Assembly (NCBI GenBank): GCA_017470505.1
Contig: JAFUYO010000026.1
Location: 1-43,846, forward strand
Reading direction: 5' to 3'
Length of the DNA stretch: 43,846 nucleotides
Source of the DNA: Butyrivibrio sp.
Lineage (GTDB): Bacteria > Bacillota > Clostridia > Lachnospirales > Lachnospiraceae
Position numbers and translations under genes: made by a program. The notes beneath the pieces are model-generated. The model was not told where the DNA came from. It did not search any database and was given only the letters and a program-made list of their open reading frames with translations. Of the stretch, positions 1 through 43,846 are shown one piece after another; position 1 is the stretch's first letter, and each line of letters opens with the position of its first letter.

Positions 1-65
1 ATGACAAATTAAAAAAGACCGCAGGACTTGCTGCGATCATTGAAAATACGGTGGATTTAATTTGA
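1..65 (+). CDS. C-terminal end of a gene cut by the window edge (possible)
   Basis: In frame 3 the first bases read as an open frame of about 20 codons ending in KKTAGLAAIIENTVDLI and a TGA stop at 63-65. The composition looks protein-like, but no start is visible because the frame enters from outside the window. I do not recognise the family. It could equally be a chance frame or part of a decayed gene, since the following 500 bases are gene-poor. Confidence 0.25.
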   Translation, partial: DKLKKTAGLAAIIENTVDLI

Positions 66-225
66 ATAACATGAACGACACTCTAAGGCCATAACCGCAA
101 TATGTTGTGGTCGAGTTATTCTAAGTTGTTAACATTGCTTCCAAAAGTACCTTTATATCAGATACGATGGAGACAAGGCAAACTTTAGAGGCGTTGTCAG
201 CCTCTTTGGCACTATAAGGAATAAG

Positions 226-513
226 GTGGTTGCCCATGGCATTCTGACGAAGGAAAGCGCGCTTAACGTCTGGGCGGTAATGATATGGATTACTATGTGC
301 CTTAATCACTATCTAAGAGTTGGAGATATCCGAATAGATCAAATAGATGGTAAGTGCCTTGTTGGCTACAATGATAAACTCTATGAGGATGAGTCAGTGA
401 TTTCTGACAAGGGATATCCTTGCTTTGCTAGCATTGCCCATGGCAAAGACAAGGATAAGTATATATTTGTTAACTATTACAATGGTGACAAGATTACACC
501 TCAATATATATGA
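226..513 (+). CDS. Small hypothetical protein, possibly a remnant
   Basis: An open frame of 95 codons begins with GTG at 226 and has no clear ribosome binding site. The second half (from about residue 33, GDIRIDQIDG onward) has the mixed hydrophobic/charged texture of a real domain and ends ...YYNGDKITPQYI. The first half looks less protein-like, and another frame in the same place (NDMDYYVP, then stop) also looks plausible, so this may be a frameshifted or eroded gene. I do not recognise it. It runs toward the radical SAM gene that ends at 540 on the other strand. Confidence 0.3.
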   Translation: MVAHGILTKESALNVWAVMIWITMCLNHYLRVGDIRIDQIDGKCLVGYNDKLYEDESVISDKGYPCFASIAHGKDKDKYIFVNYYNGDKITPQYI

Positions 514-539
514 CATGATCTGTATATCCCACTGAATAG

Positions 540-1826
540 TTATTGACTTATCGAAGTTTTTTCATGTACATAATAAGCTAAAAGTTCTGGTAATATGTCC
601 ATCTGATTAAATGATTTCGTACAATGAGCGTGGTCTTTATATATAGGGCAGCCACCCTGACATAATGGAAGGTATATACATTTTTCGCACTCTGTGCCAA
701 TTTTTCCGGATGTCCATAGCGCATCTGTCTTCAAATCTGTAATATGTCTTCTGATGTCACCTACAGGATACCGGTCAGTTACCTCATAACATTTTGATAT
801 GTGTCCATCCGGTGAAATGCTGAATGCATATTTATTGCTCATCGGGCAGTTTATCCCTTTAAATCCGAACCTGCAGATTTTCTCTATATCAGATAGATTA
901 ACTTCAATAAGTCGCTTATTAAGTTCCACGACATATTGGTCTGCTATTGTCGTGGTAGGGAATTTGTCAGTAGGGAGGATCGTATTGATATATACAGATA
1001 AATGGGACTTTTCATGGTCGGAAACGACATTACCAAGATATCTGATCAATTCATCAAGTGATAAATAGTTATTGGTGTCATAATTTAGTCTGATGGACAC
1101 CCTGATACCGGCTTTAAGAAGCAGAAGGATATTATTGATGACCACTGAGAAGCTATACTTATCGGGAGCATTATAATTCTTTGCTGCATTATAGACATCT
1201 TCGAAGCCGTCTAAAGTGATTTGTACACTTTTGATATCCCACCTTTCTCTATCCATCATCTTATCCACCATTTTAGGCGTGATCAGGCTTCCGTTTGTAG
1301 TTATGGAACAATCAGGATAGACATCATTATCGTGAAGGATGCCCATGATACAATCAATCGCATCCGTGTTGACAAGTGGTTCCCCTCCAAACCACATTAT
1401 GCTGCTCCGCTTTGTGGGAGTTTTAGCTTGCTGATTCAGAATGAATTTTGCAACCCGTATGCTGGTCTTATTCGACATGGTAATGGCCCTTGTTCCTTTT
1501 TCGAAGCAATAGTAACAAGAGGCATTACATGCTGTAGTCGTTAGGATTGCATATCTTTTTATTGCAGGATTGTTAATCGCACGTTGTCTTTCATTCGCAA
1601 GATACAGTTTTTCATCCTTGCCGGTCGGAACTGCAAATCCGAGTCTGATATGTTCCGAAGAAAACATATTTTTATTGAAAGATTCGTATTCTTCAGCTGA
1701 AAGTAGTGCAATGCCATTTGTGATTCCGTTATAAAGGATTGTACCGCCGTTATACGGATAAGGGACATGTATGTTATAGATAGAAGGCTTGTATTCGAAT
1801 GTTCTGCCTTTTTTTATTATTTCCAT
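540..1826 (-). CDS. Radical SAM/SPASM domain protein (peptide-maturase-like)
   Basis: A 428-residue radical SAM enzyme. The 4Fe-4S/SAM motif CxxxCxxC is seen as C100, C104 and C107 in TTACNASCYYCFE, followed by a WFGGEP motif that helps bind SAM. The C-terminal third carries a SPASM-type cysteine cluster (CPMSN..., ISKCYEV, then CEKCIYLPLCQGGC) that normally holds auxiliary iron-sulfur clusters. The family modifies ribosomal peptides (thioether or other bonds) or activates sulfatases. The start ATG at 1824-1826 has the upstream purine run GAAAGGTAG on the minus strand. No Cys-rich precursor peptide is visible within 100 bp upstream or in the sparse downstream region, so the substrate is unknown. 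It is divergent from a flavodoxin-ferredoxin protein that could donate electrons (inference). Confidence 0.88.
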   Translation of the reverse strand: MEIIKKGRTFEYKPSIYNIHVPYPYNGGTILYNGITNGIALLSAEEYESFNKNMFSSEHIRLGFAVPTGKDEKLYLANERQRAINNPAIKRYAILTTTACNASCYYCFEKGTRAITMSNKTSIRVAKFILNQQAKTPTKRSSIMWFGGEPLVNTDAIDCIMGILHDNDVYPDCSITTNGSLITPKMVDKMMDRERWDIKSVQITLDGFEDVYNAAKNYNAPDKYSFSVVINNILLLLKAGIRVSIRLNYDTNNYLSLDELIRYLGNVVSDHEKSHLSVYINTILPTDKFPTTTIADQYVVELNKRLIEVNLSDIEKICRFGFKGINCPMSNKYAFSISPDGHISKCYEVTDRYPVGDIRRHITDLKTDALWTSGKIGTECEKCIYLPLCQGGCPIYKDHAHCTKSFNQMDILPELLAYYVHEKTSISQ

Positions 1827-1867
1827 ATACTACCTTTCAATAGTCATCATCGTAAGAACTCGGGAGG

Positions 1868-1898
1868 TTATCAGACCATCCTCCATTGGTGCTATAAT
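1868..1898 (+). promoter_or_regulatory. Possible sigma-A promoter for the flavodoxin-ferredoxin gene
   Basis: A perfect TATAAT lies at 1893-1898 in the divergent intergenic region. The best -35 candidate, TTATCA at 1868, is a little far away (19-bp spacer). The transcript would start about 25 bases before the GTG at 1931. Confidence 0.35.
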
Positions 1899-1930
1899 GA
1901 CAGGGAAATAAAAAGATTACATGACAGAGT

Positions 1931-2704
1931 GTGGTTATTATGGTTTTATATTTCAGTGCTACAGGCAATACAGAACATGTTGCAAAAACGCTCGCGCGCC
2001 TTTTGGAGGATGAGAGCTTAAACCTTCTTGAGAGGATACAGCAGCATGACTATTCAGAGATCACTTCGTCAAAAGCTTTTGTGATATGCGCTCCGACATA
2101 TGTTTGTGAGATGCCGAGGTTCCTGGCGGATTATCTTAAAAAGGTAAAGCTCTCCGGGAACAGAAATGTGTATTTCATTTTTACGAGCGGAGGGTATTCC
2201 GGGATAGGCGGGATTCTGGCAGAAAAGATTTTTAAGAAAAAGGGCATGGTATTTCATGGTTACACAGAACTGAAAATGCCAAGAAACTATATTGCAAGTG
2301 ATATGTATTCTGAGCTTACTGACGATGAGATAAGGAGCTGTATCAGAGAGGCAGATGATAAGATAATCGGGATTGCAGATACCATAAAGGGCGGAGGAAG
2401 GATCACGAACAGGCACGTCTTTTTGTGGGAGCTTATCGTTACGATGCCGTTTAACCCGGTGTGGTGCAGGATAAATCAGCCTGTAAAACCGTTTTCTGTA
2501 AGTGATAAGTGCATCTCCTGTAAGAAGTGCGTAAGGCTCTGTCCCCTGAATGTCATACATATGGAGGGCGGCAGACCCAAATGGGAGGGCAGTAGATGTG
2601 CGCACTGTATGTCCTGCATTCAGAACTGCCCGGCTGAGGCAATTGATTTTGGAGAAATCACGCAAAAGAAAAGGAGATATCTTTTCAAAAAGTATGAGAG
2701 GTAA
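1931..2704 (+). CDS. EFR1-like flavodoxin plus 2x[4Fe-4S] ferredoxin fusion
   Basis: A 257-residue electron carrier. The N-terminus is a flavodoxin fold with the FMN phosphate-binding loop SATGNT (residues 9-14). The C-terminus has two complete CxxCxxCxxxC motifs (C194, C197, C200, C204 and C223, C226, C229, C233), i.e. two 4Fe-4S clusters. This architecture is common in Clostridia and is often annotated EFR1 family ferrodoxin. It likely moves low-potential electrons in the cytoplasm. The start shown is GTG at 1931; an internal ATG at 1940 is the alternative, and neither has a strong ribosome binding site. A rho-independent terminator follows at 2728. Standing next to a divergent radical SAM gene, it may reduce that enzyme's clusters, which is inference. 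Confidence 0.87.
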   Translation: MVIMVLYFSATGNTEHVAKTLARLLEDESLNLLERIQQHDYSEITSSKAFVICAPTYVCEMPRFLADYLKKVKLSGNRNVYFIFTSGGYSGIGGILAEKIFKKKGMVFHGYTELKMPRNYIASDMYSELTDDEIRSCIREADDKIIGIADTIKGGGRITNRHVFLWELIVTMPFNPVWCRINQPVKPFSVSDKCISCKKCVRLCPLNVIHMEGGRPKWEGSRCAHCMSCIQNCPAEAIDFGEITQKKRRYLFKKYER

Positions 2705-2727
2705 GGAAGCCGGAATAATTACACTAC

Positions 2728-2760
2728 GAAAAAAGACCTCTTGTTAAAGCGGTCTTTTTC
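2728..2760 (+). terminator. Rho-independent terminator
   Basis: The arms AAAAAGACC and GGTCTTTTT enclose a 12-base loop and end in a T run just after the flavodoxin-ferredoxin gene. The A-tract on the other side makes it potentially bidirectional. Confidence 0.8.
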
Positions 2761-2809
2761 GCTTATTCGTCACCGCGACTTGAGAAGCCGGAAGATGCGT
2801 CCCCCTAAC

Positions 2810-2838
2810 TTGCCATTCTCTCCGATCGTTCGTATAAA
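2810..2838 (+). promoter_or_regulatory. Candidate promoter upstream of the phosphatase gene
   Basis: TTGCCA (2810-2815), a 17-bp spacer and TATAAA (2833-2838) resemble a housekeeping promoter. A second candidate lies closer to the gene: TTGCAC (2853-2858), 17 bp, TAAAAT (2876-2881). Either or both could serve the gene at 2939. Confidence 0.45.
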
Positions 2839-2938
2839 TACGCAGATACTTATTGCACAGTTTTGTGTTAAAAAGTAAAATAAATAAAGATGGCTGTTAT
2901 AAAGGGAGAGCAATATGGGGAAAGTATGACAAACATAT

Positions 2939-4549
2939 ATGAATGAAGAAAAATCTAAGACACTTTCCATAAATATACGGATAGGCTTTAGAATGGCCGC
3001 AATTATACTGGCCGTCTCGCTGTGTATCACCGGGACGGCTTTGTTTGCTGGTTACAAAAAGTACACAAATATGCAGAGTCAGGCCAACAAGGAGATCGGA
3101 TACCAGCTTGGCAGGGCTACAGCAATACTGACCGATCAGGATGAGATCATTCATTATATTGACGAAGTCAGGCGCATATATGAGAGTGCTCCGGCTGTGC
3201 TCCGGGACGAAGCGGAGGACAAAAATGCCGAGTACAAATATTCGGTGGAACGCGGACCGTATGAGGCGCTTTTTTCGTCGGTCATGACTGAGGATTTTTT
3301 GTACAACCGGCAACTTCTGGATAATGTGGCCAAAGATATAGAAGCAGTTGATATCAGCATAGTGTTTGCCGATCATGAGCGGGGGCGCATCGTAAATGTC
3401 ATCAGCGGTATTTCGGGAGAGCAGTACAGGGAATATTACAGCGCTCCGGGATATTGGACTGAGCTTTACGACTTTATTATGGAATATACCATGCACCCTG
3501 AGGAGACTCCGGGTGGTATTCACATGGGATATATGAGCGGAAACGGAGATCCGATAATGGTATCCCTTGTTCCCTTTTACAGGCCTGACACAAAAGAGGT
3601 TCTCGGTTTTGTGAGCATAGAAAAGACCTGGATCGACATCGACAAGGAGAGGAAATCGTTTCTTGCAGGCTTTGCGATGAGCGTGGTTTCCGTGACCATT
3701 GTGCTGCTCTTACTGTCGCAGCTGGCGCTCAAGAGATTTATTCTTAAGCCGATAAGTCAAATAGCGGCAGAGAAGTCGAGGATGGCGACAGAGCTTGATG
3801 TTGCTTCGAATATCCAGTCGGCCATGCTTCCTGACCTTGAGAACAGTGAAAGCCTCACAAAAGGGTATTCGGTTCATGCCTTTCAGGCTACGGCAAGGGA
3901 AGTTGGCGGAGATTTTTACGATGCCTTTACGATCGACGACGACCACGTTGCGCTTGTGATAGCGGACGTCGTTGGAAAGGGAGTTCCGGCATCGCTATTT
4001 GCAATGGTTGCAAAGACCATGATCAATATGAGTGCCAGAAACGGCCGCAGTGCAAAGGAAGTCTGCGAGGAGGTCAACGAGAGACTCTGCGAAAACAACA
4101 AAGAGTCGATGTTTGTGACCGTGTGGTTTGGCATCTACACAATATCCGAGAAAAAACTTGTATATGTGAGCGCAGGGCATAATCCGCCGGCTTTTTATCA
4201 AAACGGCATATGGCAACTTGGCGATGCAGAGTCCGATCCTGTAATGGGCGTAGTGCCCGGAATGCTTTTTAATGAGCATACATGTTACCTGAAAGAGGGC
4301 GAGAGCGTACTTCTATATACAGACGGCGTTGTTGAGGCACAGAGAGAGGGAGAAAACGCAGAGCTGTACGGCGAAGAGCGCTTTATCTCATGCCTTGAGG
4401 CTTCCGGGAACAAAAGGGGAGAAGATCTGATAGAGGCAGTCTATGAAGAAGTCACAGAGTTTATGGCAGATTCGCCCCAGTATGACGACATAACGATGGT
4501 GCTTTTTGAGGTCACAGAAAAGGCGCCGACGCCTTTGGCGTTGTATTAA
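2939..4549 (+). CDS. Membrane-anchored PP2C/SpoIIE-family serine phosphatase
   Basis: A 536-residue two-part signalling protein. The N-terminus has one membrane segment (about 16-40), an extracellular sensor-like region (about 45-235) and a second membrane segment (about 241-264). After a short linker comes a PP2C/SpoIIE/RsbU-type domain (about 285-536) with the metal-binding blocks VGGDFYDAF, ADVVGKG and YDDITMV. The family dephosphorylates anti-sigma-factor antagonists in partner-switching systems. An in-frame TGA at 2927 forces the start to ATG 2939 or later. The only good SD-like run (2901-2908) is about 30 bases upstream and better serves a 4-codon ATG frame at 2915, so initiation may be by coupling. 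The next gene is a degenerate HATPase-like protein, its likely partner (inference). Confidence 0.9.
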   Translation: MNEEKSKTLSINIRIGFRMAAIILAVSLCITGTALFAGYKKYTNMQSQANKEIGYQLGRATAILTDQDEIIHYIDEVRRIYESAPAVLRDEAEDKNAEYKYSVERGPYEALFSSVMTEDFLYNRQLLDNVAKDIEAVDISIVFADHERGRIVNVISGISGEQYREYYSAPGYWTELYDFIMEYTMHPEETPGGIHMGYMSGNGDPIMVSLVPFYRPDTKEVLGFVSIEKTWIDIDKERKSFLAGFAMSVVSVTIVLLLLSQLALKRFILKPISQIAAEKSRMATELDVASNIQSAMLPDLENSESLTKGYSVHAFQATAREVGGDFYDAFTIDDDHVALVIADVVGKGVPASLFAMVAKTMINMSARNGRSAKEVCEEVNERLCENNKESMFVTVWFGIYTISEKKLVYVSAGHNPPAFYQNGIWQLGDAESDPVMGVVPGMLFNEHTCYLKEGESVLLYTDGVVEAQREGENAELYGEERFISCLEASGNKRGEDLIEAVYEEVTEFMADSPQYDDITMVLFEVTEKAPTPLALY

Positions 4550-4551
4550 GC

Positions 4552-4593
4552 AGCTGTAGCGAATTAACTTAGTAATTCTGCTACAGTTCCTAA
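4552..4593. repeat. Dispersed hairpin repeat, copy 1
   Basis: A 42-base palindromic element starts two bases after the phosphatase stop codon. The outer arms CTGTAGC/GCTACAG and inner arms GAATTA/TAATTC form a hairpin, followed by GTTCCTAA. A second copy with the same outer arms and the same tail is at 28042-28080. It lacks a T run, so it is not a classic terminator. It may be a small mobile or RNA-processing element. Confidence 0.7.
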
Positions 4594-4664
4594 GATAAAA
4601 TTTTGTATTATTGTCAGGATCAAAACGGATTGCCGTCATGGCAGGGCACAAGTGAGGGAATAGC

Positions 4665-5249
4665 ATGAAAACAGAAATAGTTGCAGTTAACAGTGGCGGT
4701 GAATATCTTCAGACAGCACTGGACAAAATAGAGAGGCTTGCCAAAGACAAGAAGCTCTCTCAGAAGGAGGCACTTAAACTAAGGCTCCTTGCGGAAGAGA
4801 TGTTCACGATGGTCAGGGACATAGCAGGAGAGTTTGACGCCACCTTCTGGGCGGAAGAATTCGGCAATGACTACAAGATCGTCCTTATGGCTGATGTTGT
4901 GGAGGTAACGGAGAACTCTAAAAACGAGCTCATGAAACTCTCGACAAGGGGAGAGGCACCAAGGACTGGCATCATGTCCATGATCGGCAGTATTTTTGAG
5001 CTGCTCATGAAGGGATTTGAAGCTTACAACTTAAACTCCAAGGTGCCATCACTTCAGTACAGCGAACTTGGAATTGAGAAGGATGCAAAAGAGGCAAACA
5101 AGTGGGCGCTCAGCACCTACAGAGCAAACGTCACCGATGACGATGCTATCGATGAGCTTGAGAAATCCATCGTTGCCAATATCGCAGACGATATCGTTGT
5201 GAGCGTAGTAGACCAGAGTGTCAAGGTCGAAATATCAAAAGCGTTCTGA
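4665..5249 (+). CDS. Degenerate HATPase/RsbW-like regulatory protein
   Basis: A 194-residue soluble protein. Residues 31-80 resemble the N-box region of anti-sigma kinases such as RsbW/SpoIIAB (LKLRLLAEEMFTMV...). However, the Mg-ATP-binding Asn of the ExxxN motif appears replaced (E45xxxM49), and I see no DxGxG G1 box. If the assignment is right it has lost kinase activity and would act as a binding partner only. The start ATG 4665 has the SD GAGGGAA. It follows the PP2C phosphatase by 115 bp, with a repeat hairpin between them, suggesting one signalling unit. No STAS-domain antagonist gene is adjacent. The family call is tentative; it could instead be an unrelated alpha/beta protein. Confidence 0.6.
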   Translation: MKTEIVAVNSGGEYLQTALDKIERLAKDKKLSQKEALKLRLLAEEMFTMVRDIAGEFDATFWAEEFGNDYKIVLMADVVEVTENSKNELMKLSTRGEAPRTGIMSMIGSIFELLMKGFEAYNLNSKVPSLQYSELGIEKDAKEANKWALSTYRANVTDDDAIDELEKSIVANIADDIVVSVVDQSVKVEISKAF

Positions 5250-5272
5250 TTAAAGTTTGTTACATTTTTTAC

Positions 5273-5301
5273 TTGTTTTTGAGTGCCATGTTTAATAGAA
5301 T
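5273..5301 (+). promoter_or_regulatory. Candidate carB promoter
   Basis: TTGTTT at 5273-5278 and TAGAAT at 5296-5301 are separated by 17 bp in the short gap between the HATPase-like gene and carB. No PyrR-type attenuator hairpin is evident in the 35 bases before the carB start. Confidence 0.4.
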
Positions 5302-5336
5302 TGTAGGGATGAAAAAAGAAAATATGGGAGGACGAC

Positions 5337-8300
5337 ATGGCACAGAGAACAGATATAAGCAAGGTACTAATAATTGGCTCGGGACCTATTGTCATAGGCC
5401 AGGCCTGTGAGTTTGACTACTCGGGGACGCAGGCCTGCAAGGCACTTCGGAGCCTGGGCTATGAGATCGTTTTGGTCAACTCCAATCCGGCGACCATTAT
5501 GACGGACCCGGAGATGGCGGACAAGACCTATATTGAACCGCTTAATGTAGACCGCGTTTCTGCGGTTATTGAAAAAGAAAGACCGGATGCTCTTCTGCCA
5601 AATCTCGGCGGACAGTCCGGACTTAATCTGTGTTCTGAACTCTATAAAGCCGGCGTTCTCGACAAATACAATGTAAAGGTTATAGGTGTCCAGGTCGATG
5701 CTATTGAGCGTGGTGAAGACAGGACCGAGTTCAAAAAGACGATGGAGAAGCTCGGCATCGGTATGGCCCGGTCGAAGGCCTGCTACAGCATAGAGGAGGC
5801 ACTTGCAGAGGCCGATGAGCTCGGATACCCTGTGGTACTAAGGCCTGCCTACACCATGGGTGGAGCAGGAGGCGGCCTTGTTTACAACAGGGAAGAGCTT
5901 CAGACCGTATGCGCAAGAGGCCTTGCGGCATCCATCATCCACCAGGTTCTCGTCGAGGAGTCGATACTCGGATGGGAGGAGCTTGAGCTCGAGGTTGTCA
6001 GGGACAAGGACGGCAACATGATAACGGTCTGCTTCATCGAGAATGTTGATCCTGTCGGAGTTCACACCGGTGACTCCTTCTGTACGGCGCCCATGCTGAC
6101 AATTTCCGAGGACCTTCAGAAAGAACTCCAGAGACAGGCATACAGCATTGTAGAACATATCGGCGTCATCGGCGGCACGAACGTGCAGTTTGCCCATGAC
6201 CCCGCAACCGGAAGAATAGTTGTAATTGAGATAAATCCGAGGACATCGCGCTCATCGGCACTTGCAAGTAAGGCGACAGGTTTCCCCATTGCCCTGGTTT
6301 CGGCAAAGCTTGCCACAGGACTGACCCTTTCAGAACTTCCCGACTCCAAGTTCGGGACACTTGATAAGTACGTTCCAAACGGAGACTATGTTGTAGTTAA
6401 GTTTGCGCGCTGGGCGTTTGAGAAGTTCCACGGAGTTGAGGACAAGCTGGGAACCCAGATGAGAGCCGTGGGCGAAGTCATGTCGATCGGCAAGAACTTC
6501 AAGGAGGCCTTCCAGAAGGCGATCAGATCCCTGGAGAAGGGCAGGTACGGCCTCGGCAATATCGAAAAATATGAGAAGATGTCCAAAGATGAGATCCTGC
6601 GGCTCTTAAAGGATGCTTCATCAGAGAGATATTTCCTCATTTACGAAGCGATGAAGAAGGGCGTCACAGTCGATGAGATCTTTGATATAACCAGGGTTAA
6701 GCACTATTTCCTTAATGAGATAAAAGAGCTTGTCGAAGAGGAAGAGAGTTTAAAATCTTCCTTCAGGGGAAGCGTTCCATCCGCAGAAGCCCTGAAAAAG
6801 GCCAAGGAAGACGGCTTTGCTGACAGATACCTCTCAGAGATACTCTCTGTTTCAGAGGATGACATCAGAAAGGCGAGAGAGGACAATAACCTGTGTGAGA
6901 GGTGGGACGGCGTTCACGTATACGGAACTGACGGAGCTGCTTACTACTACTCAACTTACCAGAGCGGAAAAGTCCTCGAATCTCCGAGGCTTGACAGCGG
7001 AAGCGGCGCCAAAAAGATAATGATCCTCGGCGGCGGTCCCAACAGGATAGGCCAGGGCATCGAGTTTGACTACTGCTGCGTCCATGCGGCAATGGCCCTG
7101 AAAAAGCTCGGCTTTGAGACTATCATCGTAAACTGCAATCCCGAGACTGTCTCGACAGACTACGACACATCGGACACTCTTTTCTTCGAGCCTCTGACCC
7201 TTGAGGATGTTCTTCAGATATACAGAAAGGAGAAGCCCGTCGGAGTCATTGCGCAGTTTGGAGGACAGACTCCTCTTAACCTCGCTGCCAAGCTGAAGGA
7301 AGAGGGCGTAAATATACTGGGAACCACACCTGAAGTCATAGACCTTGCAGAGGACAGGGATCAGTTCCGCCTCATGATGGAGAAACTCGGGATCCCGATG
7401 GCAGAGTCCGGAATGGCATCTGATGTTGAGACTGCCAAGCAGATAGCTGCAAGGATAGGCTACCCCGTTATGGTGCGTCCTTCGTTTGTCCTTGGCGGCA
7501 GAGGAATGGAGATAGTAAGAGACGAGGACAGCATGGAGGGCTATATGAGAGCCGCTGTAGGCGTAACTCCCGACAGGCCCATCCTCATAGACAGATTTTT
7601 GCACAATGCGCTTGAGTGCGAGGCTGATGCGATAAGTGACGGAAGGCAGGCTTTTGTTCCCGCAGTCATGGAGCACATCGAGCTTGCGGGCATACATTCC
7701 GGAGATTCGGCGTGCATCATCCCAAGTAAGCACATACCTGAAAAGCACTTAAGGACGATAGAGGAGTACACCAGAAAGATCGCCGTAGAGATGAACGTCG
7801 TAGGACTCATGAACATGCAGTACGCTATCGAGGACGATACGGTCTATGTACTCGAGGCAAATCCGAGGGCATCGAGGACAGTTCCTCTTGTATCCAAGGT
7901 TTGCGGCATCAGGATGGTTCCTGTAGCAACCGACATCATAACTTCTAAGCTGACAGGAAGAAAGTCACCTGTGCCTGAACTTATCGCGGCAAAGAGTAAA
8001 GAGAAAGAGCCCGCCTACTACGGAGTTAAAGAGGCGGTATTCCCCTTCAATATGTTCCCTGAGGTTGACCCTGTTCTCGGACCCGAGATGAGGTCTACAG
8101 GAGAGGTCCTGGGACTTGCAAGGACGCCCGGTGAAGCCTTCTTCAAGGCGGAGGAAGCAGCAAATGCGACACTTCCTCTTAAGGGAGCGGTACTGATTTC
8201 CTTAAACAGCGAGGATAAGCCAAGAGCCTGTGAGATAGCTAAGAGCTTTGCAGAGAGCGGCTTTAAGATCTATGCAACAGGAAGGACCTATGAGATTATC

Positions 8301-8585
8301 GCAGAGGCAGGAATTGATGCCACGAGGATCATGAAGAACTTCGAGGGCGGACGGCCGAATGTCGAGGATGTGATAAAGAACGGCGAAGTGCAGCTTGTTA
8401 TCAACACGCCTATAGGCAGGGGCGCAGACCACGACGATGCTTACTTAAGGAGAGCTGCCATCAAGGCCCGCATTCCCTATATAACGACTGTTGCGGCTGC
8501 AAAGGCAGCAGCTGAGGGAATAGCCGAGGTCAAGGCAAACGGCTGCGGCAATATCAGATCGCTACAGGAATACCACCGGAGATAA
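5337..8585 (+). CDS. carB: Carbamoyl-phosphate synthase large subunit
   Basis: Makes carbamoyl phosphate from bicarbonate, ATP and glutamine-derived ammonia, feeding arginine and pyrimidine synthesis. The 1082-residue length is standard. Two homologous halves are visible. Each starts with an ATP-grasp pre-domain (IGSGPIVIGQACEFDYSG near residue 14; GGGPNRIGQGIEFDY near 565) and carries a conserved grasp loop (PAYTMGGAGGG and PSFVLGGRGME). Both contain the E-(A/I)-NPR metal-binding motif. A C-terminal MGS-like allosteric domain covers about residues 940-1070. The SD GGGAGG precedes ATG 5337. The glutaminase subunit gene carA, usually directly upstream, is not in this window. The next gene starts 13 bases after the stop, so it is probably co-transcribed. 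Confidence 0.98.
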   Translation: MAQRTDISKVLIIGSGPIVIGQACEFDYSGTQACKALRSLGYEIVLVNSNPATIMTDPEMADKTYIEPLNVDRVSAVIEKERPDALLPNLGGQSGLNLCSELYKAGVLDKYNVKVIGVQVDAIERGEDRTEFKKTMEKLGIGMARSKACYSIEEALAEADELGYPVVLRPAYTMGGAGGGLVYNREELQTVCARGLAASIIHQVLVEESILGWEELELEVVRDKDGNMITVCFIENVDPVGVHTGDSFCTAPMLTISEDLQKELQRQAYSIVEHIGVIGGTNVQFAHDPATGRIVVIEINPRTSRSSALASKATGFPIALVSAKLATGLTLSELPDSKFGTLDKYVPNGDYVVVKFARWAFEKFHGVEDKLGTQMRAVGEVMSIGKNFKEAFQKAIRSLEKGRYGLGNIEKYEKMSKDEILRLLKDASSERYFLIYEAMKKGVTVDEIFDITRVKHYFLNEIKELVEEEESLKSSFRGSVPSAEALKKAKEDGFADRYLSEILSVSEDDIRKAREDNNLCERWDGVHVYGTDGAAYYYSTYQSGKVLESPRLDSGSGAKKIMILGGGPNRIGQGIEFDYCCVHAAMALKKLGFETIIVNCNPETVSTDYDTSDTLFFEPLTLEDVLQIYRKEKPVGVIAQFGGQTPLNLAAKLKEEGVNILGTTPEVIDLAEDRDQFRLMMEKLGIPMAESGMASDVETAKQIAARIGYPVMVRPSFVLGGRGMEIVRDEDSMEGYMRAAVGVTPDRPILIDRFLHNALECEADAISDGRQAFVPAVMEHIELAGIHSGDSACIIPSKHIPEKHLRTIEEYTRKIAVEMNVVGLMNMQYAIEDDTVYVLEANPRASRTVPLVSKVCGIRMVPVATDIITSKLTGRKSPVPELIAAKSKEKEPAYYGVKEAVFPFNMFPEVDPVLGPEMRSTGEVLGLARTPGEAFFKAEEAANATLPLKGAVLISLNSEDKPRACEIAKSFAESGFKIYATGRTYEIIAEAGIDATRIMKNFEGGRPNVEDVIKNGEVQLVINTPIGRGADHDDAYLRRAAIKARIPYITTVAAAKAAAEGIAEVKANGCGNIRSLQEYHRR

Positions 8586-8598
8586 GGAGAGAACCTAA

Positions 8599-9066
8599 AT
8601 GGACAGCCAAAATGCAGTGCAGACAGGAAATAACCCAAATACAACCGGAGCGAGCTCATATAACAATATGACAGGATCAGCTGAAATTGAGTACCTCAAA
8701 CAGATACACGACATGACGAGAAAGCAGCTCAACTGGCAGAGAGCATCCACAAGCGCTATCTGCGGTATGTTTCTTGTGATCATGATATCAGTCATACTCA
8801 TACTCCCAAGAGTTGAGGCCACTTTAACTCACGTCAATGAGGTGGCGGTGCAGGCTCAGGAATCCCTCGATGAGATCGATCTCATGGTAAAAGATATACA
8901 GACAGCCAGCCAGAACCTGAACGATCTGGTGGGAGACAACTCTGAGACGCTTACAGGTGCGGTTAACAACCTTGCCAACATAGATTTTGATGGCCTCAAC
9001 AAGGCAATCAGTGATCTTCAGGACGCTGTAGGCCCCCTGGCATCGTTTTTTAAGTCGTTCAGATAA
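8599..9066 (+). CDS. Hypothetical single-pass membrane protein with helical tail
   Basis: A 155-residue protein of unrecognised family. A polar Asn/Thr/Gly-rich N-terminus (1-28) is followed by a short amphipathic helix, one membrane segment (about 51-70, ICGMFLVIMISVILILP) and a C-terminal region (75-155) rich in heptad-like hydrophobics and Asn/Asp/Gln. The tail resembles the membrane-proximal coiled coils of chemoreceptors or MlaD/MCE-type proteins, without a diagnostic motif. SD AAGGAGAG lies before ATG 8599. It follows carB by 13 bp and precedes another small gene by 23 bp. Confidence 0.75.
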   Translation: MDSQNAVQTGNNPNTTGASSYNNMTGSAEIEYLKQIHDMTRKQLNWQRASTSAICGMFLVIMISVILILPRVEATLTHVNEVAVQAQESLDEIDLMVKDIQTASQNLNDLVGDNSETLTGAVNNLANIDFDGLNKAISDLQDAVGPLASFFKSFR

Positions 9067-9089
9067 AAATGCAGCGGAGCACTTAAGAC

Positions 9090-9401
9090 ATGGAGATAGA
9101 GAAGAACACTTTTTTTAACCTGATGCATTATGAGTACGGCGAGGCGTTCTTTGGGAGCCACAAGGGTATGCGCTACCGCCTTGCGAGGGAGCCTTTGGAG
9201 AACGTCAAATTCGTTCCCGAGGACAAGAGAGGGCCTGCGACACTTATGGCGACGGTATGGCCCGAGCCCTACTCCTTTGGCAAGACTGACAAAGAGCTCA
9301 TGACAAGTGAGAACTTCGAAGTCAGCGAGGATGGGTTTGAGAGCGCAGTCAAATGGATAAATGAGCAGTACGTCAGCCGCAGGGCTGAGTGGGAAAAATA
9401 A
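9090..9401 (+). CDS. Conserved-looking small hypothetical protein
   Basis: A 103-residue soluble protein with many aromatic and acidic residues (FFNLMHYEYGEAFFGSHKG, VWPEPYSFGKT). It has no membrane segment, signal peptide or Cys pair. I do not recognise the family. It sits last in the carB run and is followed by a clear terminator, so it is probably made from the same transcript. The start ATG 9090 has a modest SD (GCGGAG). Confidence 0.7.
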   Translation: MEIEKNTFFNLMHYEYGEAFFGSHKGMRYRLAREPLENVKFVPEDKRGPATLMATVWPEPYSFGKTDKELMTSENFEVSEDGFESAVKWINEQYVSRRAEWEK

Positions 9402-9428
9402 AAAATCTTTTTGAATTAAAAAAGGATT

Positions 9429-9472
9429 TAAAGACTCCGCGTCGAATAATAAAAGATGTGGGGTCTTTTTTT
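9429..9472 (+). terminator. Rho-independent terminator of the carB run
   Basis: AAAGACTCCGC pairs with GTGGGGTCTTT (two G-T wobbles) around a loop of about 17 bases and is followed by a T run. It separates the carB group from dgt. Confidence 0.8.
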
Positions 9473-9503
9473 GAACCCAAAAACAATTAAGCGAGACTAA
9501 ACA

Positions 9504-10514
9504 TTGAAAATTCGAGAAGAACTTGAAGAGAGAGAAACTCAGATCTTAAGTAAACATGCAACTCTCAGCATGAATTCCAGAGGACGTGAAAAAGAGGAAA
9601 AGCAGTGCGACATCAGGCCTTGTTTTCAGCGTGACCGCGACAGGATATTGTATTCCAAGTCCTTTCGCAGGCTCAAGGACAAGACCCAGGTTTTCCTGTC
9701 GCCCGACGGGGACCACTACAGGACCAGAATGACTCACACCTTAGAGGTCTCACAGAATGCCAGGACGATAGCCAAGGCGCTTCTCTTAAACGAGGATCTG
9801 GCGGAGGCGATAGCTTTGGGGCACGACCTGGGGCACACACCCTTTGGACATGCAGGAGAGAGGGCCCTTAATGCGGTTTGCCCCGAGGGGTTTCGGCACA
9901 ACGAGCAGAGCCTTCGCATTGTGGAGGTGCTCGAGAACTACGGCAAGGGGCTGAACCTCACCTGGGAGGTGAGAGACGGGATAGTGAACCATGAGATGAA
10001 CCTGCTTCCCGCAACTCTTGAGGGCAAGGTTGTAAGGCTCTCGGACAAGATCGCCTATATGCACCACGATATGGACGATGCATTAAGGGGCGGTATCATA
10101 AGTGAGAGTGATGTGCCCGAGGAGCTTGCTGCTGTCATAGGTCACACAAATGGCGAGTGGCTTGATACCTTCATCCACGACATAATCGCAACCAGCATGG
10201 ACAGGGACGACATATTGATGTCTGAGCCCGTGTACGACGCTTTTCACAAGCTTCGCAGGTTCATGTTTGAGAGAGTTTACACCAACCCCACGGCCAAGGG
10301 CCAGGAGGGGAAGGTCGATGAGATGATCAAGATTCTCTACAGATACTATGTTGATCACACAGAACTTTTGCCGGAATATCTGAGGGATCTGCAGGAGCAG
10401 GGCAAAGCAAGCAAAGAGCGCATTGTCTGCGATTACGTCAGCTCGATGACTGACAGGTATGCGGTTGCGGTCTTTGAGGAGGTGTATGTTCCGCGCTCAT
10501 GGGCGGTTCTCTGA
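9504..10514 (+). CDS. dgt: dGTPase-family HD-domain triphosphohydrolase
   Basis: A 336-residue member of the deoxyguanosinetriphosphate triphosphohydrolase family, which splits dNTPs into deoxynucleoside and triphosphate and helps balance nucleotide pools. The HD-domain metal ligands are visible: H78 in RTRMTHTLEV, H107-D108 in GHDLGHTPFGH with extra histidines H111 and H116, and a downstream YMHHDMDDAL. The N-terminal RILYSKSFRRLKDKTQV is typical of the family. The start is TTG 9504, since no ATG/GTG fits the conserved N-terminus; the SD is weak (AAGCGAG). It is encoded directly upstream of dnaG (54-bp gap), a common Clostridia arrangement. Confidence 0.93.
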   Translation: MKIREELEERETQILSKHATLSMNSRGREKEEKQCDIRPCFQRDRDRILYSKSFRRLKDKTQVFLSPDGDHYRTRMTHTLEVSQNARTIAKALLLNEDLAEAIALGHDLGHTPFGHAGERALNAVCPEGFRHNEQSLRIVEVLENYGKGLNLTWEVRDGIVNHEMNLLPATLEGKVVRLSDKIAYMHHDMDDALRGGIISESDVPEELAAVIGHTNGEWLDTFIHDIIATSMDRDDILMSEPVYDAFHKLRRFMFERVYTNPTAKGQEGKVDEMIKILYRYYVDHTELLPEYLRDLQEQGKASKERIVCDYVSSMTDRYAVAVFEEVYVPRSWAVL

Positions 10515-10568
10515 ATGATCATAGTTCCTTATAGCAGTTTACTTCGATAACAGAAACGGGGGATTTAA

Positions 10569-12344
10569 TTGCGCTACTCAGATGAGATCATAGAGGAAGT
10601 GCGCGCGCGAAACGATATTCTCGATGTGGTCGGGCAGTACGTCCACCTTCAGAAAAAGGGCTCCAACTACTTCGGGCTGTGTCCTTTTCACAACGAGAAA
10701 TCGGGTTCTTTCTCGGTATCCCAGTCCAAGCAGATGTTCCACTGCTTCGGATGCGGAGAGGGAGGAAACGTGTTCACTTTCCTGATGAAATATGACAACC
10801 TGACATTTCCCGAAGCCGTGAGGCACCTGGCAGAGAGAGCCGGAGTTACGCTCCCTGAACAGGACAACTCTCCACAGGCTGCAAAAGAGCGCTCCATGCG
10901 CCAGGCTCTTTACGACATCAACAAGGAAGCGGCAAACTACTACTTCAGATGTCTTAAGTCGGACATGGGCACAAGGGCCATGGAATATTTTAAGGGGAGA
11001 GAGCTGTCGGATGAAACTATCAGGCACTTCGGGCTCGGATTTGCCGGAATCGGGTATTCAAACCTTGTCAAATACTTAAAGGGCAAGGGGTACTCAGACA
11101 AACAGATGATAGATGCGGGCCTGGCTTCCTTCGATGAGAGGAACGGAACGTATGACAAGTTTTACAACAGGGTCATGTTCCCGATCCTCGATGCGACGGG
11201 CAAGGTCATCGGATTTGGCGGAAGGGTCATGGGAGATGGCAAGCCCAAGTACTTAAACTCGCCGGAGACGCCCATTTTTGACAAGAGCAGGAATCTGTTT
11301 GGTCTAAACTTCGCCAGGAGTTCGAGGGCGGGCTACATGATAATCTGCGAGGGTTACATGGACGTCATAGCCATGCACCAGGCCGGCTTTGACATGGCGG
11401 TCGCATCACTTGGAACTGCCTTTACAACGGGGCAGGCCATGATCTTAAAAAGATACACCGACACCGTCATTTTGTCCTACGACAGCGACGAAGCCGGCAC
11501 CAAGGCGGCCCTCAGGGGAATAGGGATTCTTGGAGAGGTAGGGCTAAAAGGAAAGGTCCTTGACCTCCGCCCCCACAAGGACCCTGACGAGTTCATAAAG
11601 AGCGAGGGGAGAGAGGCCTTTGAGGAGCGGATAAAAAACGCCGAGAACACCTTCTTTTTTGAGGTGAGGGTCATGGAATCGAGATATGATTTCTCGGATC
11701 CCGTCGCCAAGACTGAATTTCAGAGAGAGCTGGCAGTAAGGCTCTGTCGGTTTGACGAAGCTCTTGAGCGTGAGAACTACATAGAGGCGGTCGCAGTAAG
11801 GTACAACATAAGAGTGGATGACTTGCGCAGACTTGTTTCAGATACTGCGGCAAAGGGACTTGCGGTAAAGCCTCTGGAGAGACCAAGATCAGGCCGGATG
11901 AGGAATTCTTCAGAGGATCCCGGCAAAAAGAATCAGCGGCTTCTTCTTACGTGGCTTGCTGATGAACCCGCTATTTTCCCGAAGGTCAGGGCATGGATAT
12001 CGCCTGAGGATTTCTCAGACGACTTATACAGGAGCGTCGCTAAAGAGCTTTTTGCCGGCATGGAGAGCGGAAACTTTTCGCCGGCGAGTATTCTGGACGG
12101 TTTTACAGAAGAGGAGGAGCACCGGCAGATAGCCGAGATGTTCAACACAAATCTCGTTGAGATTGAGACACCCGATCAGAGACGCAAGGCTTTTCGCGAT
12201 ATTATCTACGCGGTAAAACACTCGGGATACGAGAGGCTAAAAAAGGAAATGAAGCCGGATGACCCGGAGTACCTCACCAGGACGATCCAGGGGAAAAAGG
12301 AACTGGAGAAACTGGCCAAAACGGACATCTCACCGGATGACTAG
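10569..12344 (+). CDS. dnaG: DNA primase
   Basis: Synthesises RNA primers for DNA replication. The 591-residue protein has the three expected parts. An N-terminal CHC2 zinc finger (C38, H41, C59, C62 in CPFHN...HCFGC) is followed by the RNA polymerase core with a Toprim fold (ICEGYMDVIAMHQAG and the SYDSDEAG metal site). The C-terminal helicase-interaction domain starts at about residue 440. The start is TTG 10569 with a strong SD (GGGGGA) 5 bases upstream, so the rare start is well supported. It precedes rpoD by 63 bp, the core of the macromolecular synthesis operon. Confidence 0.97.
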   Translation: MRYSDEIIEEVRARNDILDVVGQYVHLQKKGSNYFGLCPFHNEKSGSFSVSQSKQMFHCFGCGEGGNVFTFLMKYDNLTFPEAVRHLAERAGVTLPEQDNSPQAAKERSMRQALYDINKEAANYYFRCLKSDMGTRAMEYFKGRELSDETIRHFGLGFAGIGYSNLVKYLKGKGYSDKQMIDAGLASFDERNGTYDKFYNRVMFPILDATGKVIGFGGRVMGDGKPKYLNSPETPIFDKSRNLFGLNFARSSRAGYMIICEGYMDVIAMHQAGFDMAVASLGTAFTTGQAMILKRYTDTVILSYDSDEAGTKAALRGIGILGEVGLKGKVLDLRPHKDPDEFIKSEGREAFEERIKNAENTFFFEVRVMESRYDFSDPVAKTEFQRELAVRLCRFDEALERENYIEAVAVRYNIRVDDLRRLVSDTAAKGLAVKPLERPRSGRMRNSSEDPGKKNQRLLLTWLADEPAIFPKVRAWISPEDFSDDLYRSVAKELFAGMESGNFSPASILDGFTEEEEHRQIAEMFNTNLVEIETPDQRRKAFRDIIYAVKHSGYERLKKEMKPDDPEYLTRTIQGKKELEKLAKTDISPDD

Positions 12345-12407
12345 GAAAACGCTGATTAATACAGCATTTCCCTAAGAAAGATAAATTATTAGAAAAGGAA
12401 GAACGAT

Positions 12408-13955
12408 ATGGCAACCAAAAAAGATACCACAAAAGAGACAGAGAAGAAGACAAAGGCTTCATCCAAGACTGCCAACAAGAAGGAGACTGCAAAGAAAGAG
12501 ACAACTGCAAAGTCTTCCAAAAAGGAGAGCGCAGAGAAAAAGGAAACCGCTCCCAGGAAAGCAGCAAAGGATGAGGCTGAGGCCAAAGAGAGCGCAAAGA
12601 AGACCTCGAAAGCTGCAAAGCCTTCAAAGAAGGCATCTTCAGAAGAAGTGGATGCTCCTGCAAAAAAGACCAGGGGTAAGGTGTCAAAAACCGCAAAGGC
12701 CGCAAAGGCAGAAGAAGCACAGACCCCTGCGCAGAATGAGGGCGAGCTCGACGAGGCAACCAGGGAGCTCTTCCAGCAGAAGATCAAGGAGATCCTCGCA
12801 ATCGCCAAGAAAAAGAAGAATATGCTCGAGTACGCCGAGGTCAGCGACTTTTTCTCGGAGCTGGGACTTGGAGAGGAGCAGCTTGACAACGTTCTGGAAG
12901 TCCTTGAAAACTCAGGGATAGATGTGCTCAGGGTATCTGATACCGATGACGACATTCCCGATGACGACGATATGGTGCTCTCAGAGGAGGACGAGGTTGA
13001 TATGGAGAACCTCGATCTGACTGTTCCCGATGGCATCAGTATCGAGGATCCTGTCAGGATGTACCTCAAAGAGATCGGTAAGGTTCCGCTTCTGACAGCC
13101 GAGCAGGAGATAGACCTTGCCAAGGCGATGGAGGCCGGGATAGATGCCCAGAAGACCCTCGATGAGGACGAGGGCAAGAACAAGCTCTCCGATGAGAAAA
13201 AGAAGGAACTGCACCAGATCATCTACGAGGGAGAGGAGGCCAAGAAGCGACTCGCTGAGGCTAACCTTCGTCTGGTTGTCAGCATTGCAAAGAGATATGT
13301 CGGAAGAGGAATGCTCTTCCTCGATCTTATACAGGAAGGAAACCTCGGTCTTATAAAGGCCGTTGAGAAGTTTGATTTCAGAAAGGGATTCAAGTTTTCG
13401 ACCTACGCCACATGGTGGATCAGACAGGCCATAACCAGGGCCATCGCCGATCAGGCCAGAACAATCCGTATCCCTGTGCACATGGTTGAAACAATCAACA
13501 AGCTCATCCGTGTCAGCCGTCAGCTCCTTCAGGAACTTGGGCGTGAACCCCTTCCCGAGGAGGTTGCCAAGGAGATGAATCTTCCTGTTGAGAGAGTGCG
13601 CGAGATACTGAAGATCTCGCAGGAGCCTGTTTCCCTCGAGACGCCTATAGGTGAAGAGGAGGACAGCCATCTTGGCGACTTCATACAGGACGACAACGTT
13701 CCTGTACCTGCAGATGCAGCAGCATTTACTCTCTTAAAGGAACAGCTCGTCGAGGTTCTCGATACTCTCACAGAGCGTGAGCAGAAGGTCTTAAGGCTCA
13801 GATTTGGTCTTGACGACGGAAGAGCAAGGACCCTCGAGGAAGTCGGCAAGGAGTTCAACGTAACACGTGAGCGTATACGTCAGATCGAGGCCAAGGCACT
13901 TCGGAAGCTCCGTCATCCCAGCCGCAGCCGAAAGCTCAAGGATTACCTCGACTGA
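12408..13955 (+). CDS. rpoD: RNA polymerase sigma factor RpoD (sigma-A)
   Basis: The principal sigma factor, directing RNA polymerase to housekeeping promoters. The 515-residue protein has region 1.1 after about 110 N-terminal residues, then regions 1.2-2 ([24 protein letters not shown]-type [19 protein letters not shown]), region 3, and region 4 with the HTH ([20 protein letters not shown]). The long N-terminus is an unusual Lys/Ala/Glu/Thr-rich, low-complexity extension (about residues 1-105) before the conserved part. Such extensions occur in some Lachnospiraceae and are probably disordered. SD AAAAGGAAG precedes ATG 12408. Confidence 0.97.
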
Positions 13956-13962
13956 TACTGCT

Positions 13963-14913
13963 ATGACAGACAGATTGATCACAGAAAATTATGAGGGTGC
14001 CGCAACCGGGACGGAATTTAAGTCTGACAGCTACGGACTCTCAAGACTTAAGAGCAGAATGTCAGAAAGGCTCATTACAGTCGCGGATATGCTCGGCGGC
14101 TGCGTTGGTAAAGATGGCGGGATGGAGAGGCACTTTGAATGTACTGCCGACGTCGGCTGCGACCACGGATATATATCCATGTACCTTGCCCTTGCCGGAA
14201 TATCAGACAGAGGTATTGCGATGGACGTCAGGGAGGGTCCGCTTTCGGCAGCGGAAGGCAACATCAGAAGCTCTTCTCTTGCTGACAGGATCAGCACAAG
14301 GCTCTCAGACGGCCTTACGAACCTCTCACCTGGTGAAGCAGACTCCGTAGTTATCGCCGGGATGGGCGGAAGGGTGATTACGAGGATCCTTGCTGATTCT
14401 GACCTTAATGGCCTCGGAATTAAAATGGGAGTTTTGCAGCCGCAGTCTGAAATCTATGATTTCAGGAAGTTCCTCCATGAGAGAAATTTTTTTATAGAGG
14501 ATGAGAGGGTGGTATTCGATGACGGGAAATACTACTTTCCTATGCTTGTGGATTTTAGAGGGAGCCAAAAATATGTAAGCGATAGGTCAAAAGCGGCGGA
14601 AGCTTTTGAAGGATGCACTTCTCCGCAGATAAAAGTGCTGTCAAGGATAATGGAGAGTAAAGAAAAGCTGCAGGATCTTTTATCAGATGAAGATGAGGCT
14701 TTTTCGTCTGAACGCCTTGCAAGAGACCTCTCATACCGCTTTGGAGCGCACAATATTATAAGGCGCGACCCGCTCCTTGTCAGATACCTGGAGCACGGCA
14801 GAGAAGTGAGTGAGTCGATACTTATGAGACTTAATAGGGATGAACACCCTGACAGATACGATGAAGCTGAAAAAGAACTAAGGGAGATCAAAGTATGCCT
14901 AAGGTTGTTATAA
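13963..14913 (+). CDS. trmK: tRNA (adenine-22-N1)-methyltransferase
   Basis: A class I SAM-dependent methyltransferase of the TrmK/YqfN family, which methylates A22 of certain tRNAs. SAM-binding motif I is seen as ADVGCDHGYISMYLA, and the family-specific VVIAGMGGRVI block follows. The start is uncertain. ATG 13963 lies 7 bp after rpoD, but homologues usually begin near MSERLITVADM, whose ATG is at 14059; neither has a strong SD. The frame is open further upstream into rpoD, so longer starts are possible but unlikely. It overlaps the next gene by 19 bp, implying translational coupling. Confidence 0.88.
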   Translation: MTDRLITENYEGAATGTEFKSDSYGLSRLKSRMSERLITVADMLGGCVGKDGGMERHFECTADVGCDHGYISMYLALAGISDRGIAMDVREGPLSAAEGNIRSSSLADRISTRLSDGLTNLSPGEADSVVIAGMGGRVITRILADSDLNGLGIKMGVLQPQSEIYDFRKFLHERNFFIEDERVVFDDGKYYFPMLVDFRGSQKYVSDRSKAAEAFEGCTSPQIKVLSRIMESKEKLQDLLSDEDEAFSSERLARDLSYRFGAHNIIRRDPLLVRYLEHGREVSESILMRLNRDEHPDRYDEAEKELREIKVCLRLL

Positions 14914-16547
14914 ACGGAGTCGAGAAAGAGTATTTAAAGGGAACTACTTATGAGGTGATAGCCAAGGAATATCAGCAGGACTTTGACAACAGGATCGCTG
15001 CTGTCATATTTAACGGCAAGATACGTGAGCTCATGAAACCGATTAAAAAGGACGGAGAGCTCTCTTTTATCACCTATGCAGACAATATCGGGAACAAGAC
15101 CATGCGCCGCACAGCAATCATGATTCTGTGCAAGGCGATAAGGGATGTCCTGGGTGAAAAGAAAGGATCCGGTGAAAAGATTGAATTTACGATTGGAAAC
15201 GGATACTACTGCACGATCCGCGGCGTCCAGGTGACGGGTGAGATGGTAGAGAAAATAGCCGACAGGTTCTCAGAGATCGTAAATGCGGCCATTCCGATCA
15301 CCAAGAAGGTCTATCCTCTCGATGAGGCGATTGAGATTTTCAGGAAGCAGGGTATGACTGACAAGATTGCCCTGCTCAAATACAGGAGAAGCTCGGAGAT
15401 AAACATATACAGGCTTGAGAATTTCTACGACTATTTCTACGGCTATATGCTCCCGAACACCTCCTATATAGACAAGTTCAAGATAGAGAAGTACCACGAC
15501 GGGCTTCTGATGACGCTGCCAACGAGGACTAATCCAAAGAAGCTCGTTGTCTCAGAGCCGAGGGAGAAGCTCTTTAAGACGATGATGCTGTCCTCTGACT
15601 GGGGCAGCATGATGGGGATCGACAATGTCGGCGACCTCAACAACATGGTCTGCGAGGGCAGGATAAATGAGATGATACTGGTGCAGGAGGCACTGCAGGA
15701 GCGCAGGATAGGAGAGATAGCCATGGAGATTTTCAGGCGCCCCGACGTAAAGTTCGTCATGATAGCGGGCCCGAGCTCTTCAGGCAAGACCAGTTTTGCG
15801 AACAGACTCTCGATTCAGCTGAGGGCAAACGGCATGGTTCCGCACCCGATAAGCCTTGACAACTACTTTGTCGACAGGGAGAACACCCCGCTTAATCCCG
15901 ACGGGAGCTACAACTTTGAGTGCCTTGAGGCGCTTGATGTTGAGAGGTTCAACCGGGATATGATGAGGCTCCTCGCAGGGGAGAGAGTCGAGATGCCGGA
16001 GTTTAACTTTGTCACCGGTAAGCGCGAGATGAAGGGCGACTTTTTGCAGCTCGGTCAGAACGATGTGCTGGTCATCGAGGGCATACACGGGCTCAACGAG
16101 AAGATGAGCTACTCGCTTCCCGCTGAATCCAAGTTCAAGATCTATATCAGCGCTCTGACGACACTTAGCATAGACAATCACAACAGGATCGCAACAACGG
16201 ACGGGCGTCTCCTTCGAAGGATCGTCCGCGACGCAAGGACCAGGGGATCTTCTGCGCAGAGAACCATCAGCATGTGGGGATCTGTCCGCGCGGGAGAGGA
16301 GGCGAATATCTTCCCCTTCCAGGAGGATGCGGATGCAATGTTCAACTCCGCGCAGATCTACGAGCTCGCAGTGATAAAGCCCTACGCCGAGCCGCTTTTG
16401 TTCTCCATAGGCAAGGATGAACCGGAGTACTACGAGGCCAAGAGACTTCTTAAGTTTCTTGACTATTTTGTGAGTGTCGACTCATCGATGCTGCCGAGAA
16501 ACTCCATCTGCAGAGAATTTGTGGGCGGCAGTTGCTTTAAAGTTTAA
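14895..16547 (+). CDS. TGS-domain plus uridine-kinase-like nucleoside kinase
   Basis: A 550-residue fusion. The N-terminus resembles TGS and threonyl-tRNA-synthetase editing/second domains (KVVINGVEKEYLKGTTYEVIA through about residue 200). The C-terminal half is a phosphoribulokinase/uridine kinase P-loop domain with Walker A GPSSSGKTSF near residue 292 and VIEGIHGLNE downstream. The architecture is widespread in Firmicutes and annotated as nucleoside kinase; the exact substrate is not established by sequence. The gene overlaps trmK and its last codons contain the likely rnpB promoter. Confidence 0.88.
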   Translation: MPKVVINGVEKEYLKGTTYEVIAKEYQQDFDNRIAAVIFNGKIRELMKPIKKDGELSFITYADNIGNKTMRRTAIMILCKAIRDVLGEKKGSGEKIEFTIGNGYYCTIRGVQVTGEMVEKIADRFSEIVNAAIPITKKVYPLDEAIEIFRKQGMTDKIALLKYRRSSEINIYRLENFYDYFYGYMLPNTSYIDKFKIEKYHDGLLMTLPTRTNPKKLVVSEPREKLFKTMMLSSDWGSMMGIDNVGDLNNMVCEGRINEMILVQEALQERRIGEIAMEIFRRPDVKFVMIAGPSSSGKTSFANRLSIQLRANGMVPHPISLDNYFVDRENTPLNPDGSYNFECLEALDVERFNRDMMRLLAGERVEMPEFNFVTGKREMKGDFLQLGQNDVLVIEGIHGLNEKMSYSLPAESKFKIYISALTTLSIDNHNRIATTDGRLLRRIVRDARTRGSSAQRTISMWGSVRAGEEANIFPFQEDADAMFNSAQIYELAVIKPYAEPLLFSIGKDEPEYYEAKRLLKFLDYFVSVDSSMLPRNSICREFVGGSCFKV

Positions 16548-16561
16548 AAAAGTGATATACT
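16532..16561 (+). promoter_or_regulatory. Likely rnpB promoter
   Basis: TTGCTT (16532-16537) and TATACT (16556-16561) are 18 bp apart. They are placed so that transcription would begin at about 16568-16571, the predicted 5' end of RNase P RNA. The -35 lies inside the last codons of the kinase gene. Confidence 0.6.
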
Positions 16562-16569
16562 GTTATTCC

Positions 16570-17040
16570 GATGAGCAGGATGGATGATCGCTGCTGTGCA
16601 GACGAAAGGGCACAGGAGAGGAAAGTCCGGGCTTCACAGGGCAGGATGCCAGATAACGTCTGGTGGAGGCAACTCCCAGGATAGTGCAACAGAGATATAC
16701 CGCGTTAGCAATGAGGCGGGCACCACCGGCAAGATGGGCACATTCACGCTTGCGTGAAAATGCGCACAGATTGACAGTGGTATGCGGCGAATGCCGCGTA
16801 ACGAGGAACGCGTGCGTTCCGAGTCCGCCGAGGCGGCGTAAGGGTGGAAAGGCAGTGTAAGAGACTACCGTGCTGGTGGTAACATCAGTAGCCATGTAAA
16901 CCCCATCCGAAGCAAGACCGAATAGAGAACAATGAGCTTGCCCGGCCCGTTCTCAGGTGGGTCGCTTGAGGCTGTCGGTGACGGCAGTCCTAGATAGATG
17001 ATCATTCACGACATAACCCGGCTTACAGTTCTGCTCATTA
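16570..17040 (+). ncRNA. rnpB: RNase P RNA, bacterial class A
   Basis: The catalytic RNA that matures the 5' ends of tRNAs. Conserved blocks are present: GAGGAAAGTCCGGGCTTC near 16616, CAGGGCAGGATGCCAGATAA, the P4-forming 3' block with ACATAACCCGGCTTAC near 17011, and the P1 helix closing TGAGCAG (16572) with CTGCTCA (17031). It is about 470 nt, longer than the typical 350-420. The extra length appears to come from GC-rich hairpins in the 16740-16860 region (P12 and neighbouring helices). Exact ends are inferred from P1 pairing. It has its own promoter and terminator. Confidence 0.93.
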
Positions 17041-17049
17041 CAAGGGATT

Positions 17050-17090
17050 AACGTACAGCACTCATACTGATATGGGCTGTACGTTTTTTA
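17050..17090 (+). terminator. Rho-independent terminator of rnpB
   Basis: A perfect 9-bp stem (ACGTACAGC with GCTGTACGT) around a 16-base loop is followed directly by TTTTTATT. It lies just after the RNase P RNA and before truA. Confidence 0.9.
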
Positions 17091-17118
17091 TTCTCATTAT
17101 TTTCAAGAGGGACTAAGA

Positions 17119-17871
17119 GTGAAGAGAAACTACAAATTTATCATAAGCTATGACGGAACAAGGTATCACGGCTGGGAGAGACAGCCCGGGAAGGACATGA
17201 CAATACAGGGTAAGCTCGAGAGCGTCCTTGGCAGGATGGTCGGCGCATCTTCTGATGATCCCGTAAATCTTATCGGGGCGGGCAGGACCGATGCCGGAGT
17301 CCATGCACGCGCGATGTGCGCAAGTGCATTTCTTGATACCGAAATGACTGAGGGAGAGATCCTTAGGTATATGAATGAATACCTGCCGGAAGACATCTCG
17401 GTGAATGAGGTGAAGCTGTGCTCTGAGAGGTTCCACGCCAGGTACAACGCCCTTGGAAAGACCTACAGGTACACTTTCTGGGTCGGGGCAAATAAGCCCG
17501 TCTTTGACAGGAAGTATGTGACCATACTGGACAGGGAACCGGACATAGAGCTTATGAAGAGTGCGGCTGGGGTTTTAGTCGGAACACATGATTTTAAGAG
17601 CTTTTGCGGCAACACCCACATGAAGAAATCAACGGTGAGAAGTGTTGATACCATCAATATTGAGAGGAGCGGAAACTACATAAGGCTCTACTTCCACGGA
17701 AACGGCTTTTTGCAGAACATGGTCAGGATCCTGACAGGAACGCTCTTGCAGGCGGGATTTTCAGAAATATCCGTAAGTGAAGTAAAAGAAATACTTGATG
17801 CGTGCGACAGGCAGAAGGCAGGACCAACCGCTCCCGCACAGGGGCTGTGCATGATGAAGGTTGATTATTGA
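17119..17871 (+). CDS. truA: tRNA pseudouridine synthase A
   Basis: Converts uridines 38-40 of the tRNA anticodon stem-loop to pseudouridine. The 250-residue length is standard. The catalytic aspartate is D58 in GAGRTDAGVHA, and the family motifs HARYNALGKTYRY and NGFLQNMVR are present. The start is GTG 17119 with SD AGAGGGA seven bases upstream. It stands alone between the rnpB terminator and a secreted protein gene. Confidence 0.96.
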   Translation: MKRNYKFIISYDGTRYHGWERQPGKDMTIQGKLESVLGRMVGASSDDPVNLIGAGRTDAGVHARAMCASAFLDTEMTEGEILRYMNEYLPEDISVNEVKLCSERFHARYNALGKTYRYTFWVGANKPVFDRKYVTILDREPDIELMKSAAGVLVGTHDFKSFCGNTHMKKSTVRSVDTINIERSGNYIRLYFHGNGFLQNMVRILTGTLLQAGFSEISVSEVKEILDACDRQKAGPTAPAQGLCMMKVDY

Positions 17872-17937
17872 TCGTTTTTTCGTTATCATATAGTCACTGC
17901 GCAATAGCGCAAAAAGATCACTACAGCGAGGATTTGC

Positions 17938-19548
17938 ATGAAGAAGATATTTTCAGGGTTCCTGTCACTTTCCGTGACAGCGTTGATTCTTTTTTTCGGG
18001 ATGTTTTTTGGCCTTAGATCAGATGTCTATGCAGCAGGTACGGGGGCAGTCACTATAGGCTCTGTAGTCATACAGGGAGATAATGTACTCATAAATGTAT
18101 CTACCTCAGATGTGCCATCAAGTGATGACGGCATTTACTATCTCTTTTCCGAAAAGCCATATCAGGGGGCGCCGGCAGGAGCTCCGATAGCACAGCTTCA
18201 GATCGGCGCATCGGTGACGTTCTCTGTGCCGCTCTCATCAAAGACACCCCAGTGCCATTTATACGACAAGTTCCAGGTTGCGGTGAAGCAGGGAGGAAGC
18301 TTTGTCTCTGTGACGGGGGCTAAGTACATAACAAACCCGGAGGCTCTCGCATCTGACTCCCCGGCAAGGAAGAACGTCGGCAAAAAGGGTCTGATACTCG
18401 ACGGAGCCAAGATAGGAAACGGAAACACGGAGTCTGTGGAGCTCGGAGTAAAGCAGGCCGCCTACAACATAAATCTTTCGGACGTCATCGGAGGAAACGG
18501 CGGGATAGAGTATGTCTATAACGGCAAGAGCTACCGCTTCGATTCCTCATATATGAGCCAGTACGACCACTGCGTCAGGACCTGCACAAACCAGGGGATG
18601 GCAGTGACAATGGTCCTCTTAAACCCGTATTCAGCGGGAGAGGAGTTCATGATCTCGCCGTCTGCCAGGTCAGGCATAGGAAGGTCTGCCTACTACCTTA
18701 TGAACACCTCGGAGGATCAGGGACTTGAATACCTTGAGGCGGTAGTTTCGTACCTCGCCATGAGATACAACGGCCACAACGGACAGGGCCAGGTCGACAA
18801 CTGGGTGATAGCAAACGAGGTCAACGTCAAGGATGCCTGGAACTATTGCAGCATAGAGGACGAGATGACTTATGCCCAGCTCTATTCAGACTCGCTTCGC
18901 GTCTGTTACAATGCGATAAAGAGCAGAAATGCCAACGCCTATGTCTGCATGAGCATTGACCAGAACTGGACCCATATACACAACAGTTCCTACTACTCGG
19001 CCAGGAGTATGGTCGAAGCGGTGAACACCTGCATAACAGCCCAGGGAAATATTGACTGGGGGCTTGCAGCCCACCCCTACAACTATCCTATGACGTGGAC
19101 GAGCTTCTGGACACCGAAGGATGCTTCCATGATAATACACAGCATAGATTCGCCGTATATCTCAATGGAGAACATCGAGCAGCTGACGGACTATATGTGC
19201 CAGAACTCAATGAGAACCTCAAAAGGTGATGTCAGGCCGATCCTCTTAACGGAGGTCGGATACACCTCGACCCAGGGAGAGGAGGCGCAGGCAGCAGCCA
19301 TTGTCTATGCCTACCAGAGGTGCGCCACAAACCGTTACATCAAGATGATTGCATTTAACAGACAGACGGATTATCCTGTAGAGGTGAGTCAGGGGCTCTC
19401 TGTAGGTCTCACATCTCAGAACGGAACAAGAAAGCTTGCATTTGAGTTCTACCAGCAGATGGACGGACCAAATGCGGCAAACTATATAGCCAGGGCTGCA
19501 TCCTATATGGGGATTTCCGACTGGAATGCGGCGATGAATGCAAGGTAA
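17938..19548 (+). CDS. Secreted DUF5722-like protein with glycosidase fold
   Basis: A 536-residue exported protein. Residues 1-33 form a signal peptide (MKKIF, a hydrophobic stretch, then DVYAAG near the cleavage site). Residues 35-140 look like a beta-sandwich. The rest resembles a (beta/alpha)8 barrel of the DUF5722 type. Two glutamates are placed as in retaining clan-A glycosidases: one in NWVIANEVNV and one in ILLTEVGYTS. Substrate and activity are unknown. It is likely released or wall-associated. A GCGCAATAGCGC mini-hairpin sits upstream and SD AGCGAGGA precedes ATG 17938. The next gene starts only 5 bp after the stop, so the two are an operon and probably act on the same surface polysaccharide or glycoprotein (inference). 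Confidence 0.8.
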   Translation: MKKIFSGFLSLSVTALILFFGMFFGLRSDVYAAGTGAVTIGSVVIQGDNVLINVSTSDVPSSDDGIYYLFSEKPYQGAPAGAPIAQLQIGASVTFSVPLSSKTPQCHLYDKFQVAVKQGGSFVSVTGAKYITNPEALASDSPARKNVGKKGLILDGAKIGNGNTESVELGVKQAAYNINLSDVIGGNGGIEYVYNGKSYRFDSSYMSQYDHCVRTCTNQGMAVTMVLLNPYSAGEEFMISPSARSGIGRSAYYLMNTSEDQGLEYLEAVVSYLAMRYNGHNGQGQVDNWVIANEVNVKDAWNYCSIEDEMTYAQLYSDSLRVCYNAIKSRNANAYVCMSIDQNWTHIHNSSYYSARSMVEAVNTCITAQGNIDWGLAAHPYNYPMTWTSFWTPKDASMIIHSIDSPYISMENIEQLTDYMCQNSMRTSKGDVRPILLTEVGYTSTQGEEAQAAAIVYAYQRCATNRYIKMIAFNRQTDYPVEVSQGLSVGLTSQNGTRKLAFEFYQQMDGPNAANYIARAASYMGISDWNAAMNAR

Positions 19549-19553
19549 AAAAG

Positions 19554-21278
19554 ATGCGTATAACAGACTATTACAACTATATAGCAACGGCTGCCTACAT
19601 CCTTATGGGTGTGGCAGCCTTATATTTTTACAAAAGGAAAAAGAAGAATTCGAAAAGTCCTCTAAGTGACCGGACATCCACTATCATCATTGTTGTCATA
19701 ATGGCGATTGCGACCTTTCTTCGCCTGTACAGGCTCGGCGTCGTTCCGCTCGGACTTCAGCAGGATGAGGCATCGATAGGGTATGACGCCTACACACTGG
19801 CCAATTTCGGCATAGACAGAAACGGCTATCACTTTCCAATCTACCCGATCACCTGGGGGTGCGGCGGTGGAAGTCCCCTTCTCATTTACTTAAACGTCCT
19901 GAGCATAAAGCTTTTTGGAACGGGTATAGTGAAGCTGCGCCTTATTCCCGCGATCTGCGGTATACTCACGGTCCTTCTTTTTTACCTCATTTTAAAGCTC
20001 ATCTTTTCAGAAAAGAAATATGTAAATGAGCTCTCCCTTCTCGGAGCGTTTTTTCTCGCAGTCTGCCCCTGGCACGTCATTTTGTCGAGGTGGAGCCTTG
20101 ACTCAAACATAATGCCCTTTAACCTCATGCTCTCACTGTACCTGTTCTTGCTTGGCGCAAAGAAAAGGAGTACTTTATTTTATGCCTTAAGTGCCGCATC
20201 TTTTTCCGTGTGTATGTACAGCTATGGTGCGGCGACTATTGTAATACCCGTGTTTTTGGTACTTATATCCGCATACGCTCTTTTTGAGAAGGTGCTTGAT
20301 ACAAAGCAGCTAGTGATCTCAGTATTGGTATTTCTTTTGCTGTTTTCACCACTACTTGTATTCTATGCCATAAATTATCTGTCTTTCCCGGAGATTGTAA
20401 CAGACTATATTACCTTTAACAAATTTACTGCGGCAAGGACCGGAGAAGCCTTTATTTCACTTGATGACGGCTTTTTGGGAAAGGCGCTTAACAACCTGAA
20501 GGCCTATGCACTTGCCATGTCGGTAGGAGGAAAGTTCACTATTGCCCATTACCTTGAGGGGTACGGGTGCCTTTTTGAATTTACCTTTCCTATTACGGCG
20601 ATAGGGCTTGTAAGGAGCGTGCGGGATCTTTTTTCAAAAAAGATGAGAAAAGAAACACCGGTCATGGAGAGAGTTGGAAATTCAGCTTTTATAATGCTCA
20701 CGATATCGACTCTTGTACTTGATATCATGATACTGCCTGATATCAACAGGCTTGTGATGGCATTTATCCCCTTCATCTATTTCTTTGTCAGGGGCGCGGA
20801 AATTATCCTTGAATGCTCGGGAAAGCTGTTTTTGGCTCTGGCGGTTATTCTTCTTTTGGGCGGACTGTTATTTACAAGGGACTATTTCAGAAATTTCAAC
20901 AGCTGGTCCATCAGTATCTATATGCCGGGCTACGGAGATGCGATTAAAAGGGCGTACGAGATAGCGAAAGATGACAGACCTATAGCCTCGACCTATGAGG
21001 GACTCTCATCGCCGTTTATGCTCGCTCTATATTACACCGAGTATGACCCGTATAAGTTCTACACAACCGTAGAGTACAAGGACCCGGATGCGGAGTTCAG
21101 GATAGCAAAGAGCTTTGGAAACTTTTCATTTGACCTTCCTGAGGATACGAAGAAGGCAGCAGAGAACGGGACGGTCCTTGTTGTCGCAAGCTCTGAGAAG
21201 GGGCCTTTTGATGGGGATGAGAGATTTGTGCTTGAGGATTTTGGCGGGTACTTTGTAGTGTACAGACCTCTTCCCTGA
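19554..21278 (+). CDS. Family-39-like (PMT/ArnT) membrane glycosyltransferase
   Basis: A 574-residue protein with about ten to twelve hydrophobic segments and a C-terminal extracytoplasmic domain (about 470-574). The first outside loop has the acidic motif LQQDEASIG (D71, E72), the expected catalytic/metal site of GT-C enzymes that transfer sugars from polyprenyl-phosphate donors. WHVILSRWSLDSN is a further conserved block of this group. Likely role: sugar transfer to protein, lipid or glycan on the outer membrane face. Coupled to the upstream DUF5722-like gene (5-bp gap). Confidence 0.85.
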   Translation: MRITDYYNYIATAAYILMGVAALYFYKRKKKNSKSPLSDRTSTIIIVVIMAIATFLRLYRLGVVPLGLQQDEASIGYDAYTLANFGIDRNGYHFPIYPITWGCGGGSPLLIYLNVLSIKLFGTGIVKLRLIPAICGILTVLLFYLILKLIFSEKKYVNELSLLGAFFLAVCPWHVILSRWSLDSNIMPFNLMLSLYLFLLGAKKRSTLFYALSAASFSVCMYSYGAATIVIPVFLVLISAYALFEKVLDTKQLVISVLVFLLLFSPLLVFYAINYLSFPEIVTDYITFNKFTAARTGEAFISLDDGFLGKALNNLKAYALAMSVGGKFTIAHYLEGYGCLFEFTFPITAIGLVRSVRDLFSKKMRKETPVMERVGNSAFIMLTISTLVLDIMILPDINRLVMAFIPFIYFFVRGAEIILECSGKLFLALAVILLLGGLLFTRDYFRNFNSWSISIYMPGYGDAIKRAYEIAKDDRPIASTYEGLSSPFMLALYYTEYDPYKFYTTVEYKDPDAEFRIAKSFGNFSFDLPEDTKKAAENGTVLVVASSEKGPFDGDERFVLEDFGGYFVVYRPLP

Positions 21279-21329
21279 ATGCGGGTAGTTGAGTTATAAT
21301 AAAAGTTGATGGTTTGAGAGGTTATACAG

Positions 21330-22175
21330 ATGAAAAAAGGACTTGTAATGGAGGGCGGAGCGATGCGCGGGATGTTCACCTGCGGCGTTTTGGACGTCCT
21401 CATGGAGAACGGATTTACCTTCGATGCGGCAGTCGGAGTTTCGGCGGGAGCCACCTTCGGATGCAACATCAAGTCGCACCAGAAGGGAAGGGCCTTGAGA
21501 TACAACAAAAAATACTGCGCAGATAAGAGGTATCACAGCCTGTCATCACTTTTTTCTACGGGTGATATATATAATGTGAAGTTCTGCTACAAAGACCTCC
21601 CCTTAAAGCTTGATAAGTGGGATCACAAGACGTTCAAAGAGGACCCTATGGAGTTTTACTGTGTCGCAACGGATGTGGATACCGGGCGCGCCGTATATCA
21701 CAAATGCCATAAAGGGAAAAAAGAAGACCTTAAGTGGATCAGGGCTTCGGCCTCAATGCCGCTTGTATCAAGGATTGTGAATATCGACGGAGGACACTAC
21801 TTAGACGGCGGGATATCAGATTCCATTCCTCTTAAGTTCATGGAGAAAAAGGGGTGTGACAGGATCCTCGTCATTGAGACCCAGCCCGCAGATTATGTAA
21901 AGGGCAGGCAGAAATATATGCCTCTTGTGCATTTGCTGCTTTGCAGATACCCGAATATGATAAAGGCCATGAGAGACCGTTATCTTATGTACAACAAGGA
22001 AAAGCGCTATGTAAAAAAAAGGGAGGAAGAGGGGAAGGCTTTCGTCATAAGACCTCTGGAGCCTCTTAACATCAGCCCTATAGAAAAAGATGAAAAGGAA
22101 ATAGAGAGGGTATACCTCCTTGGCAGGGAGGCAGCAAAGAGGTGCATACCACAGCTTTCTGAGTATTTTGCATGA
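21330..22175 (+). CDS. Patatin-like phospholipase
   Basis: A 281-residue cytoplasmic-type patatin (RssA/YjjU group). The oxyanion loop GGAMRG, the nucleophile S38 in GVSAGA, and the catalytic D159 in the DGG motif make up the Ser-Asp dyad. The family hydrolyses acyl esters of phospholipids or related lipids. The start ATG 21330 has SD GAGAGG. A TATAAT-like sequence lies at 21294 in the short upstream gap, so it may have its own promoter. No signal peptide is present. Confidence 0.92.
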   Translation: MKKGLVMEGGAMRGMFTCGVLDVLMENGFTFDAAVGVSAGATFGCNIKSHQKGRALRYNKKYCADKRYHSLSSLFSTGDIYNVKFCYKDLPLKLDKWDHKTFKEDPMEFYCVATDVDTGRAVYHKCHKGKKEDLKWIRASASMPLVSRIVNIDGGHYLDGGISDSIPLKFMEKKGCDRILVIETQPADYVKGRQKYMPLVHLLLCRYPNMIKAMRDRYLMYNKEKRYVKKREEEGKAFVIRPLEPLNISPIEKDEKEIERVYLLGREAAKRCIPQLSEYFA

Positions 22176-22213
22176 AAACTGACCGCACCTTTGGATAGGA
22201 GATCTGGCTTAAA

Positions 22214-24280
22214 ATGGATGAGAGATTACAACCTCTTTTTACACCATGGGAAATTGGAAGCTGCAAGATAAAGAACAGGATAGTCATGACATCCATGGGA
22301 GGCACGAACCTTCTGGGGTGGATGGAGAAAAACCACTTTGACAAGGCGGGAGCTGAGTTCATCTTAAAGGCGGCTGAGAACAATGCAGGCCTTATACTTC
22401 CCGGATGTCAGCCTCTCTACAACCCGATGTTCGGGCAGTGGCTTTACTCAAACAAAAAAATGTACAGGGACTTAGCTGACTGGATGCCACAGTTTCACAA
22501 GACGGGAGCAAAGCTCTTTGTCCAGCTGACTGCCGGCTTTGGAAGGAGCTTTACCATCAGCAGGATGATGGAGAACCTCTATACAAATCCGGCGCTGAGG
22601 GCGCTTTCAAGGCCCTTTATGGATCTTGATAAGATCACTGCGTCGGCATCGCCTGCGCCAAACAGATGGTCCGACAAGGTTCCGTCGAGGGCGCTGACCG
22701 TGGAAGAGATTCATGAGTATGTCACAGCCTTTGGAAAGTGCGCAAAGCTGCTCATGGAGGCAGGCGTCGACGGAGTGGAAGTTCACGCGGTACACGAGGG
22801 ATATCTGCTGGATCAGTTTACTCTTCCCTATGTGAATAAGAGGAGTGATGAGTACGGCGGCTCTTTTGAGAACAGATACAGATTTGCTGTAGAGATCGTG
22901 CAGGAGATAAAAAAGGTTTGCGGAAGCACTTTTCCCGTTTCGCTCAGGTACTCAGTTATCTCCAAGACCAAGGGCATGAGGCAGGGCGCTCTTCCGGGTG
23001 AGGAGTACACTGAGGCAGGGCGCGACTTTGAGGAGTCAAAGCGGGCTGCAAAATACCTGCAGGATGCCGGCTACGATATGCTGAATTGCGACAACGGAAC
23101 GTATGACGCCTGGTATTGGTCGCATCCTCCGATTTACATGCCTGAGAACTGTAACCTCTCTGATGTGGCAGCTATCAGGAAATATGTCGACATCCCGGTT
23201 GTGTGCGCCGGGAGGATGGATATTTTTGCTGCTGCAGATGCTGTAAAGAGTGGTGACATCGACGGAGCGGGTTTTGCGAGACCCTTCCTTGCTGACACGG
23301 AGTGGGTAAGTAAGCTGTTGTCAGACCGCGCTGATGACATCAGACCCTGCATACTCTGCCACAACGGCTGCTTTAACATGTGCCACTACAAGGGTGTGCC
23401 AAACGACCAGCCGCTCGAGGACTCGCTGCACCTTGCCAGATGCGCGGTCAACGCAGAAACCATGCAGACGGACAAACACTTTATCAAAAAGACTCACCGC
23501 CCCAAGACCATACATATAATCGGCGGCGGAATAGGAGGGATGGAGACGGCAAGAGTTCTAAAGCTGCGCGGTCACAATCCCATCATATACGAAAAAGAAA
23601 ATGAGCTCGGAGGCACCTTTATTGCGGCGAGCGCAGAGTCCTACAAGGGGAAGCTCCGTGACCTTCTTGCCTGGTACAGGCGGCAGATGGAGGAGCTCGG
23701 AGTTGAGGTTCACCTTGGAACGAAAATAGATGACCCGAGGAAGTTCGGGAGAAAGAGCGATATCATCATCGCGACCGGGGCAAGACCGAGGCTCCTTAGA
23801 AGGATCCCGGGGTATGAGAAGATGATAGAAGCCTGCGACTACCTAAGGGGGCAGGAGGTCGGAGAGAGGGTTGCCATAATAGGCGGCGGACTTACCGGGT
23901 GTGAGATAGCCTATGAGCTTTCACTTAATGGGAAACAGCCTATAATCATCGAGCAGAAAGATGACCTGATATCCCAAAGCGGCGTCTGTCTTGCAAACAG
24001 CTCGTACCTTCGCGAATACTTTGCACTTCACAGGACAAGAGTCTGTCTTGAGACAAAGCTTAAGGAAGTGAGGGACGGATCAATCATCTGCACAGACTCT
24101 AAAGGCAATGAGATTACGATAGAGTGCGACTTGGTCATCAGCTGCGCGGGATACATACCGGATCCCGTGACAAAGGAGAACGACCGCACCAGCAACATGG
24201 ACTATGTCGGTGACTGCAAGAGTGTAGGAAACCTTCGCACAGTTATCTGGAGGGCCTACGAGGTCGCAATGAGAATGTAG
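22214..24280 (+). CDS. NADH:flavin oxidoreductase, Old Yellow Enzyme/BaiCD type
   Basis: A 688-residue multi-cofactor reductase like 2,4-dienoyl-CoA reductase or the bile-acid enzymes BaiCD/BaiH. It has an FMN TIM-barrel (1-370; HAVHEGYLLDQFTLPYVNKR), a 4Fe-4S site (C379, C382, C386 and a later Cys in RCAVN), and a C-terminal FAD/NAD(P) module with two Rossmann motifs (IIGGGIGGMETA and IIGGGLTGCEIA). It probably reduces an activated C=C bond with NAD(P)H in the cytoplasm; the substrate is not deducible. SD is GATAGGAGA. The gene ends six bases before a perfect inverted repeat. Confidence 0.92.
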   Translation: MDERLQPLFTPWEIGSCKIKNRIVMTSMGGTNLLGWMEKNHFDKAGAEFILKAAENNAGLILPGCQPLYNPMFGQWLYSNKKMYRDLADWMPQFHKTGAKLFVQLTAGFGRSFTISRMMENLYTNPALRALSRPFMDLDKITASASPAPNRWSDKVPSRALTVEEIHEYVTAFGKCAKLLMEAGVDGVEVHAVHEGYLLDQFTLPYVNKRSDEYGGSFENRYRFAVEIVQEIKKVCGSTFPVSLRYSVISKTKGMRQGALPGEEYTEAGRDFEESKRAAKYLQDAGYDMLNCDNGTYDAWYWSHPPIYMPENCNLSDVAAIRKYVDIPVVCAGRMDIFAAADAVKSGDIDGAGFARPFLADTEWVSKLLSDRADDIRPCILCHNGCFNMCHYKGVPNDQPLEDSLHLARCAVNAETMQTDKHFIKKTHRPKTIHIIGGGIGGMETARVLKLRGHNPIIYEKENELGGTFIAASAESYKGKLRDLLAWYRRQMEELGVEVHLGTKIDDPRKFGRKSDIIIATGARPRLLRRIPGYEKMIEACDYLRGQEVGERVAIIGGGLTGCEIAYELSLNGKQPIIIEQKDDLISQSGVCLANSSYLREYFALHRTRVCLETKLKEVRDGSIICTDSKGNEITIECDLVISCAGYIPDPVTKENDRTSNMDYVGDCKSVGNLRTVIWRAYEVAMRM

Positions 24281-24285
24281 AGATA

Positions 24286-24349
24286 GTCAAGGGGACGGTT
24301 CTTTTGACTTATCAGTATCTTGATAAGTCAAAAGAACCGTCCCCTTGAC
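24286..24349. repeat. Perfect 29-bp inverted repeat between convergent genes
   Basis: Two arms of 29 bases (beginning GTCAAGGGGACGGTTC) pair perfectly around the 6-base loop GTATCT. It fills the gap between the convergent flavoenzyme and MATE genes. Near-identical GGGGACGGTTC palindromes are, from memory, scattered through many Firmicutes genomes and associated with REP/RAYT-type elements. Here it could also act as a bidirectional terminator, although it lacks T runs. Confidence 0.85.
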
Positions 24350-24354
24350 TTCCT

Positions 24355-25704
24355 TTATGCTCGTTTCATTTTTCTGCGGAGCTGCTTCATCACAGCATAG
24401 TAGAGGATGATGGAAAAAACCCCTGCAGTAAACCACGCCGTGGCATCTCCTGCGACAGCCAGCTGGAAGCTGTGGAGCCTGATTGAGAGGAAAGCCGTGA
24501 TAAACCTCGCTATCAGTTCTACTATGCCAAGGGTCAGGGCTGTTTTGCCGTAGCCGCAGGCCTGCATCGTGTTTCGGTAGATGAAGATCATCGCAAGCGG
24601 TATGTAGAAGGGAACACAGGCGTATATATAGGCTCTGGCGTAGGGCAGGTAGGCTCCGATGTCAACACCCGAATCAAAAAAGAACCCTATGATAACGGGA
24701 AGGAGAACTACGCTTAAGATACCTGTTATGACCGAGTACACGGCCGATATCTTGAGGGCGTCTATTGTTCCCCTGTGAACCCTGTCAAGGTCACCGTAGC
24801 CGTAGTTCTGGCCTGCGTAGGCTGCGATCGTCTGACCGATTGAGGGCATACCCGCCGTCATCAGGTTTACGACCTTACCTGCCGCAGTAAAGCCAGTCAC
24901 TGCGGTTGATCCGTAGATATTTATGGAAGACTGCATCACCATGGTACCTGATGCGGTTATCCCGAACTGCAGAGCCATGGGGATTCCGATGTTGAGTTGC
25001 TTTAAGGAGTAGTCTTTGTTGAGGCGCCAGTCTTTCCTTTGGGGGCACAGGATCTTAACTTTTTTCACAATATATATCATGCACAGGATGGCAGAAGCTG
25101 CCTGTGAGAGGTCAGTTGCAAGAGCCGCACCGAAGGTTCCCATATGAAAAGCTATTATGAAAACCAGGTCCAGCACTATGTTAAGGAGAGCCGAGAATAT
25201 CAGAAAATACAGCGGTGTACGGCTGTTTCCGATAGCCCTTAAGGAAGCTGCCAGAAGGTTGTAGCCGATAAGGGCGATGCTCCCTGCGCATATGGTCGAT
25301 ATGTAGGAGTAGGCGTCGCTGTAAATATCCTCAGGCGTATTCATGACCTTCAGGAGCGGGTGCATCACAAGGAGAGCAGCTATGGTCACAATCGCTGTGC
25401 TGATAATGCCGAGCATGATCGCGTTGACGAAGGCTTTCCTCGTGCCCTCGCTGTCACCTGCGCCGTACTTCTGACTGATCAGGACTGTGTAACCTGTTGT
25501 CATTCCGTTGGCAAGACCCATTATCATGAACATGATGGTGCCGGTGCTCCCGACGGCAGCCAGGGCATTAGGCGATACGAACCTTCCCACGATAACGGTG
25601 TCCACCATGTTGTAGAACTGCTGAAAAATAAACCCCAGAAAGATCGGGATAACAAACTTAAGTAATAGAGAAAGGGGATTACCCTTAGTCATCTTAGATT
25701 CCAT
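24355..25704 (-). CDS. MATE family efflux transporter
   Basis: A 449-residue membrane protein with about twelve hydrophobic segments in two repeats. The N-terminus (NPLSLLLKFVIPIFLGFIFQ, QFYNMVDTVIVGRFVSPNALAAVG) is characteristic of MATE (multi-antimicrobial extrusion) transporters, which exchange drugs or metabolites for Na+ or H+. Substrate unknown. It is the only minus-strand gene between 1827 and 40420. The upstream minus-strand SD is TGAGG. It is divergent from the trp operon, and the gap between holds the trp promoter and T-box on the other strand. Confidence 0.93.
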   Translation of the reverse strand: MESKMTKGNPLSLLLKFVIPIFLGFIFQQFYNMVDTVIVGRFVSPNALAAVGSTGTIMFMIMGLANGMTTGYTVLISQKYGAGDSEGTRKAFVNAIMLGIISTAIVTIAALLVMHPLLKVMNTPEDIYSDAYSYISTICAGSIALIGYNLLAASLRAIGNSRTPLYFLIFSALLNIVLDLVFIIAFHMGTFGAALATDLSQAASAILCMIYIVKKVKILCPQRKDWRLNKDYSLKQLNIGIPMALQFGITASGTMVMQSSINIYGSTAVTGFTAAGKVVNLMTAGMPSIGQTIAAYAGQNYGYGDLDRVHRGTIDALKISAVYSVITGILSVVLLPVIIGFFFDSGVDIGAYLPYARAYIYACVPFYIPLAMIFIYRNTMQACGYGKTALTLGIVELIARFITAFLSIRLHSFQLAVAGDATAWFTAGVFSIILYYAVMKQLRRKMKRA

Positions 25705-25814
25705 ATAAAAACCTCAAAAAAGAAACATAGTTTTGCGTTGCAATATCATATGATAGCACAAAGACTAATTATCTTAAAGAGTAAAAAAAGAGTAAAATAC
25801 TGTATAAAAATTCA

Positions 25815-25844
25815 TTGACAAACCCTTTTCTTAAGTGGTATAGT
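25815..25844 (+). promoter_or_regulatory. trp operon promoter
   Basis: A perfect -35 TTGACA (25815-25820), an 18-bp spacer and TATAGT (25839-25844) lie just upstream of the T-box leader. This is the best housekeeping promoter match in the window. Confidence 0.75.
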
Positions 25845-25867
25845 TCTTTTAATTTAATACATCAAAC

Positions 25868-26138
25868 CGATGAAGCGGAGATAAAGATTAGCATGACCGC
25901 ACAGAGAGTCCGGGCAGGTGAGAGCCGGATGGGAAACAGTTATTCAAATGGACCGCCGAGGGTGCAGCGAAAGGAGAAACTCTGAGTATCCTGCAACGTG
26001 AGGGCATACGTCAGTTGCCTGGGATATGTTGGTATCCTGATAAGAGCACGAGAGATCGTGAATGCAAGGTGGCACCGCGGATAGTATATTTATTCGTCCT
26101 TGACAGAGAGCAGAGGCTTTCCGTCAGGGACGTTTTTT
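25868..26138 (+). promoter_or_regulatory. T-box riboswitch, tryptophan-specific
   Basis: This leader RNA senses uncharged tRNA-Trp and controls read-through into the trp genes. Stem I begins around GAGAGTCCGGGCAGGTGAGAG. The likely specifier codon is TGG at 25949-25951 within CAAATGGACC, followed by the usual purine. The T-box antiterminator core AAGGTGGCACCGCGG is at 26066-26080. The competing terminator hairpin pairs CGTCC-TGAC (26095) with GTCAGGGACG followed by TTTTTT (26131-26138). Uncharged tRNA-Trp would stabilise the antiterminator and switch the operon on. The specifier call is by eye from the arrangement usual in clostridial T-boxes. Confidence 0.92.
26095..26138 (+). terminator. 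T-box regulated terminator
   Basis: The stem CGTCC-T-TGAC / GTCA-GGGACG is followed by a T run. It is mutually exclusive with the antiterminator formed by the T-box core upstream. Confidence 0.85.
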
Positions 26139-26237
26139 ATTAGGAAATTGCTCCGGTATGGATGCAACTTTATTCCCTTAATAATTTCGGAGAGCTTCAG
26201 GATAAGTTTTCAGGCACTTGCCGGAAAGGACAACACA

Positions 26238-27266
26238 ATGATCAAAGAAGCAATCGTAAAGATCGTAAACAAGGAGGACCTCACCTACGACGAGGCGTAC
26301 ACCGTGATGAATGAGATCATGAGCGGAGAGACGAGCCAGACTCAGAATGCGGCGTTTCTTGCTGCACTATCTACCAAGAGTGCGAGGGCTGAGACGACAG
26401 ATGAGATCGCAGGCTGCGCAGCGGCAATGAGAGACCACGCAACAAAGGTCGACACAGGGATGGATGTCTTTGAAATCGTAGGAACCGGCGGAGACAACGC
26501 GGGGAGCTTTAACATCTCGACTACATCGGCAATTGTTGCTGCAGCGGGAGGAATGAAGGTTGCAAAGCACGGGAACAGGGCAGCTTCATCCAAATCGGGA
26601 ACAGCTGACTGTCTCGAGGCGCTCGGCGTAAATATTAACCAGAGTCCAAAGAGATGTGTGGAGCTGTTGAATGAGGCCGGGATGTGCTTCTTTTTTGCGC
26701 AGAAATACCACACCTCGATGAAATACGTGGGAGCTATCAGAAAAGAGCTGGGCTTCAGGACGGTATTCAATATCCTTGGACCTCTTACAAACCCGGGCTC
26801 ACCATCAATGCAGCTTCTTGGAGTGTACGACGACTATCTTGTTGAGCCCCTGGCTCAGGTTCTCGTGAGTCTCGGAGTAAAGCGCGGCATGGTCGTTTAC
26901 GGTATGGACAAGCTGGATGAGATATCACTTTCCTGCGACACCAAGATCTGCGAGATCAAGGACGGATGGTACAAGACATATACGATAAATCCCGAGGACT
27001 TCGGCTTTAAGAAGTGCGACAAGTCTGAGCTTGTCGGCGGAAATCCGGATGAGAACGCAGCTATAACGCTTGGCATTCTCAAAGGGGACAAGGGGCCAAA
27101 GAGGGATGCGGTTCTGTTAAATGCAGGAGCTTCTCTCTATATTGGCGGAAAGGCTGATTCTTTTGAGGATGGCATAAAGCTTGCAGCTGAAATCATAGAT
27201 TCAGGGAAAGCTCTTGAGACACTGAACAAACTTATCGAAGTCAGCAATCGGGATGATGAGGAGTAA
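26238..27266 (+). CDS. trpD: Anthranilate phosphoribosyltransferase
   Basis: Second step of tryptophan synthesis: anthranilate plus PRPP to phosphoribosyl-anthranilate. The family motifs [17 protein letters not shown] (PRPP binding) and [12 protein letters not shown] are present. The start is ATG 26238 (342 residues) with SD GGAAAGGA; the frame is open back into the T-box terminator, but that upstream part is leader RNA. Gene 1 of trpD-C-F-B-A. The genes for the first step, trpE and trpG, are not in the window. Confidence 0.96.
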
Positions 27267-27270
27267 AGCG

Positions 27271-28062
27271 GTGACAATTCTTGATACAATAGCCGAATAT
27301 GCGAGAGAGCGCGTTGCGATTGCAAAGAAAACCGTACCCTTTGATGAGATGAAGGAAAAAGCGCTTTCAATGCCCCAAATGGGTTTTCACTTTGAGAAGG
27401 CGCTGTCGCGCGATGGGATTTCTTTTATCTGCGAGTGCAAGAAGGCATCGCCGTCAAAGGGAATCATCGCTGAGAACTTCCCGTATCTTGTTATAGCAAG
27501 AGAGTACGAAGCCGCTGGGGCTGACGCTATATCGGTCCTGACTGAGCCAAAGTGGTTCCTTGGAAAAAATGATTATCTGAAGGAAATCGCAGAAAGCGTC
27601 AACATCCCCTGCCTTCGAAAGGACTTTGTCGTAGATGACTACATGATATATGAGGCGAGGGCCCTGGGAGCTGCGGCAGTACTTCTCATCTGCTCCATAC
27701 TGAGTGAGGATGATGTAAGGCGCGGGATCAGTATCTGCGATGAGCTTGGGATATCTGCTCTAGTCGAGGCGCACGATGAGAGCGAAGTTATGACGGCGCT
27801 TAGGTGCGGGGCCAGGATCATCGGTGTCAACAACAGAAACCTTAAGGACTTTTCCGTTGACAGTGAAAACTCAAAAAGACTGCGTAAACTGATACCTAAT
27901 GGCGTTATCTTCGTGTCGGAGAGCGGCGTGAAGAGCGCAGAAGATGTCGCGGCCCTGTCAGATATTGGTGCGGATGCAGTCCTTGTCGGAGAGAGCCTTA
28001 TGAGGGCACCGGATAAGAGGGCAAAGCTTAACGAACTGAAAAGCTGTAGCGAATCAGATTAA
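27271..28062 (+). CDS. trpC: Indole-3-glycerol phosphate synthase
   Basis: Closes the indole ring from CdRP. A (beta/alpha)8 barrel with the expected ICECKKASPSKG, LRKDFVVDDYMIYEA and GVNNRNL motifs. GTG 27271 with SD AGGAG at 27259-27263 is the best start (263 residues); ATG 27253, overlapping trpD, is the alternative. The last six codons (SCSESD) and the stop lie inside the second copy of the dispersed hairpin repeat, so the repeat has supplied or replaced the natural C-terminus. Confidence 0.95.
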   Translation: MTILDTIAEYARERVAIAKKTVPFDEMKEKALSMPQMGFHFEKALSRDGISFICECKKASPSKGIIAENFPYLVIAREYEAAGADAISVLTEPKWFLGKNDYLKEIAESVNIPCLRKDFVVDDYMIYEARALGAAAVLLICSILSEDDVRRGISICDELGISALVEAHDESEVMTALRCGARIIGVNNRNLKDFSVDSENSKRLRKLIPNGVIFVSESGVKSAEDVAALSDIGADAVLVGESLMRAPDKRAKLNELKSCSESD

Positions 28063-28080
28063 ATCTGCTACAGTTCCTAA
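28042..28080. repeat. Dispersed hairpin repeat, copy 2
   Basis: A 39-base element with the same outer arms (CTGTAGC/GCTACAG), the same GCGAAT start and the same tail TCTGCTACAGTTCCTAA as the element at 4552-4593. The inner stem differs and is three bases shorter. It overlaps the trpC 3' end including the stop codon and lies about 68 bases before trpF. Confidence 0.7.
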
Positions 28081-28147
28081 AGTGTTTTATCAAAATGAGA
28101 GATAAGTTTACAGAAAGTCCTGATTGCCATATGGAGAAAGTAAAGTT

Positions 28148-28816
28148 ATGACGAAATACAAATTCTGCGGTCTGACAAGGCCTGATGAAATAAAAGCGGC
28201 AGTAGAACTTGGAGCTGATTATATTGGCTTTGTTTTCTGGGAAAAGAGCAGGCGCTATGTGGACGTTCTTACGGCAAAGAGCCTTCGAAAGAGCATGGAA
28301 GTAAACGGGGCTGAAAAAACTCAACCGGCTTTTGAGGATGGCGCATCAAGGTTAAAAAAACCGCAGGTAGTCGGAGTTTTTGTCGATGAGAATCCTGAGA
28401 AGATAGAGGAAATCGTCAGGGATGGCATAATAGATATCGTCCAGCTCCACGGACATGAGGATGAGAAGTACATAGAAAACTTACGAAAACTCATCCCTAA
28501 AGTCCCAGTCATACAGGCTTTCAGGATAAAAAGCATCGAGGATATCGAGAGGGCAAAAAGGTCCACAGCAGACTTTCCCTTACTTGATTCGGGAATGGGG
28601 ACGGGATCTGTGTTTAACTGGCAGCTGATAAAGGAGTCAGGGCTTGACAGACCTTATTTTCTTGCCGGAGGGCTTGATGTACAAAACGTCACAAAGGCAC
28701 TTGAAATGCTGACGCCAATGGCTGTTGATGTGAGCTCGGGTATTGAGATAAATGGCCACAAAGACACAGAAAAGATGAGATTATTTGCAGAGCGTGTAAG
28801 ATGCGCCAAAGAGTGA
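28148..28816 (+). CDS. trpF: Phosphoribosylanthranilate isomerase
   Basis: Third step of tryptophan synthesis (Amadori rearrangement of PRA to CdRP). The N-terminal [18 protein letters not shown] carries the catalytic Cys, [10 protein letters not shown] follows, and the C-terminal AVDVSSGIE carries the general-acid Asp and phosphate contacts. ATG 28148 with SD GGAGAAAG is the right start (222 residues); an in-frame TTG at 28124 is unlikely. Separated from trpC by the hairpin repeat, which may tune expression within the operon (inference). Confidence 0.94.
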
Positions 28817-28857
28817 TAGACAGTAATATAAAACAATCACAACAGGAAGGAGATCAG

Positions 28858-30057
28858 ATGATGAGCGCAAACGGAAGATTTGGAATACACGGCGGTCAGT
28901 ACATACCCGAGACACTGATGAATGCAGTGATCGAGCTTGAGGAGGCCTACAACCACTACAAGAATGACCCTGAGTTTAACCGCGAGCTGAAACAGCTTTT
29001 TGACGAATACGCGGGAAGGCCCTCGCGTCTTTACTTTGCAGAGAAGATGACAAAGGACCTCGGCGGAGCGAAGATTTACTTAAAGAGAGAGGACCTGAAT
29101 CACACAGGTGCCCACAAGATAAACAATGTGCTCGGTCAGGCGCTTCTCGCCAAGAAGATGGGTAAGACAAGGCTGATTGCGGAGACCGGGGCAGGACAGC
29201 ACGGAGTTGCCACCGCCACCGCAGCTGCGCTTATGGGAATGGAGTGCGTCGTGTTCATGGGCGAGGAGGACACCAAAAGGCAGGCGCTGAACGTCTACAA
29301 GATGGAGCTTTTGGGAGCCAGAGTCGTCCCAGTCACTACAGGTACCAAAACCTTAAAGGATGCCGTATCTGAGGCTATGAGAGAGTGGACAAACAGGATA
29401 AGCGACACCCACTACTGCCTCGGCTCAGTCATGGGACCGCACCCCTTCCCGACGATCGTGAGGGACTTTCAGGCGGTCATATCAAAGGAGATAAAGGAGC
29501 AGATACTTGAAAAAGAGGGGAGACTTCCGGGAGCTGTGATCGCCTGCGTCGGAGGAGGATCTAACGCGATAGGAACCTTTTACCACTTCATTGAGGATAA
29601 GGATGTCAGGCTGATAGGGTGCGAGGCAGCAGGCAGAGGAGTAAACACGTTCGAGACCGCAGCGACCATTGCTACAGGAAAGCTTGGCATCTTCCACGGG
29701 ATGAAGTCGTACTTCTGCCAGGATGAGTACGGGCAGATCGCGCCTGTGTACTCAATTTCTGCGGGACTCGACTACCCCGGGATCGGACCTGAGCACGCAT
29801 ATCTTCACGACAGCGGGAGGGCGGAGTATGTTCCTGTAACCGACGATGAGGCAGTTGCTGCCTTTGAGTACCTCTCAAGGACAGAGGGGATAATACCCGC
29901 GATAGAGTCCGCCCACGCTGTTGCCCACGCAATGAAGATAGCGCCTTCCATGGGGAAAGATGAGATAATTGTGATCACCATTTCCGGAAGAGGAGACAAG
30001 GACTGCGCCGCGATCGCGAGGTACAGGGGCGTTAAGTATATTGGCGATGAGGTGTGA
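28858..30057 (+). CDS. trpB: Tryptophan synthase beta chain
   Basis: Condenses indole with serine to give tryptophan, using PLP. K87 in [10 protein letters not shown] is the PLP lysine, and the phosphate-binding GGGSNAIG and the ETGAGQHG motif are intact. The start is ATG 28858 (399 residues; a second ATG follows at 28861) with strong SD GGAAGGAG. Length and motifs are those of the TrpB1 type that pairs with TrpA, which is encoded 37 bp downstream. Confidence 0.97.
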
Positions 30058-30094
30058 TGTCACAAAAATCTGAAGATGATCAGGAGGAAAACTG

Positions 30095-30871
30095 ATGAGC
30101 AACATAAAAAGAGCGTTTGGAAACGGGAAGGCCTTTATAGCCTTCATAACCTGCGGCGACCCGGACCTTGAGACCACCATGGAAGCGGTAAAGGAGATGG
30201 AAAAGGCAGGTGCGGACCTTGTCGAGCTGGGAATACCTTTTTCTGACCCGACAGCTGAGGGCCCGGTCATACAGGGTGCAAACCTCCGCGCACTGAATGC
30301 GGGGACTACTACCGACAGGATTTTTGGCATGGTTAAAGAAATCAGGAAAGAAGTTACGATCCCGATGGTATTCATGACCTATGCTAACGTCGTCTTTTCC
30401 TACGGGGCTGAGAAGTTCATGAAAACCTGCAGCGACATCGGCATGGACGGCCTCATACTTCCGGACCTTCCCTTCGAGGAAAAGGGCGAGTTTCTGGATA
30501 TCTGCCACAAATACGATATAGACCTCATATCCCTCATAGCGCCGACCTCTGAAAACAGGATCGCGATGATAGCATCTCAGGCAGAGGGCTTTATCTATGT
30601 TGTCAGCAGCCTCGGCGTTACGGGGACAAGGAGCGAGATAACAACTGACCTCTCCTCTATAGTAACGGCCATAAGGGAAAACACAGATCTTCCATGCGCC
30701 ATAGGCTTTGGCATTTCTACCCCGGAGCAGGCAAAAAAGATGGCGGACGTCTCGGACGGGGCGATCGTCGGATCTGCCATAATTAAGATCCTTGAAAAGT
30801 ACGGGAAAGATGCTCCAAAGCATGTAGGAGAGTATGTAAAGAGCATGAAAGATGCCATCAGACAGCTCTGA
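30095..30871 (+). CDS. trpA: Tryptophan synthase alpha chain
   Basis: Cleaves indole-3-glycerol phosphate to indole, which is channelled to TrpB. The 258-residue barrel has the catalytic Glu (E44 in VELGIPFSDP). At the place of the second E. coli catalytic acid (D60, ADGP) this protein has Glu (E55, AEGP). The substitution is conservative, and I believe it occurs in other Clostridia. Phosphate-binding GIGFGIS-type and VVGSAI-type motifs (GFGISTPEQ, IVGSAI) are present. SD AGGAGGAAA. Last gene of the trp run. Confidence 0.96.
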   Translation: MSNIKRAFGNGKAFIAFITCGDPDLETTMEAVKEMEKAGADLVELGIPFSDPTAEGPVIQGANLRALNAGTTTDRIFGMVKEIRKEVTIPMVFMTYANVVFSYGAEKFMKTCSDIGMDGLILPDLPFEEKGEFLDICHKYDIDLISLIAPTSENRIAMIASQAEGFIYVVSSLGVTGTRSEITTDLSSIVTAIRENTDLPCAIGFGISTPEQAKKMADVSDGAIVGSAIIKILEKYGKDAPKHVGEYVKSMKDAIRQL

Positions 30872-30934
30872 TATGGATATTATCCTCAGAATATCATATA
30901 ATTTTACTATGTGTAAAAGTGAGGATTAACTTCG

Positions 30935-32293
30935 ATGGCTAAACAGAAATCTTATGACATGCTAAACGGCAGTCTTATCGATAAAATCGTGTTGTTTGCG
31001 CTTCCGCTTGCCATATCCAGCATCCTGCAGCAGCTCTTTAACGCGGCGGATCTGGCTGTTGTCGGCAGGTTTGCATCCCCTGAGGCGATGGCGGCGGTTG
31101 GCAGCAATTCCTCGGTGATAAATCTTATCATCAGTTTCTTCATTGGTCTGTCTGTGGGCGCAAACGCGGTCATTGCCATGGAGATAGGAGCGGGACGTCG
31201 GGATCAGATAAGCGATACTGTTCACACGGTTATCGCGATATCGCTTATTTCCGGCTTTTCTCTGATCGCTATCGGATTTTATGTATCCAAGCCCATTCTG
31301 ATACTGATGGGAGCGCCCTCAAATGTTTTAGACCTTGCCATTGTATATCTGCGGATATATTTTTTTGCCATGCCGGCTATTATGATATACAACTACGGAT
31401 CGGCGATCCTAAGGAGCAAGGGCGATTCCAAAAGACCTCTTTACGCCATGATACTCTCCGGCGTGATCAATATTATTCTCAATCTGATTTTTGTCATTGT
31501 TTTTCATCTGCATGTAATAGGCGTTGCCCTGGCGACGGTTCTCTCCAACATATTCGGAGCAGGCCTGGTGCTCCTGTTTCTGATAAGAGAAGAGGAACCC
31601 TTTAAGCTTGATTTCAGGAAGCTTGCGATCAAAAAGAGATATCTTCTGCGAATGCTGCAGATAGGGCTACCGGCGGGGCTTCAGGGCGCGGTTTTCTCAC
31701 TCTCAAACGTAGTTATACAGTCGGCAGTAAACAGCTTTGGATCCGATGCAATTGCAGGCGCAACTGCGGCAGCCAACTTTGACTTTGTATCCTACTGCGC
31801 GATGAACGCCTTTTCCCAGTCGGCGGTCACCTTCACAAGCCAGAATTATGGCGCCCACAAGTTTGAGAGGTGCAAAAAGGTGTTCAGGATCTGCATGGGG
31901 TGCGGCGTCGGAGCATCTGCCATCGTTGTCCTTTTACTTGTCACCTTCCGATATCAGGCAATAAGCCTCTTTACCACGGACAGCGAGGTAATCAGGTTCG
32001 CCATGATCAGGATAATGAACTCCTTTGTTTTCCACTATCTGATAGGAACCTACGAGATCAGCGGAGGGTGCCTGCGCGGCATGAACTTCTCTCTTTTTCC
32101 GGCTCTTATATCAGTCTTCGGAACCTGTGTACTCAGACTTTTGTACATCTTTACATATCTGCCTGCGCACCACGACTTTGCGACACTTTTCAGGGTCTAC
32201 CCGATTTCGTGGCTGTTTACGGGGGCAGTAACTATTTTAGTGTACTTCATTGTCCGGAACAGGACGTTTAAGAAAAGAGAGGAGATGACATGA
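30935..32293 (+). CDS. MATE family efflux transporter
   Basis: A 452-residue, roughly twelve-helix MATE protein (LIDKIVLFALPLAISSILQ, LFNAADLAVVGRFASPEAMAAVG). It is only distantly similar to the other MATE protein encoded in the window at 24355. A TATAAT at 30897 and a small hairpin in the 63-bp gap after trpA suggest either a separate promoter or read-through from trp. Its stop overlaps the next start (ATGA), so it is coupled to the hydrolase. Substrate unknown. Confidence 0.92.
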   Translation: MAKQKSYDMLNGSLIDKIVLFALPLAISSILQQLFNAADLAVVGRFASPEAMAAVGSNSSVINLIISFFIGLSVGANAVIAMEIGAGRRDQISDTVHTVIAISLISGFSLIAIGFYVSKPILILMGAPSNVLDLAIVYLRIYFFAMPAIMIYNYGSAILRSKGDSKRPLYAMILSGVINIILNLIFVIVFHLHVIGVALATVLSNIFGAGLVLLFLIREEEPFKLDFRKLAIKKRYLLRMLQIGLPAGLQGAVFSLSNVVIQSAVNSFGSDAIAGATAAANFDFVSYCAMNAFSQSAVTFTSQNYGAHKFERCKKVFRICMGCGVGASAIVVLLLVTFRYQAISLFTTDSEVIRFAMIRIMNSFVFHYLIGTYEISGGCLRGMNFSLFPALISVFGTCVLRLLYIFTYLPAHHDFATLFRVYPISWLFTGAVTILVYFIVRNRTFKKREEMT

Positions 32294-32862
32294 ACAGAGT
32301 AGCGGTATTTTTTCCGGGGCTTGGATATCACCACGACAAGCCGCTTCTGTATTACTCGAGGGACATTGCCTATGAATACGGCTACAGGGAACTTGTCAAA
32401 GTCGAGTACAGCTATGAGAAAAAGGGCATAAAGGGTGATGCAGAGAAAATGAGACTGGCCTTTGATGAAATCTACAGACAGAGCGAGGTGCAGCTATCTG
32501 AGATCGATTTTTCAAAGTATGACGATATCCTTTTTGTGTCAAAGAGCATTGGCACGATAGTGGCGGCAAAATATGCCAAAGAGCGCGGCTTAAGCGTGGC
32601 AAACGTTCTGTATACGCCGCTTTCCGAGACCTTCGATTTTCAGCCGCAGAACGCTATTGCTTTTACAGGAACGGCAGATGCCTGGGTGGACTACGAGATA
32701 GTTAAAAAGAGGAGTGCGGATGCAGTCATTCCGGTTTCAGTCTATGTGGGTGCCAATCACTCTCTGGAGACCGATGACACGATAACAAATCTCAAGATCA
32801 TGATGGATGTGATGGACAGGACGAGGCGCCACATTATCCCCGGGTCAGAGATTCAAGAATGA
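32290..32862 (+). CDS. Small alpha/beta hydrolase
   Basis: A 190-residue alpha/beta-hydrolase-like protein. The candidate triad is Ser86 in the nucleophile elbow FVSKSIGTIV, Asp130 in TGTADAW and His157 in GANHSLE, in the correct order and spacing. The oxyanion region is FFPGLGYHHDK. It overlaps the MATE gene by 4 bp and ends 12 bp before the GH31 gene, so the three are almost certainly co-translated. Substrate unknown; perhaps a deacylase acting with the glycosidase (inference). Confidence 0.8.
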   Translation: MNRVAVFFPGLGYHHDKPLLYYSRDIAYEYGYRELVKVEYSYEKKGIKGDAEKMRLAFDEIYRQSEVQLSEIDFSKYDDILFVSKSIGTIVAAKYAKERGLSVANVLYTPLSETFDFQPQNAIAFTGTADAWVDYEIVKKRSADAVIPVSVYVGANHSLETDDTITNLKIMMDVMDRTRRHIIPGSEIQE

Positions 32863-32874
32863 GGAGGTGCAGAA

Positions 32875-34830
32875 ATGATCAGAAAATACAGGATCGGAAA
32901 TCCGATACCAACGGATGCGGTAGTAGAAGAGATAATAGCCCTCGAGGGCGAGCCTCCATTTTTTGACTGCGACAGTGAGGGCAAAAAGCTTTCACTTAAG
33001 CTTGAAAAAAAGGAGAGGGTATACGGCCTCGGAGAGACCGTAAGAGGCATTAACAAGAGAGGCTGGTGCTATATCAGCAACAACTCCGACGACCCCTATC
33101 ACCTCGAGGAGAAGAGGTCGTTGTACGCCTCTCAGAATTTTCTGCTGTTTGATTCGGATAAAAGAAAACTCGGCGTCTTTGTGGATACCCCGGGGATTGT
33201 TACCTTTGACATCGGGTATACGGATATTGATGAGATGACAATATCCTTTGAAGATTTTGATGCGGATATCTATATCATCGAGGGCGACTCTTTATTGGAT
33301 ATTGTAAAGCAGTTCAGGCAGATGATAGGCAGGAGCTACATCCCGCCGAGGTGGGCCTTCGGCTTTGGACAGAGCAGATGGAGCTATTTGACTGCTGATG
33401 AAGTCAGGAGCGTCGCAGACGGATATGACAGGGCAGGCATTCCTCTTGACATGATATACCTGGACATCGACTACATGGAGAAGTACAAGGACTTCACGGT
33501 CGATGAAAAGGCATTCCCGAATTTTCCCGAATTTGTAAAGGAGATGAAGGAAAGGGGAATACGGCTCGTTCCAATAATCGATGCGGGCGTCAAAATCGAA
33601 GAGGGGTACGATATCTACGAGGAGGGCGTAAAAAACGATTACTTCTGTAAGAAGGAAAACGGCGAAAACCTCGTTGCGGCAGTATGGCCGGGAAAGGTTC
33701 ACTTTCCCGATTTTCTGAATGAAAAGGCGAGGGAGTGGTTCGGAAGCAAGTATAAGATTCTTTTGGACCAGGGAATAGAAGGCTTCTGGAACGATATGAA
33801 TGAGCCCGCGATCTTTTATACCGAGGATCATCTCAATGAGGTCTTTGAGCAGATCGAGGACTACAAGGGTAAGAACCTGGATATCAGATTGTTCTTTGCG
33901 TTCAAGGAGCTGGTTGGCTCTATCGACAACAACGAGGCTGACTACAGGCGGTTTTACCACGAGTACAAGGGCAGGCGTATAAGGCACGACAAGGTACACA
34001 ACATCTTTGGCTACAACATGACAAGAGCCGCGGGAGAGGCTTTTGAGAAGCTGACGGACAAGAGGGTCCTGATGTTTTCAAGGTCTTCCTACGCGGGAAT
34101 GCACCGCTACGGAGGAGTCTGGTGCGGGGATAACAGGTCCTGGTGGTCGCACCTTTTGCTTAATATCCAGCAGATGCCTGCACTTTCGATGTGCGGACTT
34201 TTGTACTCGGGTGCCGATATTGGCGGCTTTAGCGCAGACACCACAGAGGACCTTGTGATGAGATGGACAGAGTTTGGCATTTTCACACCTCTTTTCAGGA
34301 ATCACTCTGCAGAAAAAACAAGGAACCAGGAGCTGTACAGGTTCAAGAACACGGAGGACTTTAAGAATATAGTGGAGCTGAGGTATGCTCTTTTGCCGTA
34401 TCTGTACTCTGAATTTATGAAGGCGGCGCTGAACTTCGAAATGCTCTTCAAGCCACTTTCATTTGAGTATGAAGATGAGCGCTGCGCTGAGATCGAGGAT
34501 CAGCTGCTTTTGGGAGAGAGTCTGATGCTTGCTCCCATCTACAGACAGAACGCTACGGGCAGAAATGTTTATCTTCCCGAGGACATGAAGTTGATCCGCT
34601 TCAGGAGCTATAAAGACTATGATGAAGAAATACTTCCTGCAGGTGACCACTACGTGAGGGCGGAGCTTAATGAAATTCCGGTATTTGTGAGAAGGGGAGG
34701 AGTCCTTCCGATTGCAACCCCGAAGAAGAGATCAACTGAAGTTGACGAAAAAGACTTAAAATTCATATGCTACGAGGCACAGCCCGGGGATTATGATCTC
34801 TATACAGATGACGGCGTAACGAGAATATGA
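32875..34830 (+). CDS. Glycoside hydrolase family 31 alpha-glucosidase
   Basis: A 651-residue intracellular GH31 enzyme that releases alpha-linked glucose (or a related sugar) from non-reducing ends. The catalytic nucleophile is D307 in GFWNDMNEP and the acid/base is D419 in GVWCGDN. The family blocks PPRWAFGFGQSRWSY, DIDYMEKYKDFTVD and SGADIGGF are all seen. It lacks a signal peptide and has a short N-terminal domain and C-terminal beta domain. SD GAGGAGGTG before ATG 32875. Third gene of the MATE-hydrolase-GH31 run. Confidence 0.95.
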   Translation: MIRKYRIGNPIPTDAVVEEIIALEGEPPFFDCDSEGKKLSLKLEKKERVYGLGETVRGINKRGWCYISNNSDDPYHLEEKRSLYASQNFLLFDSDKRKLGVFVDTPGIVTFDIGYTDIDEMTISFEDFDADIYIIEGDSLLDIVKQFRQMIGRSYIPPRWAFGFGQSRWSYLTADEVRSVADGYDRAGIPLDMIYLDIDYMEKYKDFTVDEKAFPNFPEFVKEMKERGIRLVPIIDAGVKIEEGYDIYEEGVKNDYFCKKENGENLVAAVWPGKVHFPDFLNEKAREWFGSKYKILLDQGIEGFWNDMNEPAIFYTEDHLNEVFEQIEDYKGKNLDIRLFFAFKELVGSIDNNEADYRRFYHEYKGRRIRHDKVHNIFGYNMTRAAGEAFEKLTDKRVLMFSRSSYAGMHRYGGVWCGDNRSWWSHLLLNIQQMPALSMCGLLYSGADIGGFSADTTEDLVMRWTEFGIFTPLFRNHSAEKTRNQELYRFKNTEDFKNIVELRYALLPYLYSEFMKAALNFEMLFKPLSFEYEDERCAEIEDQLLLGESLMLAPIYRQNATGRNVYLPEDMKLIRFRSYKDYDEEILPAGDHYVRAELNEIPVFVRRGGVLPIATPKKRSTEVDEKDLKFICYEAQPGDYDLYTDDGVTRI

Positions 34831-34849
34831 TACGTTAACAGTTTTTTTT
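34816..34849 (+). terminator. Weak terminator after GH31
   Basis: The short stem GTAACG/CGTTAAC spans the stop codon and is followed by eight T residues. It is short but well placed. Confidence 0.45.
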
Positions 34850-35002
34850 CCAAAAAATGGAAATAGTGAGGCTTAATCCGCTGCCTTCACTGTTTTTCCG
34901 GAGCCCGCAATGACCTATAATGAAATTACCAAGAGGCAGACAGCCACTGTACAATGCGGTTGTGAAAGTCAAGGGTGAGTGAGTAATTAAGGGGAAAGAC
35001 GG

Positions 35003-35040
35003 AGAGCTCTTATCTAACACGCGGATAAGGGCTCTTTGTC
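35003..35040 (+). terminator. Hairpin, probable terminator
   Basis: A 12-bp stem (AGAGCTCTTATC with GATAAGGGCTCT, one G-T pair) with a 9-base loop is followed by TTTGT. It lies in the 294-bp gene-free gap between GH31 and the zinc-ribbon gene. Nothing else recognisable is seen in that gap. Confidence 0.6.
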
Positions 35041-35124
35041 TGTTACAATAATTTTTTATACCTATTGGACGAAAATGTGCTCATAATATTTACGAGGCGG
35101 CACAGCCGTTAAAAAGGAGATACT

Positions 35125-35355
35125 ATGTGTAAGTATTGTGAAAGTCATGAAGATTATTATGAGGGAAGTTTGATAGATGAAAAAGTGGATTTGGGATTTG
35201 GGGGTGAAATGAGGATATGGTCGCTTATTGACCCGGAAAAAAGAAAGCTGGGACTTATAATGCTGAACCTAAAGACCTCCGAGCAGCTAGAGTTCTTTAA
35301 GAGTATAAACTTTTGCCCTGTATGCGGGGAAAGGCTTAATTCAGGAAACAGGTAA
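35125..35355 (+). CDS. Small zinc-ribbon-like hypothetical protein
   Basis: A 76-residue protein with CKYC at residues 2-5 and CPVC near the C-terminus (FCPVCGERL). The two CxxC knuckles probably bind one zinc. A beta-rich middle follows (GGEMRIWSLIDPEKRKLGLIM). Strong SD AAAGGAGAT before ATG 35125. Function unknown; similar small proteins are often orphan accessory genes. Confidence 0.75.
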   Translation: MCKYCESHEDYYEGSLIDEKVDLGFGGEMRIWSLIDPEKRKLGLIMLNLKTSEQLEFFKSINFCPVCGERLNSGNR

Positions 35356-35396
35356 ATGATGGATGCTGTGCCGTCTTGGAGGGGGCTGATATATAG

Positions 35397-35425
35397 TTGC
35401 CCTTTAGTCAGATTCTTCGTATAAA
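35397..35425 (+). promoter_or_regulatory. Candidate promoter for the repeat protein gene
   Basis: TTGCCC (35397-35402), 17 bp, TATAAA (35420-35425), about 48 bases before the start at 35473. It closely resembles the TTGCCA-17-TATAAA candidate upstream of the phosphatase gene. Confidence 0.5.
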
Positions 35426-35472
35426 TGAAAAGATGATCAAAAACTTGTAAAAACAAAGGAGTTATATAGATT

Positions 35473-37722
35473 ATGGATGACAAAAATTATGTAGATTCGA
35501 TGCTTGGGATCAATGCTGCTTTTATGAATATTGATTCGGCGATATCAGCCACAGAGACTGCGGAGATGTCGAAAAAAAGGTACAGTTTTTGCTCTGCTGC
35601 TGCAAAGACCGGAATCATAGACACAGCCCTTTTTGGTGTTTTAAAGGCTACGTACTACCTTTTAAGCGCAAACGGCATGGTCCCTGAAAAATATAGCTCA
35701 GAATTATTGAAAACCATTCCTGGAGAAACGCATCAGCAGATGGAAATCGGCAATAAAAAAGAGACGTACACAACTAACAGAGCTGTGCGTATCTACGGGG
35801 TTATGAGTTTTTTGACCAAATACAAACTTTTAAGTGCAGCTGCGATAAATAAGGTCACAGACCCTGTTATAAAAGATGCCATCAGGACAATCGCAACCTC
35901 GAAAAAGACAGTAAAGGCACTTAGCACCTTTGAGAAAGAATATACCAAGTTGAGATTTGACAAGGCTGATTCTCCACTACTCCTTATTAAACATTATTTT
36001 GATATCATGAAGGAAAATAAGGAGGCACTTGCCAGAGGAGAAACAATAAATCTTGGGGATGGAAGGACTATTACCGGGAAAAAGGCAGGAAATGTAGTCT
36101 ACGGTATTATAACCGGTCCCAAAAATACAGTCATAGTGGGACCTGACGGCGAGCCCGAAAATGTTAAAAAGGGAGAGGATCCTGAGAAGGTCATAAAGAG
36201 GAAGGCTGAAGCTGTTAAAAAACCTAAGGATAAGGTAAAAGAGCCCAAAAAGGAAAAAGCGCCTGAAAAGGAGAAGGAGCCTGAGAAGAAGGCAGAGCCC
36301 GAAAAGAAGGCAGAGCCCGAAGAGGAGAAAGAGCCTGAAAAGAAGGCAGAGCCCGAAGAGGAGAAAGAGCCTGAAAAGAAGGCAGAGCCCGAAGAGGAGA
36401 AAGAGCCTGAAAAGAAGGCAGAGCCTGAGAAGGAGAAAGAAGAGAAGAAGGAAGAGCCCAAAGAGGAAGAAAACAAAGAAGAGGACAAAGAAGAAGAGAA
36501 GTTCGAAGTACCTGAAGTAAACGAAGAGGAAAAAGAAGAAAAAATCGAGGTAGTAGAGAAAGAAGAAAAAGAAGAAGAGAAGGTCGAAGAGCCTGAAAAG
36601 AAAGAAGAGCTCAAAGAGGAAGTAGTAGAAAAGGTCGAAGAACCTGAAGAGAAAGAAGAAAAGGTTGAAGAGCTCAAAGAGAAGTCCGAAGAAATAGTAG
36701 AAGAGAGCTTTTTGGTGGAGCAGGAAGACTTTGCTGAGGAGGAAGGATCTCACTTTACTCCTGAGTACATCAAAGGAAAGCTTGAAAACATCAGAACCCT
36801 CTTTATGACAGAGGGGCTCAAGGATAAGAGCGCTCTCAAAGCGGCTGCTAAGAAACCGGGATTTACAAAGAACAGCGAGGCCTATAATGAGTTTTTTGCC
36901 GGTGACGGCGGAAAAGAGTACCGCGAGATGGCAAAGGCCATGAACGACTGCATAAAGCTTTTGGGTGCACCTGCAGGTGATGACTGGTCAGAAAAGGTCA
37001 TGGATGCTTTCAGAAGAGTTAAGGCGGCTGCGAACACATACAGAAAGACTCACAAGAGTGTTCTCAGAGTTGTCGGTGTATCGAGTCACGTCACCAAAGT
37101 GGGCGATGCGAGAGTTAACATAGCCATGCAGCTGATGTATGAGTCCTCTGTATATGAGAATATGATGTCTTCGTACATAGCAAACGGCTCTAAGGACTCA
37201 ACCACAATCAAGGACAGCGACAGGGAAGATGAGACCGAAAGACTCAATAATGTCATGACGCTCAGAAATAAGTACATTAAAAAGCTCTTTTCAAAGAAGC
37301 TGGCACTCTCCAAGACAAGTAAGCAGACGATGATCGCATGGGCAGGTGATGATTCATTTATCAGCGACGAGAATGGCAATTATACCGGACTTCCAAGCGA
37401 TCCTGTCAGAAAAACCGCATACTTTGTTGCAGTAAATAAAATGAGAGAGCTCATGAAAGGTGACATCACAGCAGATCAGATCATGAGTATGGAGAAAGAA
37501 GACCTCGACGATAACGGGTTTAACAGGGACGTCGAGAAGATCGTTAAGGACCCCAAATATGCAGCAGCCTTTAAAAAGTCTAAATCCGGAAAGAAGCAGT
37601 CAGATGCTGAGCTTCAAATGCAGATAATGAATATGAATGGGAATAATCTGCTGAATAATACCATGATGAGCCGTGATCTTAATACCTCGAGGATGTCTGA
37701 TAAGATGACGGACTTTGAATAA
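35473..37722 (+). CDS. Large Lys/Glu/Pro-repeat protein of unknown function
   Basis: A 749-residue protein in three parts. Residues 1-190 are helical and Ala/Lys-rich. Residues about 235-425 are an extremely charged Lys/Glu/Pro/Val linker with three identical 12-residue units (KKAEPEEEKEPE type). Residues 430-749 form a second helical domain (KGKLENIRTLFMTEGLKDKS to the end). There is no signal peptide, membrane segment or Cys motif, so it is probably cytoplasmic. I do not recognise either end domain. SD AAAGGAG. The charged spacer resembles disordered linkers in scaffold-like proteins, which is only an analogy. A terminator follows at 37761. Confidence 0.8.
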   Translation: MDDKNYVDSMLGINAAFMNIDSAISATETAEMSKKRYSFCSAAAKTGIIDTALFGVLKATYYLLSANGMVPEKYSSELLKTIPGETHQQMEIGNKKETYTTNRAVRIYGVMSFLTKYKLLSAAAINKVTDPVIKDAIRTIATSKKTVKALSTFEKEYTKLRFDKADSPLLLIKHYFDIMKENKEALARGETINLGDGRTITGKKAGNVVYGIITGPKNTVIVGPDGEPENVKKGEDPEKVIKRKAEAVKKPKDKVKEPKKEKAPEKEKEPEKKAEPEKKAEPEEEKEPEKKAEPEEEKEPEKKAEPEEEKEPEKKAEPEKEKEEKKEEPKEEENKEEDKEEEKFEVPEVNEEEKEEKIEVVEKEEKEEEKVEEPEKKEELKEEVVEKVEEPEEKEEKVEELKEKSEEIVEESFLVEQEDFAEEEGSHFTPEYIKGKLENIRTLFMTEGLKDKSALKAAAKKPGFTKNSEAYNEFFAGDGGKEYREMAKAMNDCIKLLGAPAGDDWSEKVMDAFRRVKAAANTYRKTHKSVLRVVGVSSHVTKVGDARVNIAMQLMYESSVYENMMSSYIANGSKDSTTIKDSDREDETERLNNVMTLRNKYIKKLFSKKLALSKTSKQTMIAWAGDDSFISDENGNYTGLPSDPVRKTAYFVAVNKMRELMKGDITADQIMSMEKEDLDDNGFNRDVEKIVKDPKYAAAFKKSKSGKKQSDAELQMQIMNMNGNNLLNNTMMSRDLNTSRMSDKMTDFE
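36301..36408 (+). repeat. Three perfect 36-bp tandem repeats within the gene
   Basis: Three identical consecutive copies (36301-36336, 36337-36372, 36373-36408) beginning GAAAAGAAGGCAGAGCCC, flanked by degenerate partial copies. Exact identity at the DNA level, including silent positions, indicates recent expansion, so copy number may vary between strains. Confidence 0.9.
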
Positions 37723-37760
37723 GAGTCGCAGTAGATTATAAGGGAGAACCGTTATAAACA

Positions 37761-37800
37761 AAAAAGCGGATGTCTGATATACAGCTATCCGCTTTTTATG
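37761..37800 (+). terminator. Rho-independent terminator
   Basis: The perfect 11-bp stem AAAAAGCGGAT/ATCCGCTTTTT encloses a 15-base loop. It lies after the 749-residue protein gene and is potentially bidirectional. Confidence 0.85.
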
Positions 37801-37866
37801 TTGTATATATGTAGGTGTAACTTTGATGGATTTCATTTTGTGGTTACCTTTTTTTAGTTGAGGGGT

Positions 37867-37893
37867 TAAGATATTATAAAGATAAGCCGATGT
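37867..37893 (+). promoter_or_regulatory. Sigma-28 (sigma-D/FliA)-like promoter match
   Basis: TAAG (37867-37870), a 15-base spacer and GCCGATGT (37886-37893) match the flagellar sigma-28 consensus TAAA-N15-GCCGATAA at 9 to 10 of 12 positions. It lies 54 bases before a strong ribosome binding site and a flagellin-like start MRIQQN. By-eye match only. Confidence 0.45.
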
Positions 37894-37910
37894 ATTAGAT
37901 GAAAGCTGTA

Positions 37911-37984
37911 AAGGTCTCTTTTTTTGAAAACACAGGGAGGTGTTTCATGAGAATACAGCAGAACATGGATGTGCAGAATGGCAT
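37911..37984 (+). repeat. Duplicated translation-start module, copy 1
   Basis: A 74-base segment holding a T tract, CACAGGGAGG, ATG and the first 12 to 13 codons (MRIQQNMDVQNG). It is repeated with about 90 percent identity at 40163-40236. The Shine-Dalgarno GGGAGG is flanked by CAC and GTG arms that could form a small hairpin exposing it in the loop. Confidence 0.85.
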
Positions 37985-38132
37985 TATTATAGATCAGACA
38001 GACGTAAATTCTGCGTCAAAATCCACCCATAGAAATAAAAACAAAAATGAGTCGCCGGAGACGTTTCGCAAGTCACCGGGGACTCAAAAGGTGCTACAGT
38101 TTTTTTTGAATGCGGAAATGGAGGGGAATAAC
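37947..38132 (+). other. In-frame upstream leader or alternative N-terminus
   Basis: ATG 37947 has a perfect SD (GGGAGG, six bases) and reads in frame, without a stop, into the gene starting at 38133. It encodes about 62 residues (MRIQQNMDVQNGIIIDQ...) of polar, low-conservation texture. The first residues look like a flagellin N-terminus. It may be a true N-terminal extension or a captured start module fused to an older gene. Confidence 0.5.
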
Positions 38133-39014
38133 ATGGCAGAATTATATGGAATATCAGCTTATCAGCAGACTTCACAGTCATATGGCGGAAGCAGGGTGCA
38201 GAATAATGACACTAAAGCGCAGAGCGCAGCTAAAAGTGATCAGACTGCAGCTGCTAAGACCTCGCAGACAAAGGTGGAGACAAAGGGATGGTCTCCAATA
38301 GATACGAAGAGCTCACTGGTGCCATCAAAGACGGATATCGGCATGACTATAGGAGATGTTCAGTTATCTGATAAAGCAAAAGATTATCTTTCAAAGCTTC
38401 AATCCAAGTTCCATGGCATGGAGTTTATCACAGTGAGCAAGGATATGAAGGCTCAGGTTCAGCAGAATGCAGCTTCTTATGGTAATGCCAATAAGATGGT
38501 CGTTCTCATTGATGAAGAAAAACTCGAGAGAATGGCAACTGATGAGAACTTCCGCAAAAAGTATGAGGGAATAATCGCTTCCTCCCAGAGTAAGATGATG
38601 CAGGCAAAAATGGGTCTTTCAAGCAGTGGATCAAGTGTCAAAAACTTTGGAATGAGTGTGGACTCCAATGGAAAAGAGAGCTTTTTTGCTACGGTGAATA
38701 AATCTTCCGACCTCCAGAAGAAACGAATTGAGAAAAAGGCAGCTGAGAAGAAACAGCAGAAGATTAAGGAGAAAAAGCAGGCAGAGAAGAAGGCGCAGGA
38801 AGAGCGCATAGAAAAGGCAAAAGAAGGCAAAGCTGATAAAACCGTAGATAAGAAAGACAGAGACATCCCTGAAGAAGAATATGATATCATAGAGGCTAAC
38901 TCCTTGGATGATCTGTTATCAAAGGTTCAGACTTACTCTTATAACAGTGCTTCATCGAGAGTGATGACAGATACAGAAAAAAATGTTGGAACAAAGGTTG
39001 ATTTTAAAGGATGA
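38133..39014 (+). CDS. DUF6033-like Lachnospiraceae protein
   Basis: From ATG 38133 (SD GGAGGGG) a 293-residue protein begins MAELYGISAYQQTSQSYG, as I recall for DUF6033-like proteins of Lachnospiraceae. Residues about 70-190 form the conserved-looking part (LSDKAKDYLSKLQSKFHGME, VVLIDEEKLERMATDENF). Residues 205-255 are a Lys/Glu/Gln-rich coiled coil, and the tail is acidic (EEEYDIIEANSLDDLLSKV). No signal peptide or membrane segment. Function unknown. The frame extends in frame to 37947, where an equally strong start lies behind a sigma-28-like promoter. The next gene follows by 22 bp. Confidence 0.75.
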   Translation: MAELYGISAYQQTSQSYGGSRVQNNDTKAQSAAKSDQTAAAKTSQTKVETKGWSPIDTKSSLVPSKTDIGMTIGDVQLSDKAKDYLSKLQSKFHGMEFITVSKDMKAQVQQNAASYGNANKMVVLIDEEKLERMATDENFRKKYEGIIASSQSKMMQAKMGLSSSGSSVKNFGMSVDSNGKESFFATVNKSSDLQKKRIEKKAAEKKQQKIKEKKQAEKKAQEERIEKAKEGKADKTVDKKDRDIPEEEYDIIEANSLDDLLSKVQTYSYNSASSRVMTDTEKNVGTKVDFKG

Positions 39015-39036
39015 TGGCCGGGCCGGGTGAGGCTGT

Positions 39037-40143
39037 ATGAATATATCTTTTAATACTCAAAATCCATATGGTTCATATTATCAGAAGGCTCCTGTTATGG
39101 GGCAGAGCGCGTCCGGAAGATCTGCCAGTGGCGTTCTGCCTTCTATGTCCGGAAATAATAATGCTTCCTCGCCTCTTTCACAGTTCACTAACAAGATTAC
39201 GGATGATAAGCCCTCCATCTCTCAGCAGATGAGGCAGATGATCAGGGATCTCAAACAGGAGCAGTATAAGAATGCTGCGTCGAAGCAGCAGGAAAACGGC
39301 TTTTCCAAACTGTCAGGTTCCCCTGATGCTGCAGAGGACGAAGAAATCGTTACTTCCGAGAAATATAATTACAAAACAGTTGCAACCAGGATACAGCAGG
39401 CAAAAACATCCATCAGCGCAGGCCAGGCTGTTCTTGCTGCAAAGAGAGAAACTTTAAAGCTCAAAAGGAAGATAGCCTCCGGATCAGGTGATGCGGAAGA
39501 ACTTCAGCTCGCCCTTACACATGCAAAACGCATGGAGATGGTAGCCAGGAAAAAGAAACACCACCTCGAGCTTGAAGAGCTTGTAGAGAATACTCAAAAA
39601 AGAGATGAAAGACTTGACGGTCAGAAAGATGTTGCGGCTCAGATGCAGAGCACTCTGGCTTCTTTAGAAGAAGAAAAAATAAGCGAAAAAGAAGATGAAA
39701 TATTTGATGCCAGGGAAGAAATGCTGAACGCGGCCCTTGAGCAGATGCAGGAAGGAAGTGCTTCTTTTTCTGAGGATGAATTGAAAGAACTGAATGAGAT
39801 GATTTCAGAATTCGGAGAGGAAGAGCTGAAAGAACTTGAAGAAGCCATGGAGCTTATGGAAACCATGGAAGTGGTTGATCCGCACATGAGTAAGGCTGAT
39901 CTCGAGGACCTTAAGAGGAAGCACCGCGCAGCCGAAGATAAGGCTATCATGAAAGCTAACATGGAATATCTTAAAGACATGATAAAGCATGAACTTGGAA
40001 AGAACGCTTCCATACCTGGTATGGGCGGCGCAGGAACTTCAATGGCAGCATCCTTTAGCATACCTCAGGGGATGGGAGTGGGAATAGGAGTGGATATCTC
40101 ATCGCCGCAGGTATCGGTGTCATCAATTGATATTCAGGCATAA
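39037..40143 (+). CDS. Coiled-coil-rich hypothetical protein
   Basis: A 368-residue protein. An Asn/Gly/Ser/Tyr-rich N-terminus (MNISFNTQNPYGSYYQKAP) is followed by long charged helices (about 60-320) with heptad character and a Gly/Met/Ser-rich tail (GMGGAGTSMAASFSIPQGMG). No signal peptide, membrane helix or Cys. The tail and N-terminus resemble those of proteins that assemble or are exported by non-Sec routes, but no family is recognised. SD is weak (GGGTGAGG). It lies 22 bp after the DUF6033-like gene and is likely co-expressed with it. Confidence 0.75.
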   Translation: MNISFNTQNPYGSYYQKAPVMGQSASGRSASGVLPSMSGNNNASSPLSQFTNKITDDKPSISQQMRQMIRDLKQEQYKNAASKQQENGFSKLSGSPDAAEDEEIVTSEKYNYKTVATRIQQAKTSISAGQAVLAAKRETLKLKRKIASGSGDAEELQLALTHAKRMEMVARKKKHHLELEELVENTQKRDERLDGQKDVAAQMQSTLASLEEEKISEKEDEIFDAREEMLNAALEQMQEGSASFSEDELKELNEMISEFGEEELKELEEAMELMETMEVVDPHMSKADLEDLKRKHRAAEDKAIMKANMEYLKDMIKHELGKNASIPGMGGAGTSMAASFSIPQGMGVGIGVDISSPQVSVSSIDIQA

Positions 40144-40162
40144 GAGAAAAGGGATCGGGAAA

Positions 40163-40236
40163 ACGGTCGCTTTTTATGAAAGCACAGGGAGGTGTTTCAT
40201 GAGAATACAGCAGAACATTGATGTGCAGAATAGCAT
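40163..40236 (+). repeat. Duplicated translation-start module, copy 2
   Basis: Second copy of the element at 37911-37984, differing at about seven of 74 positions. Here the reading frame from ATG 40199 (MRIQQNIDVQNSIGNR) stops after 16 codons at 40249, so this copy encodes only a short peptide. Confidence 0.85.
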
Positions 40237-40249
40237 AGGGAACAGATAA
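40199..40249 (+). CDS. 16-codon leader-like ORF
   Basis: MRIQQNIDVQNSIGNR with a perfect SD (GGGAGG), identical in its first residues to the leader at 37947. It ends 10 bases before an aldo/keto reductase-like fragment. It may be a translated leader, or a truncated paralogue left by recombination. Confidence 0.4.
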   Translation: MRIQQNIDVQNSIGNR

Positions 40250-40259
40250 GAGGTGTCGG

Positions 40260-40391
40260 ATGAAATACAGAGAGAACAGAAGAACCGGAGATAAGATCAG
40301 TGAGATTGGCATGGGGACTGCTTACATCGCAGAGGCTGAAGTTATGGAGAGTGTGAAAAAGTTAAAAAATGTACTGCATTATGACGGGTAG
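40260..40391 (+). pseudogene. Aldo/keto reductase N-terminal fragment
   Basis: ATG 40260 opens a 43-codon frame beginning MKYRENRRTGDKISEIGMGT. This strongly recalls the first beta-hairpin and strand of aldo/keto reductases (YR..K.G.K.S.IG.GT). The rest of the 300-residue barrel is absent: the frame ends at TAG 40391 after an unrelated-looking VMESVKKLKNVLHYDG. SD-like AAGAGG precedes it. Probably the stump of a deleted gene. Confidence 0.55.
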
Positions 40392-40420
40392 CTGCGTTTA
40401 TGGCGTGTCTGCCCGTCATT

Positions 40421-41329
40421 TTATATTTTATAAAGCTCTTTTGCATTCATAATAAAAACGTACTCCGATGATGATTTATCTTTTAGTGCGCTTGTCTTGC
40501 TGTAGATACCGAAAGGCGCATGCGGGGACTGTGCCCACTTAAAAGTGACAATATCCGGGTGCTTCATGATCTCATGCTCGGGAAGGAAAGCATATCCAAA
40601 ACCGGAAAGAAGAAGTCCGTATGCTTCGTTGGCGTTGGAACATATGGCATTATCCAGATCATCATTTACCGGTACAATGTGTCTGCCGCGAGAAAAGAAG
40701 TTTCCCAGAAGATAAGGCGGGATGGATATTATCTGACGGTATTCCCAGAGATCATCGGTTGTTATCGTCTTATTCTTCCTTTTTTTGACCGCCCCGGCTA
40801 AAGGATGATCCTTGTGCATGGCACAGACAAAGTATTCATCGTGGAGCATGGTAAAGGATATGTCAGGATTGGTAAATTTCGCATCCTTCATGCCTATGAT
40901 GACATCCAGCTGATTATTTACAAGACGGCTTAGGTTTGCGTCTGTCTGATCACTGGAAAACTCCGGAATGACATTGGGATTTGATATCAGCAAGGGCTTA
41001 AGGATCTTGCTTATAAGATTAAGTGCATGTGGATCCATATATCCGATCCTGAGAGAATGTCTTTCTCTTTTCTGAAAACTTGATATCCGTTCCCTGGAGC
41101 GATAGAATGTATCTATCATGGTATTGGCATCCTTAAGGAAGGTTGCACCGACCTTTGTAAGAGTAACGGATCTTGTAGTTCTGCTGAAAAGCTTACATCC
41201 CAGTTCTGTTTCCAATGACTGGATCTGTTTTGTGACAGCAGGCTGTGTGAGACCTAATTGCTCGGATGTCTTCATGTAGTTTAAGGTACCGGCCAGGCTG
41301 ATGAAGCATTCAAGCTGCGAAGTGTTCAT
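40421..41329 (-). CDS. LysR family transcriptional regulator
   Basis: A 302-residue LTTR. The N-terminal winged HTH (residues 1-60; CFISLAGTLNYMKTSEQLG, TQPAVTKQIQSLE) is followed by a linker helix and a periplasmic-binding-like effector domain (about 90-300; EFSSDQTDANLSRLVNNQLD). It is divergent from the Cys-rich peptide operon, with 136 bp of AT-rich DNA between, the standard arrangement for an LTTR that controls its neighbour. The effector is unknown. The terminal HTH and length are complete. Confidence 0.93.
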   Translation of the reverse strand: MNTSQLECFISLAGTLNYMKTSEQLGLTQPAVTKQIQSLETELGCKLFSRTTRSVTLTKVGATFLKDANTMIDTFYRSRERISSFQKRERHSLRIGYMDPHALNLISKILKPLLISNPNVIPEFSSDQTDANLSRLVNNQLDVIIGMKDAKFTNPDISFTMLHDEYFVCAMHKDHPLAGAVKKRKNKTITTDDLWEYRQIISIPPYLLGNFFSRGRHIVPVNDDLDNAICSNANEAYGLLLSGFGYAFLPEHEIMKHPDIVTFKWAQSPHAPFGIYSKTSALKDKSSSEYVFIMNAKELYKI

Positions 41330-41465
41330 ATAGGGACTCTCCTTGATTTATTCCATATATTTATAAATAATAACATATATTCATTTCACAGTACAGGATT
41401 TTGCTGTTAAAGTGTATTTGTAAATCAAACATACACAGCAGAAAACTGCGGAAAGGAAGGACATT
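41330..41465. promoter_or_regulatory. Divergent regulatory region of the LysR/peptide cluster
   Basis: 136 bp of very AT-rich sequence between the two divergent genes. The segment CCATATATTTATAAATAATAACATATATTC (41354-41383) contains an interrupted dyad (ATATAT...ATATAT) and TNA-type half-sites suitable for an LTTR. No unambiguous -35/-10 pair for the peptide gene stands out. A strong SD (GGAAAGGAAGG) precedes ATG 41466. Confidence 0.45.
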
Positions 41466-41684
41466 ATGGCACTTACGAATTTATCCGGATGGAACGAGAG
41501 TGAAGATCGGAAGGCTATGGCAGCTTGTGGGACGGCATGCGGAGCAGCAAAGCCCGAAGAAGCACCTGCATCAGCATGCGGGGCATCTGCACCCGAGGAA
41601 GCACCTGCATCAGCATGCGGGGCATCTGCACCTGAGGAGAAGCCTGCATCAGCCTGTGGCAGTGCCTGCGGAGCTTCAAAGTAA
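41466..41684 (+). CDS. ACGX-repeat peptide, predicted RiPP precursor
   Basis: A 72-residue peptide: an 18 to 19 residue leader-like start (MALTNLSGWNESEDRKAM) and a core of six Ala-Cys-Gly motifs (C21, C25, C38, C51, C64, C68). C25, C38, C51 and C64 are spaced exactly 13 residues apart by the unit PEEAPASACGASA. Both ends carry a doubled motif (ACGTACGA and ACGSACGA), giving a symmetrical layout. There are no other Cys and few hydrophobic residues. It is followed 29 bp later by a radical SAM/SPASM gene. From memory this matches the NCBIfam/TIGRFAM 'ACGX-repeat peptide' paired with a dedicated radical SAM protein. The Cys residues are the probable modification sites (inference). Confidence 0.9.
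   Translation: MALTNLSGWNESEDRKAMAACGTACGAAKPEEAPASACGASAPEEAPASACGASAPEEKPASACGSACGASK
41553..41663 (+). repeat. 39-bp tandem repeats in the precursor gene
   Basis: Units at 41553-41591 and 41592-41630 are nearly identical, and a third, diverged copy starts at 41631. Each encodes PEE(A/K)PASACG(A/S)SA-like residues. The near identity at silent positions points to recent duplication and probable copy-number variation. Confidence 0.88.
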
Positions 41685-41713
41685 AAGATTTTTCAGAACA
41701 GGAGGAAGGATCC

Positions 41714-42778
41714 ATGGGTCAGTATTTTGCATTTCAATGGCATATTACGGAAGAATGCGACCAGCGCTGCAAGCACTGCTATATATTTGCGGAGAATTCA
41801 TGCAAGAAGCTGGGCAGCATGTCATGGGATGAAATGCAACAGGTAGTGAAGAATGTGGAGGAGTTCTGCAGAACCTATGGAAGGCTACCGTATTTTTACA
41901 TTACCGGTGGTGACCCGATCCTTCATCCTGACTTCTGGAAACTGATGGAGTTGTTAAAGGGAAAATCCATTCCCTTTACCATACTGGGGAATCCATTTCA
42001 TTTAACGGATGAAAACCTGAAAAGATTAAAAGAATGCGGATGTGATAAGTACCAGCTTTCGATTGACGGAATGAGGCAGACACATGACTGGTTCAGAAAG
42101 CCGGGGTCTTTCGACGAGACGATCGAAAAGATCGGGATGATAAGGGATGCCGGAATTACGGCGGTGGTGATGACAACAGTATCCTCCGTGAATATAAAAG
42201 AGGTTCCGGACATCATAGACACTGTTGTAAAGGCAAAAGCGGACGTCTTTGCATTTGCAAGGTATGTCCCTACAAGTGATGAGAAGAGCACAGGTATAAG
42301 TCCCATGGAATACAGGGAGCTTCTTAAAGCCTGTGATAATAAATATAAAGAATATGAGAATGATCCGGAGTGTGTCACGTATTTTAACCGCAAGGATCAT
42401 CTTTGGACACTGTATCAGTATGAGACCGGAGATTTTAAGACTCCGGAAACTGCAAAAGAAGGCATAATATACGGCGGGTGCAATTGCGGAAACTGCCATA
42501 TTACGATACTTCCCACGGGTGAAGTCTATGCATGCAGAAGAGTGGCAGACAGTAAGGTAGGAAACGTATTTGAAGACCGACTGAAAGATTTATGGATTAA
42601 GCAGATGGAAAAATACCGTGACTATGATAGGTTCACTAAGTGCAGCAAGTGCAGGCTGCTTGCATGGTGCAGGGGATGTCCGGCTGTGGCTAAGGGAACC
42701 TATGGAGACTTTTATGCTGAGGATCCACAGTGTTGGTTAGCTACGAGTCCATGCAAATCTCATCTGATAACCGGATAG
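41714..42778 (+). CDS. Radical SAM/SPASM peptide maturase (ACGX system)
   Basis: A 354-residue radical SAM enzyme, the predicted modifier of the upstream Cys-rich peptide. C15, C19 and C22 (EECDQRCKHCYIF) form the SAM cluster motif and YITGGDP is the SAM-binding GGE-like motif. The SPASM region holds CNCGNC, VYACRR, then CSKCRLLAWCRGC and a final DPQCW, enough cysteines for two auxiliary clusters. SD AGGAGGAAGG before ATG 41714, 29 bp after the peptide. Related enzymes make thioether or carbon-carbon crosslinks in RiPPs; the chemistry here cannot be read from sequence. The stop codon lies inside a 12-bp inverted repeat. Confidence 0.92.
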   Translation: MGQYFAFQWHITEECDQRCKHCYIFAENSCKKLGSMSWDEMQQVVKNVEEFCRTYGRLPYFYITGGDPILHPDFWKLMELLKGKSIPFTILGNPFHLTDENLKRLKECGCDKYQLSIDGMRQTHDWFRKPGSFDETIEKIGMIRDAGITAVVMTTVSSVNIKEVPDIIDTVVKAKADVFAFARYVPTSDEKSTGISPMEYRELLKACDNKYKEYENDPECVTYFNRKDHLWTLYQYETGDFKTPETAKEGIIYGGCNCGNCHITILPTGEVYACRRVADSKVGNVFEDRLKDLWIKQMEKYRDYDRFTKCSKCRLLAWCRGCPAVAKGTYGDFYAEDPQCWLATSPCKSHLITG

Positions 42779-42809
42779 GCAAGCTTGCATGGATAGACGG
42801 TTATCAGAT
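42762..42809 (+). repeat. Inverted repeat over the maturase stop codon
   Basis: ATCTGATAACCG (42762-42773) and CGGTTATCAGAT (42798-42809) pair perfectly over 12 bp around a 24-base loop that contains the TAG stop (42776-42778). No T run follows, so it is more likely an RNA-stability, processing or attenuation element than a terminator. The 83 bases up to the next gene hold only imperfect GC-rich repeats and an SD. Confidence 0.8.
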
Positions 42810-42892
42810 CGGATGTATATGGCGACAGCCATCAAGCGAGATGCAGCGGAGCGGAATCGAGCTTGGGCATGGACGAAAGGAGAGATGGGAGC

Positions 42893-43480
42893 ATGAGTAA
42901 AGAGATTCTGAATATCATGAAGGAGCGACGCTCTATCAGAAAGTACACGGATCAGAGGTTAAATGAGGAAGACCTTAATAAGATCATTGAAGCCGGTCTG
43001 TATGCCCCAAATGCCGGCGGCGGTCAGCGGAGCATGCTGGTGGTCATGAATGACAGGGAACTTGTGGAGAAAATCGGGAGACTGAATGCCGGATGTATGA
43101 GAAGAGATAAGTTAGCCGGAGGATACGTATCTGCCGATCAGCCCTCACTGATAGATGACCCGACAATTAAGAGCGGATTTTACGGGGCTCCGACGGTCGT
43201 TGCCGTATTTGCGCAGAAAAGATTTCTCTATAATATCCCGGACGCGTTCTGTTGTGCCGAGAACATGGTGCTCGAAGCATATGATCTTGGAATAGCTTCC
43301 TGCATTGTGGCAAGAGGCGAGGAAACCTTTATGACGCCGGAGGGACTTGAATATCTCAAAAAATGGAACGTACCTGAAAATATGGAGTGTAAGTGCTTTG
43401 TCCTTTTGGGGTACGTAGACGGAGAATATCCGGGCATCAAGGAAAGACGGGTTGGAAGAGTGATGGTGGTAACGGAATGA
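42893..43480 (+). CDS. Nitroreductase family FMN oxidoreductase
   Basis: A 195-residue FMN enzyme. The N-terminal MKERRSIRKYTDQ is the family FMN-phosphate/arginine motif, followed by EAGLYAPNAGGGQRS and a C-terminal VLLGYVDGEYPG. The start is ATG 42893 with SD GATGGGAG; an in-frame TTG at 42863 is less likely. Members use NAD(P)H to reduce nitro, quinone or other groups, or perform dehydrogenations in RiPP pathways (the azoline oxidases are relatives). Its place in the ACGX cluster, overlapping the next flavin gene by 4 bp, suggests a tailoring or redox role on the peptide or maturase (inference). Confidence 0.9.
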   Translation: MSKEILNIMKERRSIRKYTDQRLNEEDLNKIIEAGLYAPNAGGGQRSMLVVMNDRELVEKIGRLNAGCMRRDKLAGGYVSADQPSLIDDPTIKSGFYGAPTVVAVFAQKRFLYNIPDAFCCAENMVLEAYDLGIASCIVARGEETFMTPEGLEYLKKWNVPENMECKCFVLLGYVDGEYPGIKERRVGRVMVVTE

Positions 43481-43846
43481 ACAGACAGGGTGTGGATGAT
43501 GTTGTAAGTATGCTTGAAAGATACCCTATGCAGTATATAGGAGTTATCGGCAGAGACGGAAAACCAAAGGTAAAGCCGTTTGAGTTTAAGTATGAAGAAA
43601 ACGGAAAGCTATGGTTTGACGTAATGAGAAATCAGGAGACTTATCGGGAACTTTTGGAAAATCCGTATATTGAGCTTACTGTTGCTGATAGAGATACAAC
43701 CCAGTGGATAAGGATCGATGGAAGGGTACGGTTTGTTGATGATGAGAATATCAGGAAAAAGGTGATCGCTTCCAGCCCGGTTCTTAAAAAGGTATGTGGA
43801 AGTGAAGATAATACAGACGTGCTCCCCTTTACGCTGGATGATGTTA
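43477..43846 (+). CDS. PPOX-like FMN split-barrel protein, partial
   Basis: ATG 43477 overlaps the nitroreductase stop (ATGA). The visible 123 codons (MNRQGVDDVVSMLERYPMQY, IGVIGRDGKPKVKPFEFKYE, ELTVADRDTTQWIRIDGRVRF) are typical of pyridoxamine-5'-phosphate-oxidase-like FMN-binding split-barrel proteins. The gene runs off the window's right end with most of its expected 130-150 residues seen. Such proteins bind FMN or F420 and reduce or protect small molecules. Together with the nitroreductase it puts two flavoproteins behind the peptide maturase. Confidence 0.87.
   Translation, partial: MNRQGVDDVVSMLERYPMQYIGVIGRDGKPKVKPFEFKYEENGKLWFDVMRNQETYRELLENPYIELTVADRDTTQWIRIDGRVRFVDDENIRKKVIASSPVLKKVCGSEDNTDVLPFTLDDV

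Follow-up and report, generated by a model that had tools for sequence, protein, structure and literature searches.

What does a small cysteine-repeat peptide do when its gene is followed by genes for a radical SAM enzyme and two flavoproteins? The question is raised by one end of a window of 43,846 nucleotides from Butyrivibrio sp. (contig JAFUYO010000026.1), where five open reading frames lie at 40421-43846: a LysR-type regulator on the reverse strand, followed on the forward strand by the peptide, a radical SAM/SPASM protein, a nitroreductase and a PPOX-type protein. The original prediction had used the name "ACGX system" for such a peptide and its maturase. Curated models exist for this family (TIGR04340, rSAM_ACGX; TIGR04341, target_ACGX), but the open-licence papers searched give it no function. 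In this literature, "ACGX" as a whole word leads to other subjects, judged by title, and to nothing when combined with radical SAM; acgA/acgM occur in unrelated usage alone; TIGR04340/TIGR04341 appear in no paper among the matches listed; and papers containing both "radical SAM" and "macrodomain" concern other subjects by title. Neither an experiment on any ACGX system nor a paper linking ACGX to ADP-ribosylation was found there.

Gene Organization and Family Assignment

Both members of the pair score above the curated cut-offs, in agreement with this name. The AcgA-type ACGX-repeat peptide (41466..41684, + strand; 72 aa, six ACG motifs, leader MALTNLSGWN) reaches 47.8 bits against TIGR04341 ("ACGX-repeat peptide"; cut-off 28). 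The AcgM-type radical SAM/SPASM protein (41714..42778, + strand; 354 aa), its predicted maturase, reaches 594.2 bits against TIGR04340 ("rSAM_ACGX"; cut-off 400) and also matches PF04055 and, over residues 256-322, the SPASM domain PF13186. On the same strand follow an FMN nitroreductase-family protein (42893..43480; PF00881, 75.3 bits) and a PPOX-type FMN split-barrel protein (43477..43846; PF01243, 44.2 bits), both above cut-off; the latter comprises 123 codons and is open at the window end. The predicted gene order and the short gaps or overlap after the peptide gene are borne out by the reading-frame coordinates: 29 nt separate peptide and maturase genes, 114 nt separate maturase and nitroreductase genes if the latter starts at the probable, inferred ATG at 42893 (84 nt with the alternative TTG at 42863), and nitroreductase and PPOX frames overlap by 4 nt. 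The divergent LysR-type regulator (40421..41329, - strand; 302 aa; PF00126 66 bits, PF03466 50.9 bits) is separated from the peptide gene by an intergenic region (41330..41465), which holds the presumed operon promoter. It contains promoter-like + strand matches at 41343-41371 and 41385-41413, though the promoter scan gave 6 matches versus a shuffle mean of 7.4, i.e., not above shuffles. The terminator scan likewise gave no more matches than shuffles, and an Rfam scan of 40100-43846 matched no RNA element.

By profile matches and gene order, the locus is confirmed as an ACGX operon core with acgA and acgM, and the observation is real. It resembles other ACGX loci in order, close spacing and a nitroreductase neighbor, as in most relatives; it differs by a LysR regulator in place of HxlR, a PPOX protein probably without a ferredoxin part, and no SirTM/Zn-Macro pair found in its assembly. 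The comparison covered 79 named loci (L007 was dropped as near-identical to L006). Peptide, maturase, nitroreductase and PPOX genes are co-directional behind a divergent regulator, a layout kept in dozens of species.

The Peptide, Its Maturase and the Predicted Modification

A script detected an ACG peptide upstream of the maturase in 77/79 named relatives; of the two misses, L055 has a minimal 28-aa form with a single motif (read by eye) and L039 has just 82 nt of upstream DNA. The 77 scored peptides carry 2 to 10 motifs each. In the 70 complete relative peptides, a Trp precedes the first motif without exception (70/70), and Gly directly follows Cys in 440/442 cases. In the maturases, the CxxxCxxC motif is present in all 67 aligned rows, as is each of seven further Cys in the C-terminal part. 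AcgM, as a SPASM radical SAM enzyme, would oxidatively modify the Cys in each ACG motif of AcgA, and AcgM very probably does modify AcgA. Near three distant TIGR04340 relatives (L163-L165), no Cys-repeat peptide was found.

As to the kind of modification, a thiooxazole-type change with a loss of about 4 Da per site is a first guess by analogy, because SbtM (TIGR04082) is the nearest other curated radical SAM family. SbtM acts on Cys or Sec in the precursor peptide of the SbtM/SbtA thio(seleno)oxazole system, with loss of four H and a thiooxazole shown by NMR, as described in PMC11002830. Since the window maturase scores far below the cut-off of this model (185.1 versus 350 bits), the chemistry of AcgM is a guess. 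SbtM was detected in 0/299 genomes of the phylum at E 1e-60, a threshold at which 14 controls were equally silent. Captophorins/oxazolin likewise combine a small peptide with repeated Cys-Gly, a thiooxazole and a link to oxidative or metal stress (PMC13097082), but their makers are iron-dependent oxidative (MNIO) enzymes with partner proteins, not radical SAM enzymes.

Flavoproteins and the Reductase Slot

The original prediction had counted an absence of flavoprotein genes beside most other ACGX pairs as evidence against itself; instead, a nitroreductase lies beside the pair in 49/75 loci and a PPOX protein was found in 44/57. In a further 19/75 loci, the nitroreductase slot is occupied by a PIG3/QOR-type, quinone-reductase-like protein; the two never occur together (0/75), and 7/75 loci have neither. 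Because the nitroreductase is exchanged for a quinone-reductase-like enzyme, we infer that these enzymes fit a role as general NAD(P)H reductases more readily than one in a second oxidation step specific to the peptide. The cluster of quinone-reductase-like proteins had also been considered a "second radical SAM" protein, a reading that was rejected; the copy in L036 has the Pfam domains ADH_N and ADH_zinc_N and scores 150 bits against TIGR02824, below the cut-off of 296.8. Three further neighborhood clusters were read as antisense frames of the genes for the peptide, HxlR and PPOX, and were ignored.

An AlphaFold model of the nitroreductase (pLDDT 91.4; an earlier model from 5 sequences scored 69.3 and was set aside) has its best PDB match in 3ek3, a B. 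fragilis nitroreductase with FMN (E 3.4e-17). A role as azoline dehydrogenase is not favored, because ordinary nitroreductases (3ek3 and others) match first and no azoline dehydrogenase name appears among the best 50 of 362 structural matches. Most PPOX hits carry a C-terminal ferredoxin motif (48/59), which is absent in 11/59, including L001-L006 and some fragments. With its own C-terminus missing, the window protein is judged from the complete homolog in L001 and is probably a short form without the ferredoxin part.

Regulators

Among the 69 named loci with 1.5 kb of upstream sequence, 57 have an HxlR regulator versus 7 with LysR. In the loci compared, LysR is thus special to the clade of the window and stands where most relatives have HxlR, so that the earlier suggestion of induction by a small signal, drawn from the LysR gene, does not extend to a general rule. 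One Cys of HxlR is kept in 44/44 rows with a letter at that position (45 rows aligned), and since it is invariant in the rows that cover it, HxlR in relatives points to sensing of redox state or electrophiles.

A SirTM/Zn-Macro Pair in Most Relatives

A zinc macrodomain protein and/or a class-M sirtuin (SirTM) is encoded downstream on the same strand within about 4.5 kb in 45/57 loci, and both are present in 39/57; as for the 12 loci with neither, 11 genomes have a SirTM, in one case as a divergent neighbor. The SirTM proteins of relatives match PDB 5a3a (entry name SIR2 family protein; E 1.3e-74), which we take to be SpySirTM, and have QG instead of HG in 6/6 aligned rows. The Zn-Macro of L002 scores 306.1 bits against NF003163 (cut-off 272), and PDB 8rsi is a match for the Zn-Macro (E 1.2e-103). 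The Cx4HxC zinc loop and the Asp/His dyad, features that define Zn-Macros according to PMC11490716, are invariant in 7/7 aligned rows. On the Roseburia plasmid NZ_CP135163, the independent NCBI annotation lists acgA, acgM, nitroreductase, 4Fe-4S protein, protein-ADP-ribose hydrolase and Sir2 in the same order.

In a sample of the window's order, SirTM occurs in 10/17 ACGX genomes versus 66/277 others when the window's own genome is left out (p 0.003), and in 10/18 when it is included (p 0.009). A SirTM tree contains 13 changes of the ACGX-linkage label, at least 7 of which are forced by supported branches, although the bootstrap had not settled. By this phylogenetic evidence, ACGX is linked to SirTM proteins of different lineages, and the linkage is repeated. 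The pair is not obligatory, since several ACGX genomes lack SirTM: it is missing from 7/17 in the order sample, and none was found in the genomes of L001, L003, L006, L045, L046, L050 and L078. Conversely, there are SirTM/Zn-Macro pairs in places that lack ACGX, in some cases next to PPOX, HxlR or Rrf2-like genes, so that the pairs may have a different target.

Elsewhere, as described in PMC4518038 and PMC11490716, SirTM adds and Zn-Macro removes ADP-ribose on the lipoyl carrier GcvH-L, and Zn-Macros cleave Cys-ADP-ribose; the extended operon of staphylococci and streptococci comprises GcvH-L, LplA2, SirTM and Zn-Macro together with two flavin oxidoreductases (OYE, LLM). ACGX relatives share with this operon the QG class-M sirtuin and the Cx4HxC Zn-Macro, and also a sulfur-bearing small protein, its predicted modifier and two flavin oxidoreductases in one operon. 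ACGX differs in that a Cys-repeat peptide would be the carrier and a radical SAM enzyme would modify it; by eye, neither GcvH-L nor a lipoate ligase was recognized among gene clusters common to at least 7 ACGX neighborhoods. PMC11490716 states that the targets of SirTM/Zn-Macro systems outside the GcvH-L operon are unknown. As most relatives' operons carry this pair of ADP-ribose-adding and -removing enzymes, the peptide may be its missing target.

Beyond the End of the Window

The expectation that the cluster continues past the window holds insofar as the contig breaks off within the PPOX gene: the window stops where the matches of its contig stop (C54:43846). A continuation like that of its relatives was not found elsewhere in the assembly. 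L001 is the closest relative, with 98% identity in the maturase and, by eye, different reading frames behind PPOX. Its DNA beyond the corresponding point has matches in the window's own assembly only where the window ends and in a short repeat, and that of L002 matches nowhere in it. In the same assembly, which is 84% complete and whose contig ends in PPOX, neither a Zn-Macro nor a SirTM (best match 34.7 bits) was found. The species of the window may lack the ADP-ribosylation step discussed below.

A Possible Mechanism and Its Alternatives

Our best reading, held tentatively, is that, inside the cell, AcgA carries Cys modified by the radical SAM enzyme and is served by the flavoproteins; in most relatives, ADP-ribosylation would be its switch. 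After modification by AcgM, the peptide would remain intracellular, as a small protein that carries reactive sulfur groups, because no conserved exporter or peptidase gene was seen beside the AcgA gene in the by-eye survey of neighborhood clusters given below; the chance that AcgA is an intracellular redox carrier appears only slightly short of even. The nitroreductase, or its quinone-reductase-like replacement, and the PPOX flavoprotein would supply or accept electrons for this carrier. In most relatives, the SirTM/Zn-Macro pair of the same operon would put ADP-ribose on the modified peptide and then remove it, just as lipoylated GcvH-L is treated by the homologous pair; that AcgA is a SirTM target is plausible though rather doubtful. 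The whole operon would then be a redox- or electrophile-stress device.

A Cys-repeat precursor adjoining a SPASM radical SAM enzyme would also suit a classical RiPP, in which AcgA, once trimmed, leaves the cell to bind metal or act against other bacteria while AcgM makes thiooxazoles or thioethers, as in captophorins or sactipeptides. SbtM as next-best maturase family fits this, as do captophorin precursors, whose repeated Cys-Gly (EGKCG) loses 4 H per repeat according to PMC13097082. We regard it as unlikely: no peptidase was seen by eye among the 14 gene clusters present in at least 7/89 neighborhoods (a survey that would miss rarer or diverse exporters and peptidases), the sole ABC ATPase cluster occurs in 10/89 neighborhoods, scattered from -6.6 to +9.6 kb (by eye), and the maturase falls far short of the cut-offs of the models for sactipeptide and ranthipeptide maturases (e.g., 71.2 versus 340 bits for PapB, NF047865). 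The operon of peptide, SPASM enzyme and conserved flavoproteins might instead produce a small redox cofactor from the peptide, as in the mycofactocin or PQQ pathways, with nitroreductase and PPOX as dehydrogenases that use or finish it. Such a pathway seems quite improbable, given several motifs per peptide (one in L055) where a cofactor precursor has a single site, no conserved peptidase in the same by-eye survey, and only 77.8 bits against the mycofactocin maturase model TIGR03962 (cut-off 265).

It is somewhat less unlikely that the flavoproteins merely feed electrons to AcgM, as a dedicated reductant of the radical SAM cluster, and that SirTM/Zn-Macro is an unrelated stress module under the same regulator. 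The ferredoxin-like part in most PPOX hits and the interchangeable reductases would agree with electron feed, and SirTM pairs found in other redox settings with an independent module. However, the PPOX proteins of the window's clade lack the ferredoxin part, 7/75 loci have neither reductase, and the linkage of different SirTM lineages is explained less well by a mere neighbor.

Implications

If AcgA is indeed a modified carrier under ADP-ribosylation, ACGX would add a third kind to the known SirTM operons, with a Cys-repeat peptide made by a radical SAM enzyme in place of the lipoyl carrier GcvH-L, and a ribosomal peptide would be under intracellular ADP-ribosylation control. The repeated gene linkage gives the function of ACGX and the target of SirTM/Zn-Macro one shared candidate, the AcgA peptide. 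Because many gut and rumen anaerobes carry the system, which is likewise present on plasmids and in a methanogen, strict anaerobes may commonly rely on ACGX to cope with redox or electrophile stress.

The ACGX cluster and its distribution

The gene positions of the original prediction for 40421-43846 were borne out by reading of the open reading frames (ORFs). Its assignment to the ACGX system holds as well, since the peptide AcgA (41466-41684, +) and its predicted maturase, the radical SAM/SPASM protein AcgM (41714-42778, +), both exceed the cut-offs of curated models: AcgA reaches 47.8 bits with TIGR04341 (cut-off 28), and AcgM 594.2 bits with TIGR04340 ("radical SAM/SPASM domain protein, ACGX system"; cut-off 400). 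The pair is already known, as a predicted system. Pfam domains above cut-off in the cluster are Radical_SAM, SPASM, Nitroreductase (42893-43480, +), PNPOx_N (PPOX gene, from 43477, +) and LysR domains (40421-41329, -). The PPOX gene is interrupted after 123 codons at the end of the window, which was taken as the contig end because no match lies at any later position of the contig; the assembly comprises 2.75 Mb in 56 contigs and is 84% complete. Elsewhere in the window, a 749-aa ORF (35473-37722) contains a long Lys/Glu/Pro-rich repeat stretch and is followed by two more uncharacterised ORFs (37899-39014 and 39037-40143).

Among 295 genomes of the order, 18 (own genome included) have a TIGR04340 hit above cut-off; none of 14 control genomes does, nor does any of the nine other same-genus genomes of the 295. 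A scan of species genomes yielded 220 maturase relatives, of which the best 80 (L001-L080) entered the locus comparison; omission of L007, near-identical to L006, left 79 loci. Locus L005, from a Spirochaetales MAG, is similar to 40421-43846 (maturase 83%, LysR 73% identical) though filed under another phylum, reflecting either lateral transfer or a misbinned contig. An archaeal copy (L197) is located on the Methanosphaera sp. ISO3-F5 plasmid NZ_CP118754 (5670-8024): its peptide has ACG repeats and an "LNSWNE" leader, its maturase is split into two pieces in the annotation, the nitroreductase slot is taken by a zinc-type dehydrogenase, a 4Fe-4S protein is divergent, and the locus also holds an HTH gene (-); BREX genes lie about 3 kb beyond. 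A 24-kb viral-labelled contig (L194) has both peptide and maturase. The 504-kb viral-labelled contig IMGVR_UViG_3300028886_000026 (L195) encodes a maturase relative (4941-6026, 51% identity), with no ACG peptide in the 11 kb examined.

Peptide, maturase and accessory genes

A Cys-repeat peptide precedes the maturase in 77 of the 79 loci by script; L055 has a minimal form with a single CG, and for L039 just 82 nt are available upstream. Each of the 77 scored peptides, some of which are truncated by contig ends, carries 2 to 10 CG motifs. In the 70 complete peptides, Gly follows 440 of 442 Cys, Ala precedes 431 of these 440 CG, motif spacing is mostly 4 (170) or 13 residues (145), and a Trp always stands ahead of the first motif (70/70). 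AcgA peptides are repeat arrays with a very short leader.

All 67 aligned maturase rows retain CxxxCxxC and seven further Cys in the C-terminal part. The second-best curated family is TIGR04082 (SbtM; 185.1 bits, below its cut-off of 350), which also comes next after TIGR04340 for four more distant relatives. In PMC11002830, SbtM is reported to convert Cys or Sec peptides to a thiooxazole with the loss of four hydrogens. Because SbtM is the nearest other family, a thiooxazole may be offered as a first guess, and no more, for the ACG sites. About 130 bp between the maturase end and the nitroreductase (42737-42876) are missing in the otherwise 97-99% identical L001, altering the C-terminal tail of the maturase.

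Downstream, a nitroreductase is present in 49 of 75 loci (best 80 of 220 relatives, at least 1.2 kb downstream) and a PIG3/QOR-type reductase, identified from the L036 copy, occupies its slot in 19; the two never occur together, and seven loci have neither. The structure predicted for the nitroreductase (mean pLDDT 91.4) is similar to those of ordinary FMN nitroreductases, 3ek3 being the best match. Of the 57 loci with 4.5 kb or more of downstream sequence, 44 encode a PPOX protein within 3.2 kb. A C-terminal ferredoxin-like motif occurs in 48 of 59 PPOX hits; the 11 lacking it are those of L001-L006, the window's nearest relatives, and others, with some fragments among them, and the C-terminus of the window's own PPOX is missing from the sequence. 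The divergent regulator is HxlR in 57, LysR in 7 and neither in 5 of 69 loci (best 80 of 220, at least 1.5 kb upstream). The L012 HxlR protein is closest to the curated redox regulators RrpB and RrpA, yet under their cut-offs; one Cys is kept in all 44 rows having a letter there in a 45-row HxlR alignment.

Linkage to ADP-ribosylation genes

Of the 57 loci whose downstream sequence extends to 4.5 kb or more (best 80 of 220), 45 encode a macrodomain, a sirtuin or both on the same strand, no further than about 4.5 kb away. The macrodomain is present in 40 and the sirtuin in 44; where both occur (39 loci), the macrodomain comes first in 35 and the sirtuin in 4. The L002 macrodomain exceeds the cut-off of NF003163 "protein-ADP-ribose hydrolase" (306.1 bits; cut-off 272). 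A six-row sirtuin profile matches PDB 5a3a (E 1.3e-74), which we take to be SpySirTM, and PDB 8rsn is matched by both the sirtuin and the macrodomain profile. All seven aligned macrodomain rows keep the Cx4HxC Zn-loop and Asp/His pair that define zinc macrodomains (Zn-Macros) in PMC11490716, and all six sirtuin rows have QG instead of HG, the mark of class-M sirtuins (SirTMs) in PMC4518038. NCBI annotation of a Roseburia plasmid gives acgA, acgM, nitroreductase, 4Fe-4S protein, protein-ADP-ribose hydrolase and Sir2 in the same run.

Of the 12 loci with neither gene in range, 11 belong to genomes with a SirTM elsewhere or nearby; in L028 it is a divergent neighbour of the ACGX locus. For 22 loci with short downstream DNA, SirTM was found in 16 genomes, giving 71 of 78 examined (44 + 11 + 16; L024, macrodomain only, left out). 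The 295 genomes of the order are a less biased sample: SirTM occurs in 10 of 17 ACGX genomes when the own genome is excluded, compared with 66 of the 277 genomes without ACGX (Fisher p 0.003), or in 10 of 18 with the own genome counted (p 0.009); in seven of the ten genomes with both, the two lie within a few kb of each other on the same contig. A phylogeny of 90 SirTM proteins requires 13 changes between ACGX-linked and unlinked state, at least seven forced by supported branches, with gain and loss not distinguishable and the bootstrap not settled. Seven rows had been dropped from it (four for long branches, two at broken contigs and one duplicate) and one row relabelled as linked; an initial quick tree, built on 97 rows, gave 15 changes, at least six of them forced. 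Different SirTM lineages are linked to ACGX: all other members of the supported clade that contains the L002 protein are unlinked, and the L027 and L192 proteins belong to a divergent lineage.

Several results speak against a strict link. The window's own assembly (84% complete) contains no Zn-Macro, no SirTM (best 34.7 bits) and no DNA resembling the L002 continuation. In L001 (maturase 98% identical to the window's), other reading frames follow PPOX by eye, and the genome lacks SirTM. The terminator-like stretch after the window's LysR gene (40381-40422) has an 83% identical copy directly after the L001 PPOX (5693-5733), so that PPOX is probably the last gene of the operon in L001. Within the LysR clade, L002 has macrodomain and sirtuin, L003 and L004 have a macrodomain start at the contig end, and L005, L006 and L032 have neither nearby. 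Given these absences, the ADP-ribosylation module is frequent across relatives, not obligatory, and may be missing in the window's species. At 20 SirTM loci of the same order, drawn from genomes that lack ACGX (L142-L161), neighbours are varied, in several cases a regulator or flavoproteins; PPOX, HxlR, ferredoxin-nitroreductase and Rrf2-like reading frames (the last label being our own reading, with no profile match) sometimes occur. The SirTM/Zn-Macro pair is a module that serves in several redox contexts.

A possible carrier function

The published SirTM operon (PMC4518038, PMC11490716) comprises a small sulfur carrier (GcvH-L), a modifying enzyme (LplA2), the flavin oxidoreductases OYE and LLM, and the SirTM/Zn-Macro switch. 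Lipoylation is the first step there, the lipoyl group is considered as a possible redox scavenger, Cys-ADP-ribose is cleavable by Zn-Macros, and targets of other SirTM/Zn-Macro systems are reported as unknown. Most ACGX relatives likewise combine a putative small sulfur carrier (AcgA), its predicted modifier (AcgM), two oxidoreductases and SirTM/Zn-Macro. The ACGX operon is not a member of the GcvH-L operon family, because GcvH-L and LplA were not recognised by eye among the shared gene clusters of its neighbourhoods; by architecture, it would work like that operon. No paper in the literature searched links ACGX to ADP-ribosylation, and neither SirTM paper mentions "radical SAM". The new part is the operon-level link of the ACGX pair to ADP-ribosylation genes.

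Among 14 gene clusters common to at least 7 of 89 neighbourhoods, no peptidase was recognised by eye, where simple ORF choice can miss genes, and exporter-like genes were scattered ABC ATPases alone. Because of this lack of a recognised peptidase and the logic shared with the SirTM operon, we favour a role in which AcgA would be an intracellular carrier of modified cysteine that serves under redox or electrophile stress, with ADP-ribosylation as its switch wherever the SirTM/Zn-Macro pair occurs.
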